Assembly: GCA_015179025.1 (NCBI GenBank)
Contig: WHUX01000127.1
Span: 62,001 to 126,000, forward strand
Direction: 5' to 3'
DNA: 64,000 nucleotides
From: Terfezia claveryi
Taxonomy: Eukaryota > Ascomycota > Pezizomycetes > Pezizales > Pezizaceae
Shown here: positions 1 through 64,000 of the stretch, in pieces
How positions within the stretch are numbered: position 1 is the first letter of the stretch
Layout of the letters: the number at the start of each line of letters is the position of its first letter
Made by a program: the position numbers and the translations under genes
The notes under the pieces: model-generated
What the model was told of the DNA's origin: nothing
Database searches by the model: none
Seen by the model: only the letters and a program-made list of their open reading frames with translations

Positions 1-1020
1 GAGGGTCATACAACCTACATGGGTCAACACCTCTGGGACTGTTAAAGACCTCATGACCACATACTCTGGACAAAATACTCTCAAGAAATAATACTAAAAA
101 GTAAGATTCAGGGTCACGTCGTGTCGATGGGTCATCTACCCTCGCTGGAACGTGGGGACAGGTCAAATAGAACAATATTTAGCGGCACTTCAGGATCCAT
201 TTATTAGAGGCGTATTTGGCTAGCATTTGGGGCTCAATTTTTCCGTCCCATTCTGGGAATGGTTTCTGGGGTTTTCCTGCACATGAGAGATATGATGTTT
301 AAATTCAAGGAGGATGCAGAGGATTTTAATTAAGGCGCGTATGGAAGATATGATGGCAAGCAATGTTCCGCATCTATCTCCCGTTCATTGGCCATGTCTG
401 CAACTAATAATAATATTTAACTTCAATAGTCTGGGTTTCATTGTGGCTCTATGCCTGCAGTGGGCCTCCGCGCTGTCACCTCCGCCTTCGCTGCTGCCGC
501 CCCCACTTCCTCTTTTTCTGGGTTATTCTTTTTCTTCTTTAACACCTAGCAATGTGCTTATAAACCTCCTTTTGACTTAACAATCTATCCTTACCCACAT
601 ATGCCCTATCAGCAGCAAGTTTGATTGTTTTACCACTTCGAAGCTGCAGGAGATGGCCAATCTTTTCTCAATATCTCGGCTTTGGTAACCTTCTGAAACC
701 ATGAAATCAGTATAACTTAAAGCTTCTTTTAAAGTACTTCACCTATACTTGCTGGAATTTTAGCTTCGACCTCTATAGCGATCTGCTTCATCCTAACAGG
801 AGTATTGGCAGCCCAGGAAGTTGAAAGACGAGGGGGGGGGGGTTGTGCTGGTGCTAGCGCCCGCATTAGCATAATTATGACCCTAATCTAAATCGATTGG
901 CCAGCAGACTGTTCCAGGCTGCCAAATGGACTTCTGTGGTTGTCTTGTTAAGGTTAATAGGCCATGGAATATTGCCTTTCATTAATGCTATTGAATTAGC
1001 TGCAAACCACGTTCGGAGGT
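1..1020. other. intergenic, no gene recognised
   Basis: No convincing gene is seen. Short open frames here have no recognisable domain or codon pattern. The stretch is mixed-composition DNA, with a run of ten G at about 832-841, and leads into a minus-strand retroposon tail. Confidence 0.5.
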
Positions 1021-1024
1021 GGTG

Positions 1025-1140
1025 GTTTTTTTTAAAAAAAAAAAAAAAATTCCTACTCCTATTCAATCCCAGTAAGGGGACTATGAGGAGCCACCCGGAA
1101 ACCCGGGTGGATTTAGACCAAGGCAGGTTAATCGGACGTG
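1025..1140 (-). mobile_element. retroposon 3' tail (two-hairpin family), copy 1
   Basis: Read on the minus strand this is the shared 3' end of the local retroposon family. A hairpin with an 8-bp stem (CCACCCGG/CCGGGTGG, 1091-1110) is followed by a second hairpin (AGTCCC/GGGATT, 1065-1082), then GAATAGGAGTA and a homopolymer run at 1031-1050. No coding sequence is attached, so this is a truncated insertion. Confidence 0.75.
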
Positions 1141-1209
1141 ATGCTGATAAGCCCTCTGCACAAGGCCAAAAATCAAGGGGCTATATGACATGTGTCCATC
1201 GTCTCTAAA

Positions 1210-2790
1210 ACAGTAACGAAATTCTCGTTACCTTCACTCCATGCCATGGCTTCCTTCCAGCCTGCACCCTTCTCACGTTGACCACCTCGATCCATTCATT
1301 ACCCATGGTGATTTCTTTCTCATAATAATTCCATATATTATTTAACGAAAGTTTTTTTCAACGAGCAAGATTGGCCAAATTCCGAAGGAATTGCAGTCGT
1401 ATCTCTTTTTTTGCAACCTGTTTATGAACTCTCTCTTGTTAGGTGATATGATATAGTGGCTCGATGGGGTGGCGAAGAAGGAATCCAATGCGTACCTGCC
1501 TCGTCCTACGAGCTTATTGTTTGCCTATTTTGTTGACCTTGCGCTATTGGGTGCACCGCTGTAGCAAGCGGAAATCCGCAATCTGCCATCAGCTTACAGT
1601 ACTTAACAGTGGCATCCTCCTCTCTCGCAGTTGGTCTCGATGTGCTGCCCTCCGAGAGACCTGTGTTCCCTTAATCCTACAACCTGGTATTACTGGGTGA
1701 ACCCCATATTTGCATACACTATGAGACTGCGATTCATGGGGGTGTCTCCAGCAGTCATCAAGCCTCCTTGCATCTTAAAATCTGATGGTGTATTCATGTG
1801 GTTGAGTGGACAGCATCTAGGGTGTTGCAGTGGAGAGATCTAGACCCAGCAATTTCAATTGATGTGGCTATTGGGTACGGATATTGGAGATATCGAGCCT
1901 GGAGGAGGAGGGATTGTCTTGGGATATCCCATGCATGTCGTTTCCTCCGTATATGTTACTTCCACCCCTAATAGTACAAGCTGAGAAAGTAAGCTGGAGA
2001 AAAGATTGGAGAGGGAGCCTCCCGGAAGCCTGCCAGGGGAGAAAAAAAACCTTGAAGTGGAGAAAAGGGAGAAAAAACAAAGTTAGCCATGACGAGCAAA
2101 ATCTAGTCTACAATGTTCTTACGTCTTGTTGCTGCGATCCCCTCCTTACTGACTCTGACTACGACTCTTTCCTCAACCTCGCCCGTCCGCTTACAGTGCT
2201 GCAACCAATCCTTCTAAACTTTGCACTCAACCCCAGCCTCCATCAGTGATTGCGCCAGGCGGCTGAATTAAACCTGCGACGAAATGGATCTGGTACGGCA
2301 GGAGATCCGGGAGCGCACCGGAAAGGATGGCGAGGGAGAAGGTGTGGAGGTTGGTGACAGCAGTTGTTGAATGATGTCTTCTTTCCTTTTACTTCTCCAT
2401 AGTCCTTTTCATTTGCTTTTGATTGTAATATTTTCTTGGGGAATTTGATAATCCTGTATCCCTGATCATCATTTATCTAGTTTAAATATGAGTCTGGATT
2501 TACATAAGCTTATCTATCCATCCCTCCCTTATTGCCACAAACAATGCCCTTATAACTCCATCTACTCCTTATTGCCACAAACCCCGGTATCTATTGCTCT
2601 CAACGCTGCCAAACAAATTGATGGATGTCGCCCGGTCTAAGCTACTACGCGGGGTAGCATTCTTGACAGGACTCTTACTAGGCTTCTCGCCCTGATCTAC
2701 ATTGCGGGGAGAATGTAGAACAGGGCTACTGGCAACATCCAATGCGGCCTGATTATTTTCTAACAGGGTTAAATCTCATGTAGAGCAGAT
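1210..2790. other. intergenic, no gene recognised
   Basis: I see no supportable gene. Open frames around 1464-1843 and 1884-2249 lack domain signatures and the surrounding sequence has no promoter-like organisation. The purine-rich stretch near 1985-2085 is low complexity. Confidence 0.45.
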
Positions 2791-2892
2791 CATCCACCTG
2801 CTTCCAATATACGCATGCCCCTCATCGTAATGATTGTGAACCTATCCTGCTCGCATGGAGATTCGCCGCTGACCGGTGTAATAATGTCATGA

Positions 2893-3246
2893 TCACAGAC
2901 AAGAAACAGGTGGAAAACCTGGAATGGAGAGGCTAAGCAGGGTATTAGACAAAGTTTCACCCTGTTTGTTCGTAGTCCCACTCTCAATGCGAACCAAAGG
3001 AACCCCTTTGACTACAAACCTTTTTTCGTATTTCAAGGAAACTTTACCATGATTGCTTACAATCCCAATCGAGCTGTGGAACGCCCTCTCTCGCTCACAG
3101 TTTTGCTCCCACCGTTTCTCAAGAGGCTGCGTTGATTTTTCCCCACTGTCATGGAATCCCAGGTTTGACTCGGTGACATCCTCAATTAACTCGATTAGGT
3201 CCTTGGTTTGTAAAAAAGATGTAGTCCACATTAGCTGGCTCAACAA
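2893..3246 (-). CDS. unidentified 117-residue open frame, possibly a decayed coding remnant
   Basis: The frame has protein-like composition, with charged helical stretches and few low-complexity runs. It includes an LIELIEDVTESNLGF segment and a later KYEKRFVVKGVPLVRIES segment. No family is recognised. A second, overlapping minus-strand frame (2790-2987) could continue it after a frameshift or intron, which would suit a decayed gene or transposon remnant. No promoter or start context supports the first Met specifically. It may be chance. Confidence 0.2.
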   Translation of the reverse strand: MLSQLMWTTSFLQTKDLIELIEDVTESNLGFHDSGEKSTQPLEKRWEQNCERERAFHSSIGIVSNHGKVSLKYEKRFVVKGVPLVRIESGTTNKQGETLSNTLLSLSIPGFPPVSCL

Positions 3247-3504
3247 AGCTAACTATATCAATTGTTATTAGTGGGAATTTGGTAGGAGGGCTATTTTGTT
3301 TGAGTCATACCATGCTTGAGAAGCCCAAGTTGGTGGTCACATTCTCCCACTACTTGATATGCTCCGCTTCATTGTCCATCATCATCCATAAATGATACCC
3401 AGCCTTTGACACTACCATCAAGGGATGCTGTAGTTCAGGGCTTTTGGCGGACGAAACATATGCCCGGCTTGAAGCATAACTCGGCTTTCGTTTGATTCGG
3501 ATAT

Positions 3505-3595
3505 GTGGCTTCCCGGAGGACAATCCCAACTCATCATGGTTCCCTTACTGGGACTGCATATGAGTACCGAATTTTTCTTTTAATATTAGGCTCTC
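3505..3595 (+). mobile_element. degenerate retroposon 3' tail, copy 2
   Basis: This resembles the shared tail: GGCTTCCCGGAGG, then CATGGTTCCCTTACTGGGACT, then GCATATGAGTA and a T/A-rich end. The first hairpin is eroded and the second retains three C-G pairs plus a U-A pair. It is an old truncated copy. Confidence 0.5.
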
Positions 3596-3599
3596 AAGA

Positions 3600-5030
3600 A
3601 TCCGAATTACGCTGTGGGACGAATGAAAAATTTTCCTGAAGTCTTAGATTTGTCAGCTCGCTAAGTCAACCTTTATCAACTGTTGTATGAGGAGGCGGTG
3701 GATGTCGCCGTACCTCCGTGGCTTGACATTTGGGCGGCAAGACCTCTGACAAGCTCCTCACTTTTAAGTAGGTGTTGAGGCATGGTAGTCCTAATGGGTG
3801 TCGTAACTACAACAATGAGGCGTAATGATGGGTAAATTCTTCCACTTGATGCTGCCATTGCTTATCAACACCTATATCTCTTCTCCTTTGTGTCCATCTT
3901 CTAATTGTTCGGTGGGGTCCATGGAAGTACGCATGCACATAGCCATATAAGAAGATCTCCATCCCTGTCAGGCCCAGCCCATTTCGAAACTGGCCTTTCG
4001 GTAGATTCTTGCTAGATGACGAGGTACTGGTAGGAGAACGGGCAAGAGAACTGAGGGCAGTGGGGATGAGGGTACTGAGCACGGTATTAGTTAGTTTCAC
4101 TGATGGCACTTTCGCAATTGAACAAGATTTGTAACAAAGCTCACTCAGTATGCTCACAATCCTTAGCTTCCAAAACCCTCCGCCCCCCCCGGCCGCTCGG
4201 GTTTTGCACCGGCTGCTTCACAACATCCTTTGCTGCTTGACATCCGGTATGCCACCAATTTCACTTAGTGATTTCCTCAGTTAAGTAGATTAAGTTCACA
4301 CTATAAAATGGGATATAGTAGATTGATTGAGTTTGCAGGTCTAAAGTTATCACTTGTCATAAGGTTGAATTCGGCATGAGGACGATTTTTTCCGACGGTG
4401 GTGAGCTTGCCAAAAAGTCCTCGGCCAATGGGCCCTTGAGTTTATCATTTATCCTCCATATTCGCTCTCGCCGAGTTTGTTGATGTTGCGGTATATATGT
4501 GCCAGACCAGGCAGTTAACGTGCCATCCTGGATCCACGTTTCCGGATGGGGACCGCATGAGTAAGGTCTTCATAACTTGGTCAACTCCAAGAACGTCCTT
4601 CACCAATCTATACTCAATTTCAGTCATTATGTCAGTCACTATCTTAAATTCGCCGAGTCGGCTAGACACTTTGCACATGTTGACAGCCCTCTAGTCTGTC
4701 ATTATTCCTGCCATTGACATATGTGACTTTGTTGACTTTCGATACTCGGACCTTGCTTTACCCAGGATTGGCTTATGGTGGTTGAGAGGGAGAATGCAGT
4801 TGAGAAGTTGCAGGATGGCGTTAGGGGGGGTTGAGTGGGATGGGGAAGAGAGAACGTGGCTTGTACATAGCCCAGCATTAGTATCGTGTAGGCCAGGCAG
4901 ATGCTGAACGTTTAGTTCTTTAGTTGTGGATTTGCTTCTAGTGATCGGATGCATAATGGAGGCGTGAGGTCATGAACTCGTCCGTGGCACATCCGACCTA
5001 TTTGGGGTGTGGATTTGCCCCACCTCGGGA
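3600..5030. other. intergenic, no gene recognised
   Basis: Minus-strand frames at 3807-4157, 4445-4678 and 4691-4954 were inspected and show no recognisable family, conserved motif or start context. I treat the stretch as non-coding or unrecognisably decayed DNA. A C-run lies at about 4183-4190. Confidence 0.4.
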
Positions 5031-5036
5031 AGAATG

Positions 5037-5210
5037 CTAATTGCGGCGGGGGTGATAGCAGCGGCAGCGGGGGTGATACCAGGGGCGGCAGGGGTGATAG
5101 CAGCGGCGGCGGAGGTGATAGCAGCAGCGGCAGTGGTGATAGCAGCGGCGGGGGTGATTACAGCAACGGCGGGGTTGAAAGCAGCAGCGGCGGGGTTGAT
5201 AGCAGTTGAG
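5037..5210 (+). repeat. GC-rich minisatellite, ~21-24 bp unit, about 8 units
   Basis: Tandem degenerate units of the form GGGGTGATAGCAGCGGCGGC are visible. They are open in several frames on both strands and give Ala-, Gly/Ser- or Ala/Thr-rich peptides depending on frame, which is what a repeat does by chance. I do not call a gene. Confidence 0.8.
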
Positions 5211-5947
5211 GTGACAGTAAGTACATACTTCATAGTAGCCTGTACCTAGGTGACATCAGCAGAACTACCAAGGTTTCCAGGGCTGCTGAGAACATGGCGG
5301 ATGAAGTTAAGGCAACGCGTGATGCAGAGTATAAGGTGGCGTGTAATACTTTATTGCCCAGCGGACTTCCTAACCCCAAAAGGTCCCAGGCCCATCTAAA
5401 CCGAAGCTTAGGGGGTATTGGGTATTTATTTGATATAAGCATGTTGTATAGTTTTTTTGGGCATTGTTGGGAATGCACATATCTACACATATTAATTGTT
5501 AGAATAGGTTCAATTATAGTTAGTGTACTACTTGAATCACCTTAAGGCATGGAGTGCCAAGATGCAGGGTTTCCTTTTGTTTCGCTTCCCCCCGAAACAA
5601 CCAGACTACACCACCAGTCGCTTCCCGTCCAATATAACGCCAAACTCGCACCTCTGGAAACAACTTTCGGGTGTAGCTCCTCGTAAATATCTGGTTGTTG
5701 TTTGATATATAGGAAGAACCGTCAATTGTATTGTGGTATATTGTGGTATAACTCTAACACTGAACGATTCCCTATTGGCACCGCATATGAGGAATGAGTT
5801 TTTTAAATATAAAAGAAACTCTGAAGGATTTGTTTCAATATACACACATGAATAACGATAATTGCAAGATGCATATCGAGTTACCCTAAGATTTCAAACA
5901 ATGGTGTGCAATCACCGATCCCTGTCACCGCTCCCCTCTGCGGCTCC

Positions 5948-6670
5948 TCAAACCCAAGAACCCGTCAATCGTTTCCCCTCCAATCCCAATTCCTTAACCA
6001 CGTACTCCACAACGTCGCGCCACCTCGCCATCACGTCCGTGCCGACATCCACACGCATGAAGCTCTGCTCCACCGGCTCCAACACCTTCACCCACTCAAA
6101 ACTACCCTTCAATGCATTCACTTGCACTCCGGTCATTGGATGCTTCCACATGAATACATCCATTGCTGGCACCACCACCATACTCTTTTCCACATCCCAT
6201 GTGCGGACCACTCCCCCAAGCAGCCCATCAACACGCCCACCGACCATCTTAGACAAACAGTCCGCGCTCAAGGGCGCGATGAGCAACATATCCGCCCACT
6301 TGCGCAACTCGATGTGGAGGACTGGATCTCCGGGTTTTGTCCATTCTACCCATTCGTCGTCGTTGGTCCAGGCACGGGAGACAATGGGGTAGCGTGTTGG
6401 GATGGCAGTCGCCGGGGAGGGTTGGGTGAGGGTGTCAGGGAGGAAGCGGAAGGAGGAAGGGCTGAGGATAAGGTGTATGGAGAGGCGCGGGGAGTAGGAT
6501 GTCAAGGTGGCGAGCATTTCCGGAAGCTTCAGGGCAGCAATGGACCCAGTGCAGGCGAGGAGGAGGTTCTTCTTGTTGCGGGGGGTGGCAGAGTGTGGAG
6601 AAATGAATTGAGTGTTTGTGATGCGGGGTTTGAGAAGGAAGACTTTGTGGTTGTTATCCCAAAGGTCCAT
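5948..6670 (-). CDS. flavoprotein of the phosphopantothenoylcysteine decarboxylase / Hal3 family (likely pseudoenzyme)
   Basis: The protein has 240 residues. It shows the family fold in order: LLLACTGSIAALK (FMN-binding start, residues ~36-48), RAWTNDDEW (~99-107), GDPVLHIELRKWADMLLIAPLSA (~114-136, with the catalytic-type His at 119), and VVPAMDVFMWKHP (~166-178). In the enzyme family, His, the Asn of PxMN and a Cys in a late Cys-Gly-Asp loop are needed to decarboxylate phosphopantothenoylcysteine in CoA synthesis. Here His is kept, Asn is Asp171, and the Cys position reads as Arg (206). This pattern resembles yeast Hal3-type subunits, which lend His to a mixed trimer or regulate a PP1-like phosphatase. 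I chose the Met at 6670 because it aligns with the start of the divergent paralogue. The frame is open up to 6838. No intron is needed. It is probably cytosolic. Confidence 0.82.
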   Translation of the reverse strand: MDLWDNNHKVFLLKPRITNTQFISPHSATPRNKKNLLLACTGSIAALKLPEMLATLTSYSPRLSIHLILSPSSFRFLPDTLTQPSPATAIPTRYPIVSRAWTNDDEWVEWTKPGDPVLHIELRKWADMLLIAPLSADCLSKMVGGRVDGLLGGVVRTWDVEKSMVVVPAMDVFMWKHPMTGVQVNALKGSFEWVKVLEPVEQSFMRVDVGTDVMARWRDVVEYVVKELGLEGKRLTGSWV

Positions 6671-7696
6671 GGCGATTGAGGTACATACATATATGAGGTT
6701 GGCTCTCAATTGGATGATCTTTGCCCAACAAAGACTACTGAATTTGGAGCTGCTCACGCGAGGGCAGGTTGATATACCCCACCCTGCAGAATCGTGCGCA
6801 CTGGGGGGCCAGAGGTGGCAGCCGCTGGGATGCACCATGGCTGTAAGTAGGCCGGCGTGTACGGGGGAATGATCATGGTCTCACTGCAGCCACATACGCA
6901 TCTCCGTCCTGGCCGCGATCATGTGGGAGGGCACCGCTGCTCGGCGGAGGGTTTCTTGGCGGAAGTCACTAGGCAAGTAGACAGACCTAACTCTCTTCCG
7001 ATACTGACATCCTCAACCTTCGATATGCCTTGTTAATTCTCCCCCCGATCACTACCCATTACCCATGTCAACACCTCCGCTGAACGGCTCCTCGCTCCTG
7101 TTATTTCAGTTCGGTAATGCAAGGAGGATCATGGGGAACTTTAAAGGGATAAAGCGTTTTGAAGTACTGCGCCCATAATAACAGTAAATTCCCCTTTCCC
7201 CCACACTCGGTATCCGCACCTTTTTTAACTTGTGCAGAAGGCAGAAAAAAACTATAATAAAGTTGGGAGGTATATGGGTTATGAATATAATAATATTCCG
7301 GATTCTGCTTGTACTCCAACTTCCTCGATACGATCTCCACAGGATGGACAGGAATAACTTAGTCTAGTTAACCAGACTAAGGAATACTGATACAAAGTCC
7401 ATTCAGAAAACCGTTAGTCGTGCCTAGAACGAAGGGATTCCGGCAGCCAGACTTGAGAGGCCGCGATCTGCCTGCCCAAGCTCGTGGCCTAGGCACGCCC
7501 TTAGGACACTTTTTTCAATACCCGCAATCGACCTAAGGTCATAGGACACTTACTTACGTATGTAGCAAAGCACAGTTCATAAATATTGCACGGTTCCCAT
7601 TCAAGATTTGCAGAATATCTGGCCTTCCAGCAAGCTTCTCTGAATTCAGTTATTTCTTTGGCCAATACAATCCCAACAAGATACACATATACTGCC
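6671..7696. promoter_or_regulatory. shared divergent promoter region between two paralogues
   Basis: About 1.03 kb separates the two divergent start codons. The segments directly upstream of the two ATGs resemble each other (both read ...ATGTAT/ATATAC... then GCCATGGA), consistent with an inverted duplication. A perfect 20-bp palindrome, TAGTCTAGTTAACCAGACTA, lies at 7360-7379 and belongs to a motif repeated throughout the window. No canonical TATA box was assigned with confidence. Confidence 0.5.
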
Positions 7697-8389
7697 ATGG
7701 ACCCCCATGCTAACAACGTCCAATTCCACGCCCCTTCTTCCTCCACGCCCCGCACAAAGAAGCACCTCCTGCTTGCCTGCACCGGCTCCATCACCGCAAA
7801 GAATATCCCCGACATGCTCGCCGCCCTAACACCCTATTCCCCCTACCTCACCATCCACCTAATCGTCACCCCTTGTGCAGTCCACTTCCTCCCCTACACC
7901 CTCACCCACCCTTCCCCGGGGGCAGCCATACCAACCATCTTTCCTATCGTCTCCCGCGCCTGGACTGACGAAGACGAATGGATACAATGGAAGACAATCG
8001 GGGATCCACTATTGTACGTCGAGTTGCGCCAGTGGGCGGATCTGTTGGTTATCGCACCGTTAAACGCGGAGTTTTTGGCAAAGATTGTGAGTGGGTGTGT
8101 TCAGGGGCTACTGGGAGGGGTGGTCCGCGCGTGGGACGTGGAAAAGACGATTGTGGTGGCGCCGGCGATGGATGCGTTTACGTGGATGCATCCGGTGATG
8201 GGGGAGCAGATAGATGTGTTGAGGAATAGGTGGTGGTGGGTGGAGGTGTTGGAGCCGATTCCGGCGAGTTTGCAGGGTGCGAATGTGGACACGGACATGG
8301 TGAAGGAGTGGAGGGAGGTGGTGAAATACGTGATTAAGGAGCTGGGGTTGGAGGGGAAGGAGAAGGAAGCAGTCAGGGCTTTTCGATAG
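7697..8389 (+). CDS. second PPC-decarboxylase/Hal3-family flavoprotein, catalytic His also lost
   Basis: The protein has 230 residues and is roughly 60% identical by eye to its divergent neighbour. The order is the same: HLLLACTGSITAKNIPDML (~23-41), SRAWTDEDEW (~86-95), GDPLLYVELRQWADLLVIAPLNA (~102-124) and VVAPAMDAFTWMHP (~153-166). The catalytic-type His is replaced by Tyr107, the PxMN Asn is Asp159, and the late Cys loop reads QGANVDTDM with no Cys, so no known active-site residue remains. The FMN-binding scaffold looks intact, and the open frame argues against random decay. The ATG at 7697 (GCCATGG context) was chosen over an upstream start at 7586 because the paralogue aligns from this point. 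It could be a regulatory partner of an active subunit or of a protein phosphatase. It appears intronless. Confidence 0.82.
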   Translation: MDPHANNVQFHAPSSSTPRTKKHLLLACTGSITAKNIPDMLAALTPYSPYLTIHLIVTPCAVHFLPYTLTHPSPGAAIPTIFPIVSRAWTDEDEWIQWKTIGDPLLYVELRQWADLLVIAPLNAEFLAKIVSGCVQGLLGGVVRAWDVEKTIVVAPAMDAFTWMHPVMGEQIDVLRNRWWWVEVLEPIPASLQGANVDTDMVKEWREVVKYVIKELGLEGKEKEAVRAFR

Positions 8390-9480
8390 AAGGAGGCACA
8401 AAGGTAACACTCGACATGAATATTGTATTTGTGAAAAAAAAAGAAGTGTTTAGTTAAAGCGTATATTCATTATGTTGATGTATTCCAATGATTCACTTGT
8501 CTAAAAGGAACCTAAATGAACACAAGGTTTGCCAAAAGCAGGTATTTCCACGATGTGATGGAGTGAGTCCTTAACCATGAAGCCTATAAGCTATCATCTC
8601 CTTACGTACCTGTATATCAAAGATTCTTACAACAGGAAGCGGAGAAATAGGGATATGAGTGGCATAAGAGGAAAGACTGCGTAAGAGAACAAAATCTCGT
8701 CATGAGTTTTTACTTCGAGAGTGAAAGGTTGCAAAAGGTTGGAGCGATAGAGATAACAGGGAAATGTGTCGAGTATTATGAAAAACCCCGAATGTAGACC
8801 GGAAAACATCTCCTACGAAAAGAGTGGGCGCTGGTGGCCCCCCCCCGCGATCCCCAAAATGGAAGTCACTACCGCATATAGTTATCCGGGGGATTATCAC
8901 CAACAATAGTTATATAGAATTGTGTTTGTCTCAGTATTTAGTTTAAAGCCATCCAAAAAAAGGACGGGATGCAGATATGTAAGGGCCGGATCGCGTTAAT
9001 CGGTAGTAATACAAACAAGCCTGCCAACACTGCTCAGCTTGCGCCAGCAAATCGACTCTTCACTACCCTATACATCTACTCTGAATCTAAGCTTTAGTAT
9101 AAATATGACTCAGCTCGCTGGACGCTAACTTAAGTTGGCGTACTACGTACAACACCGCCATCAGCAGCCGCCTACAACCATCACCAGCCGCCTACAACCA
9201 ACCGGTGACAACCCTCAACACCGAAATTTGAGCAATACCCCACGATAGAAAGGGCCCCTCGGGTCCAAACCAGGAATCAGCACCAATTGCTAACGAGAGG
9301 TTGTGCAACAAGACTACATCAATCGATAGGGCTGGACGGGCTCTTCATTCTATTCCAAATTCACATCCAGCTTGTCTTACATTTTCCCTCTGGCCTCTAA
9401 TACTCAAATTCTCATGACTTTCCGTGACCTCACTGTACTGACTTTTCCCCAGGTCAACATCTCCACCTCCCTCCTAACAT
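8390..9480. other. intergenic, no gene recognised
   Basis: This is mostly AT-rich sequence downstream of the flavoprotein gene. A short direct duplication (CATCA[GC]CAGCCGCCTACAACCA) occurs at about 9159-9200. No gene or RNA was recognised. Confidence 0.5.
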
Positions 9481-9489
9481 TACGAGCAG

Positions 9490-11130
9490 CAATTAAGCGG
9501 AAAGATAACTCCCACACCTTCCCGCTCCCCGCTCACATCACATCCACTACTCCTACACCACTTCTACACCACGCAGCAGATTGCCCAACAACAGCGGAAC
9601 CGCAAACGATCTCAAGAACCAATGGGACACACAAAACACACTGACGCAAGGCAGGGAAAGAGCCGGGGAAGACGGATTGACGAAATCCCCCACGAAAGAC
9701 CTGGCTGCCAGTCGCTGGGCACACACAACCACCGCCCCTCAACGGTTACGAGAGCGACAAATCCCACCAGCAGACAACAACGGATACGAAAACAAAACCA
9801 TAACAGCGCCAACCACGATAGCACTAGTGAAGAATTATGTTCTTATATTGCGCGAGAGAAAGGTATATTCGTATACTAAAAGAGAAGCCGCTTGCTTGAT
9901 GATATGAAAGTAGGGAAATCCGTCCGTCTTAAGTACCTCGCTGACCTTCCTAGATACCTAAACATAGAAACCCTTAAGTGCTCAATCCCATCTAAACGCT
10001 ATCTCACCTAAGGGTACATTCAGCTTATCCTGCGTCGTCCTATTACCCTTGTTTCAACACCTAGTGCGACTACGGACATACCCCCGATCATGATTCCCGT
10101 TCCCACACACATTACCAATAAGGAGAGAATGGTCTCTTTATCCGAAAGTCTGTCTCGGCTAGGAGATTGGGTGACAACAAGCTAGGTCGAGAAGGACCCT
10201 CACGACAAGTGGCAGCTCTGGGACAAAAGAAGCCACAGCGTCCACACGATCAAAGTATTTTAGAGTTGTTCCTCAATATCAATCTAAACAGCGCCGAGCT
10301 TCAGAAGGCAGCAGTAAGACTTAGTCCAGTGAAGTCGCATAGATTTTCGAAGCTACTTCAGGCAGTCAAGGGTGATAGAGACAAGGTGGACACTTATTGC
10401 ACGAGAATGACAGACTGAGTATGAAATGGAGACTCTCGAAATTACACCACCCTGCAATTGACAGAGTCGGAGGAAGGGGGAGATGGGCGGAGCGGGAGAT
10501 ACGATAAGGTTGAGGGACGAGGCGTACAAACTATACTACGAATTGACAGAGTCGGAGGAAGAATGGGGACTGGCAGAGTGGGAGAACCACAGGCTGAAGG
10601 ATGAAGTTTAGGCCTCGAGAATTACACCATCACAACCCCACCAGTGCGACAGACCATGGTTTCAGACTCCAGCACCTAGACCATACCTCCGACCATAAGA
10701 CGGCAGGGACACAGACACAGACGCTGGCACCCAAAACAACAACACGAAACAGTGACTCTACTAATACCGATCCCCCTCCAGCCCACACATGCGCGGAGCC
10801 AGCGACCGATACTGCGGACCTACTGTAACCCCACCCGAATCATCCACCCCTACCAACATCGGGACGACCTGAGCCAAGCACCAAAGGGCAACGGCAAAGA
10901 TTCGGCGGAAGTAAAAACACACCCCGCCCCCCGGATTATTCCCCCCAACAACCACCAACCGAGCCGTAGTCTTACATGGTGCCCCAACAAGGTATAAGCC
11001 GGTCTGATAACCGATGGATTGGCGAGGACAAGGGAGAAGGCCCAAATTCTAAGGAGATCGACACCGACATGGGCGTAAGAGCCTCAGGTGGCTCCCTGAC
11101 GGTGAGGACTCACATAAAATAGGTAGTATA
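9490..11130 (+). pseudogene. decayed retroposon ORF1-like sequence, copy A
   Basis: The copy starts with the family leader motif (AAAGATAACTCCCACACC, about 9499-9516, readable as K-D-N-S-H-T). It continues with a match to the ORF1 N-terminus (GGAAGACGGATTGACG... CTGGCTGCCAGTC, about 9666-9715) and ends with a broken trace of the C-terminal domain (VVLHGAP then TRYKP, about 10970-11000). Frames are broken many times. A (CCACACATGCGCGGAGCCAGC) tract matches the ThrTyrAlaGlu-Ala linker of the intact copy. It is non-functional. Confidence 0.6.
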
Positions 11131-11539
11131 TTGGTCTATACTGGGTTTGCAGCGGAAGAGAGAGAAGAATTTGAGAGAGCAGAGCGGGATTGGAGAGCTT
11201 GAGAGTAGAGGGTCTCAGAGGGGGGGCTGGGGGATGAGGATGATCCTTGCCATGTTGCAAGAAAGCACAGAAAGGAAGATACGGACATCAAGACCAGCAA
11301 CGCCTTCACACGGTCGAATTCAGACTCCAATACGCTCCACACCAAACAGATCCAGCTCCACCGGTTGCTAGCTTCTGGACTGGCAAACTTCCTCAAGTTT
11401 TGAACCTCTCCTGCTTTCTCATCCTTCTCTTCCTACCCGCCGTTACCCTCCTCCCCACTTTGCTTCTCCTCCTCCCCTTCTCTAATAAACACCAACACGG
11501 CCCCCCTAACGCATTCGAGTTCATAACTCGAATACACGA

Positions 11540-11960
11540 GAGTTCCTCGACCCCAAAACATCATCAATAGATAGAGATCGACGAGCTCTCCTCCATACTC
11601 CCAACTCACAGTCAGCACCCTCTTATCATTCTTCCCCCCGGCTTTCTATCGTCAAATTCTAACGATATCATACGATTCTTCTCGACCGCACCGTATCGAC
11701 TTCCTGCCACGTCAACATTCTCAGGTCGCTCACATCAAGACGGGTGACCTACACATCGACATAACTTCCACACCTTTCATCCCCCAATCGTACTGCTCGG
11801 TCACAATTCTCATTAAATATTGAGGACAAATATCGAGCGATTTAACTCCCACACTCTCAGCTACCGGATACCCGCCCAATCAGCAGTTCGGTAACTCCCA
11901 CACCTTCACAATCAGCGAGCCCCAGAATCATACTATCCCGAGAACGAACACACAATTTCA
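11540..11960 (+). mobile_element. retroposon leader-like segment
   Basis: The segment contains two copies of the leader motif (TTTAACTCCCACAC near 11842 and GGTAACTCCCACACC near 11889). It also has a CCACGTCAACATTCTCAGGTC tract resembling 14033-14050. It is likely the 5' part of another truncated family member. No coding frame survives. Confidence 0.45.
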
Positions 11961-11962
11961 AT

Positions 11963-12085
11963 ATTTTTAATTTTTGAAAAATAATTATTACTCCTATTCA
12001 GTCCCATTTAGGGGACCATAGGGAACTACCCGGAAACCCAGCTGGAATAAGGACAAGGCAATTTATTTAATCTGCCATGTCTGGC
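11963..12085 (-). mobile_element. retroposon 3' tail, copy 3
   Basis: Minus-strand tail. The second hairpin GGTCCC/GGGACT (12000-12017) closes with a G-U pair. The first hairpin is eroded (CCAGCTGG.. / CCGGGTAG). It is followed by GAATAGGAGTAATAATTATTTTTC. Confidence 0.65.
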
Positions 12086-12624
12086 GTCTATATACGTAAC
12101 AAAATTCAAAAACCAAAATTAAATATTAGAACGAACACAGAAGTATTCGTTCCTACCTTTCGGCACTCGAGGTTCACGTTCGAGAGGTTTTTCTGTTTGG
12201 ACGGGTCTCAGCCAGGCACCTCAGGATCACGGCTACATTTTTTGTCATGAGATCGAAAACATGGTCATCTGGTCGCTAGCTATCATATCATGGAAAGGAA
12301 TGTTTTGGATGACGATGGGCTACCAATTCACAGTGGTATACAAGGACCTGAGTGTTTGGTGGAAATGTCGAGAGAATTAAGCAAGTCAGAAAAATCGTCG
12401 GAAGCAAAGTCAGAACGTGAGAAGAAAAATCAATCTAGGGAAGTATACAGTGAAAGGTACAAGGGTTATCGAGCAATCGAATATCAAGCAACTCTTCGGG
12501 TTCACCTTGCGGTAAGCATATAGGCACCAACTCTGGCAGATTAACATGCAAAAGTCTGGAACGGAACAGAACATATGAAGAAGGCATCGGATACTGCACA
12601 GAGCGCTGAAATCTTAGTGCTCTG

Positions 12625-12640
12625 TTCAGTATAAATACCC
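12625..12640 (+). promoter_or_regulatory. TATA box of a small transcription unit
   Basis: CAGTATAAATACCCCC followed by pyrimidine-rich leader sequence and an ATG about 180 bp downstream resembles a fungal core promoter. It precedes the 64-residue frame at 12813. Confidence 0.45.
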
Positions 12641-12812
12641 CCGATTCCCCCCATTATTCGTACAATCACCAAGCTTCATTCTTCCTCCCCAAACAACAAA
12701 ATTTTCCCACAATAATCCCATCAAGCTTCACAATCCTACTCAACCTTCCTGAATGATATTTCCTCTAGCTCACATACTATTACCCTGCCTCGTACTCCCC
12801 CCATTATCTACC

Positions 12813-13007
12813 ATGTCGGAAAACGAAAACCATATTATCAGCATTGCTGATAGGGTAGTGAGCAGGAGTCAGGATTTGAGGAAGAGATGTCGGGATGAGA
12901 TGGAGAAGCTTGAGGGAAGGGATAAGTGGGAGTTCGCGAAGGAGATAGCTCGCTTGACACAAGGTCAAGCAGAAAAGGTGGCTTTTGCTATCCAAGTCCG
13001 CTCTTGA
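12813..13007 (+). CDS. small charged protein, 64 residues, unidentified
   Basis: The frame begins MSENENHIISIADRVV and continues as a highly charged, helix-prone sequence (SRSQDLRKRCRDEMEKLEGRD). An upstream in-frame Met (12753) would add a hydrophobic leader, but the ATG in ACCATGTCGG context fits better. A TATA-like box precedes it. The stop is immediately followed by the retroposon 3' tail, so this may be the start of a truncated retroposon ORF or a small gene carried on one. No family is recognised. Confidence 0.35.
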   Translation: MSENENHIISIADRVVSRSQDLRKRCRDEMEKLEGRDKWEFAKEIARLTQGQAEKVAFAIQVRS

Positions 13008-13009
13008 AT

Positions 13010-13075
13010 CCACCCTTGGTTTCCAGGTGGACCGCATATGATTACTGAGTTTTTTTAACAAAACAAAGTAACCAG
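13010..13075 (+). mobile_element. eroded retroposon 3' tail, copy 4
   Basis: Contains TTTCCAGGTGGACCGCATATGATTACTGAG followed by a T-rich then A-rich end. It has lost the loop of the second hairpin. It abuts the stop codon of the small frame at 12813. Confidence 0.45.
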
Positions 13076-13079
13076 GCAA

Positions 13080-13870
13080 GGGCAATCCTGGAAAGATGGA
13101 TCGAGCAAATTAACCACTCAAGATTAGGCTGCGAGTCACCCGGCATCCACCAGCATGGCCACAGCGCCACCATCAAACACAAAACAGCACCCCAAAAACT
13201 ACCATTGGCGACCACATCAAAAACAGGTCTATTGGCATTAAGAAATATACTGATAGAGAAGGGCCAAGTAACTCAATCCATTGATCAATGGGACTTCCAT
13301 GTCTGCGGAATTTTAACAGAGACTGAGATAGGTCTTACGTTTGCTCCCACCGCTTCAGGCTTTCCGAGATCCGAGAGTGTGCGGATAGATATCAGAAGGA
13401 GGATCTAATTCCAACAGTACGGTTTGGACAGCTACCCGCAAAAAAACCTTCGGGTAAAGATACAAGCACCTCTGACCACACCTCCGACCACACAACAGGC
13501 GAGAACAACAATAAGTGACGAGGCAGGCAAACAACACGACAAATTGAGAGAGGCGGAGGAAGATTGGGGACGCGCAGAGTGGGAGAACGGCAGGCTGAGG
13601 GATGAAATGGAGACCCTTAGAAATTCACCACGACAAATCCTACCACCACTACAGACCCCGTGCTACCGGTAGTCACAAGCAAATCCGACCACAGAAACAA
13701 ATGAAAAACAGTGGAGACACAGGCATCGGCCCGGAAATTGACGACACTGAACAGCATCTTTACCAATGGAAGGTCCAGTTACAGAACATGACCCCCTTAC
13801 TGCAACAAGATCCACCAGCACAGAGCCAAAATTACTCTAAGAGCTCGTATCTCAGAACACAATAGGCCCC
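13080..13870 (+). pseudogene. decayed retroposon ORF1-like sequence, copy B1
   Basis: The start (GCAATCCTGGAAAGATGGATCGAG, then GGCTGCGAGTCACCCGGCATCCAC at 13128-13151) matches the N-terminal coding region of the intact copy at 34.9 kb. Later frames encode acidic and Gln-rich segments (EDWGRAEWENGRLRDEMETL near 13557-13616) but are interrupted. No C-terminal domain remains before the next leader. Confidence 0.5.
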
Positions 13871-13959
13871 TGGGCACCAGAACAACATCAATCGAGAGAG
13901 TCTGACGACGGCTACAACGTACCCCAGATTTACACCCAGCGACCACCTCTATCACCTCT

Positions 13960-15180
13960 TCCCCAGTCCTTGAAGCTCAAGAATCTCGCGATATCCTGCA
14001 ATTCTTCTCTACCAGCTCGTATCAAGACCCCGCCACGTCAACACTTCATATCCCAAAGTACACTGCTGGCCAATAGGGCCAAAGGTTACTCCCACACCTG
14101 GGTCTCAACCAATCAGCCACCGGGATCACATCACAGATCGACAACCTCACAGGACCACCCAATAGGAACGAGCACCGTAGATAACTCCCATACTGTAGCG
14201 TTGCACTGCACACCGACCAGTCGAACGCAGGGAAAGCGATTCCAGGAAAGGGAAAGAGAAAGGACAATCTGGAAAGATGGATCGCCCACACAAGGCCCGG
14301 CTGCGAGCATCCACAGAGCATCTCATCCACAGCCGCCCCTAAAAACAGCCACCTCTCCCGCCCACCCAATCCACATAGCACAGATAATGCGAGCCACCGT
14401 GGCTGACCGCAACGATTACGAAAGCGACACGGAGTCTGACCACAATGACAGCGGCAATGAAAGTAGTATGATGGAAGCACACTTCGCTCAGTTTGGGTAA
14501 TAACAAAATATTTTGGTAGCTCGGGGGGACATCCCAGACCAAGTCGTCGATCGATGGGAGTTCATTATTAACTCTTTTGGTAAGGACTATCAACAAATGG
14601 TCAAGGATATCGTCATTACCGAGGAGCTCCAAGATATCCGCGAGGGGTTATTGAGATACCTAAGTGAGGTCTTAATTTAATCCCCGGTATTCTACCAAAA
14701 TATCCACCGGTACCACAAGTCCCGCCAGCACCCCCCCGTAATAATTACAAGCACCCAAACCACACCCCGACCCCGGCACGGGCCAAGAGCGTTCCACCAA
14801 CACGGACACCCCTTGCAGAGGCAGCGACCGAATCCGCCAAAAGACAATCGGCTTCCAAGGATAAGGGTAAAATCTCGAGGGCGGGGGCACTACCTCCGAA
14901 CCCTCCAAATAATCCGAGGAACGCAGCAAAAACCCCTGGTTCTCCATGCGGCACCGACAAAATTCAAGCCAGGCCAGTTTCGACCCTGGATCGAGGAGGA
15001 CAACAAAGCAACTGGAGCCCAAATTTTGGGAATTCGCTGGTTGAGGCAAGACCACAGGAGAGCCGGGAAGCTGGTGTCGTCACTGGTGATCCACATGAAG
15101 GAGCGGATCAACCTCGACCAGGGGCTTCGCATGGGAAGGACCGTACCACAGTATCCGATTGGAGCAGATGAGACCGCAGT
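13960..15180 (+). pseudogene. decayed retroposon ORF1, copy B2, with C-terminal RNA-binding-type domain
   Basis: The sequence opens with an ESRDILQFF-type segment (about 13979-14005) and two leader-type motifs (GGTTACTCCCACACC ~14075, GATAACTCCCATAC ~14179). An open N-terminal frame follows to 14500 (KGYSHTWVSTNQ...VDNSHTVAL...), rich in Pro/Thr and ending in the acidic run ESDTESDHNDSGNE. The C-terminal domain reappears at about 14939-15165 as VLHAAPTKFKPGQ, WIEEDNK, GIRWL, RRAGKLVSSLVIHM and GLRMGR. Frameshifts separate the parts, so this is a pseudogene of the family whose intact member lies at 34859. Confidence 0.6.
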
Positions 15181-15184
15181 GAAA

Positions 15185-15535
15185 TTCCCACTCGAGCGTT
15201 CGTTGTTTCATTTTTCCTCTCGAGATTTTCCTAACAGAGGATTATTTTTCATGTTAGTGGAGGTTTACGATAGGGTTTTTGAGTCTCTATACCGAGGAGG
15301 GGTTTTATGTCTGTTTCCACTTCAGCTGCTTCTTTTAGCTTTCCACTTGAGCGTCGTTTTCTGTTGTTTGCTACCAGCGCCTCGAGAGTTTCTCCCACTT
15401 ACGATGATTTTTTACTTGCGGAACGGTTCATTCGTGGGGGGGGCGGGGAGCTCCACGCAGGTCCTCCCGCATCAACAGGCATTAGCCGGTTAATGACAGC
15501 ATGGGGGTCCTGTATCATTTTGCATTTATGTGCGC
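15185..15535 (+). repeat. degenerate C(A/T)CTxGCGAGxG array in retroposon 3' UTR
   Basis: Loose repeats of a ~20-40 bp unit (TTTCCACTTGAGCG, CTCTCGAGATTTTCC, CACTTACGATG) follow the C-terminal domain. The same type of array follows it in the copies at 18.9-19.1 kb, 35.95-36.09 kb and 46.1-46.4 kb. Its position is therefore conserved within the retroposon. Confidence 0.5.
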
Positions 15536-15655
15536 CGAACCTGGCAGATTAACTTGCCTTGTCCCTGAGTCCATCCGGGCTTCCGGGTGGCTCCTCATGC
15601 CCTAACGGGGCCACATATGAGTAACAGCTATTTAAAAAAACAAAAAATCCCTTAA
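15470..15655 (+). mobile_element. retroposon 3' tail, copy 5
   Basis: Contains GGTTAATGACAGCATGGGGG, GGCAGATTAACTTGCCTTGTCC, hairpin 1 (CCATCCGG/CCGGGTGG with one U-G pair), a shortened hairpin 2 (GCCC/GGGGC), then ATGAGTAACAGCTATTTAAAAAAA. It terminates copy B2. Confidence 0.75.
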
Positions 15656-15659
15656 AGAA

Positions 15660-15836
15660 AAGGTCAGCGTGGGTGAGATAAGCCTCCTATATACGGGAGT
15701 ACGGGAGGACAGAACAGGAACGAATGAATAGACCTCATGATTTATATAAAGACGAGAGATCCGACTTCCGGGACGGACCTCCAGGCAGCCAAGCAGGAGC
15801 TAAGACATCTAGTCCTCACAGTTGGTAGCAACACCT
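15660..15836 (+). mobile_element. possible Ty3/gypsy LTR remnant and primer-binding-type site
   Basis: ACAGTTGGTAGCAACA at 15818-15833 recurs exactly at 60808-60823, each time after ~150 bp of sequence with a TATA-like stretch (TTTATATAAAG near 15739). A TTGGTAGCA-type site after an LTR is typical of gypsy-like elements. The LTR boundaries cannot be set without a second LTR. Confidence 0.35.
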
Positions 15837-16409
15837 CCTTCGACTAACGGCCTTTTGAAACCCGTGGTCCAGTGACTCTAGACCTGCCTCAACCTTCTCC
15901 ATCGTTCCGCTTGAGGATTTGGGAGATTCATCGGACTGTTCGGGATCTTTGGCTTCGAGGCAAGTTTTCCCGAGCTGAAACCAAAGTTTCAATGAAGTTT
16001 CAATGAAGTTTCCAAGAAACACTGGATGGTCCCTCCCCAAAAGTATCATATCAGCTAATGTGCTCTGCCACAAAGAACAGAAAGAGTAAAGATCCCGAGA
16101 GGGTGAGGAGGAACCTCGTACTCCATTCGTGGACCCATTCAATGAAAACCAAGGAACAGGACATCGACGAAATTGAGAAAGAACCCGACCTTTTAGAACC
16201 TGACTCAGAACCTGACCGCTCGGAAGAGAATCAAGACATCCAGGGCCAGGACACCCAACCGAGCATCAGACCCTCCACGCGTTCCTACCAAAGATGCGCC
16301 CTGCACGAGAACACCACCCGCCGGAGACAAGAACCTCTCCGCTACTCGATATACCAAAGAAATGAGCCGAAAATCAAGACGACAACCATTCTCTAGGTCC
16401 AAAAAGCTC

Positions 16410-17075
16410 CTCAATAGACTTCGCCGGACCCTTTCCCAAAGACTTGGAAACCAGCTACTATGAGTTTGTGTGTTTAGGAGTGGAGTGGTTGTCTAATTGG
16501 GTGGAAGGTGAGCCAAAAATGGACGCGTCTCCTGAGACTGCCACCGACTTCACCTATAGAAGAATTGTGTGTTGGTATGGTTGCCCACAGTCACTGCAAT
16601 TGGATAATGGACCTCACTTTATCAACCCCATCAGCATTAGTTCGAACCTTGCGAATCAATCACCACCTATCTACCCCATACTATTTGCAGAGTAACGGGA
16701 AAATAGAAAGAGTGGTGAGTACTATTAAGGCTATGCTAAAGAGAGCAGTTATGGAAGCCCAAGGTAGAGATCTGGTTACCAACAAAGTGGGGGAGTTAGA
16801 ATTGTTGGTGTTTATACCAGTCAATGAGAGTGGGGGAGTTAGAATTGTTGGTGATTATACCAGTCAATGAGAAGGTGCTGGAGGCAATTGGGGAGGGGGG
16901 TGGGGATAATTCGCCGGAAAAGCAAGTCTTAGAGAAAGAGACTGTGACAGTGAAGTTGGCTGGCAAGAGCGTCCATTGGGTTCCGTTGTTTTTCACGTGT
17001 TTTTGGGTCTACCGAAGTTCGCCTCACACGATGACTGGGGGCTCTCCGGCTATGTTAGAGTGTGTTTGGGAGTGA
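16410..17075 (+). pseudogene. decayed Ty3/gypsy integrase fragment
   Basis: Broken frames give the integrase core in order: IDFAGPFPKDLETSYYEF (~16412-16463), LGVEWLSNWVEGEP, T..FTYRRIVCWYGCPQSLQLDNGPHFINP (~16545-16629, with the DNG Asp), then after a frameshift LANHHLSTPYYLQSNGKIERVVSTIKAMLK (~16645-16740, with the Glu of KIERV). These are the D-D-E catalytic parts of an LTR-retrotransposon integrase. A 43-bp tandem duplication breaks the downstream part. The preceding 16058-16396 frame is acidic and unidentified. RT and RNase H are absent, so the element is a deleted remnant. Confidence 0.75.
16787..16872 (+). repeat. 43-bp tandem duplication inside the integrase remnant
   Basis: Two copies (16787-16829 and 16830-16872) differ at one base (TGTTTATACC versus TGATTATACC). 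The unit begins GTGGGGGAGTTAGAATTGTT. Confidence 0.9.
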
Positions 17076-17299
17076 CTCCAGAATACTTATGGATGTATCA
17101 GAGAATACCATACTGCACGGGCTACCGGATCATCACGGGCAATCGGATCAAATGGCGATTTGGTGATTTGTGTGCAATTTCCAACCAAATAGGCTCAAAC
17201 TTTGGGATTTTTTTGTATATATATAGTAGTTTCTTGGACAATTCACCCAAGGGCGCATGCATATTATCACTTAAAATATATGGGAAAAATACATGATTG

Positions 17300-18660
17300 C
17301 ATAGAATAGGGTTGGCCGTAGGATCTGTGAATAGAAAGGGGATACGGGGTATTTGAATGGCAGGAATTATTGCTTCTACATTATAGTTGAGGCCTACATA
17401 AGCTAGGGATGACCAATCTCTACGAAACTTCTCTCATCCCTCGGGTCAGTTGAGGAGGGACGCCGGCAGGCAATTTCTTGGAGTATCTCAACCAAACCAG
17501 GCCGAAGTCAAGGACCTAATAGCTCACAAGAATCTACACAGAAAGCAGAATGTTTCGGGCAACTGAAGCCATCAGTTAACCTTTTCTCGGTTGATATATC
17601 CCAAGATTTGTTATTTCTGCCTAATATGGCTACTATGCCAAGCCACCTCAATTTAGGCTAAATAAGGCTTGTTATAAGTTCAAGGGATTGCCCTCCTTGT
17701 GGTGATTCTTTTGAGCTATCGAACACTTGACACCACCTTCTTGTGGTACACCTAGCTCAACTCTTGCCCCAATTCAGAGTAGGCCCCCACCGAATGGCCT
17801 GACTCAGATCTGGTCAGATACTATGACTGGAGTATCTAAATAGCCTTCCTACCTATATATATCCTTTGGACCTATCGGACGCTTGACTATACCCTCAAAA
17901 CCTGTATATATACAACTGTTTTTTTCGCTCCAATCAGCAAGTCTTCAACCGTATCTTCCACTATTACCATCTAGTGAACTCTGCTTCTTATTTTGCGCTC
18001 AGATCCGCATACACTGCTGTGCTGCCTATTGCACTATTCTGCTGAGTACTGTGAATCTAACAAGAAAAAATGGCGAAGGTCAGCCCGGAGAGTTTGGCCT
18101 TCACAATCACCTACCTTAGTAAAATCTAGATATTCAGTAGGTAAAAGAAGTGAGGTACACAATGTGAGATAGAACAAAATAGATATAGTGCCGGAGCAGA
18201 ACGGCCAGGTATATGGATTGTGTCTTCTTGAAAAGGAGAGGAGGAGGAGCACAGGCGGGAACACGACTTGTTCAGACATTCGGGTACGGCATTCCTAACT
18301 CAACTGCATACAAGAACAGCAACGGGTTTGACAATTGCCTTTAAATTGGCAGGTTGCTTCAGGTTGAGTAAAGGTACTTCCTGATGTACCATCTCGTAAT
18401 GATCAAGCATTTTATATTGCATCACGACGACAGGTCCAATTCAGGGGTTTGATTTACAGAATTAGGCATTTGACTAATCTTGAACAATAATAGCTTTGAC
18501 TTGTACCATGGAGAACTATCTCCAAAGTTTTTCTATAGCTAGATGACAAAATATGCAATTCATATTTTAATTGTATAGGTATAAAAGATTCTCTAATATA
18601 TTTTATTTGAATCTTCTTATACAGGAAGTGAACATGAAATCTTTGGCCATAAAGTAAAAA
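17300..18660. other. intergenic; possible solo-LTR-like segment near 17.5-18.06 kb
   Basis: No gene. The segment 17880-18060 (TATATATACAAC..., then CAGCAAGTCTTCAACCG and a pyrimidine-rich run) is similar in order to 30090-30230 (AAGCAAGTCTTCAATTCGC). Both may be ends of a related LTR, but I could not define borders. The remainder is featureless. Confidence 0.3.
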
Positions 18661-18674
18661 TTGATACTTTACTA

Positions 18675-18860
18675 ATTTTTTTTATTTTTTTTAAATACTT
18701 GTTACTCTTATTCGGTCCCAGTAAGGGGACCATGAAGAGCCACCCGGAAACCCGGGTGGGTTCAGGACAAGGCAAGTTAATCTGCCAGGTCCACCGCGCG
18801 GAAAGAAAACCAAAACAATTCGTAAGGCGCAGAGCCCCCATGCTGTCATTAACCGGCTAG
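18675..18860 (-). mobile_element. retroposon 3' tail, copy 6 (best preserved)
   Basis: Minus strand: GGTTAATGACAGCATGGGGG, GGCAGATTAACTTGCCTTGTCC, perfect hairpin 1 (CCACCCGG-GTTT-CCGGGTGG, 18740-18759), perfect hairpin 2 (GGTCCC-CTTACT-GGGACC, 18714-18731), GAATAAGAGTAACAAGTATTTAAAAAAA. It ends the ORF1 copy that lies at 19.1-20.6 kb. Confidence 0.85.
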
Positions 18861-19109
18861 GTGCCAGATGACCTGTAGAGGCCTGACTGAGGCCTGCAAG
18901 AACGCTCGCCAGTAGAAATAGATAACCCCTCGCTAGTGGAACACTATAAACCCCTCGCCAGGAGAAACTGAAGTAAAAACAAAAGTGTCATGACCGCCCC
19001 CCGGAAGTGAGCGAGAAAGTGTCATAAAGGAAAGTGTCAAAAACAGAAAGTGTCATAAAGAAGTGTAGAAATAATCTCCCTATCCCGCCCCTCGCCAGTA
19101 GAAATAGAA

Positions 19110-20610
19110 ACTATCTCGCCCAGTCGTATGCCGTAGTACGGAATAGTCTCCTGCCCATGCGGAGCCCGTGTGTAAGGTCGATTGTCTCCGTTATGTAGAC
19201 GACCAGTGATGACGCCATCTTCCCGATCCTTCTGTCCTCCTTTAAAAGCCAGCGAATTCCCTGGATTTGCGCTGTCTTGTTGTCCTCTTCGATCCAACGA
19301 CGCATCAGACCCGGATCCTCCATCAATTAGCATTTCCAACATATCTTCTGCATTATCATTTAGAGCTGCAACGCACACCGGGCATGCCGCTGCGTAAAGT
19401 TCTCTATCTGATTTATTCCTATATACCCATGATATTACTGTATCCATCTTTTTCTCTACGCAACGCTGCGTTTCCATAATTCGGGGGACTCTTCTGATTC
19501 CTGTGCACCGCTGTACTGATTCCTGTGCACCGCTGTACTAACTCCGGCCCCGCTGTTGCTAGGATCTCTTCCGGATTGAGTCCTCCGCTGCTTATTAGCT
19601 TATGAGCAATTTTATCGAGGTCTAAGTTTTCCCTCATCTGCATCCAAATAGGCACATTTTTAACTTCTTCTATTTCTTTGTTCTTCTTTTCTTCCGGCTT
19701 CTCTTTTATCCTTTTCTTCTTAGGTTCAAGCAGTTTGTATTTTGTTGGAGCCGCGTGAAGTACCACGGCTTGTACTCGCATGGATGGTGGATTTTGGTTG
19801 GTTCGGGGGGGGGGGGTGTGATCGGGGGTGGTTTTGGGGGGGGGGTTGCTTGCGTTGGTGACGTCTTTTTCTTAATCAGCGGTACGCGGTCAGGGTGGAC
19901 CCTCTCCATCCCTTCCTGTGATGGTGGTGGATTACTCGGAGGGTTCGGGGGTGGTCTTTGTGTTGTCATCTTAGCTTCCCATTGCCCTTTCCATTCGGTG
20001 GGGATGTCTTGACAGGCGGCAGCGATATCGTTACTGTAGCTTGTGTGGCGGCCTCTGCGTACGTACGTGCTGGTGTGGGGATAGGCGGATGTGTCTGGGA
20101 CGCCGCATCGGACTGGAGCACCACTACTTCAATCGTCTGGGTGCCTGTGTCTGTCACTGGGACGTCGTCATCATCGTCGACGTCATCGGAAGAGTCATCG
20201 ACCTCCTCTTTCAACTCTTTGATCTCCTCATTCAAACGTGTCTTGCCGCATGAAATCCCTCCCGAAAATATATTCTTTCAGCTGCCAGATGATTCCATTC
20301 TTCCTCTGTCCGGCCGGTGCGCTGGAAACATTGGAAAGGGCACCCTGACGGATATCGTCCGGCACGTTGTGTGTCACCTTATTTTGTTGCGCCAGTAATT
20401 CTGTGAATTTGAAGACGTGATACTTCCAATTATTGGAGGGGGTGGAATATAGACTGTCTTCATACTCCGGGAAGGGGAGATTGCCAGTAAATCGGTACTT
20501 AGTTGGCGAACATGTTCTAACCGGAATCGTTGCTTCGGTAGCGTAAGTAGTGGTGGCTCTACTGGTGATAGATGGTGGCTGTGGGTGCCCCGTGACTGGC
20601 AATCGGGTCT
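19110..20610 (-). pseudogene. retroposon ORF1-like gene, copy D, interrupted by a gypsy protease fragment
   Basis: Read from 20602 downward: LPVTGHPQPP N-terminus, a helical middle (VFKFTELLAQQNK), an acidic run (DDSSDDVDDDDD) at the 19966-20235 frame, TQTIEVVV..TYAEAATQ, a Pro-rich linker, then AVVLHAAPTKYK (about 19735-19770). At this point ~415 bp of foreign coding sequence intervenes, and the domain resumes as PGLMRRWIEEDNK...GIRWLLKEDRRIGKMASSLVVYI...GLRMGRRLFRTTAYDW (19111-19316). Several frameshifts lie N-terminal to the insert. Order and motifs match the intact copy at 34859. Confidence 0.7.
19318..19733 (-). mobile_element. Ty3/gypsy gag-protease-like fragment inserted in ORF1
   Basis: The insert reads as a lysine-rich stretch (KKRIKEKPEEKKNKEIEEVK), MRENLDLDKIAHKLISSGG, ATAGPELVQRC and, after a frameshift, DRELYAAACPVCVAALNDN...EMLIDGGS. 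The ending is the Asp-Gly-Gly-Ser type active-site approach of a gypsy aspartic protease. It sits exactly between Lys and Pro of the host domain's conserved YKPGLMRRW. A 20-bp tandem repeat (CTGTGCACCGCTGTACT) lies at about 19499-19538. No target duplication was evident. Confidence 0.5.
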
Positions 20611-20629
20611 TGAGTGGCGGGTTTACACG

Positions 20630-21640
20630 ATCCTAGTCTGGTTGGCACACACGATCCGTCTTTCCCGGGTTGTCCTTTCTGGAGGAACAAAGGCTTTGTC
20701 CCTCTAGTGACAACACTAGTGGATGGTTTAGTAATGATGGATAAGGTATAAGTAGCCCTCGGAGGACGGAGATACAGAACACACCGATCATATCATATCG
20801 AGATCATCACCCACAACCTGCTCTCTCTCTCACGGCGTGACCTCACTACTCTATCACTGTGACCTTAGTACCCTATATCCTAGTTCCTCTACTTTCTCTT
20901 TCCATTGCCTGGCATGTTGATTGGATGTAACCAATGTATGTGTGTGCGTGTGAGCGGGCAAGGAAATAGGTGGGGCAGGAGGTGTAGGAGTTAGCTTAGT
21001 GTAGATTAGACGGGAGCAAGGTGTGGGAGTTATCTTTGGCCGGGGAAGATTTCGGTGAGAGCGAGGAAGAAGAAGAATGAGGAAGAGGGGAAAAGGCTTC
21101 AATCGAGGGGGAAAGGGTCGCGATAGTTGTTCCCCCGAGATACGAGTAGATATTCCTCGTCCTGCACGTTGTGGTGGGCCTGGATACTTTACTAAGTATA
21201 AGCTTGAGTTTTATTGGTAGGAACTAATACAATGAAGTGAAGGTTTACGACTCCCCGGCGATTCTCCCAAGAGAAAACACCTACGTGGCAATCAATGGGA
21301 ACGAGAAGGCCATCTGCTCTTTTCGAAGGGGATTCTAAAGCCTGACAGTAAAAGTCGCGCAAACCTCCCCCCCCCCTCCCTTGCCCCCTTTCCTTTCACT
21401 TCACATCCCTCATTTTTTTGTTTATATAAATGTATTATATATGTATATTTATACATATATATAACGCCTGTCCCAAAACCTCTGGAAAGACTGTCCTTAA
21501 CCATCCTTATCCACATCATACTTTCTTTTGATTTTGTTACACAGCAAAGGAAATAGACGCACCGAGCCTAGATAATGATCCAATCGATACGCAAGACACT
21601 AGAGCCAACACAATTACCGACACCAGCTGGCTCTCCAGCG
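20630..21640. other. non-coding: retroposon leader (minus) and AT-rich spacer
   Basis: The segment 20990-21070 read on the minus strand holds the leader motif (AAAGATAACTCCCACACC near 21017-21034) upstream of copy D. TAGTCTGGTTGGCAC occurs at 20634-20648. A C-rich run and a (TATA)n stretch occupy 21360-21470. No gene was recognised. Confidence 0.45.
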
Positions 21641-21959
21641 GTATCAACCAGGCTGTGGCATGCAGGGGTTACATAAGTTGTCAAATCCCACATTCCTAGT
21701 TTAAAAAGGTTGAGAATCCACTTTCATTCTATCTCACTCACTATTGTTGCATCCCCATAAACCTCTCGTCACATCACTCCTTTTATCTTCTCTAGTCTAG
21801 TGTCTGATACTCCCAGCATCTGCGGCGTCTTAAACCGGCTGATTTAAGACGCTATCACCCCAGCCTCCGGGGAAGTGCAGGCTTGGCATTGTGCGGAGTT
21901 GGCGGTGGTCTAACGGCGAAATTGATAGGAGTTTGAAAGAAAAGAAGAAAAAAAAAAAA

Positions 21960-22055
21960 AAACGGAAGCATGAATCGAACATCTGACTTGCCAATTATAA
22001 TGAACTTAAACTCGAACCCAACCCACTACACCATAAATAACTGGGTATGTATCAC
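21960..22055 (-). other. tRNA-like Pol III promoter module (copy 1, left, facing out)
   Basis: On the minus strand an A-box-like TGGTGTAGTGGG (22022-22033) is followed ~40 bp later by a B-box-like TGTTCGATTCA (21971-21981), CTTCCG and a T-run (21947-21960), i.e. a Pol III terminator. Stems of a complete cloverleaf do not form well, so I do not call a tRNA. Confidence 0.5.
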
Positions 22056-22494
22056 TAGCAAACTAAAAGCACCATATCTATAAAACATTACTTGTTTCAA
22101 TCTTTGTGTAATTTGCAATACTTTGTTATTATCAAGCGAGCTATCTCAGAAGTAGTAGTAATATATGCTGCCCGGGAGCGGCCCAGAACATATATGCTCG
22201 TCTACAGGGAGTACTGGGGCTGTTATTCCAAGTTGAGTTGATATTCGGGTTATAGACTCGAACCCTACTACCTTATTCTATTTGACTTTGATCTAAGGAA
22301 CCCCGATGCATGGGACCATAGAATATGATATGAAATAGATAGCTATTTGGAATTTGTTTATATCTCATATTTCACATTGACTATGTACTTCAGTATTACA
22401 ATTGATCCTCCTATTGTTCCAATCTAGTAATTTTATTACTGTACGCCGAGTTTACTACAAGTAACGTTTTACGGATATAAGGCTATTATTGTTG

Positions 22495-22575
22495 CATTAC
22501 TTGTTTAAGTTCATGCAAACGGAAATGTCCCAGGTTCGATTCGTCCTTCCGTTTTTTTTTTTTTTTTTTTTTGTT
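22495..22575 (+). other. tRNA-like 3' module (copy 1, right, facing out)
   Basis: GTTTAAGTTCATGCAAACGG, then CAGGTTCGATTCGTCC (consensus-like B box), CTTCCG and a run of ~20 T. It mirrors the module at 21960-22055 in the opposite orientation. The A box is not evident. Confidence 0.45.
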
Positions 22576-23277
22576 TTTTAAACTCATATCATATTTCGCT
22601 ATTAAGAACACCACACAGTACGCAGCCGCGCAGGCCAAGCAACACACAATCAGGGTAATAAACAACAGAGGCTGGATGTGACAGCTCTTAAATCGGCCAG
22701 TTTAAGACAGCACACGTAACTTCTTATCATAGGCAGAATCTTATCAGATTCCATCTTCCATCTTCACCAAAGATGCGAGATTTCAATTGAAGAAGAAGAG
22801 GCCTTGTTGGTTTTTGAGATATTTCTATTTACAACAAGCACTCATACAAATTCTATATAGATCTCGAATGCGACGTCTGCCAATACTATAATCTGTCCTT
22901 CCTCTGCTTATAACTTTTCCTCCAAAATATCTGCAATAATATCTTAACTCACATTATTAGAATTGAAGAATTAAACATTAATCCAATCAAGTCCATGGAT
23001 ACATTTTCCTTCTCAAACAAATGTCGCTGGTTATGGTGGCTGCGGATGTCTCAAAAATCGACAAGGCCTCTTCTTCCCCATTTTTCCGGATAATGCTATA
23101 TGAGCTGGTACGAATACATCTATGCACATATGGACAAAACGTTCATAAACCCCATTGTTCTTTGCTATATTTTTTGACTTGACGGGATACTGTACTAAAA
23201 GCGACGATTGAAGACGCCAAGCTTAGCTAGAAAATTTACGGTTGGGGAATCCCCTGAAGCCCTGCATGCTACAGGTG

Positions 23278-24060
23278 CTCCAATATCATTGGAGGAGATG
23301 AGTTCCCTCACGGAAAGGATGAAAAAATTAGGCATGATGAAGGAGGGCGAATCAGAAGATGAAGGTATGGATACAGATAAATTCGAGGAGTGGGAGACCG
23401 AGGAGTGGGAGACCGAGGAGTGGGAGACCGAGGAGTGCAGACGTACTCTATATATGGGCAGACTATAGAGGGTACTAATGGGGAAGAAGCGTGAAAGTGA
23501 TTTCTGGGAGGAGGAGCTTCTGGATGCTGGAGTAAAAAATGCTTCGAATACGAGGCTGGAAAAGGAATCATTTGAACTCAATCCCAAGATCTCCATAGTG
23601 AAAAAGGAGAGGGATGAGTTAAAGAATAACACAATGGAATAGAGTGAAGAAGACAGGAAAAAAAAAGATGATTTCCAGAACAAGTTTCTGAATTTGCATT
23701 TCTGAATTTTTAATTGGAATTGAGATCGGCCAAAAAATTTACCAAACCAAAGATTTATTTAGGCGAAGGGTACAATGACCTTTTTTGGGGAGGTAGTGGT
23801 GCAGGGTGGCTGAAGAGAGGAGCTTCAGGACTGAAACAGCGAGAGATAAAACCTGGAAAGAGGTGTTAGAAGACAGAGTCAAGTTGGGGATTGAGGAGGA
23901 CCTAGGTCAGATAAAGGATTTAGAGGCGGTGATGGAGAAGAAGTAGAGGAAGAAGAGGGAGGAAGCCAGGACACATCCGGAAGATACACTCGGCAAAAAC
24001 ACAACGGAAGAATGGTAGACTCAACCCCAGAACAAAGAATAGAGCCCAGGGTGAACATTG
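23278..24060 (+). pseudogene. decayed charged coiled-coil ORF (possible retroelement gag), disrupted
   Basis: In one frame: APISLEEMSSLTERMKKLGM, an acidic segment with a 15-bp tandem repeat coding EEWET, a TAG at 23466, then MGKKRESDFWEEELLDAGVK...SIVKKERDELKNN, another TAG, and SEEDRKKKDDFQNKFLNLHF. Further on, EEDLGQIKDLEAVMEKK and RKKREEARTHPEDTLGKNT appear in a frame with stops. The composition is of a charged, coiled-coil structural protein. The 1.63-kb transposon ends directly at its 5' side, so it may have interrupted this frame. No specific family is named. Confidence 0.4.
23384..23437 (+). repeat. 15-bp tandem repeat, 3.6 units
   Basis: The unit is CGAGGAGTGGGAGAC, perfect in three copies and coding Glu-Glu-Trp-Glu-Thr in the surrounding frame. 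Confidence 0.9.
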
Positions 24061-24209
24061 ACAAGGACGCGGGTCTGGTTACACCCCCAGGTAACCAAAA
24101 ACATAGACCAATGTACGCCAAATCTACCAAACGTGCCGACAAGGAGTATGTTAATATGAAAGTCTTCTTGTTCGTGGAGTCCAATGTCATAGACACATAG
24201 CAGACACAG

Positions 24210-25420
24210 CACAGGATGTGGAACAAAAAGGTATGAGAAGTATCATGGGAGCAAGGTGGCTCCTCAAACTCCAGGTTCGGTATTTGTTTTTCTTACGAAG
24301 CTGATCTCTTTTCATATGCAGGACGACGGTCAGGGGAATATGGCTTCCAGTTGAAGCATGTGATTTTGACAGAGGTCCGGTGGGGGTGAAAGTGGCCTCG
24401 GACTCGATTCGGGTCCATGTTGGTAAGTTGGGTAATGCGGTCATGCACATCGTTGGTGGTTCACAGATGCACATACAATTTTGCTTCAGGTATTGGAAAC
24501 TTAGGTCGAACCTTTGAAGGATAAGCTTCGGAGTCCGGTAATGGTCTCAGGTATAGACTTGTTGAAAGAAAAACAAAGATAAGACAGATAAAGTACGGAG
24601 TATCTTGAGTAATAGGATGACTATAAGAAAAGAGTCAATTGTAAATGTTTTATAAGTATTTTAGAAAGTCAAATTTTATTTGATATAAATAAATAAATAG
24701 CTTAGATTTTAGAAATATATAGGAATATAGGTCAACATAGTCTGGTTGGCACAACCAGACTAAGGTCAACAATATTTATAATAAATAAAAAATAATAACG
24801 TGTGTGTTAACAAGTCCAATTTGTGCAGACTATCTGATCCCAAGCGAAATTTTGTTTCGTGACTCAACGGACCCAAATTTCATACACTTCTACCTCATAG
24901 TCCACATACATATATGTATGCTACTTCAACCCACCTGGAGCTTCTTCCGCAAATATACATCTACCCTGTTCTCGACCAAGGCTACACTCTCCTCCAAACC
25001 CATGGTTTGTTGAAAAACGTGGATATCTGTAATCCCAAGAGATATCAACTCACTAACGATAGTATGGGTCATGGCCATTATAATTTCCAGATCTAGCCCG
25101 CACCCCACCATCGAACACCAGTGGTATTTACCGTCATCAGAGTCAAATTTGACTATGGCACAGGTCTGCAAGAAGAGAAAGAGCTGAGACCTCAAAATTA
25201 GGTAAACATCAGTCATTGTTGTTGCGTTGCTTATTGCGTTTGTTGTGTCTTTTATTGAGTTCAAATTCCAAGTTGTATGAATGTTAATAACACAACCAGC
25301 GAACCCGATTATATACCACTCCAAGACGTTCATGGCCTCGTTTACTATAAGAAAATCTCGGACAGGGATCGTAACATAAGTAAAATATCACATGTGAGCT
25401 AGAGGAGAACAAGGGAACTC
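24210..25420. other. intergenic; contains a palindromic TAGTCTGGTT motif
   Basis: No gene is recognised. TAGTCTGGTT-GGCAC-AACCAGACTA at 24738-24762 is a perfect 10-bp inverted repeat made of two facing copies of the recurrent motif. The sequence around it is strongly AT-rich (24600-24800). Confidence 0.5.
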
Positions 25421-25429
25421 GTGAATGTC

Positions 25430-28310
25430 AATTAAACACAGAAGCGAACAAAGGAACTCGTGAAAATCCATGTCGATGTGGGGAGGTAAAGCGAGCTCGC
25501 CATGGAAATTATTGAAGGCGGCCACCATGGCCTCAAAGACTCCTTCCTCCACTTCGGCTTATCCAGTTCTACGTAGGTGCGTTTGATCAATTCCCAGAAG
25601 GCTGACTCTTGCACGCTCGAATCGTGGGCACTCGAAGGTCATGTGCTCTGCGTCCTCGACCGACTGTCCGCACACGCAAACCTTGAGGTCCGCTTTGCCG
25701 ATGTGGTGCAGCCTGATTTTCTGGGGCCCTCGATCCGTCCGCATCCATGTGTAGGCCCAAAATGCATGTCGTCCCCATTCTAATTTTCGCATTCCGAACC
25801 CTGGCTTGGATTTGGCCTCCTTCCGGATAGCTTTGGTAAGCCTCCCTCTGTTGCAGTGCAGTTACAACCCTTTATCTGGCCCAGATGAGATTGGAACCTG
25901 GCCTTCTGGTCTGCTTTCTCCTTACTTTCATTCCTATATGGCCTCTTACCCAGGAAATACTTGAAGTCCATTCTATTGGCAAGTCGGACTAGGCTCGCTT
26001 TGATCTCTGCCTCGATCCAGGACCTCGGAGGTGCGCCTCGGCTCATATTAGCGATGGCCTGTATAGCAGCCTGGGAGTCCGAAAGGATGGCTATCATGGC
26101 TGACTCCGTATTGAGGGCTAGGCAGATTGCATGAAGACTCGCCGTCCGCTACCGTAGCAGTATCCCCTAGGTAATCCGTAAGAGTCCTTTAGGATGTCCT
26201 GCCCATTCATGTTGTGGATATTGCCGGCAATTACACTTTCTCTATCCGTGCCATACGTGAAGCACACTCTCCAGCCTTCATCTAGTGATGGAACCTAGCT
26301 GCGCGGACCAATAGTTTCATGCTTAGACCTCTCGGAGGTTGGATCTATTGTCTCTTGGATGGCTTAATGGGCAAACGCCCGGTGTCGTCTCTGTTCCCCA
26401 TAAGATGGTTCGTGCGGGTCCACCGAGGTCTTGTAAAACGCTTCTGCAATTGGGCCGTTCCTCGGGAGTGCGAGTCGCGGCTGTCATACCAGGTGGTGTC
26501 TGCTTCGACAAACTCCTTGATCTGCGGGTCACCCGTATGGAGGGAGGACCGTGCTGCCCATGATCTTGACTGGTCCAGTTTGTCCGTTTGTCCTGCGGAG
26601 GCTGGATATTGGCGATACAGCCCAGCCTCTCATGGCTGCTACCATGGAAGCCTCCCGTAATCTTCTTCATGGCCTTGAATTTCAATCTCCGCATTGGTTC
26701 TAGTTGGGAGCTATGCCTGGTCCGTTGGGCAAATCGGCGCCCCACACGAAAATCGTACAAATAGTCACGGTATAAAGGGCTCTGAGGGCCTTTGGGCTCA
26801 TCCCGCCGTTGGAAATCCCTAGCCTGGTCAGAACCCGGAATAGGCTGGCTGTATTCTTCGCCCGGCGGTTGATGTGATTCTCAAAGGGGGGGTTTCTTTT
26901 GACCTAGATGCCTAAAGTGGTGCAGGCTTGTGCCGGTCCCCTGTTGTGAATCTCTAGTATGCTCTCTTTTTCGGGGTCCCACCTCAGGTCATCCTCTGTT
27001 GCAGCCCCTTCCAGTATATTATAGACGAGTTCCATAACTCTGTCATGGCCTTTTCTGGGAAGATCCGTAATGACCAAGGGGCTGATGTCGTCCACATAAG
27101 AAAAGATCTGGATAGAAGAGGGGTTTCTTGGGGGGTGTTGCGGGGCGAGCGAAGCGTTGCCTCATGTGTCTAGGTGGCGTTACTTCTGCTATGTAGCTCC
27201 TGGTCGATAGAGTTCGAAGACTCCCGCTTCAGTGTGGCCGCCATATTGATTAGCCAGATGACCGGAGACAGGGGGCTGCCTTGTGGGGTCCCTTCATCTT
27301 CATCCATCCTCTTTTTGCCGCGGTGGATTCCATCCCACGCGATCTGGAGCTTTCTAGTTTTTATGAAGTGTTCCCTACATCCGGTGATCCAGTACCCTAC
27401 GCCTCCCCCGTTTAGTATTCTAATGAACCAGTCTTTTGACATTGTTAAAGGCCGATACGATGTCCTTCCCCAGTAGGGTGGCGTTCTTGCCTTCCTTAAT
27501 GGCCTTTTCCACGTTGCAAATGCTAAGGATCATAGCATCGATTGCTGATCTGCCTTTTAGAGACCCATATTGCAGGTTGTGAAAGAGGTGAACCTCGTTC
27601 CGTAGTTCGTCCGCTACTAGCTTCTCCGCCAGCTTGCCCCCGGTAATGCTAATACAATAGGTCCCCACCCTTTGACCTTTCATCAATCCTTTCCAGGCTT
27701 TGGGATGAGCATCGTTGAAATCTCACGCCATGCGGATGGTGTGGCTGTCCCTGCTGCTATCATGGCTATATTGTTCAAGATGGCTATGCCTAAGTTGTGG
27801 TCCTTGGTGCTTTTAAGAAGGCAGTAACTCATACCGTCTGGACCTAGTGCAGAGCTATTGGGGGTTTGCTGAGGGCCCTCTGAACCTTGTCGACGTATGA
27901 ATCATCAGCTTCTAGATATGCTGAAGGGAGTTCCACTATGACTGGCGGCCCCTGGGAAGTTTTTTATCATGACAGGTTGGTGTTTTTGGAATGCTTTGAC
28001 CCTATCCCGTTCCGAGGTGAGGATGGCACCGTCTGTGTCAGTGATGTCCCCTATATTTGGGACGCATTTGGAGGGGTCCCTTAGCGATGCGGAAAATATC
28101 CCAGGAGTGGCGCTGGCCCTGCTCCTCTAAGAACTTGCGCCAGCATGCCCACTTCTTCCTCCTTATAAGCTTCTTGAGATTGCCTGACTCCTTCTCGTAC
28201 ACTTCCCCGGACCTGCTCCGCCTGTTGGTCCTCTCAAGTTCGCTCCTGAACCTCATGGTCCCACCATTTCTTGCTGTGGCCACGGAGGATACCGACTTGG
28301 TGATCATGTG
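25430..28310 (-). pseudogene. decayed LINE (Tad-like) ORF2: linker, reverse transcriptase, RNase H, C-terminal Zn motif
   Basis: Read from high to low coordinates: a linker helix region (SELERTNRRSR..LIRRKKWACWRKFLEE, ~28290-28100); RT core with NLQYGSLKGRSAIDAM and LLGKDIVSAFNNV (27686-27420); RMDEDEGTPQGSPLSPVIW (~27320-27250); the catalytic SYVDDIS (~27098-27080); thumb/connection (26760-26323); RNase H with LSDSQAAIQAIANMSRGAPP (~26090-26020); then AYTWMRTDRGPQKIRLHHIGKAD and CVCGQSVEDAEHMTFECP (25760-25600), the usual C-terminal zinc motif. Frameshifts and stops are frequent. No endonuclease domain is seen upstream, consistent with 5' truncation. Confidence 0.85.
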
Positions 28311-28329
28311 TTCTTCAAGAGCCTCGTGA

Positions 28330-29400
28330 GATGGAAATAGGCTTCTCCAAGGGAAGTCAAGTTAAATGGGACCTTCCCGTCCATATAGGAGGCCCACCGG
28401 TCGTCTGATAGGTGCTGGTCTGGGGGATGTCGGTCTTGATGAACCCGCATATGACGTCGTGGTAGAAGTGTTCTTACTTACGCTGGTAATACCCCTTTCC
28501 TTATCCGCTAGGCCCTGATAGACAGAGAGGCTTCATGTAAGGAGTTGACGGCGTAGAATTTGGTATCATATCCAGCATATTAGGAGTGGTAGGATAACCA
28601 TGTCGTAGTCACAGAGCAGATCCTTTGGAGCTGAGTTGTACAGGCGAACTTTAACTAGAGTGGAGAAACAGCAGTATCATGAGACAGGAATCATGTTCAG
28701 AAGACTTGACATGGTTGGATATTGCCATATGAGATCAATCGGTTTATGGGTGGGGTGTATCTCTCCTACGTTAGGTTTGAGGGCGGATCCAATGACGCAA
28801 CTTACTATCCTGGCCTCTTTCAGCCTAATTACCGTTCAATCCACTTGCCACTTCCTCTATCGCTTATGCAGAACTTCGATTAGAATTCACTGCAACCACA
28901 ACAATGCAGCACGATTTAGGAAATACCTCTAACTGGCAAGTGTCGTACAGTACTCACTTTCCCGCCCGTGCCTCGCGCCCTCCCTCCTGCCTCTGCCTTA
29001 CCTCTAGATCGTTAGGGCGAGCAGCAGTGAGAGGGGCGGGCAGCAGTGAGAAGAGCGAGCAGTCATGAGAAGAGTGTGCAGTCGTGAGAGGAGCAGCGAT
29101 ATAGAACCCACCTCTCTTATAATAGGCAACTAAGCCGCGATATTGGACCCACCTCCCTCATAATGCTTGGATATAACCCTAGCCCAGTGTAATACCCCGG
29201 CCAGTCGCCTGTAAAGGAAAGTGAAAAAGGTGTCTACTGCATCCTACTTCTCCCCATCATCTTCTTGAACTCATATGGGATGGCGGAGGCCTCACGAATC
29301 CTTGATGCTGCCTAGGGCGGCATTTTGGTCGCTAAACGAAGATAATGTGTTGGCCATCCTGTGTCCGATGACCACACTGGCATGGGTTTGTCGTACTCCC
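28330..29400. other. intergenic, no gene recognised
   Basis: Contains a short run of GAGCAGTCGTGAGAGGAG-like degenerate repeats at 29010-29090, matching the retroposon 3' UTR style, and otherwise nothing identifiable. Confidence 0.4.
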
Positions 29401-29439
29401 CAATTTTATGCAGTCAGTGCTTTTGCGGACAAGCCAGGC

Positions 29440-29740
29440 CAGGCCGGCCGAAGCTAAGGCCGGTCCAGGCGGCCTGAATAAGGCAGGCCGCCTGAATAGC
29501 CTGAATAGCCTGGACCATGGCCTGAATAGCCTGGACCACGGCCTGAATAGCCTGGGCTGCGGCCTGAATAGCCTGGACTACGGCCTGAATAGCCTGAATA
29601 GCCTGAATAGCGTGGAAGGCCTTCTGAAAGTCCGGCCGGGGCCGCCCCAGGCGGTTTCAGGCCCGCACAGACCTCGGCCCCCGGGCCAGGCTTCAGGCGG
29701 CCGGGTCGGCGGCCTGGCCGGTTGAGAACACTGGAACTTG
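29440..29740 (+). repeat. GC-rich tandem repeat (9 bp and 27-30 bp units)
   Basis: Units of GGCCTGAATAGCCTGGACCA repeat about five times (29487-29620), with a 9-bp subunit CTGAATAGC, embedded in a strongly GGCC/GCC-rich island. The frame is open (NSLDHG repeats), but this is a consequence of the repeat and no gene is called. Confidence 0.8.
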
Positions 29741-30344
29741 ACAGCCATGTGTAGGCTAAGAGAGCGTGTCGGTTCCTGGCCTCTTGACGCCGAAATTCTT
29801 GAATTTACGTGTTTCCCTTCTACGCGCCTTTGAGGCTTATGCGTCCTTATGAAAACCCGCTGTCCGGCAAAGCTGTTATCGCCACAATGACAATATTCAG
29901 CTGAATTTGCACACACGCAAGCACCTTACGTCCGCAAGCATCTTATTTTGCCACGTATGCAAGTATTGTCCGTATGTCGGTTGAGTCACCTCTTTTTTCT
30001 CTGGTTGCCACCCGACCGCAATCCTTGCATTTTCTTGCTTTTGGTTGGTTGAATAACAGATCCCTGCGTTTTGTCTTTACCCTGAAATTCCATGTATACA
30101 CACAACGCTCCGGACCTGTATTTTTCACTGAATTAAGCAAGTCTTCAATTCGCTTCGTTTCTCTATCGCATTATTGCACTCTTAGTTCTATTGTCCACTT
30201 CGCGTTTTACCATCCGCTCTAGTAGCCATATTACTACAGATCTGCTGTGCACGCACCGCGCACCCGTGCTCGCGCAACCGCCGCTCCGCTAGAACCACCT
30301 CCGCTGCCTAACAAGATATCACATATCTTTTGTTAGTCCTTCGC

Positions 30345-30578
30345 TCACCATCGAAGGAGGCAGGGATATTTGCCCCAGGCGAAGGCTGCTAACTTATCAG
30401 CTTCCTCGTTCCATTTAATGCCGATCTGATACGATCTGATAGCGGACCCACGAGATGCAGGTGTCATGTTGGTTGAGGTGTCTAACAGCCAGTTTGAACC
30501 ACAACTCACGCAACGGGAAGTTCCTGATCGCGCTGTAGCATATTGGAAGAAATGGCCCGAGAGTTGTGCCGCCTGCAA
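30345..30578 (-). pseudogene. LINE RNase H fragment (weak)
   Basis: The end of the frame reads IGIKWNEEADKLAAFAWGK, resembling the last RNase H motif (G-N-E-x-A-D-x-L-A) of LINE ORF2. The rest is poorly matched. It is probably a short decayed remnant. Confidence 0.4.
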
Positions 30579-31554
30579 GGCCTACCTACATCAAATACTC
30601 GCTAGCAGCTATTTCCAGCAGCTACCGCCGACAGGTCACTGAGATAACGAGAGCAAGCTAAGTGGTGTGATTAGTTGGACGTGTTCAGTTCTAAGATAGA
30701 CCCTCTGGTTGAGCTGTTCACAATATGCTTAGTTATATACTGTATCACCTAATGGGGCTCTTAAGAAGAAGACCCTGCAATTTATCCAATATTCGCCAGT
30801 TCCCCAGCCGGATTTTTAGCCTGCAAGGAATGACATGAGCGACATTCTAACACCTCCTCAGCACATACTTGCTAGGACAAGATATCCAACTCGTGAGCTA
30901 CTACGTATTCCAGACTCATTATATGCACCCAAAATTCGAACGTTAAAGGGATATGACGTGTCTACTTCTCAGCTTGCATGGCCTGATATTTCGAAACAAT
31001 ATGTCACACTTCATGAGGCCGCTCGCCGTACTGCTCTAAGTTTACATCTTGAAGTATATCTTCCGCATTCTGTATTAATTTTCCAATTAGACTTATATTT
31101 ACACCAAACCCTACAATACAGTTGTATTAAATCCGATTTGCATTGTAGTACCCATCCCATAGCTGCATGAATACTCCTATCAATAAAGAGGCACATTAAC
31201 AATGGGACTCGGAAGTGGAACTGATGGAGCATGGTGCTGTTTCATTATTGAGTCGAAGTGCTGAAGTATTTTATTTTATTATCGAGTACAATTCATGTTC
31301 GTCAGCACTGATTTATATTCATCTTCTTTTTTTTCTTTTTCCCCTAAATCCTTTTTTTACCCATTGCTATTTGACCTCCGATGTAACCCCACTAAATTAC
31401 TACATTTGGTAATCACATTCCCAAGGAGGCCAACTCATAATCTGGCCTCCGGAAGAATTTCATTTTTGCATTCGCGTGCAGGCCAGAACATAGCCAACCC
31501 CACGGAGTGATGGCCTGTGAGCAGGCGTGGCAGGGGAGGTGGGGTTATTTCTGT

Positions 31555-31745
31555 TATTTCTTTGGCTGGGTTTCCGGGTGTCTCCCCATGGTCCCTTACT
31601 GGGACCGAACAGGAGTAATTACTTAGTATTAAAGGGAAGGAAAAAAAACAAAAAAAAGTTTTAACAAAAGATTTCTGGGTATGGCTCCCTGGCTCAAACC
31701 CTGTATGAGTAATGAGTATCGAAAAAAAAAAAAAAAAACTACCTG
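31555..31745 (+). mobile_element. two consecutive retroposon 3' tails, copies 7 and 8
   Basis: The first has GGGTTTCCGGGTG, hairpin 2 (GGTCCC-TTACT-GGGACC, 31590-31606), AGGAGTAATTACTTAGTATTAAAGG and an A-rich end. A second, more degenerate one (GGTATGGCTCCCTGG...GTATGAGTAATGAGTATCG plus ~18 A) ends near 31740. Both are truncated insertions without ORF1. Confidence 0.65.
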
Positions 31746-31825
31746 AAGGCCTTCTCATCTCCCGATCTGCTGCTAATAACACATTTCACACCATGGGTCC
31801 TCGCTCAACGAGACTCAGAACTGTT

Positions 31826-32115
31826 AAGGGGGGATTGTGGTAGCCCCGATAAGAGATACTGTATCTACAGTAGACAAGAAATAATAGTCCCGTAGTATCG
31901 GGTTGTGTTAGTTTAGATAGAAGGCTTAGTCAGGCCTAGGAGAAGTGGCAATGAAGGATCTTCAGCTGTAGAGACCTAAGCTTAATCATAGAGAAAAAAA
32001 AATCGAAAATCGACATCGATCAACAGAGACACAGCAATAAGAGAACTAGAACTCGCCGTCAAGCAACCTAAGACAAGCCCTACATCTTTTGGTGTGTGAG
32101 TTTGCAACTTCACAA
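31826..32115 (+). mobile_element. polypurine tract and 3'-LTR-like sequence
   Basis: AAGGGGGGAT at 31829-31838 is directly followed by TGTGGTAGCCCCGATAAGAG, the classic arrangement of a gypsy polypurine tract and LTR start (TG). The right border is uncertain; ...CA candidates lie between 32090 and 32120. It is probably the 3' end of a deleted LTR element. Confidence 0.45.
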
Positions 32116-32149
32116 AACCTTGCACCGTAAGCCATACAGACTGCTATGA

Positions 32150-32990
32150 AGTTTTACACGTCGGTCATCTTGTATGTGGAAGCTTCACTCACAGGAACTG
32201 GATTCGGCTTTTTGAGGTGGTGAAGCCATGATTTCTGGGGCCCCCGGTGTGTACGGAGCCATATGTATGCGGGGGCCCTGTCGATTTCATTCCGACCTCC
32301 TGATGTCCTACCCTGGTGCTGTCCTTGCCTCGCTCCTGTGCATTTTGGAGCCTTGTCTAATACGCCTTCTTTGACTATTAAGGGGCGAGAGAGTCGTGAC
32401 CTAGCGCCTATCAGAAAGGTGCTAGTTGGTGATTCTCCTGGTTCCTGGGATGCCCACGTGTGAGCCCACCCAGTAAATGGAGGTATCGAGCCGGTTAGAT
32501 TCGCGATCGCAGAGGAGGCCGGCCAACTGGGTCTCTATGGCGCTCCTAGGTGGTCGGCCCTGGGAAGGGTCGGCGGTTATGGCGATGGCTGCGGCCGAGT
32601 AGCAAAGTATTGACAGCATTGCTGAGTCGTGGTGTGTTGGGACTGCCAGGACAACTGCCTGGCGCTCTGAGTCTGCGACAGTGGGGTGTTCCCCTAGATA
32701 CTGTAGGCAGTCTCTGAGATTGGTGGGTTGCCTTGTCTGTCTTGAGAGTCCATGGCCGAGGCGTGGTGTCCAGAGCGACCCGTGCCAACCGTATGACATA
32801 CTCTCCACACCTCATCTAAGATTGCTCCTATCTTGGCGGCCAACCGTCCTTTAAAGCCTGACTGTGGGTTCGAAGGCTGCATGAGGACTCGCTTCAAACC
32901 CGTGAGAAATGCTCTTCTTATTATCCCCAAAGCTAGAGAGGTTCTCGGAGTTATCTTCAGCGCCCATAGCTAGCACCTATACCCGTTGTC
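32150..32990 (-). pseudogene. decayed LINE ORF2 C-terminal fragment (RNase H)
   Basis: Minus-strand pieces: SGFKGRLAAKIGAILDEVW (~32865-32800); an RNase H core with AMLSILCYSAAAIAITADPSQGRPPRSAIETQLAGLL; IYWVGSHVGIPGTRR (~32480-32440); and near 32300-32220 GPAYIWLRTHRGPQKSWLHH. The last is the same C-terminal signature as in the 25.4-28.3 kb element. It is out of frame in several places and lacks RT. Confidence 0.7.
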
Positions 32991-33274
32991 GTACCCCACA
33001 ATATGTCGAGAGATCATAGTATTATGCCGTCCCGCGCCATGACAGTTCCCTATTCCTGTGTCAACTCAGCTTACCGCAGTCTATTGTGCTGATCATAGTA
33101 AACCTGCTGAAGCTGGGTTGGGGACAGTTAATCTGTATGAATACGGGTAACCATGGGCAGAGGATTGGAGCAGAGTAACTGGGTGACTAGGTTGACTACT
33201 CTGTTGGCCCTGGGTTGTACAGTTCATCATCAATGAGAGGAAGAGCTCCCGAAATAAATAGAAAGCCACATACT

Positions 33275-33289
33275 GTGCCAACCAGACTA
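33275..33289 (-). repeat. recurrent TAGTCTGGTTGGCAC motif
   Basis: Exact 15-mer on the minus strand (GTGCCAACCAGACTA on plus). It is one of at least thirteen near-identical occurrences in the window; see findings. Confidence 0.8.
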
Positions 33290-34200
33290 CAACAAACCAA
33301 AGGAATTGTAGAACCGATAGCGTCGCTCACATCGGCAGGTAACAACTAGTCTCGGCACCCGATCCTCGAGCTTGGCAACGGTAACAACTCCAATCCTCTG
33401 CGGACCACACTGCAACCATGAGTATTGATCAAAGTAGGTGCTTAGCACATAGATGAAGTGCTTGGGCGCATCATTTGGAGTAAGTGACTCTGTGAACGGC
33501 AAAACTGGGCCTCGACTGCATCTGTTGTGCCACTCAATATCGAGCTTATCAGAGCACCTCCCGAACGTTTTCCTCGGGTCCGTTATCTCTGAATGCGTTG
33601 TGATCATCCTGATTCGAGTCACATGGCAACATCAAGCCCGACCGGGGAACTTCCTTATCAGCTCTGTCGATCCTCGTGAGCATCTCGCGCCTGTGGTATT
33701 GATAACATTACCGTCGGCCTTGGTGGAGTTCTTGGCGGGCATCATCCAAACGTATATAAACCCCTTCCCCCCACCTTCTTCATTTTCTTCTCTTCTTTCT
33801 TCTCCAGCCAAACGTACACAGCCGTCCATGATCTTTTCCCTTTTTGGCCTAGAGCATTGAATAGATCCAGCCGGTGGCTTAACCTGACTATGCGGGTTAT
33901 AGGTTGTGCATTCAGTCCCAGCTGGATGTTGCAAACACATTGGCATAGTTGGTCAGCGTTCCTTGACTTGTTATTGGTTCTTGGGAGGAAAACTCACTGC
34001 ACAGACACAAGACGATGCTGCTGGGACACGGACATTATTCCTTCTGTACTAGCTCGTTGGGGATGGCATTGTGTATTCGGAGATAAATGATTGATGCTTT
34101 GGCTCCTTCCCTTCTTTCTACTTAGGTAGTGCAAGCTCATCAGTGCATTGTTGGTATTGGGGCTTTCCAACAAAGTCTCTGATGCTGTAGTGCCCTGATG
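33287..34200. other. intergenic with promoter-like element at ~33752
   Basis: Plus strand: ACGTATATAAACCCC followed by a CT-rich run and ATGATCTTTTCC at 33829, which looks like a fungal core promoter, but the frame closes after 10 codons. A minus-strand frame (33287-33622) is protein-like (LVVTCRCERRYRFYNSF end) but unidentified. No gene is called. Confidence 0.3.
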
Positions 34201-34544
34201 GGATCACCATGGCTCACTTATTACTAGTGCTCACGTTCCCAATGGCGAGGTGGTACTTGCAAAGGGAATATACCTTTCTGAATTTCATTTTTTTTTTGTC
34301 TATAACTTCAGAGTCCAACATGAATCTTATCTATCTTCACTTTTGTTCACCTTCATATGTGAAACAGTTATTTGACCATGATATTATTTCTAGGGCCGCC
34401 GCAAACAGATTTCTGGCCTTAGTCTGGCTGGCACAACCTCCCGTAGGGCCAGCCTGCCCAGGAATAGGTATTCATACGTGGGCTGGTGGGCACGGCTGGC
34501 CTCTCCAGGAATTGGCCCAACACAAGTATAGTGTTGCCTCACCG

Positions 34545-34580
34545 CTCCTCATGGCCCCCCTAATGGGGCCGCACAGAGCC
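34545..34580 (+). mobile_element. partial retroposon 3' tail, copy 9
   Basis: CTCCTCATGGCCCCCCTAATGGGGCCGCACAG: hairpin 2 in its GGCCCC/GGGGCC form (34553-34570). Nothing of the A-rich end remains. Confidence 0.55.
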
Positions 34581-34829
34581 GTCCTTCCGTCCTCTTGACA
34601 ATTTCAAGGCAACCACCCACCGCCGACACAGGACGAGCGCTTGGTCGGATCTCAACAACCAGAGCACCTACAGACAAGAGGACAGCACCGTAGCCCTCGC
34701 TGACCACAACAAGAATATCTACACAGAGCTCGGGGGAACAATTATCGTAACCCTTTCCCCCTCGTTCGAAGGCTTTTTCCCCTCTTCCTCTTTCTTCTTC
34801 TTCGTCGCTCTCACAGAAACCCAATCAGG

Positions 34830-34858
34830 GAATTTGTAACTCCCACACAGTACTAAAC
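34830..34858 (+). promoter_or_regulatory. conserved leader motif before ORF1
   Basis: TGTAACTCCCACACAGTAC lies just upstream of the ORF1 ATG and in frame with it (C-N-S-H-T-V). The same AACTCCCACAC core precedes the other ORF1 copies. Confidence 0.6.
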
Positions 34859-35938
34859 ATGCCTCAGAGAAAGAGGAAAGACAATCCCGGAAAGCGGGAC
34901 CGAGTACAACCACCACTCAAGACTCGGCTGCCAGTCACCGGGCATCCACAGTCACAGCACCCACAGCCACCTCATCCACAGTCGGCACATCCACAGTCAG
35001 CAACAGCCACTACTCCCACCCAGCCACATCAGTCACCTTCCCTCCCAAAACAGCAAGCCACCGTGGCTGAGTATACCGCCAGTGATGACGAGGAGTCAAT
35101 TGGATACCAGGAGAGCGACACCAAGTCAGACACCGACGAGTGCTCCGAAGAAGATCCTGCTATATCCCTTCTATTGGGTGGGGGGATTTATCGCAGCCAG
35201 TCGGAGGGGCAGAAAGAAGAAAGTGACACAACCAGAGCAATTTGGTGCTTACGGGAACTCATGAAGTTCATAAACCTCGATCTCGAACCTGTCTTTAAGG
35301 ACGAACCTTTTCGGGTTGCGGCTCAACAGTTTACCAGATTCTTGAATGATAATGGCGCAGCATGGGTTAACGATACCCCACCTTTTCCATCCACCATTAG
35401 TCCCACATCACCACCACCACCGCCAACCTCGGTAACGGATACAAGCACACAGACCATACCTCCAACCCCAGCACAGAAGCCGATGACCAACAGTGTCTCC
35501 ACCAATACGGATCACCCAGTACCCACATACACAGAGGCAGCGACTGGCCAGAAACAATCGGTCAAACCACAAAAGGGCAAAGGCAAAGGCAAAGAGTCGG
35601 CAGGGGCCTCATCTCCACCCCCCCCAGCCTATAGGAAAGTGACGCCACCCCCGAACCCATCTCCCAACCTCAGAAAGACAACACAGGCACGAACACAAGC
35701 AGTAGTCTTGCATGCTGCCCCAACCAAGTACAAACCCGGTCTGATGCGCAGATGGATCGAGGATGATAATAAAAATGCCCAAATTAAGGGGATTCGGTGG
35801 TTGTTGCTAGAAGGGAGAAGGGTCGGTAAGGCGGCGTCGTCACTAGTAATCTACTTGGCGGAAGAAATCAACCTCAAGAACGGGCTCCGCATGGGCAAAA
35901 GACTCTTCCGGACCACAGCCTACAACTGGGATGCGTGA
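34859..35938 (+). CDS. intact retroposon ORF1-like protein, 359 residues (Tad-type LINE ORF1 / non-autonomous carrier)
   Basis: Residues ~1-20 are basic (MPQRKRKDNPGKRDR). A Pro/Gln-rich, disordered stretch with repeated HPQ (~28-65) follows, then an acidic segment (SDDEESIGYQESDTKSD, ~75-95). A helical block (CLRELMKFINLDLEPVF...AAQQFTRFLND, ~128-165) follows. Next comes a Pro/Thr linker with TYTEAATG and a Lys-Gly tract, and then the conserved domain 281-357: AVVLHAAPTKYKPGLMRRW, EDDNK, GIRWLL, GRRVGKAASSLVIYL, GLRMGKRLFRTTAYNW. This matches the RNA-binding-type region of fungal LINE ORF1 proteins, but the Cys-type zinc knuckles that normally follow are missing because a stop comes right after TAYNWDA. 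No ORF2 follows; the 3' UTR and tail come next. A non-autonomous, LINE-mobilised element is therefore likely. Confidence 0.7.
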   Translation: MPQRKRKDNPGKRDRVQPPLKTRLPVTGHPQSQHPQPPHPQSAHPQSATATTPTQPHQSPSLPKQQATVAEYTASDDEESIGYQESDTKSDTDECSEEDPAISLLLGGGIYRSQSEGQKEESDTTRAIWCLRELMKFINLDLEPVFKDEPFRVAAQQFTRFLNDNGAAWVNDTPPFPSTISPTSPPPPPTSVTDTSTQTIPPTPAQKPMTNSVSTNTDHPVPTYTEAATGQKQSVKPQKGKGKGKESAGASSPPPPAYRKVTPPPNPSPNLRKTTQARTQAVVLHAAPTKYKPGLMRRWIEDDNKNAQIKGIRWLLLEGRRVGKAASSLVIYLAEEINLKNGLRMGKRLFRTTAYNWDA

Positions 35939-36195
35939 TGGGACACATTTTGAGCGGGATTTCTTCCTTTTCTACTGGCGAGGGGTTATTAGGGATAATT
36001 TTGTTCTACAAGCGCGCGGTTTTTAAATTTCTTCTACCTGCGAGAGGTTTGTTAGGGTCATTTTCTCTTTCTCACTTGCGCGGGGCTGTTCATGGCCCCC
36101 CTAACGGGGCCGCATAGGTAGTAATTAGTTTTAAAGAAAAAAAAAAATAATGGGCCCGCATAGGAGTAACAAGTATTTAAAGAAAAAAAAAAAAA
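35939..36195 (+). mobile_element. 3' UTR and tandem double tail of the intact retroposon, copies 10a/10b
   Basis: The UTR has TTTCTACTGGCGAGGGGTT-type degenerate repeats, then CATGGCCCCCCTAACGGGGCCGCATAGG (hairpin 2, 36094-36111), AGTAATTAGTTTTAAAG and an A-run. This is directly followed by a second truncated tail (GGGCCCGCATAGGAGTAACAAGTATTTAAAG plus A-run, 36150-36195). Hairpin 1 is absent here. Confidence 0.75.
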
Positions 36196-36260
36196 GTGTT
36201 GCCTCACCGGTGGATACATATGACTCTTGTTACTAGCATACCAGATGTAAACATCAATCG

Positions 36261-36764
36261 ACAGTGAACCGTCGTTATAAGCAATCCCGTTATAAGAAAC
36301 TCCTCGATATAAGAAACAGGCTCCGGTCCCGCCAGAATTTGTATGAGTAAAATAAGAAATCCTCGTTACTAGCAGGTTTCTGAATTATATGCTTAGGAAT
36401 ATAGTATAAAATTGAGGGTTTCTTATATCGAGGTAGAATAAATTGAGCGGCAGATATTACCCCGCAGTTGCAACCATATCGTGTGAATTGTTTCTCAACT
36501 AGTTTATATCAAGCACCAATACACAAGCACTCATTATGTGCACCCATACTAGGTCTATTGTGATAAACTACTCGAAAAGCGGGATATTGGGAGTCTATAA
36601 GGCATGTCTCGAAGCACACAGCAACAAGCAATAATCACGGGTTATTTTAGGCCAGCGTCGGAAATTTCCTAGTTTCTTGGTATAGAGTTCAATATAAGAA
36701 ACCCCTCGTTATAAGAAACCCTCGGTTGGTCCTGCAGGGGTTGCTTATAACGCGGGTTCTCTGT
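36261..36764. mobile_element. pogo/Fot1-type miniature inverted-repeat element
   Basis: The left end ACAGTGAACCGTCGTTATAA and right end (reverse complement ACAGAGAACCCGCGTTATAA) match over ~28 bp with few differences. Sub-terminal repeats of CGTTATAAGAAACCCCTCG and GATATAAGAAAC are typical of pogo-like families. The 504-bp interior encodes nothing. The right flank is TA; the left flank reads GA, so one side of the expected TA duplication seems mutated. Confidence 0.7.
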
Positions 36765-36769
36765 ACCTC

Positions 36770-37580
36770 CCCCCGTCCCATGTTATGAAATAGGAAGAGT
36801 GCATGGTGTAGCTGGGAACTAGTCTCGAACCCGACCGCCCCTAGGTGGGAACCATCCTGGGGAATGCAATTGCGCTCGTATGCCTTTCCTAACAGCCAAG
36901 GAGTACGAGTTTGTCCTAAGGCAATAGGCGCGAGGGCTGGCACCTACTTAGTCTCATGCCACTAGCTGGCACCGGTGGTACCTGCCTGTGGAGGGGTAGT
37001 GCAACCAGACTAGTACCTGCTCTAATATTTCTTGCTTAGTCACCCTGGTAACAAGTGAAGCGCTAAACTACAAGTAGAAGTTTATCGATAAGAAACAACA
37101 AGCGAGTCAAACCAAGCCAACCAGACTACAAGTCAAGATTCAGGACGCCTGACATTAATCCGGAGATTAATGATAACCCCAAAGTTGAGAAGGAAATTCT
37201 AGAGTACATACCAGTTGTATGTTAGATAACACTGTCACGAGGGATCACGGGAAACGCAGGCAGGACGAAGAAGCATGATTGGGACAAATGAACAGAAGCC
37301 GGGGCACCTAATCAGGGCAATTGGGCAAGCAGCGGAAAGCATAAAAGAGCCACAAATTACCCACGGAATGAAGGATTTAGATAGAGAAGACAAGCACTAG
37401 AACCGTAGCATTGAGACTATTGTGATATCTAGATCGCTAAGCCGAATATACTACTCTTGTTTACTCCTCCGTTCACAATCTCAATTCATACGTTGTAGAT
37501 CCGGATCTCCGACTTTCTCGCTCTGCATTGTGTCGTGAGAAGTCCCCGTCATAGGAAGCCGCCTCACGTTGCGAGAAGCC
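36770..37580. other. intergenic; possible solo LTR ~37229-37530
   Basis: ACACTGTCACGAGGGATCACG near 37226 and downstream ATAAAAGAGCC, TATTGTGATATCTAGATCGC suggest a gypsy-type solo LTR, but the borders are unproven. Two more copies of the AACCAGACTA motif lie at 36999-37012 and 37115-37128. Confidence 0.3.
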
Positions 37581-37798
37581 AGCCTGGCTAGCTGATGCTT
37601 AACCTGGCATGCATAACCCAGGAGTTCTTGTATGAGATCCCGTTCTTGCATACACTAACAGCGAACTCAGGCCAAGACGACTATATAAGTGATAGGTTAG
37701 TCAGGTTTTGTAGGTTAAACAAAAAATTTCCAAACCTTGCGAATCAACACGTGTGTGCCAACCAGACTGCTTTTAGCTAAAACAAATGTCCGATGCAC

Positions 37799-37848
37799 CT
37801 AGTCTCGTGCCCAGACCCTCTGTTAAGAGGGTCTGGGCACGAGACTAG
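37799..37848. repeat. perfect 23-bp-stem hairpin with 4-nt loop
   Basis: Arms 37799-37821 and 37826-37848 are exact reverse complements (core GTCTCGTGCCCAGACCC) around the loop GTTA. ATGCAC occurs just outside on both sides (37793-37798 and 37849-37854), like a short target duplication. Confidence 0.9.
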
Positions 37849-38206
37849 ATGCACCCCACCCAACTCTTCGCCTCCCGACCTATTCCCTCCACTTCCTAGT
37901 CTGGCGGGCAACACTATCTCCCTCCTCTCCGATCTCCCATTCATCACTGCTGTTCTATCCTTCCTCACTTCGCTGCTAGCGTGGTGATATAATGATCCTG
38001 TCGTAGATCTCACATCTAGCAACAACTGTAGTAAATCAAGGTAATGAGTTTTTCTCTTTTTTTTTTTTTTTTTTTTTTGAGCCTATGACCGACGGGTTTC
38101 CGATCAAGCAGGGTTTCCGATCACATGAGACATACTAACCTTTTTTGGTAATCCCTGGTGTAGGCAAGCACAGCGTTAAGTATTCCTTCCGCCTGAATTA
38201 ATATCT

Positions 38207-38434
38207 ATGGAAACAATTACGCTCTACAACATGGCTATGCTTACGTCCCGCCAAAACCAACCTAAGATCATTACCCCCTCCGGCCAATATGACCTCTCTG
38301 ACATTTTCTACCCACTCCTCCTAACCTCCCACATAGGCTCAATATCAAGCGGACAAGGTTATAAGACCTCGGAGGCCTTTACCAAGTACCTATATTCATA
38401 TGAAAATAGGTTTGCTTGCACAAGCCGAAGCTAG
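38207..38434 (+). CDS. 75-residue frame in left arm (unidentified)
   Basis: METITLYNMAMLTSRQNQPK...SISSGQGYKTSEAFTKYLYSYENRFACTSRS. An almost identical frame lies in the opposite arm pointing inward. The upstream frame here is closed by TAA (at ~38173), where the other arm reads TCA. No family is recognised. It may be a relic of captured or transposase-linked coding sequence. Confidence 0.3.
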   Translation: METITLYNMAMLTSRQNQPKIITPSGQYDLSDIFYPLLLTSHIGSISSGQGYKTSEAFTKYLYSYENRFACTSRS

Positions 38435-39532
38435 GATGCCTTAAACTATAGGGCACTAACCCGCACAAGATTAGAAATTCCAAAAGCAGTCATTATATGA
38501 ATTAAATGCTTCTGATTGATGCTACCTGAACCTCCCCCTCATGTCCTTGCAACAGCCTACATCAAAGCATAGTATACAGCTATATAGAGGTCTATAATAG
38601 TCATAGGAGTCTTAAATTGCTACCTTTCGGAGTAGCCCCCTGCTCCCCTACTACCCCCCTCCTCTCGCTCTCATACAGGCCAAATATTGGATAAGTGTAG
38701 CTAACAATTACTAGAAGGGCTCTCAACTATATCTTTAATTAATAGCAAAGAAGAAGTGTATATATACCAAGATAGAAAGGCACCAATTTAGACCACTACT
38801 TTTCAAAAATCTACAATTCCGAAAACTCAGCGAAACCTACTTTGAACCCCCAGGTAGACTCTCTCCAATCTACTTGACTACACCTAAGCCTCTTCTAGCA
38901 CTCCTACAACACCAATGGAACAATAGGATAACTCTGACAGCCAAGCCTAACGCTTTCAAACCCCATATACTCCTCTCGAGTACAGCCACACATTAGATGT
39001 CTCAACGACTACGAGCACAGCTGGGACTAGCACAGGCCTTGGGAAGGCGAACTCAATGCTACTCTAAATACTAGGTTAATATAAAGTTGGATACATACTT
39101 TAAATTGATAGGAGATTGAAGGTTAAGGTAGATGCTGGATCAATGGATGGTATCTTAGATATGATACTAGACCTTAGCTTAAATACTATATCAAATATTA
39201 AATAATCCACTGAATTCGCTTTACAGTATTAAAGTTAGCTAGATTGAGTGCTCGGTTGAACGTAAAGATAATTCTGAGTATATAGTGGTTATCAAAGATT
39301 TGCAGCATCTCGGCAGTGCGTAGTATTATTTAAAAACAGAAATGTAGAGGGTATAGAAGTCTAAACATCGTGGGGACCTCACTATAGAGAATAAGGATGG
39401 TCTTGAGGCAGCCCTTAGAAGCATATGGGGGAGGGGTTCAGGTTAGTATAAATAAACGAGTTCAATTCATATAATGACCACTTTTTGAATTTTGAATTTT
39501 CTGCAGCTTAGTGCCCTATAGTTTAAGGTATC

Positions 39533-39760
39533 CTAGCTTCGGCTTGTACAAGCAAATCTATTTTCATATGAATATAGGTGCTTGATAAAGGCCTCCGAGG
39601 TCTTATAACCTTGTCCGCTTGATATTGAGCCTATGTGGGAGGTTAGGAGGAGCGGGTAGAAAATGTCGGAGAGGTCATATTGGCCGGAGCAGGTAATGAC
39701 CTTAGGTTGGTTTTGGCGGGACGTAAGCATAGCCATGTTGTAGAGCGTAATTGTTTCCAT
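39533..39760 (-). CDS. 75-residue frame in right arm, mirror of 38207-38434
   Basis: The same protein with a handful of changes (PKVITCSG for PKIITPSG; IKHL for TKYL). In this arm the frame is open further upstream to 39895 (…SVFLQPELIS-METITLYN), reaching the terminal repeat. Conservation of the frame in both arms could reflect recent duplication rather than function. Confidence 0.3.
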   Translation of the reverse strand: METITLYNMAMLTSRQNQPKVITCSGQYDLSDIFYPLLLTSHIGSISSGQGYKTSEAFIKHLYSYENRFACTSRS

Positions 39761-39899
39761 AGATATTAATTCAGGCTGAAGGAATACTGAACGCTGTGCT
39801 TGCCTACACCAAGGGATTACCAAAAAAAGGTTAGTATGTCTCATGTGATCGGAAACCCTGTCTTGATCGGAAACCCCGTCGGTCACGTTATACATCTAT

Positions 39900-40430
39900 G
39901 GGGCCTTAGTCTTTGAGATGGCCCGTTCCCTCATCTTAAAAGACTCGGTACGCTCACGGAACAACGAGCCAACTAACGAAACTACAATTGTGAAAGAGCC
40001 GCCACCTGCATAACCTGTATGGGGTTGCGAAATGACAATGAGGGTAAAGGTATAATGATAAGCTATCAAGATAATTAGGAGTATTGCGGATGAGAAAGTG
40101 CTGCAGAGGCGTCGATGGTTTTTCCAGAGTGCTTTTATTAGGGAGCAGAGAGGTTTTGCACACTTGTAAAATTGACAGTAAACTACCGGTACAGCAACCC
40201 GACTAGCTAATGCACCTGCCAGGATTGAGCTTAAGACCGACGGGGATAAAACGATGTCAACTTGACATCGCAGAAATCTCTAGACGACATCGGAGGATCT
40301 TGGCATACAACAAATATCTGAAGCTCGTTAGCCTTTGCATGTTAGTATCAAAATGGCTTACGTGTAACAAATAATTCAAACATCACGCATACATATACTT
40401 ATATATATCATATATACAAATACTACACGT
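39900..40430. other. intergenic; AT-rich upstream region of the Myb/SANT-like frame
   Basis: No gene. TATATATCATATATAC at 40401-40416 may act as the TATA region for the frame that starts at 40438. Confidence 0.35.
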
Positions 40431-40437
40431 ATCAAAA

Positions 40438-41122
40438 ATGTCGCAAACTTCATTCCCTACCAGAACAGCCTACCCAAGCATCAAAGCAGCCTATACAAAC
40501 TTCACCGCAGCCTAGTCAGGCACAGCAGCCCATCTCTATTGCTGAGCAGAGTATACAGGGAGTAGAAGCCAAACCGAAGTGGGTGCATTACACTCCAGAC
40601 CTAAAGCTGCTTCTGTTACGCCTGTGTATTAAACACCAATTGCGGTATCTTGAAGAGCCAACCGAATTTACTTTTTGGCAGTTCATTACTGCACTTTTTA
40701 GGGAGAAGGCAGGCCATCAGGGGGCTGACCTTCGGAAGAAGGTCAATGTGATGGTTGGAGACCGAAAGGGGGCTTTGGAAGCTTGGAAGCTACTTTCTGG
40801 AGTAGCTTTACCCCCGACAACAGACTTGGAACAAGCCATCGATTATGGATCGAGACGTGAACGCCGTAATGAATTGCGGGAGACAGTGAAGGCTGAAGGC
40901 TCTGCTGAGGTGAAAAGAGAAAAGGCGGTTTCAGAAGTACTCAGGGATAACTTGACGAAACGCTTATCCAAAAAGCGAGATTTTCAAGCAGTTGTGGAAG
41001 CTCGAGAGGTAGTTGACCTCACTGCTCCAGGCAATATACATCAGGAAAGGCGTCAGATTCGGGAAAATCTACGTGCAAAAACGAGCAATAATGAGAGTAA
41101 AGAAAAGATGAGAGGACTTTAG
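40438..41122 (+). pseudogene. Myb/SANT-like (trihelix-type) DNA-binding protein, N-terminal frame broken
   Basis: The main frame reads QPTQASKQPIQTSPQPSQ (Gln-rich), then PKWVHYTPDLKLLLLRLCI, FWQFITALFREKAGHQG, LRKKVNVMVGDRKGALEAWK, and a charged C-terminal tail with KRLSKKRDFQAVVEAREVVDL. The Trp-hydrophobic-Trp spacing resembles Myb/SANT-like domains found in fungal transposon-linked and transcription-factor proteins. The likely start ATGTCGCAAACTTC (40438) is one base out of frame with the body, and the ATG frame closes at 40516. The body alone is open from 40583 (GTG/ATG-type start) to 41122. A one-base indel in the first ~30 codons would explain this. The target is unknown. Confidence 0.45.
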
Positions 41123-41129
41123 CAGACTA

Positions 41130-41470
41130 ACGGATGTATTTATCAATTACATGACCAAACCGTCCAAATGCAGCTGTTCCGGGTAGGACGCTCCTTGTCA
41201 TTATTATAACCTTGGCGACTATCGTTGCAACCACCAACCAGACTACCCCTGCACTATGCCTCACCCCAACCAGACTAGCCTCATCCCCTCTTAGTTGGTG
41301 CCCGTTTCCTCTCGGCGGGCGGATTGTGCCAACCAGACTACGTTTCCTCCGCGGCCCCACCACTGTAGGGCTTGGTGCACGGGATTCCTGTTTGGGTCCA
41401 TTCTGGTTGAAATTGCCTATGATGTCTGCACGAGAGTAATTGACTGATCAACCAGACTATTGACTGATGT
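41130..41470 (-). repeat. cluster of four recurrent TAGTCTGGTT motifs
   Basis: AACCAGACTA occurs at 41236-41245, 41267-41276, 41331-41340 (full GTGCCAACCAGACTA) and 41450-41459, all on the same strand at spacings of 31, 64 and 119 bp. Confidence 0.8.
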
Positions 41471-41839
41471 GGGTTAAATCAGACCCTCGTAGAGGTGAAT
41501 GCCTCCCCAAAGTGCTAACTTCTAGAAGATACCAATTAGCATTGAAACTGGGACTGATATCAGGGAGATCCACAGGTTCGCTCATACCAGTAAATAAGAC
41601 CCCCAATGACCTCCCTCATGACCGGATTTCACACTAGCTAACTCATCATCTTCACCAAGATCCTTATCTTCGTCAACCAGGGTTAATGCAAATACCAAAT
41701 CAGCTCTTGGGGAGATATTTGGGAATAACATGTTCGCTTTTAACTGACATTTTGTGTCCCGGCATCGAGCATACGATAGCACAATATCCCGATGATTTGG
41801 CTAAGAGCAACATAAGACACCACATTAACCCTCCGCTTA

Positions 41840-42370
41840 GGTGCTTGTCGACATATAAAAGTCGACAAATTTAATGCTCAGGTCTCATCCCCGAGGGTGC
41901 TTTTTTTCTGTTCGGTTCCACAGCAGTGCAGCTTTGTGGATGGATTACTCCGCTCCTTAATTTCTTGTCGGCTCATGAAATTGAAACACTAATGTCTCAT
42001 CCTCTCTTCGGCGGGGTTCCCGGCTGCGTAATTGCTGGTCAGTTTATGAAATATAGGCAGATGAAACATTCACGCCTCATCCTCTCGTCTTCGGAGCACG
42101 TTTGCTCTTCGATACCACAGCCGTCAGCTTAGTGGATGGATGTCTCCACTGCTTAATTGTTCGGGGGCTTTTGAAAATATAGGAAGATGAAACACTAACG
42201 CCTCATCCTCTCTTCGTCGGAGCACGTATGCTCTTTGATCCCACAGCAGTTAGCTTAGTGGATGGATGTCTCTACTGCTTAATCGTTTCGGGGCTTTTGA
42301 AAATATAGGAAGGTGAGACACTAATGCCTCATACTTTCTTCGTCGAAGTGCCTTTTTCCTGTGGTGTGGC
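41840..42370 (+). repeat. ~126-bp imperfect tandem repeat, 3-4 units
   Basis: Recurring blocks CAGCTTAGTGGATGGATGTC, CTGCTTAAT, GAAAATATAGGAAGATGAAACACTAA and CCTCATCCTCTCTTCG are spaced 126 bp apart between the last two units. The first unit is more diverged. There is no coding frame. Confidence 0.75.
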
Positions 42371-42399
42371 TTAGTGGCGAACCTAAGGGTCTGATAGGA

Positions 42400-44120
42400 T
42401 ATCTGGTGTTAGCCATCTTACTGCCTTGTACAGTGTTCGAGGCTGAAAAAATATCTGGAGGTAAAGGATAGACTGCACAAGGGAAAGGGAATGAACTGGA
42501 GACGTGAAGGGTGTGAAATTACTTACAAAGCAAAACGTCTCAGTGTCACAACCGGTAACAGGTCGAGTAGGAACATAGGAAACAGAGTGCATGGAGCTCA
42601 GCTGGGCTTTAGTGGACATGCAGCTTCTGTAGAGGCTACTGCTGGGGTGAGAAATGGTTCTGAGGAGAAGGCTCCCAGTCTGGTGCTATGGGGAAGTGGT
42701 TGAGCTCGAAATCCTTCAAGACCTGCTCTGCTACCTTCAGGGCCAGCTGTTTTGTATGGTCATCGGTTAATACTTGTCTTCTGAAAGGTATCTGCAGAAA
42801 TATGTACCAGAGAGGGAAGGAAGGTAGAAGGAGGGTGGTATCGGAGAGGAAGAGAACGAAGCAGGAGGGTGAAGAGTTTTCACAAGAGAAAATGGCTCAG
42901 TAAACCCAGTCACAGGTTCAGTGCAAGCACCGAAACGATTTCTAAACCCATAGCAGAGGTATAAGAGGTGGAACTCACTCCATGGTGGAGGATGTGAGAG
43001 CGGGGAGGTTGAGAGGATGATTGAGGATGTGAGAGGGGAGGAGTTGAGAGGGGCGAAAGTTGAGGAAAGAATAGGTGGGTTGATTTAATAAGAACTCAGA
43101 ATTGCCGAGATTGGTGCCGAGGGTGGTGCACTCGTCTCTCTCTCTTAGATGCTACCATGCTTGCATAATATCACAGGAGTTTGGCTAGTCTCATGCCTAC
43201 GTTGTGCCTTTGCCGAAAGTCACCATTTATTCTAAAATGCAATGTATTCTTGGAGCACCAATGGATTCATTCATTCCCAAGAGCTTCTCTTTTACCAAGC
43301 GACTGAATTTTCATTGCAGGCTTCGTTTGCCTGTTTTCCCTCTAATGGCACTGCCACGGACTTTTGGCATATAGCGTATAGATCTTTATTGCTCTGTCAA
43401 GGTAGGGGCCCTAACCGTTGATGAATAGATTTATTGTCCTCATGGGCATTCGTGTTGATAATATAAGTTATTTTCAGGGTGGAAGAACGGGGTTTAGTTC
43501 ACACCAAGGGAATCAAGCCCCTGAGTGGGGCAACTCACGGTATGTCTTTCTGTTTCCACAATACACTAGATACTAAGTATAACCATTCATTAAGAACTAA
43601 GTTTTCGACCAGGGGATGGTCGGTTTCAAGAACGAATGGTCATGTACAGTCATGTACAGTCTTAATTTTAATATGCCTCTCAATCTTTCTGTGTCCTCTC
43701 AACAGCATGGTCCTTCTCGAGGATCTAAAGATATCCCTGAACTACCTGATAATATTCCTCCCAGTATCAGGCTAGAAGAAAGCTCAATTCGGACCAGCGA
43801 GCTAACAAGAAGCAACTCTAGTCAAAGCAAGGCCCAACGTAGGAAAACGTGGTTTCCTACATAAACCTAAGGAGGTAAAGACACATTTATATGGACAAAT
43901 CAAGAATACAGAATTGTAAGTGTAAGTTTCTTTAATAACCCTTCGCTATAGATGATAGTGGTAGCCCACGGTATGCCATGCCTTCAGGCTTGTCTCGAGA
44001 TTACAATACCGGCACGAGGTTAAAAGGAAACAACGAAGGTTATTGACTAACAGGAAAAGTTTATAGATAGGATTGGGGGCTGCAAATCCATTGAGATTTT
44101 CTCTGCCTGGTGTAAAAACA
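42400..44120. other. intergenic, no gene recognised
   Basis: Purine-rich and mixed sequence. A GATGTGAGAGSGGGGAGKTTGAGAG-type short repeat lies at 42985-43050. No recognisable coding or RNA feature. Confidence 0.4.
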
Positions 44121-44159
44121 GACTAGAAATGGTTGGGTATCAATATTGTTCATCGATGT

Positions 44160-44440
44160 TGTAAAAAAAAAAGGCTAGGAGATCAAGAAGATGACGAAAG
44201 TGACATGGAAGAGGAGAATAACCAAGTAGGAGGAGAAAGAAGAGACAACTGGAGATATGAAGATGAGCAAGACGAAAAGGAAATGAGTAGGATAAAGCGT
44301 AGGAGAATGAAGTATAGAGACAAGGGGAAGACAATGATCACGTTGAAGGGAATGAAGAGGAGGAAGACGAAGAGGAGGGGGAGGAGGATGAATACGTCAA
44401 CCAGGGTAAATGCAGGGTTAGAAGGCAAGAACCACAACGA
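44160..44440 (+). repeat. purine-rich (GA) low-complexity tract
   Basis: Long GGAGGAGGAAGACGAAGAGG-like stretches give a charged open frame (Glu/Arg/Lys-rich), which I attribute to composition. No start context or domain. Confidence 0.6.
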
Positions 44441-44689
44441 AAAGGAACATCCACTTGTCTGTCATAGGAATCATCTGACTGATGATGAAATGGGAGCTGA
44501 AGGGAAAGATATCTCATGAGAATTCTACTGCTCTCCATTACAACAAAATCGGATTGAGTCAAAGGACGAACTTTATCGGACAAAAGTCTTTCCCCATTCC
44601 TTGCATATGCAGGGCCATGCATGCATGAATAGTTGGCATATGCATGGGGATTCACGCATATTTACTTCATGGTATGGGGGTTTTATCAA

Positions 44690-46075
44690 TCACCCAAGCT
44701 CCACCAACTTCCTCTACAGCCACTCGGATATCATACACACTCGCGTGCTACCAGAGCACACAACAAGTCGACTCCGACAACACACAGCTGGTCCCCGGAC
44801 TCACAACCTGCATTGTCCGAAAGAGCTCGACGAGAGTGTCAAACATATCAAACTTTCATTCCCAGGGGCCTTCCCCCTCAAGTTGCCAAGCTCACAATAG
44901 AGAGAATATCCTGCAATTCATCCCGGACATGCTCTATTCAGAGCTTGATATGCATCCACTCACGCAAGACAGAATTTCCACACCCTCGCCAGAACCTAGA
45001 TACTTACCACCACCAACAACAACAAATAAAACCCGAGATAACTCCCACACCACTCGACTAGATATGAAAATCACGAGCATTGCACTGCCCCACCTCCAAT
45101 CACCTACACAGCCATAGCGGTGTCTCACGACTATGAAAGTGACAACGGAAGTACGGCAACGGACCCAAGGGTCTTAGTGCGGCTAGATGAAACCATCTTG
45201 ATGAATCTGCTTCATCTATACTCCAACTACCATTTTGGTCCGCCTGGAAATTAAGAATGGAGCTACCACGTCGAAGCCATTATAGAAATGCTCGCAGCCG
45301 CCTGCAACGTAACCCTAAATTGGCCTCTGAGTATCACGGAGGGAACAGCACGACACAAGAGGAACAAAAACAAATAAATAGGCCAGCACCCGAGAAAGGT
45401 TTGGCCGACAAATTGGCAGGGGCGGCGGGTAAGAACAGCAGCTTAGGAAGTAATTTAAAAGCCTTTTTGACAAGATCGACAAGCAACTCTTGGAGTACGA
45501 CAAGGTGAGCGATGAGGCAGATAAGCGGTATGATGCGGTGGAAGAGTTGAAAAGGACCCCGGCAAACCACTACGAGCCCTACCATAAGTGTCAGACAAAC
45601 GGACCCAGACCACACCTCCGACGGCGACCCATAACAGCGTTTCGACCAACAACGATCTCCCCTCAACGCACACACATGCGGAGACAACGGCTGAGATGCA
45701 GGCGACCGACCCCCCTCTAGCACGCACATACGCGGAGGCAGGGATCAATAGAGCCAACCCACAAGAAACCAAGGCAGAAGGGTTAAGGGAAACGGTTGGC
45801 GGAAGCGGCAACACCGACAAAGCCTCCATACTCCCCAAAACATTCACCGAAGACACAAGCACAAACCGTAGTCTATATGCGGCCCAATGAGATACAAGCC
45901 CCCTCTCTTGCACCGTTGGATAGACGAAAACAATGAGAAGGCCCCAACTTTGGGTATTACCTGGTTGGTGCAAGATCGGAAAGCTGGCTTCGTCGTTGGT
46001 TACATATCTACCGGGCGTAAGGGATGGAAATTAGGCACGAACTCCGCTCCGCATCACACAATACAACTGGGATAG
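44690..46075 (+). pseudogene. decayed retroposon ORF1, copy F
   Basis: Has an ILQFIPDML segment near 44910, the leader motif (GAGATAACTCCCACACC, 45031-45047), an acidic/helical middle, a TYAEAG linker trace near 45727, and a broken C-terminal domain (YKPPLLHRWIDENNEKA...GITWLVQDRKAG, 45893-45990). Frames shift several times. The 3' UTR repeat array follows (46100-46400). Confidence 0.55.
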
Positions 46076-46454
46076 TTGATGATTCTCATCGGAACAATAT
46101 GAGATTTGCATTTTCTTCCACTCCAGCGATGCTTCTTTGATTTTCCTTCTGTGGTATGACACATGAGGGGCAGTTTTTCCTACTCGAATTTTTGAAGTTC
46201 TATCGGCGAGTTTGTACTTGAATTCCCCCTGCGTTTGATTTCTACTCCGGCGACTTTTCTCTAGTTTTGAGACAAGACAGCTGAGAGGTACGTTTTTCCT
46301 ACGGGTTTGACATCGGCGGGTCTTCTACTTGGGCTTTTTCTACTCACGACACGTTTCATCACCAGGTCTTTGAGTTTTCCACTTGCGAGACGCTTCGTTT
46401 ATATGCCGTGAGGCATTTGAGTTTCCACTTGCTGTTCGGAATTCGGCGCGCCGG

Positions 46455-46545
46455 ATATGACGGATTTATTCGGGTTTCCGTCATGGACCCCCTGCCGGGA
46501 TCGAATTTGAGAGTGATGAGTATTTTAATAGAAAAAAAGTTTAAA
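46455..46545 (+). mobile_element. retroposon 3' tail, copy 11
   Basis: CGGGTTTCCGTCATGGACCCCCTGCCGGGATCGAATT, then AGTGATGAGTATTTTAATAG and an A-rich end. Both hairpins are eroded. It closes copy F. Confidence 0.55.
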
Positions 46546-46631
46546 ATCAAGCACGGAATGCACAGATTTGCAAAAGGAACCAGACACAGTGTGGGGCTTA
46601 TTAGCCCCATAATTATTTAGCTTAGATTAGG

Positions 46632-49075
46632 AGAAAACCTTTAAAATGCCCTCCGGGTAACACGGACTACTGTAAAATGCCCTCCACTTAGTGGAACATG
46701 TCTAAGATACAACACTAAACAACTCTCTCTACTAGACCAACACCTCGCTGCTTGGCATGGCTATATACAAAGGCCCCTTTTTTATGCCTGACTAACATGC
46801 GCTCATGCAGTTCAGCATACTCTACCTAGCATACCCAGCATACCCAGCATACCTAGTATACCAGCCCAGCATAACTTGTATAACTGACATACAGCATACC
46901 TGTCCCCATACCTAGTAGCATACTACACTTATACTCAGCAGTATACCATGCCCATACCTAGCATACTCTACAACATACTCAAATTACTTATTATATGGTA
47001 ATATCTTTTAGTGCTTCTATAGTAGGCTTATACTTTGGGAAAGGTCTGCTAATTTGTTCATATATATTACTAATTATAAACAAACTTAAGACAAAGAGTT
47101 TCTTATAATAGCTAAAGGTTATAGTAAAAGTACTTGTCAATAGAAAGTTATTAAGTATACAACTTATACTTTAAGATTTAGATACATATTTAAAGACTTG
47201 GTTCCTATTCACCAAAGTCAGTACAATTGAATTGGTTACTCAATTGTGAGGTCCCACATTTTCTAGTAATGTATGACAAACTTAATAACTTGTGTTGGAA
47301 AGGTTGGAGGCCTAACTGAACAGTTATTTATTTATTATGAGGTATCTACAAAATCTTATCAATATAATAACATATATTTAAACAACAACTTGTAACAAGG
47401 TAAAGCTTTAATTTTTAAGAGTAGGACTCTCTTTTTTGAGGGAGCCATATAAAGAAGTCATATTCTATTTCCCAATAAAATGTAACTCCCATTACATACC
47501 AACTTTTAACCTAGTAGAACTTGAATAACCTATTATCAGGCTACCAGTGTCAGCCAACAAATAATAATAAAAGTATAGTAACTCATGTATTTCATTATAA
47601 TAATAAGTATGACTCATGTGAAGACTCACATGCTACTTGCAGTTATATTTCCTAGAAGATTTTAGTAGTTTCTATCATGTTGATTTCAAATCATGTAATG
47701 GGTCAGATGATGGCACACTACTCTAGTACTGCCCCAGTACTGCCCTAACACTACCCTATTTCAGGCAGTATATAGTCCCCTAAATTCCCTTCACTTGGAG
47801 GAGTGTTCATGTCAGATAAAATCCAGAGAGAGATGTAATTATATATCAATAATTAAAGTATTGAGCAACTATATTCTGGACCCTTTATGGGCCTATCTCT
47901 CTCTATATTTCAATAACAAGTTATAGGCCCAATGGGCTTACTTTCTACAACTAGAGTAACAATAGAATATATGTGAGTAAGATATACTTAAACAGAAGCT
48001 ATAGGTTCCATGCACTTATAGTTTGCTATAGTAAACTCTAGTACTGCCACCGGTAGTAGAGAGTTGTTTAAAAAGCATGCTGCCTTACTTTACAATATAC
48101 TAAAGGTATTAGAGTCCTATAAAAGAGAGAAAGATTTACAACCTACTTAACTAATAAGCTAAACTCTAAAATAGGAGAAAACAAAATATAAAGACTTAGT
48201 AAGAGCTCTCTATAAGTATAAAAGTTTTATATAGTAATAAAATATAGACTGAACTTATAGTTCCTTATTAATTTAAATAAAAGTAAAAAGAGTACAAGAT
48301 TATTAAATGTATCTAGATTCTAGTTATTAAGTAAATTTAGTATCTTGAATAGAGAAAAATATAAAAATAAAGTAGAGAAAAAGACTAAAAAATAAAAAAT
48401 ATAATACTTATGTTCCTAGAAATTGGTTGAAATAGAAACAAAGATTCAATCAACTTTGAAATATTAAATAGGTACTACTGTAGTATGATGATATTCTTAT
48501 ACTTTAAAACATACTAGTTATAAGGCTTTTATAAGTACTAAGGCTCTAAACATGCTGACTAATCTAAGGAAAAAATATTTAAAATGCCCTCCAAGTAACA
48601 TAAACTACTGTAAAATACCCTTTACTTTGTAGAACATGTCTGAGATAAAATACTAAACTACTCTCTCTACTAAACTAATACTCTTGCTACTTGGTATAAC
48701 TATATGCAAAGGCCTCTTTTATGCTAGACTAGGTAATATATATTGCTATCATATACTTTACTAGTTTAGTATACTCTACCTAGCATATCTAGTATACTCA
48801 GTATACCTAGCATACTCTATATACCTAGTATATTTAGTATACTTAGCATACCTAGTATACTCAGTATACTCAGCATACCTAGTATATTCAGTATACCCAG
48901 TATACCTAATATACCCAATATATCTAGCATATCCTCATAGTATACCTATACCCATACCTAGCATACTTTATAGTATACTTAAATCACCTAGTACATTGTC
49001 ATATCTCTCAACTTCTATAGTAGAATTGTACTTTGTAGGAAGTTCTCTAATCTGTTTATATATATTATATGCTCC
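46632..49075. mobile_element. LTR-like element: two direct repeats flanking an AT-rich interior
   Basis: Repeat 1 (46632-47095) and repeat 2 (48566-49075) share TTTAAAATGCCCTCC, AAACTACTGTAAAAT/GGACTACTGTAAAAT, ACTCTCTCTACTA and a (CATACCTAGTATACC)n stretch. In the block I compared, differences are mostly C-to-T or G-to-A, with repeat 2 the more AT-rich. The 1.47-kb interior has no open coding frame. At ~47929-47946 CAAGTTATAGGCCCAATGGGC resembles a copia-type site complementary to initiator tRNA, so a second, nested LTR remnant is possible. Confidence 0.6.
48765..48985 (+). repeat. CATACCTAGTATACTCAG ~9-10 bp satellite in direct repeat 2
   Basis: About twenty degenerate units of (C/G)TATACYYAG. 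A shorter version occupies 46810-46990 in direct repeat 1. Confidence 0.8.
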
Positions 49076-49874
49076 TATAGCTATACTAGTATCTAAACTT
49101 TATATGCTTTTTCTATAGCTAATATATGATGTATGATTACTCTATATACTCTTATAGGTAGGCATGCTTCAAATTATATACTAGGATAGCTATTTGTTGG
49201 TTAGATGTAGTTTTGTAGTTACAATCAAACTTTAAGGTAATCTTTACTTAAGTCTGTACTTATGGCTCTTGGCATATGACCAGGCATGTATTGCTAGTAG
49301 ATAGTTGTATTCTCAATGATAGATTGCCTATTATTGTAGAATATACTCTATATATAGTACCAAAATATATATATGTATATTTATAAAATATATAGAGATG
49401 ATTATTCTAAATCCTTTCATTCTCAACTAAACATTATATATGTACCCTCTATATTAGTAAGTAATAACCAACTTGTACTTCTAGTGATGTTTATTTAAAG
49501 AGTATAGTATTATGGTAAGATCTCACTTTGAAGTTCATTTAATACTGTGTATAGGTTTACTTTGACACCTATACCTACAAACTATGCAAAAACATAAACT
49601 ATAGTAGTTTAGATATATTAAAGATACCAAATGCAATAGAAGTGAGTAAAGAACACCATATTACTCTGAAGCAGGATAGTAACTATAAAGTATATCTATC
49701 TAACAGATAATTATCACAATATATAATTTAAAGCATACCTGCCTTAAGAGTGTATGGAGTAAAAAAGTAATCATATATAGTATATTAGCTATAGAAAAAG
49801 TGCATAAAGTCTAAGTAGTACTAGAATAACTATAGAAGCCTGTACATCAGCAAGAAAAAAGTGGCGTCTGGACG

Positions 49875-50060
49875 CACCGCCCAGCATCCGGATGCGAGAG
49901 CTTATGTGTGTGCGTCCTGTGCGTCCTGTGCGTCTGGACGCTGGCTGCGTTGCAATACAATCAGGACGCCCAGCTGAGTTGCAACACAATCTGGATGCCC
50001 GGCTGAGTTGCAATACAATCTGGACGCCCGGCTAGGTTGTAACACAATCTGGACACTATT
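49875..50060. repeat. ~29-30 bp tandem repeat, left arm
   Basis: Units of GACGCCCGGCTGAGTTGCAA plus YACAATCTG repeat about four times, next to GTGCGTCCT triplication. GTCTGGACGC is shared with the right arm. Confidence 0.8.
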
Positions 50061-50319
50061 GGGGCAACCAAAGCTGTCCGGACGCTGGTTGGCATATTTC
50101 AATCTCTAGATATTAGAGTTCCTTCCCTTGGCATCATCATATTGTTAACGCTATGGTTACAATATACCCGCTTGTATGTACGACGCTCTAATACTAGCCA
50201 GGTGCATAGCCACTATTGTAGCCATTGAATATTCTTGCAGCAGAAATATCCATTGTATTCGCTATTAATTATATACACAGAAGTATTTAGTAATAGATAT
50301 ATATATATATGTTCTGGTC

Positions 50320-50465
50320 TGTTCCGGGATTCCAGACCATACCGGTATGGACCGGGCCATTCCAGGATCGCCCAGGCCATACCGGTATGGGGGGCCATAC
50401 CGGTATGGATTGGGCCGTTGCGAGATTGCGAGAATACCCAGGCCGTTTCGGGATGGCATAAATAT
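50320..50465. repeat. CCATACCGGTATGG palindrome repeats, copy 1
   Basis: Three perfect CCATACCGGTATGG palindromes are separated by GGGCCRTTSCRRGATYGC units. The same block recurs at 53025-53160 (direct) and 53960-54060 (inverted). Confidence 0.85.
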
Positions 50466-50864
50466 TCATATCTTCTTATATTTCCTTACGCACACCCAAC
50501 TTATTTGGCCTAACCAACGTAAATCATTTGATACCATATTCCTAGATTCATGTCTACCTTAACCTCTACTCTCTACACAGTCACCATCCTATTCCAAACT
50601 CCAACGCACCATCCCATTCCAAACTCCAACGCAAATGGTCTCCCAGCATAGCTGCGCCTGCACTACTGCACTATTCTTGTAGTTCACTTGCATTATATGC
50701 ATTTTGAAATAATTCATTTTATTCTGATGATTATCTAATAAGGCTATCTAACACACTGCGCCCCAAAACCCTCATCTGTACCAGCCTTCACATCCGCATC
50801 CCTAGAATCCTAGATTCGCCATCCATATGAGCCTGCAATTCACTGTCTATATTAGCCTGGATAT

Positions 50865-51375
50865 CCGCTAGAATTGAGCAAGCAACTCAGCCTAGAATTG
50901 AGCAAGGGAATCAGCCTAAAATTGAGTGAGGAAATCAGCAGAGAACTGAGTAAGGATATTACCAAATTGAGCAAGGAAATCAGCCTACAATCGAGCGAGC
51001 AAATCAGCATACAATCGAGCGAGCAAATCAGCCTAAAATCAAGCAAGCAAATTAGCGAGAAAATGAGCAAGCAAACTAGCATATAATCGAGCAAGCAAAT
51101 CAGCCTAGAATTGAAAAAGGAAATCAGCAGAGAATTGAGCAAGGAAATCACTACGGGCATAGAATCAAGTGAGGAAATCAGCCTAGAATCGAGTGAGCAA
51201 ATTAGCATATAATCGAGCGAGCAAATCAGCCTAGAATTGAGCAAGCAAATCAGCATATAATCGAGTGAGCAAATCAACCTAGAATTGAGCAAGCAAATCA
51301 GCGAGAAAATGAGCGAGCAAATGAGCGAGAAAATGAGCAAGCAAATGAGCGAGAAAATAAGCAAGCAAACTAAGT
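50865..51375. repeat. ~24-30 bp tandem array (GAGCAAGCAAATCAGCCTAG)
   Basis: About twenty degenerate units run for 500 bp. Both strands are open: Ser/Lys/Glu-rich on plus, Leu/Ile/Ser-rich on minus. The long open frames follow from stop-free units, so no gene is called. Confidence 0.85.
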
Positions 51376-51654
51376 AGAATTGAGTGAGTAAAATTATTTG
51401 GAAGGAATGAACAAGAGAAAAGCTCTAAGTCCCAGCTGGACACACCTTGGAAATAGGGACTTGCCGTGTCTTGCTGCCAGCCATTGGATTGACTGGCATT
51501 GTCTTAAAACCAGATTACTTGTCTTACCTACAATCATCCCTCTGTGTCGGTTGGAGCTCCTCCTGCAATTAGCAAAACCTAGCACAAAGGAGGAAATACC
51601 CATATATGGGAAACGAATGAGAAAACAAATATATAGAAATGATTGCTTTTCGGC

Positions 51655-51890
51655 TTCTATATATGTATACAATTTATGCTTCTGCTGGCTCTAGATATTG
51701 GTGTTTTGCATGCTTTTGCTACTAGTAGCTCTAGGTATTAGTGTTTTGTATACTTCCACTAGTGCTATATATTGGTGTTTTGCATACTTCCGCTAGTGCT
51801 ATATATTGGTATTTTTTATGCTTCCGCTAGCTCTGTATATTGGTTTTTTCATGCTTTCACCAGCTCTAGATATTGGTGTTTCATGCTAGG
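51655..51890. repeat. ~40-bp tandem array (GCTCTAGATATTGGTGTTTTG)
   Basis: Six imperfect units with core TATTGGTGTTTTGCATGCTT and CCGCTAGTGCTATA. Confidence 0.8.
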
Positions 51891-51959
51891 AAGCATGACG
51901 GAAGTGGATGCTACGTGATGCAGACTGAGGCAGATGATTTCTTATATAGACGTGGATAT

Positions 51960-52155
51960 ACAGGCTAAGAAGGACCCCCGATTGCAGGCCCCAATTGCAG
52001 GCTCATATGGATACAGATATCTAGGCTAAAAAAGAACCCCAATTGCATACTCATATGGATATAGATATTCAGACTAATAGGGACCCCTAATCGCAGGCTA
52101 ATAGGGACCCCTGATCGCAGGCTAATAGGGACCTCCGATTGCAGGCTCAAGGATA
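51960..52155. repeat. ~27-bp tandem array (GGCTAATAGGGACCCCTGAT)
   Basis: Six units. The first ones are more diverged (CATATGGATATAGATAT inserts). Confidence 0.8.
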
Positions 52156-52329
52156 TAAATGCCAGCTTGGTGAGTTGTCAATAGTACAAAAACTTGCTCG
52201 TTTCGTAGTGCACACTGTAGAAGCGGCGATTCTAGGCAATTAGTATTTTTAGGGAATACAAGAAATCTTCTACTCTGAGCATTGTGTTAATAAACTAGAA
52301 TATATACATAAGAAAAGCTCTGCCATCTC

Positions 52330-52505
52330 CCACTTGCTCAATCCTCCACTTGCCCAATCTCCCACTTGCCCAATTCTCTACTTACCCAATCCCTCACTTA
52401 CTCAATCCCCCGCTTGCTTAATCCCCATACCTACTTGCTTAATCCCCCGCTTGCTCAATCTTCAAATCCACTTGCTTAATCCCTTGCTTGCTTAACATCC
52501 TGCTA
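52330..52505. repeat. 16-17 bp tandem array (CCCACTTGCTCAATC)
   Basis: About ten degenerate units of CYCRCTTGCYYAATCC. Confidence 0.8.
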
Positions 52506-52565
52506 GCTCTTATATTGAATTCGTACATGGGTGTGGCCTTGATCTAGTATGACAATAGGCATCTT

Positions 52566-52712
52566 CGATGTTCTTTGACCAAATGTTGCTACAAAATTTC
52601 CTTCATATCGGATATGTCCCTATTTAGTACTTTTAATGTCGCTGTGGCTGCTGTGGTGTTGTGGTAAATCCTTGTTGCTATTCGTAACATTGAACAATTT
52701 AATCCCGTAATG
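52566..52712. repeat. ~147-bp direct repeat, left copy
   Basis: GATGTTCTTTGACCAAATGTTGC ... TTTAATCCCGTAATGG matches 53821-53967 with few differences, in the same orientation, 1,255 bp apart. Each copy is followed by a CCGTAATGG-ACCAGAAC/CCTGGTTCG block. Confidence 0.85.
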
Positions 52713-52724
52713 GACCAGAACATA

Positions 52725-53025
52725 TATATACAAGAAACTCATGCTTTTGGAGACTCATATAGATATGTGTAAGAAACTCGTGCTTTTGGAGACTTATATA
52801 TATATATGTGAGAAACTCGTGCTTTTGGAAACATAGAGAAATGCATGCATTCACGGGCATATATATATATATGTACGAGAAACTCATGCTTTTGGAAACA
52901 TATATATATAAGCCCGCAAATGCATGGATTTCTTGCATATATATATATATGTCTCCAAAAGCACAAGTTTCTCGCACATATATATATAAGTCTCCAAAAG
53001 CACAAGTTTCTCGTATATATATGTT
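52725..53025. repeat. inverted array of a ~35-bp AT-rich unit
   Basis: Four units of GAGAAACTCRTGCTTTTGGA plus (TA)n on the plus strand are followed by the same unit inverted twice (TCCAAAAGCACAAGTTTCTC), centred on ATGCATGGATTTCTTGCAT near 52930. It can fold into a long hairpin. Short unit fragments recur at 54080-54120. Confidence 0.8.
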
Positions 53026-53820
53026 CTGGTCCGTTCCGGGATTCTGGTCCATACCGGTATGGACTGGGCCATTCTGGGATTGCCCGGGCCATACCGGTAT
53101 AGCCCCCCATACTGGTATGGACTGGGCTATTGTGAGATTGCTGGGCTGTTCCGGGATAGTATATATCTACACTCTGAGCAATGAACAAAGCCAAATTGAG
53201 TGGAAACCGGATCTATTATATTTTATATATAACAAAAGCTCAAACTTCACTACAAGTAATTTCATGATACCTCTCGTTCATAGTACTATAGGTCTTGTTC
53301 TTTTCTGAATGCAGCAAAGTATCACGATCATGTTACATCATGCTCCAAAGCCACTTGTTTCCCATCATTACTTTCCTTCCATCGCAGTTATTTGGGTCTC
53401 GCAGGTATGCTTTAATTCTGCAATATCTAGGTAGTTCTTGTTAGTCACTATGTACTTGAATTAGATATTAAGGAATTACTTCTCAAAGGTCACCTGGGAT
53501 TTACTTTAATAATTGTGCTTCGAAATCAAGTGAAACCTAGGGGGTGAAACTGATTCAAATCAATAGCACCATTATCTTCTGACCAACTGACATTATAGTA
53601 AAGGCTGGAATGTCATAGTATGTTAGTAATTCTGCGGTGTGCTCTGGTAATGTCAGTGTGCATAATATGTTACGTTGAACAAGTGTATTGCATTGAAGAA
53701 AATTCTCACGAACTAAAGGTTTCAATTCCATAACGGACCAGAATATTTCTCTACATAATAACTTTCATTTCGGGTATACCTCTACTGAGTTTTTTTTTGG
53801 ATAGGTCGCCTATATTATCT

Positions 53821-53967
53821 CCGATGTTCTTTGACCAAATGTTGCTACAAAATAACCTTCATATCGGATATGTCCCTATTTAGTAATTTTAATGTCGCTG
53901 TAGCCGCTGTGGTATTGTGGTAAATCCTTGTTGCTATCCATGATATTGAACAATTTAATCCCGTAAT
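53821..53967. repeat. ~147-bp direct repeat, right copy
   Basis: Second copy of the block at 52566-52712, with matching TTCATATCGGATATGTCCCT and TAATGTCGCTGT segments. Confidence 0.85.
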
Positions 53968-54169
53968 GGCCTGGTTCGTTACGATATCCAGTCCATACTA
54001 GTATAGACCGGGCCATACTGGTATGGACCGGATCCCGGAACGGACCAGAACATATATATATATATGCCCGCGAATACATGCATTACTCTATGTCTCCAAA
54101 AGCACGAGTTTCTCGTATATATATATATATATGCTTGCAAATGCATGAATTCCTATGAAATATATCACA

Positions 54170-54448
54170 AAGTGTGAACTTTGCACATATCTCAATACCA
54201 CAACTACAATTGCCCAATATGACTATTACTAGGCCAGGCATTGAATAGTATGGCACTCGTGGGCGAATGGGGGCTGAGCACCATTAGTAACTGTCATGCC
54301 ACTTCTCTTATTATCCCTTATCTTATTGTCTTCAGAAAGTCTAATTGTCAGCCTTAGCAGTCGGCCTTGGCAACTATGGTTTTCCTGTATATATACCTCC
54401 CTTCCCTATGTATTTTCCCTTCACTCTATATCCCAGCACATTATAGCG
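54170..54448. other. spacer between minisatellites and nested transposon
   Basis: Mixed AT-rich sequence with no gene. Its end (TATAGCGAGTATTAG) matches the minisatellite on the far side of the nested element. Confidence 0.5.
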
Positions 54449-54974
54449 AGTATTAGCACCTGTAGCATACAGGGGTCTTATAAGCTAAGAATGAGGGGAT
54501 CATTGCGAATCCCCTATTCTTAACTTATCTGCACCCCAGGGGATCCCTCCACCACAAATTTCCTAGCTAAGCTTGGTATCAACTGTAGTCGCTTTTGAAA
54601 AATATAGCAAAGAATAATGGGGTTTGTGTACGTTTCTTATATATATGCATATATGTATTCATACCAGCTCATACTGAATTTCCCACCACTATACTATTAT
54701 AGATACATTATTGAGACTTCTCGAATTTGCTTCTTTGGTGAAGATGGAAGATAGAATCTGATAACATTCTGCCTATGATAAAGTCATGTGTGCCGTCTTA
54801 AGCTATCGTATCCAACGTCTTAAGTGCCGATTTAAGATGCTATCCATCTAGCCTCTGTAACGAAACTAGCCTCTGTCCTACCCTAAACCTGTGTGAGCTT
54901 GACATTGTGTGGGCTTGGCATTATGTCGCAGCTTAACGGTGAAATAAAGTCTAAAAAAACCCAAAATGAAAAAT

Positions 54975-55060
54975 GAAAGGATGAATCGAACCTCTGACCT
55001 GCCAATTATAATAAACTTGAACTAAAAACCCAATCCACTACACCATAAACAAGTAATAAT
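54975..55060 (-). other. tRNA-like Pol III promoter module in copy 2
   Basis: Minus strand: TATGGTGTAGTGGATTGGG (A-box-like) and CAGAGGTTCGATTCATCC (B-box-like) ~40 bp apart, homologous to the module at 21960-22055. No complete cloverleaf. Confidence 0.5.
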
Positions 55061-55524
55061 TATAATACTTAACTAAGCAATATAATCTATAAGATATAAA
55101 CTTGATATAAGCATTATATATTCAATTATTATCAATCATAGTAGGTTGCGGGGGGTTTGTGCTAACAAACTAGTCTAGCATAGTCTCGATCAGACCCTCG
55201 TAGAGTTTAGCAGCAATATAGTCTTATCTACATAGAATATAGGTGCTGTTATTACAAGTTGAGTTTATATTCTAGTTATCTGTAAGTCTTATTAAATAGA
55301 CTAGGACCCTACTACCAATATTTTATTTGACTTTTGATCTAGGAACTCCGATGTATAGGAATACAATATGAAATAAGTAGATAGCTGTTTGTAATTTGTT
55401 CATATCTCACGTATCACATCACATTGATTATCCACTTCAATATTATAATTTCGTAATCCTCTTGTTTTCCCAATCTAGTAATTTTATTTAGTTATGCCAA
55501 GCTTACTACAAGTAACAAGCTAGC

Positions 55525-55605
55525 ACAATGCCAAGCCCGCCCAGTGCCAAGCCCGCCAGTGCCAAGCCCGCTCAGTGCCAAGCCCGCACAGGTTTAGGGT
55601 AAGAC
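55525..55605. repeat. ~17-bp tandem repeat (GTGCCAAGCCCGCYCA), 4 units
   Basis: Near-perfect units inside the nested transposon's right half. The first copy of the transposon has no such expansion. Confidence 0.85.
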
Positions 55606-55626
55606 AGAGGCTAGTCTCGTTACAGA

Positions 55627-55780
55627 GGCTGGATGGATAGCGTCTTAAATTAGCCAGCTTAAGACGCCGCAGAGGCTGGATGCGATAGCGTCTTAAATCG
55701 GCCAGCTTAAGACGCTGCAGAGGCTGGATGCGATAGCGTCTTAAATCAGCCAGCTTAAGACGCTGCAGAGGCTGGATCTT
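55627..55780. repeat. ~47-bp tandem repeat with inverted boxes, 3 units
   Basis: Unit: GAGGCTGGATGCGATAGCGTCTTAAATCGGCCAGCTTAAGACGC. Each contains GCGTCTTAA...TTAAGACGC, so each folds as a hairpin. The transposon's left arm and the other copy carry single versions. Confidence 0.85.
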
Positions 55781-56089
55781 ATCAGATTCTATTCTCTATC
55801 TTCACTAAAGATGCGAGATTTCGAGAAGTCTCTGATGTATCTATAATAGTATAGTGGTGGGAAATTCAGTATGAGCTGGTATGAATACATATATGCACAT
55901 ATGTAAGAAACGTACACAAACCCCATTGTTCTTTGCTATTTTTATAAAAAGCGAACTACGGTTGACGCCAAGCTTAGCTAGAAAATTTGCGGTGGGGGGA
56001 TCCCCTGGGGTGCAGATAAGCTAAGAATAGGGGATTCGCAACGATCCCCTCATTCTTAGCTAATGTGACCCCTGCATGCCACAGGTGAG

Positions 56090-56285
56090 TATTAGAGCGA
56101 GTATGAGAGCGAGTATTGGAGCGAGTATTAGGGCAAGTCTTAGGGCGAGTATTGGAGCGAGTATTAGAGCGAGAATTGGAGCGAGTATTAGAGCGAGTAT
56201 TGGAGCGAGTATTAGAGCGAGAATTGGAGCGAGTATTAGAGTGAGTATTGTAGCAAGTGTTAGAGCGATTGAAGCAGCGAGTGCA
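56090..56285. repeat. 15-bp tandem array (GAGCGAGTATTGGA)
   Basis: About thirteen units of GAGCGAGTATTRGA. It is the insertion target of the nested transposon. Confidence 0.85.
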
Positions 56286-56344
56286 TGTTCTATATATATT
56301 TCTATTACTCAATACTTCTGTGTATATAATTATTAGCGAATACA

Positions 56345-56839
56345 ATGGATATTTCATCTGCGTGCATATTTAATGGCTGCAATAGTGGCTACGTACCTGG
56401 CTGTCGGGTGTGCATTGTAGAAGAGAGCGATAGTGAGCAATCCGTTGACAACGCCAGCCGTGGAACCTATAGCGTTGGGGACGAGCAGCCCGTTCCATGT
56501 TGCGTCCAAGAGGAGGGAGCATCTGCAAAGCGCATGTGTTGCGTCCCAGGCGTGGGAGCAAACTTGTGTTGCGTTCTAGGAGCAGAAGCACGATTGTGTG
56601 GCGTCCTGGACACGGGAACACCTGCCATAGGCGAGTGTTGCATCCCCGGAGCTGGAGCACAGTGCGTTGCGTCCCAAGCGCGGGCGCCAGCTGCTAGTGC
56701 ATCCCGACGCAAGAGGAGCAAGCATTGGCGTCCTGATCTTGAGTTTTCGTCCTGTGCGTCCTGTGCGTCCTGTGCGTCTGGACGCACAGGACGTAAACAC
56801 GATTTCTTGCTGATGTATCAGAGATTTTATATAGCCTAA
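56345..56839 (+). CDS. Cys-rich repeat-coded frame in right arm (doubtful gene)
   Basis: The 164-residue frame has repeated CCVPGVGA/CCVLGAEA/CCIPGAGA modules coded by a ~50-bp imperfect tandem repeat (GTTGCGTCCCAGGCGTGGGA), then a basic stretch and SCASCASCAS from the GTGCGTCCT repeat. There is no signal peptide (start MDISSACIFNGCNSG). The inverted left arm has no equivalent open frame. I think the frame is probably a product of the repeat. Confidence 0.25.
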   Translation: MDISSACIFNGCNSGYVPGCRVCIVEESDSEQSVDNASRGTYSVGDEQPVPCCVQEEGASAKRMCCVPGVGANLCCVLGAEARLCGVLDTGTPAIGECCIPGAGAQCVASQARAPAASASRRKRSKHWRPDLEFSSCASCASCASGRTGRKHDFLLMYQRFYIA

Positions 56840-56849
56840 TTTCCTCAAT

Positions 56850-57400
56850 CTTAGCTCTTACTCTATTTTCTTAACAAATAAACTTGTCTTATCTTATATC
56901 TAATAACCTCTTAGTAGGAATTCCAGTAGTTCTCAATCAGACTTTTATAGTTAGTCTATTTAGTATTATACTAACTATACTATCTCATAGTTATAATAAA
57001 GGTACAAGAGTCTAATTGAGACTAAATTAGAGACTACTTTTAAAACATATTTATTTAGTAGTCTAGTTATATGATCTCTCGGTACTAACTAGACTAGAAG
57101 ACCTATAGTACTGAATTTGGTAGTCTGGTTGGTACCAATTTGCTATGCATTTCAGCAAGTTACTGACCTTTGCCAAGCTACCAGGGGTCTAAGTTGGGTA
57201 GTGGTTACCAGATTAGGACTTCATTACCTTCCTTTTTTGGTAGCAGCAAGAGTTGCACAGCCACCATGATTCCGTTCCAGAACGACCCTTCAACCCACCC
57301 TAGCCTTACTGTAAAAACTAAGAAATTACTCCAGACTAGCCTTACTGCCCCTTTTTCCTAAACGCCAGCGTTCTGAAATACAGAAAACGCAGCTTGAGAG
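56850..57400. other. intergenic AT-rich, one recurrent motif
   Basis: No gene. TAGTCTGGTTGGTAC lies at 57121-57135. Confidence 0.45.
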
Positions 57401-57446
57401 TCGTCAAGATAAGGAGTTTCTACCTCTCGTTAGCTTCCCTTAAGTC

Positions 57447-57620
57447 TTACTTGATCCCTACTACCTCCCCATCCCACACCGTCGCCATGCTTCCTATACT
57501 AATTTTCCCCTTCACCTTGCCTCCTGTGGAGTACCACCCGCCTGCCACTCGGGCTTCCTTGCTTATGCTTCCATCCATATATATTAGCGCCGAATCCTCT
57601 CGAGTTTTTTTGGGGGGTGG
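57447..57620 (-). pseudogene. LINE RNase H start fragment
   Basis: ALIYMDGSISKEARVAGGWY, then TGGKVKGKISIGSMATVWDGEVVGIK matches the beginning of LINE RNase H (Asp-Gly-Ser, then Val-x-x-Glu-x-x-G-I region). It is truncated on both sides and abuts a plus-strand retroposon tail. Confidence 0.6.
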
Positions 57621-57672
57621 TTCACATGGTCCCCTTTCTAGGACAGCATATGAATGATGAGTTAAACAAAAA
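57600..57672 (+). mobile_element. eroded retroposon 3' tail, copy 12
   Basis: GGGGGGTGGTTCACATGGTCCCCTTTCTAGGACAGCATATGAATGATGAG followed by an A-rich end. Hairpin 2 is partly kept. Confidence 0.5.
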
Positions 57673-58044
57673 TATAATTTGGCTTTCATTGTGAGGTACC
57701 CATTTACTTCTATTGTTATTCTTATTAAAGAGGAATTTCTGTCAAAACTTGGTTATTCTCCTTGGCACAAAGCACTGGGAAATTCTAAAGGGGTCAGTGA
57801 ATAGCATTCATTCTTTCTAAAAAGGTCTATTAATCGGTATTCAGCCTAGCCTACATATGCCCGGAGTGAATAGGGGTAAATAAATGCAAAATTGGAATAC
57901 ATCAATTACAACGGCCTCCGGTTGCTACTAAATGAACAGTTTGACTCTAGACCTGTGGTCTAATCACACCATTCAATCGCGGGGAGTAGTTGATGAAGGA
58001 TTGATCGTAGCTTGCGGCAGACAATCATTTCTCCACCCATGTCA

Positions 58045-58584
58045 TTAAGGATTTTTTTGTTCAGCTTGGCACCATGGTTTATGGGTGTGGGCATCATTCA
58101 AAACATGTTTAGCCTCTAGGTCCGTGTAGGTAACAATGGTCATTCGGAGAGTCTGCTTCAATATTTTTTCAATTGCTTTCAGTGACGAGTACTCTCCCCA
58201 GACCATAGACACCCAAGATCGCCATTCATGTCTGGTACAGGATGCTGGGTGGTCATCCAAGCAAATACGGGGGTTCCGATTCGTCTCTGCTCCTGAATCT
58301 TCATCTGGGTCCGGGTATGGTATTTGTGGCCCAGTAGGTATGTTGAGAGCTGCCAGGAGTGTGTTAACCCGTCTAACACTAGGCCCCTGTGTCGGTGCTG
58401 TCTCAGGTAGTCCTAGAGGCCTCGGAATGCCGAGTGGATCCAAATGGACGCGCAGCTGCGTGATGGCTTGTTCTAGGGCTTGCCTGTGTGCGGGAATATC
58501 CCCTTCCATTGCTTCCCGTGCGAGTAGAAATGCACGACGCATCTGCTTTTCCTCAGCGGTCGGGATAGATCCTTCTGATGACAT
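58045..58584 (-). CDS. unidentified 179-residue protein
   Basis: Starts MSSEGSIPTAEEKQMRRAFL, with an amphipathic N-terminal helix region (residues ~10-50), a Pro-rich centre (LGIPRPLGLPETAPTQGP), acidic PDPDEDSGAE, and a helical C-terminal half with WRSWVSMVWGEYSSLKAIEKIL. The composition is protein-like and the frame is intact, but there is no family I recognise. A small gag-like protein or lineage-specific gene are both possible. The frame ends in an A7 run (GAACAAAAAAATCC). It is divergent to the 98-residue frame at 58912, with 327 bp between. Confidence 0.45.
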   Translation of the reverse strand: MSSEGSIPTAEEKQMRRAFLLAREAMEGDIPAHRQALEQAITQLRVHLDPLGIPRPLGLPETAPTQGPSVRRVNTLLAALNIPTGPQIPYPDPDEDSGAETNRNPRICLDDHPASCTRHEWRSWVSMVWGEYSSLKAIEKILKQTLRMTIVTYTDLEAKHVLNDAHTHKPWCQAEQKNP

Positions 58585-58911
58585 GTTAGGGTCTTTGAGA
58601 GCTGTGAAACTGGGTAGAGGCCGGTCATGCTAATTCGAAAGTGGATTATGCAACATATTACCATAACCGCGCTGGCCATGTTTATATTGATCGGCGATTT
58701 CTTTTTTTGGAGGGGGTCATTTATCTATACTTAGCCATATATAGCGGCTCTATCGAGACAAGAAAAACGGGTAGTCCCACTTGACCGCCCACTTCCACCT
58801 TATACATATTCCAGATTAATACATAGTAGTACACACTCACATACTCACTCACTAAAAAAAGTTCCAATTTTCCCGCTAGGTAAGCCAACAGAAAAAGCAA
58901 AAGCAACACTT

Positions 58912-59208
58912 ATGGCAAAACATAGCCCAAACATGAAAACGACAGAACTACTCTACGAATTGGTAGATGATCTCCTTGAGACATGTAAAATAATAACGCA
59001 TAAAAGCTATGTGTACACATGGCACGGACCGAATGGACATACACGGACCATCCCCATCTGGGTCAGGGAGCGTGTTTGCGCAAATGTTGTACTCCAGTGG
59101 GAAAATCAGGGCGTTACCGATATTAGCAACCTTCCGGAAAATGTGGGGGAAACTGTGCGCAGTTATGTGGACAGTGTATTACTCCAATGGAGTGCAGAGA
59201 GAGCGTAA
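58912..59208 (+). CDS. unidentified 98-residue protein
   Basis: MAKHSPNMKTTELLYELVDD, LETCKIITHKSYVYTWHGPNG, RTIPIWVRERVCANVVLQWE, and GVTDISNLPENVGETVRSYVDSVLLQW. This is a balanced globular composition without repeats. A second Met (58933) is an alternative start. There is no signal peptide or membrane segment. It is divergent to the 179-residue frame, so the two may share a promoter. Function unknown. Confidence 0.4.
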   Translation: MAKHSPNMKTTELLYELVDDLLETCKIITHKSYVYTWHGPNGHTRTIPIWVRERVCANVVLQWENQGVTDISNLPENVGETVRSYVDSVLLQWSAERA

Positions 59209-59504
59209 TTGGGAACCTGGATGTTTAAGTTGAATCATTTCTGCCTTCATTCTAGACTGAACAAAATCTTGGCTATAGGGTTAGTCTTCACCTTGTAAAT
59301 ACCAATATGAATGCGAATATTTTTTGTTATTAATATTAATTTGGAAAATTTTTAAGAGACTTCAAGAAGGGTGCGGACAGCGACAATACCGTGCAGGACG
59401 AGCCGAGCCCACTTGGTCCATCTCAACAACCAGGGGCTTCCTGTTAGTGATTGAATGCCGTACATTCATTCATTCCGCCCATGCCTTGCTATTCTACACG
59501 CAGC

Positions 59505-59680
59505 GACCTTCGGCCTGCAGATCTTAAGGCAAGCAACGGCAGCAACCTTCGGCCTACAGATCTTATGGCAAGCAACTGCCTTCTCAGGCATTGCGTGCTT
59601 CGGCCTTCACAGGCATTGCGTGCTCTGGCCTGCAGATCATATGGCAAGCATCGGCCTTCACAGGCATTGCGTGCTACTCA
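59505..59680. repeat. ~44-bp imperfect tandem repeat
   Basis: Recurring TTCGGCCTGCAGATCTTATGGCAAGCA and CTTCACAGGCATTGCGTGCT blocks, 3-4 units. Confidence 0.75.
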
Positions 59681-59924
59681 TATGTCCTTCTTCTTCTTCA
59701 CTTTCTTATGTACGTTCATTTATGTATATATATCTCGTTCGTTTCCTGTTGGATAGAGATAGAACAATCACATAACAACACATCTCTTCACTTCTATATA
59801 CTCTTCTCTACGTGACAATCTCACTTCGCTCATTCGTATTATCCTTCAGTGGACTTTTGGATCTCACTGCTGCCTATACCTCCCTCCTTTATCTCTTAAA
59901 CTTCCGTCGTCGGAGAAAACAGCG

Positions 59925-60250
59925 ATGTACAGAGCGGAACAAGCAGAGCATGAATATCTATTTTCTTTTCGGGCTCAATTGAAGTGAGCTACACGATCCC
60001 CAAGAGGGTCGAGTTTTGCTACGACGCCGGGCGATTTTTCTACGTTGCAACCGTGTTTACCGGCGGTGAATACAATAGCAAATTGGAGGCTCAGGTTTAC
60101 AGCATAGAGCAGCGCCAATCGCAGCGCAAGACCTTGGGTCACCTTCGGAGTGGGAAGTCAGAATTCTTCGAGGTATTAAACGAGGCTTTCCAGGAAAGCG
60201 CAAGAGTAAGGGTAAGGCTACTGGCTAGACAACAGGCCAAGGTATGAAAT
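59925..60250 (+). CDS. unidentified small protein, possibly spliced or frameshifted
   Basis: ATG at 59925 opens MYRAEQAEHEYLFSFRAQLK and closes after 20 codons. A different frame beginning GTGAGCTACACG continues as SYTIPKRVEFCYDAGRFFYVATVFTGGEYN...SIEQRQSQRKTLGHLRSGKSEFFEVLNEAFQESAR and ends at RQQAK just before GTATGA, a possible intron donor. Protein-like composition (basic, aromatic). Either a GT-AG intron or a one-base indel joins the two parts. No family recognised. Confidence 0.35.
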
Positions 60251-60457
60251 CCCGGATCCTGCGCAACTACCAACACCGTGCCATACACCCAGTGCTACAC
60301 TGCCTACGATCTCCAAGAAAAGATTAGTCTGAAAAGATTAGGTATGTGTAAGGTTCCCTTACATGAGACAGACTAGACTAGACCTCGGAGGGTATAGGTC
60401 GGACACGTGCGCATAGCCAAATAGGGAACCATGAGAGGACTAGCCTCGAGAACAGAA

Positions 60458-60650
60458 TATATTTTTTTTTTTTTTTTTTTTTAAAACTAGTTACTACCTA
60501 TGCGGCCCCGTTGGGGGGCCATGAGGAGCCACCCGGAAACCCGGGTGGATTGAAGGGGGAGGCAAGTTAATCTGCCGACCCCGCGCAAACTAAGTACATG
60601 GGTGGATGGGAGGCCCTATGCTGTCATTAATAGACTGGCTAAGGACCCGT
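60458..60650 (-). mobile_element. retroposon 3' tail, copy 13
   Basis: Minus strand: TTAATGACAGCATAGGGC, GGCAGATTAACTTGCC, perfect hairpin 1 (60529-60548), hairpin 2 in GGCCCC/GGGGCC form (60504-60520), GCATAGGTAGTAACTAG and a 20-base A run. No ORF1 on this strand. Confidence 0.8.
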
Positions 60651-61640
60651 GGGCCTGACTGAGCCTCCTATCCTGAAAGAAATGCCTGAACTAGGAGAAC
60701 TGGACTAATATATATATAGTGGGGAGGGGAGGAAGCTCCCTGGGAGAGGACGCAACAGAATAGAGCTTTTCTTGATGATAAGTTGACGTCCCCGGCTCCT
60801 ATGCCTTACAGTTGGTAGCAACATCTCGTTCTGAACGAGACCTATCTCTAGACACTCTTCACAGAAACCACTGACTCTCTTACCACATCTTCCATGAGAC
60901 AAAAGACAGAAGGAGGATCTCTACTCCCGTCATACTCACGAGCACGAAGCTTCACAGAACACTCGTTCTAAGCTGCTGAAGTCTCACTCCAAAGCAAGTT
61001 TGAAAAATCAAGCTCTCGATACCTACAAGATAAGGAGGCTGGCTGTTCTGACAATGACGTCACGACAGCATGCAAGGAAATCCTCCTACAAAGATCTCCA
61101 GAAACGCCCTGACAAGGGAGGAAGCCCTCGCCTTCAGAGCACAGTCAAGAATCCCCCGAACCCCACACAAAATTACGTCCGAATCAGAACCAGAATCTGA
61201 ATGGTCGAGATAATCAAATAGTGAACATAGCCAGTCCCCTAGACCACGCCGAGGAAAACATTCTAGAATACGCAGGCCAGGGGAGGACTCCACCCCCACT
61301 CCCACAGCACCCAACCAAAGCACTCTGGCAAGGATAATGGCACAAAACCACCGATAGTATTCAACGACACAACACAGTCCAAAAAGTGCGGATTCGTTCA
61401 CATCTCAACACACAGAAGGCCCCCGGGCACCAAAACAAGTCCATCAGATAGAGCCCGAGGCCGAGCTCACTATATCCCAATTCTATATTCCCAAGTCCAC
61501 ATCTTCATATCTTCCCCCGCCGTTCTAGTTCTGAAAACTCACGACATTCTGCAATTCTTCTGGCCCACACTGTATCGTGTGTTCGCCACGTAGACGGCAG
61601 AGTTATATTGATCACATCACCAGGTGCCAATCAGCAAAAA
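60650..61640 (+). mobile_element. LTR/PBS-like site and decayed gag-like sequence
   Basis: ACAGTTGGTAGCAACA (60808-60823), identical to 15818-15833, is followed by ATGAGACAAAAGACAGAAGG (60894) and a frame with stops: SLQSKFEKSSSRYLQDKEAG, KPSPSEHSQESPEPHTKLRP, then DILQFFWPTLYRV (~61540-61580). The last resembles the segment before the leader at 13.98 kb. It is probably the decayed 5' part of the unit that ends in the 61801 frame. Confidence 0.35.
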
Positions 61641-61656
61641 GATAACTCCCACACCG
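61636..61656 (+). promoter_or_regulatory. conserved leader motif upstream of the 579-residue frame
   Basis: AAAAGATAACTCCCACACCG: the same core as in the other retroposon copies, readable as K-D-N-S-H-T. It lies ~150 bp before the ATG at 61801. Confidence 0.55.
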
Positions 61657-61800
61657 AGCGCGGTCCAATAACGACTCGAAACCATACCACGCTAGCGGGG
61701 TATAGTTTGGACACGATCGATCACCCCATCGCCACACGCCACCCAGGGTTCACTACGCCACACTGTCACGTCACGTGCTATACAACTGCAGGGGACAATC

Positions 61801-63540
61801 ATGAGCCCAAGATGCATGTTCCATCCGGTCACTCCGGGCTGGAGGGATAGCGGTCGCCTGGTCGTTATCATAGGGGGCGTAGCTTACAGGACCCTAAACA
61901 GCTTTGATGCGTTTAGGGCAATAAAGGTCACACCAGAACGAATGAACACAACAATAGCTAAAGGCCATCAACTACTGGAATTGAACCTGGATGACCTCCC
62001 AGAGTTTACTAGAGAAGGTACATTGGACCAAATCAAAGAGGCCTTAAGAAATCCAACAATGGCAATCCTAGCACTAGACCCCGTAAACGAACAGATCAAG
62101 GACTCAATTACAGTATGCAACCACCCGGGTCTGTTATTCCCTAAGGAAATCGAAATCCCAGACTCACAAGAGTACACCGCCGCCACCGAAAGCTGGGAGG
62201 ACTCAGACTCGGACATAGGATCCGATAGCACAACTAAACCCATAACAAAACCAACCTGCAAGACCCCACCACTGACAACAACACCTGAGGAGGACGCACT
62301 CTCGCTAGGCTTCCTTCCCTATTCGGTAATCCGGGATTTACAGGAGGAAGATGATGCGGCAGCAATTTTCCATGATACAGTGGATTCAGATGATACACCT
62401 GTCCCGAGCCCAACGTTCCACCAATTCCCTAATAAGGCCCTAGATGACACCGCCTCCGAGGAAAGCAACACTTCGATAGCAGGATGGAACAAGTCAGTAA
62501 TGAATGATTGGGATAGCAAATGGGCCCTAGAAGGTGACTGCATTGACCAACTAGAAGTCCTAATCCAGAAGACAGTCACCGTGGGTGTAAAACAGATTGT
62601 CGAGGCCAGCAGGGTAGAGAAAGAGAGCATGGAGGCACATAGCGTAGTGCTGGTAAATATTGCCAATAATATTACAGGGCAGTTTGAAGCACAACTTATG
62701 GAAATTAAGGGAGCTCTCCAAAATTTAGCTGAGACACAGGAAGAGGCTACCAAACTATACTCTAAGCTCAGAAAGACTTTCAATGAACACATGAGGGCCC
62801 AGGGCACAGAACTAACTCTTATACAAGATCGATTTATGGCAGGTCTTAACACAGCAATAGCAGTGATTAGGAAGGAGGAAGCAGCATCCAGAGCAAAGGA
62901 TTCGGAAGACAAACTCAAGATATACGAGGCAATAGGGGAGCTACATAAAGATGTCAACACCATTAAAAAGATAATCGAAACATCCAAGCTATACCCATTT
63001 CAGGCTGGCAGGTCATCCTCTTTTTCGTTGGTCTTTGGAAGCTGCTCGACATCACCACCTTCACCACACTATATACTACCACCACCCCCCACAAGCACAC
63101 TACTACCAACTACAGAAGGACTACAGGGTCTAATCTCAACCCTTGTCTATGAAGTTATAGATCTCAGAAGCATCGAAGATACTTCCAGTCCTTCTCCTCC
63201 ACTACTAGCCTCCATAGAACTAGGACTACCTCTCCCTACCGGTACCATCTCGGCATCCCCAAAGGAGGATTCATTAATGGCAGGCAACTCTATTGCCTAC
63301 AATAAAGAAACCAGGAACCCCACCCTCAACTGTAGCCAGTACGCTCATAATGGCCCCCCATGGGAATGTGGAGGGGCCAAGGCCCTACCTTTAACCACTC
63401 CATTAGGTACCAACAAACCAATAGAGGAAGAGAGGGCCGTCCCTACATCAGAAAAGGCCTCAACGCCGCTCACAAAGGCAGCCACCACCTCCAAAACCCC
63501 CCAAAAACTGCAAGAGAGAAAAAAGATAAAGGAAAGGTAA
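61801..63540 (+). CDS. 579-residue coiled-coil protein, probably retroposon ORF1-like; in-frame stop then open continuation
   Basis: N-terminus MSPRCMFHPVTPGWRDSGRL, then a compact region (VVIIGGVAYRTLNSFDAFRA ... NPTMAILALDP, residues ~20-100). An acidic/Thr linker follows (SWEDSDSDIGSDST), then a long predicted helix (residues ~250-400: LIQKTVTVGVKQIVE, ALQNLAETQEEATKLYSKLR, IYEAIGELHKDVNTIKKII). The tail is Ser/Pro/Thr-rich. The architecture (disordered, coiled coil, no enzyme motifs) fits a LINE ORF1 or gag-like structural protein, but the C-terminal domain of the 34859 protein is absent. The TAA at 63538 is followed by 78 further codons in the same frame (63541-63774) before TAA at 63775. 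The frame is unusually long and clean for this window. Confidence 0.5.
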   Translation: MSPRCMFHPVTPGWRDSGRLVVIIGGVAYRTLNSFDAFRAIKVTPERMNTTIAKGHQLLELNLDDLPEFTREGTLDQIKEALRNPTMAILALDPVNEQIKDSITVCNHPGLLFPKEIEIPDSQEYTAATESWEDSDSDIGSDSTTKPITKPTCKTPPLTTTPEEDALSLGFLPYSVIRDLQEEDDAAAIFHDTVDSDDTPVPSPTFHQFPNKALDDTASEESNTSIAGWNKSVMNDWDSKWALEGDCIDQLEVLIQKTVTVGVKQIVEASRVEKESMEAHSVVLVNIANNITGQFEAQLMEIKGALQNLAETQEEATKLYSKLRKTFNEHMRAQGTELTLIQDRFMAGLNTAIAVIRKEEAASRAKDSEDKLKIYEAIGELHKDVNTIKKIIETSKLYPFQAGRSSSFSLVFGSCSTSPPSPHYILPPPPTSTLLPTTEGLQGLISTLVYEVIDLRSIEDTSSPSPPLLASIELGLPLPTGTISASPKEDSLMAGNSIAYNKETRNPTLNCSQYAHNGPPWECGGAKALPLTTPLGTNKPIEEERAVPTSEKASTPLTKAATTSKTPQKLQERKKIKER

Positions 63541-63777
63541 AAAGGCTCCAAGCAAAAGCTAAAGGCCACCTCACTACTCCCGTCAGAAGCATCGATACAC
63601 TCCCAAACCCCGACCCCTTTACCAAGACCATCAGACCCGCCAACCCATGCCCCAAGCCTCTCATCACCACTCCCTTTAGAAAATTCGTCACATAACCCCA
63701 CCCTATCACCAGCAAAGATCTCACCGGAGCCAGGCATGGACACCCCTATGAGAAACAGTGACAAAGCTTGCAAATAA

Positions 63778-64000
63778 TTGATTTTAATTAAAATTAAAAT
63801 ATATTTGAATGTCATAGAGTAGGGGGCTTCCGTAAGGAGAGGGGACTGAGTATGGCTGTGAAGTATAAAAAAAAGTGAAGAGCTTAATGCAAACAAAGGA
63901 GGGTTTACTCGATTTTTTAAGGATTGAAACAACCAAACATATCAATGAGGTGTTGAAGAGAGATACAGAATATAAAGAGAGGTATCAGAGAGCAGAGGCA
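63778..64000. other. AT-rich sequence to window end
   Basis: ATTTTAATTAAAATTAAAATAT near 63781-63802 is a near-palindrome. No gene is seen before the window ends. Confidence 0.4.

What the first reader, a model, noticed from the sequence alone, without database searches (positions are those of the whole stretch)
18675..18860. Retroposon 3' tail with two hairpins showing compensatory base changes
At least a dozen tails in the window end in the same order: GGCAGATTAACTTGCC, hairpin 1 (CCACCCGG/CCGGGTGG), hairpin 2, GNATARGAGTAAC and an A-rich end. Hairpin 2 appears as GGTCCC/GGGACC (18714, 31590), GGCCCC/GGGGCC (34553, 36094, 60504), AGTCCC/GGGATT (1065) and GGTCCC/GGGACT (12000): both sides change together or through G-U pairs. 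Hairpin 1 also has a U-G variant (15571). This is direct evidence for a selected RNA structure, probably the site recognised by a LINE reverse transcriptase, shared by copies with and without ORF1.
Basis: partly seen in the sequence, partly recalled or inferred. Interest (0 to 1): 0.75.

Follow-up and report, generated by a model that had tools for sequence, protein, structure and literature searches.

The report
Structured tail shared with a LINE
In the desert-truffle genome, hundreds of jumping-gene copies end in the same folded RNA tail, and base changes on the two sides of its stems match; a complete copy-making element (a LINE) carries the same tail, so shorter elements probably use it to borrow that element's copying enzyme.

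Summary
The hairpins and paired variants are real; "a dozen" copies is an overcount (10 tail-like places in the window, 5 with all parts recognisable). The genome is Terfezia claveryi. GGCAGATTAACTTGCC occurs 752 times there, its reversed control never.

Paired changes survive a tree-based null. The motif is itself a covarying hairpin; two more are suggested upstream.

LINE copies end in this tail: 8 of 12 LINE 3' ends fetched by endonuclease position alone carry the exact motif, all 8 with ORF2 C-terminal homology.

The tail at 18675 belongs to a non-autonomous element, 18663-21195, with 13-bp target duplications. Its ORF is not the LINE's ORF1 but a passenger protein with a predicted RRM-like domain.

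Best reading: a stringent-type LINE tail parasitised by protein-coding passengers. RT recognition is inferred. Fungal precedents exist for tail sharing with tRNA SINEs.

The parts
18663..18675 (-). target-site duplication TTAGTAAAGTATC at the 3' side of the element that carries the finding's tail
   Evidence: exact 13-nt match to 21183-21195
18676..21182 (-). non-autonomous retroposon (passenger element) carrying the finding's tail
   Evidence: bounded by the duplications; passenger-ORF remnant inside
18676..18704 (-). 3' end TAACAAGTATTT plus A-rich run
18705..18739 (-). stem-loop C: outer stem CUCX..X'GAG, internal loop, inner stem (hairpin 2)
   Evidence: RNAalifold, pair counts, tree null, genome-wide patterns
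18714..18731 (-). hairpin 2 of the finding, GGUCCC-CUUACU-GGGACC
18740..18759 (-). hairpin 1 of the finding, CCACCCGG-GUUU-CCGGGUGG
18765..18792 (-). stem-loop A: GGAC-CU-GGCAG-AUUAAC-UUGCC-UU-GUCC, contains the motif GGCAGATTAACTTGCC
18839..18852 (-). conserved box TTAATGACAGCATG upstream of stem-loop A
   Evidence: present with up to 3 mismatches in 67 of 108 tails
18845..18872 (-). upstream hairpin S1 GUCAU-CUGGC..GCCGG-UUA-AUGAC (outer GUCAU/AUGAC part from single-sequence folding only)
19120..19317 (-). remnant of the passenger ORF C-terminal (RRM-like) domain
   Evidence: protein hit at G000:C32:81120-81317; frame
21183..21195 (-). target-site duplication, 5' side
34531..34544 (+). outer target-site duplication GTGTTGCCTCACCG, left copy, of a 5'-truncated tail insertion
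34548..34576 (+). older tail (stem-loop C), interrupted by a passenger element
34561..34573 (+). inner target-site duplication TAATGGGGCCGCA, left copy
34574..36147 (+). complete 1574-bp passenger element nested in the older tail
34859..35938 (+). passenger ORF, 359 aa, no Pfam match; C-terminal domain predicted RRM-like
36042..36139 (+). tail of the passenger element (hairpin 1 lost)
36148..36160 (+). inner target-site duplication TAATGGGCCCGCA (one mismatch), right copy, inside the rest of the older tail
36196..36209 (+). outer target-site duplication, right copy
1038..1137 (-). tail copy, changed motif
3467..3582 (+). degraded tail copy, stem-loop C kept with X-X' = A-U
11973..12076 (-). 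tail copy, changed motif
14927..15142 (+). remnant of the passenger ORF upstream of the tail at 15543
   Evidence: protein hit at G000:C32:76927-77142
15543..15639 (+). tail copy with damaged hairpin 2
31534..31633 (+). tail copy, motif lost
57552..57672 (+). degraded tail copy
60476..60576 (-). tail copy (GGCCCC/GGGGCC type)
25493..28250 (-). old, broken LINE ORF2 copy in the window, without a recognisable tail
   Evidence: tblastn; no tail match there

Best explanation
The tail is the structured 3' end of a family of APE-endonuclease LINEs in Terfezia claveryi, shared by non-autonomous passenger elements that encode their own protein. In the RNA it folds into at least three stem-loops in a row (A, B = hairpin 1, C = hairpin 2 with an outer stem), with probably two smaller hairpins upstream, and is followed by UAAC-AAGUAUUU and a poly(A)-like run. 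Most likely the LINE ORF2 protein binds this fold and starts target-primed reverse transcription at the A-rich end; any RNA ending in the fold is copied too, so passengers keep the fold by compensatory changes. SHOWN: the covarying structure; the same tail on LINE copies and on passenger elements; target-site duplications and A-rich ends; two ORF2 groups with different tail variants.
For: Covariation: 12 of 25 pairs have both-side changes against 6.0 in shuffles; 92.8% of cells paired against 33.0-56.5% when partners are slid. Tree null on 77 tails: outer pair X-X' p 0.0005, hairpin 2 first and third pairs p 0.001 and 0.0005, fourth 0.0115, three hairpin-1 pairs p 0.0045-0.0325. Genome-wide: 150 places with X not C; of 100 listed, 92 Watson-Crick, 5 U-G, 3 unpaired. 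Stem A core: 7 of 9 changes at position 2 matched at 15, Fisher p 3.4e-6 (listing counted by eye, test); its extension p 0.0005 at two pairs and the same in the single-sequence fold. LINE ends: 8 of 12 fetched by position with exact motif, all 8 with ORF2 C-terminal homology; EN and RT domains. Passenger ORF loci on contigs C1-C43: 8 of 11 have a same-strand tail about 0.1-0.4 kb downstream, none with an endonuclease match between (read by eye). Target duplications of 13 and 14 bp around three insertions in the window.
Against: No binding, retrotransposition or transcript data. Tails were sampled by exact motif from the first contigs listed, not genome-wide; 24 of 108 failed the parse and 7 more were dropped before the tree test. 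In the tree null the share of standard pairs, as opposed to the G statistic, exceeds expectation only for X-X' (p 0.0385) and hairpin-1 pair 5 (p 0.002); 13 of 20 pairs show no significant covariation. The outer stem was found on the same rows on which it was first counted. The G-U over A-C excess that would mark the RNA strand is borderline (38 against 22, p 0.052), and at X-X' it runs the other way: 5 T-G against 9 C-A in the listing. Four of 12 LINE windows had no exact motif, and the 8 with it include near-identical copies (L158 with L169, L159 with L160). Six of nine window tails searched showed no target duplication of 11 nt or more within 3 kb.
Confidence: 0.78

Rival explanations
1. 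The structure is real and selected, but for another step of the RNA's life (3'-end formation, stability, export, translation), and the LINE enzyme simply reads the poly(A)-like end.
For: Most intact tails end in an A-rich run, as in relaxed-type LINEs; no enzyme test exists here.
Against: The fold is shared by LINE and passenger elements whose bodies are otherwise different, lies next to the 3' terminus, and 5'-truncated copies keep it, down to a piece that starts with stem-loop C between 14-bp duplications. A 3' poly(A) run does not exclude stringent recognition: SART1 is described as stringent and ends in poly(A) (PMC3747384, passage).
Confidence: 0.14
2. The matched changes come from mutation, not selection: template switching inside hairpins during reverse transcription or replication corrects imperfect palindromes.
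For: One tail (L092) has the hairpin-1 loop GTTT replaced by its reverse complement AAAC between intact arms, the mark of such an event (1 of 77).
Against: Mismatches at fixed places are kept instead of corrected: a 2x2 pyrimidine internal loop in stem A (pairs in 3-4% of rows), the internal loop in stem C, and in lineage-A tails a bulge whose free base drifts (T 19, C 14, G 4). X-X' types occur on several inner-stem backgrounds.
Confidence: 0.07
3. Subfamily history only: each variant arose once in a master copy and no pairing constraint acts.
For: Tail types follow ORF2 groups, and 41 of the 65 listed U-A copies share one background.
Against: The tree-based null rejects independence at several pairs; the A-U type occurs in ten combinations of hairpin-2 arms and flank and the U-A type also in two GGCCCC/GGGGCC tails; all 77 tails of the tree test pair at X-X', 82 of 84 in A1.
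Confidence: 0.03

Closest known systems
Stringent-type LINEs with partner SINEs (UnaL2, ZfL2-1, ZfL2-2 and others; PMC4176376, PMC3747384, passages read)
   Same: A 3' stem-loop shared by an autonomous LINE and a non-autonomous partner. In ZfL2-1 the stem could be swapped, loop kept, at about half activity; compensatory changes are reported for plant L1-clade tails.
   Different: Here several stem-loops in a row, read from covariation in many copies of one fungal genome; no functional assay; the partner encodes a protein.
Fungal SINE/LINE pairs Mg-SINE with MGR583 and SINE2-1_BG with Tad1-24_BG (table in PMC3747384)
   Same: Fungal non-autonomous element with the 3' end of a LINE; PMC4176376 states that pairs were found in the Tad1 clade.
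   Different: Those SINEs are listed with tRNA promoters; the two passenger elements tested here show no tRNA head and carry an ORF. The table also names HaTad1-3 and 1-5; in the one paper found with that name I saw only this table entry.
HAL1 (half-LINE, ORF1 without ORF2; recalled, one search gave only listings)
   Same: Non-autonomous, protein-coding, lacks ORF2.
   Different: HAL1's ORF is a relative of L1 ORF1 (recalled); here the passenger ORF has no detectable similarity to the LINE ORF1.
ORF1 proteins of I-superfamily LINEs with non-canonical RRM and CCHC knuckle (PMC4641428, passages)
   Same: The LINE ORF1 here has a CCHC-like motif near its C-terminus (seen, no model match); the passenger protein has a predicted RRM-like domain.
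   Different: The passenger protein window:34859-35938 ends right after the RRM-like domain, without a knuckle.

Membership tests
Stringent-type LINE with shared-tail partner | autonomous element with endonuclease and reverse transcriptase | tested here: met
   PF14529 E 1.3e-18 and PF00078 E 9.4e-25 in L043:1051-3327
Stringent-type LINE with shared-tail partner | same 3' end on LINE and on non-autonomous elements | tested here: met
   8 of 12 LINE ends fetched by position with exact motif; L163 tail 93% identical over 132 nt to the finding's tail
Stringent-type LINE with shared-tail partner | conserved 3' stem-loop under pairing constraint | tested here: met
Stringent-type LINE with shared-tail partner | target-site duplications and A-rich 3' end of target-primed reverse transcription | tested here: met
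   three insertions in the window; four of 87 short pieces also show a 13-15-nt repeat within 2 nt after the A-rich end (L100, L143, L145, L150); six of nine window tails gave none
Stringent-type LINE with shared-tail partner | tail required for copying by ORF2p | not testable with these tools
   needs binding or retrotransposition assay
Tad1 clade / I superfamily | RNase H domain behind the RT | tested here: inconclusive
   PF00075 18.5 bits, below the 25.8 cut-off, in one copy (L069); metagenome relative P0077 29.1 bits, above it
Tad1 clade / I superfamily | RT phylogeny inside the clade | not tested
   no named reference RT set was at hand
SINE (tRNA- or 5S-derived) | RNA polymerase III promoter at the 5' end | tested here: not met
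   ARAGORN 0 tRNAs in the window; no A+B box set in the first 150 nt of the two bounded elements, one A-box-like site with 1 mismatch
HAL1-like half-LINE | ORF homologous to the partner LINE's ORF1 | tested here: not met
   BLASTP best E 2.0 and 13; hhalign probability 0.1%
RRM fold (passenger protein C-terminus) | beta-alpha-beta-beta-alpha-beta domain matching RRM structures | tested here: inconclusive

The most novel reading that the evidence does not exclude
A two-part parasite of LINEs: passenger elements that take a LINE's structured tail to hire its reverse transcriptase, and bring their own RRM-like RNA-binding protein, unrelated in sequence to the LINE's ORF1, to package or protect their RNA in cis. 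Two LINE lineages with different tail variants (lineage A with a deleted base in hairpin 1 and AGYYCC stems, lineage B with GGTCCC-type stems) would act as different locks, and passenger families would follow one lock each by matched base changes.
Probability: 0.3. Interest if true: 0.68.

Novelty: new variant of a known kind. Interest (0 to 1): 0.52.

Why it matters
The tail-recognition work I could read tests single stem-loops of zebrafish and eel LINEs (PMC4176376, passages). This genome holds hundreds of natural variants of a multi-helix tail, on LINEs and on passengers, with all four Watson-Crick pairs at one position. That is a ready-made mutagenesis series for asking what a fungal LINE enzyme reads. 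A passenger that encodes its own probable RNA-binding protein would also widen the picture of LINE parasites beyond tRNA-derived SINEs.

Tried and rejected
Rfam: no match in the window at gathering threshold. RVT_1 search of the genome gave mixed elements and its loci were of little use. The genome could not be searched by covariance model. LINE ORF1 structure model was poor (mean pLDDT 51.3) and its matches were scattered, so no fold is claimed. Strand test by G-U against A-C: borderline and not used. L163 was first thought not to be a LINE end (no long frame); tblastn then found the ORF2 C-terminus upstream of its tail, 43% identity, E 4e-12. A hairpin S0 upstream covaries but the single-sequence fold prefers another pairing there, so S0 is left tentative. 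The all-pairs scan also ranked some pairs that fit no stem (for example columns 112-119 and 76-153), so the pairs taken from it rest on stem context as well. Tirmania nivea and Terfezia boudieri DNA, the natural comparison, was not available. Considered and rejected: chance, simple repeat, tRNA-derived SINE. PubMed Central searches for a Terfezia LINE or transposon and for covariation in LINE or SINE tails listed no paper on this tail by title or abstract; that library lacks most subscription journals. Read: passages only of PMC4176376, PMC3747384 and PMC4641428; other papers as search listings.

Full report
WHERE. The window is G000:C32:62001-126000 of a 72.56-Mb genome. Protein matches come from Terfezia claveryi (BGX38DRAFT names), and several listed contig lengths (157283, 946814, 426164, 265776, 359397) equal contigs of G000, so the genome is that of this desert truffle.

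OBSERVATION. The tail at 18675-18860 is as described, on the minus strand. All seven hairpin-2 examples and the U-G variant of hairpin 1 are in the sequence. The count is too high: 10 tail-like places at E<0.05 and 5 with all parts recognisable, with a model that itself contains six window copies. The exact motif is found 3 times in the window and 752 times in the genome, 373 plus and 379 minus, against 0 for the reversed pattern.

SAMPLE. I took the first 100 places listed (contigs C1 to C43). One hundred tails came from loci L001-L008, 87 short pieces, two LINE pieces and the window; eight LINE ends were added, 108 in all. For alignment A1 I dropped 21 loci with gross deletions and exact duplicates and added six window copies, 84 rows. 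For the tree test 24 of 108 failed the anchor parse and 7 more were removed as misparsed, leaving 77. Dropping deleted copies could raise the paired percentage, but should not favour matched over unmatched substitutions.

STRUCTURE. RNAalifold on A1 gave parts of hairpins 1 and 2, a hairpin made by the motif itself, and an outer stem around hairpin 2. In the outer stem CUCX-U...A-X'GAG, the pair X-X' is C-G 61, U-A 14, A-U 6, G-C 1 and unpaired 2 of 84. For the whole structure 92.8% of cells pair, 12 pairs and 88 cells have both sides changed (shuffles 6.0 and 28.9), and sliding partners by 1-3 columns drops pairing to 33.0-56.5%. Part of the structure was derived from these rows, which favours it in the sliding control. 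The single sequence at 18700-18890 folds into the same stem-loops A, B and C, z -3.98.

TREE TEST. With FastTree trees and independent-site simulation (2000 per pair), X-X' changed on both sides on the same branch in 5 of 5 cases, or 8 of 8 when the tree was built without paired columns (p 0.0005 both). Hairpin 2 pairs 1, 3, 4: p 0.001, 0.0005, 0.0115. Hairpin 1 pairs 3, 5, 7: p 0.0045, 0.032, 0.0325. The other 13 of 20 pairs vary too little or show no significant signal. By share of standard pairs alone only X-X' (p 0.0385) and hairpin-1 pair 5 (p 0.002) exceed the null (all). P-values are uncorrected; X-X' and hairpin 2 pairs 1 and 3 survive a Bonferroni correction for 20 pairs.

GENOME-WIDE PATTERNS. 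Without fetching letters, the pattern with X other than C gives 150 places; of the 100 listed U-A 65, A-U 26, G-C 1, U-G 5, A-G 2, A-A 1. With X' other than G there are also 150 places; 10 of the 100 listed have X = C (9 C-A, 1 C-U). Some of these copies are also in the sample above. A pattern leaving the motif's stem free gives 225 places; 39 of 100 listed depart from the motif; at positions 2 and 15, 7 of 9 left changes are matched (Fisher p 3.4e-6; two of the seven lie 8.5 kb apart on one contig with the same change and may be one event), at 3 and 14, 2 of 4 (p 0.049). Fisher's test takes copies as independent.

UPSTREAM. In 67 of 108 tails a box TTAATGACAGCATG lies within 110 nt upstream. 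On these 67, stem A extends outward by GGRN/N'YCC: one pair is G-C 42, A-U 16, U-A 3, G-U 3 (p 0.0005), the next U-A 17, C-G 17, G-U 12, A-U 7, U-U 7, G-C 4 (p 0.0005); the two positions between the stems are mostly pyrimidine-pyrimidine and pair in 3-4% of rows. Two small hairpins further upstream also covary, S0 (p 0.0005, 0.0015) and S1 (p 0.016, 0.001). These pairs were picked from an all-pairs scan of the same rows, so their p-values are optimistic; the stem A extension and S1 also appear in the single-sequence fold, S0 does not.

THE LINE. Endonuclease family PF14529 has 71 matches in the genome. Two lay about 3.1-3.2 kb before a listed tail on the same strand, and both LINE copies end in the tail. 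I then fetched 12 further stretches, chosen from the rest of the list, where a LINE 3' end was expected from the endonuclease position alone: 8 of 12 hold the exact motif, and all 8 have the ORF2 C-terminus by tblastn. Some are near-identical copies (L158 with L169, L159 with L160), so they stand for fewer independent lineages. The four without it are L162, L164, L165 and L166. The ORF2 of L043, the element that by position ends in L158, carries EN and RT; RNase H is a sub-threshold match in another copy. Closest solved sequences are human LINE-1 ORF2p and R2.

TWO LINEAGES. ORF2 C-termini fall in two groups. Of 11 close to L159 (54-100% identity in their aligned pieces), 10 end in AGYYCC-type stems with a base missing in the 5' arm of hairpin 1; L003 has GGCCCC/GGGGCC. 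Over the 77 tails, where that base is missing the opposite base is T 19, C 14, G 4, and where it is present the pair is C-G 33, T-A 4, T-G 2, C-A 1. L163, L004 and L007 (41-46% to L159) have GGT- or GGG-type tails, with GAATA in L163 and L007 and a truncated hairpin 2 in L004. The finding's tail is 93% identical to that of L163 over 132 nt and 82% to the C32 LINE over 113 nt. The lineage B sample is three copies.

THE PASSENGERS. The finding's tail ends an element at 18663-21195 with duplications TTAGTAAAGTATC. At 34574-36147 a complete 1574-bp element with an open 359-aa ORF sits inside an older 5'-truncated tail; inner duplications TAATGGG[G/C]CCGCA, outer GTGTTGCCTCACCG. Six of nine window tails searched gave no duplication of 11 nt or more. 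The ORF has at least 130 matches in the genome. On contigs C1-C43 they form 11 loci; 8 have a same-strand tail about 0.1-0.4 kb downstream and none has an endonuclease match between (read by eye). The protein has no Pfam match, named relatives only in Terfezia and Tirmania beside unnamed proteins of other sources, and no similarity to the LINE ORF1. Its last 80 residues are predicted to fold like an RRM, at modest scores.

MECHANISM. In stringent-type LINEs a 3' stem-loop is bound by ORF2p and is needed for retrotransposition, and partner SINEs share it; pairs are stated for the Tad1 clade (PMC4176376, passages), and two fungal pairs are tabulated (PMC3747384). By analogy the LINE enzyme here most likely reads stem-loops A to C and primes at the A-rich end, on its own RNA and on passengers.

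VERDICT. It is a new variant of a known kind: tail sharing is known, in fungi too; a multi-helix tail with this depth of natural variation and a protein-coding passenger unrelated to the LINE's ORF1 is what is added.

Noticed in passing
window 34561-34573 / 36148-36160; L163 after its tail; L150: Insertions into older copies of the same tail, at or beside the loop and 3' arm of stem-loop C (TAATGGGGCCGCA in the window; after the L163 A-run comes CGGGGCCGCATAGG; L150's repeat GGGGTAATGGGCC is similar). This may be a target preference for old tails.
   Followed up: no
L092 (G000:C11:34831-35096), hairpin 1: Loop GTTT replaced by its reverse complement AAAC between intact arms, as if the hairpin had been flipped by template switching.
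   Followed up: partly
window about 19315-19733 (minus): The passenger ORF of the finding's element is split: about 420 bases stand between HAAPTKYK and the GLMRRWIEEDN part of its conserved domain, an intron or a later insertion.
   Followed up: no
window 25493-28250 (minus): Broken, diverged LINE ORF2 copy without a recognisable tail.
   Followed up: partly
window 5948-6838 (-) and 7586-8389 (+): Two ORFs facing opposite ways that look related by eye; the first matches PF02441 Flavoprotein (E 6.6e-20), the second was not scanned.
   Followed up: no
window 61801-63540 (+): 579-aa ORF without a significant Pfam match; by eye a similar reading frame lies downstream of the LINE tail in L161, so it may be part of a repeated element.
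   Followed up: no
L160, second tail about 450 nt after the first: A GGTCCC-type tail without the exact motif follows a lineage-A LINE end on the same strand, another nested or tandem insertion.
   Followed up: no
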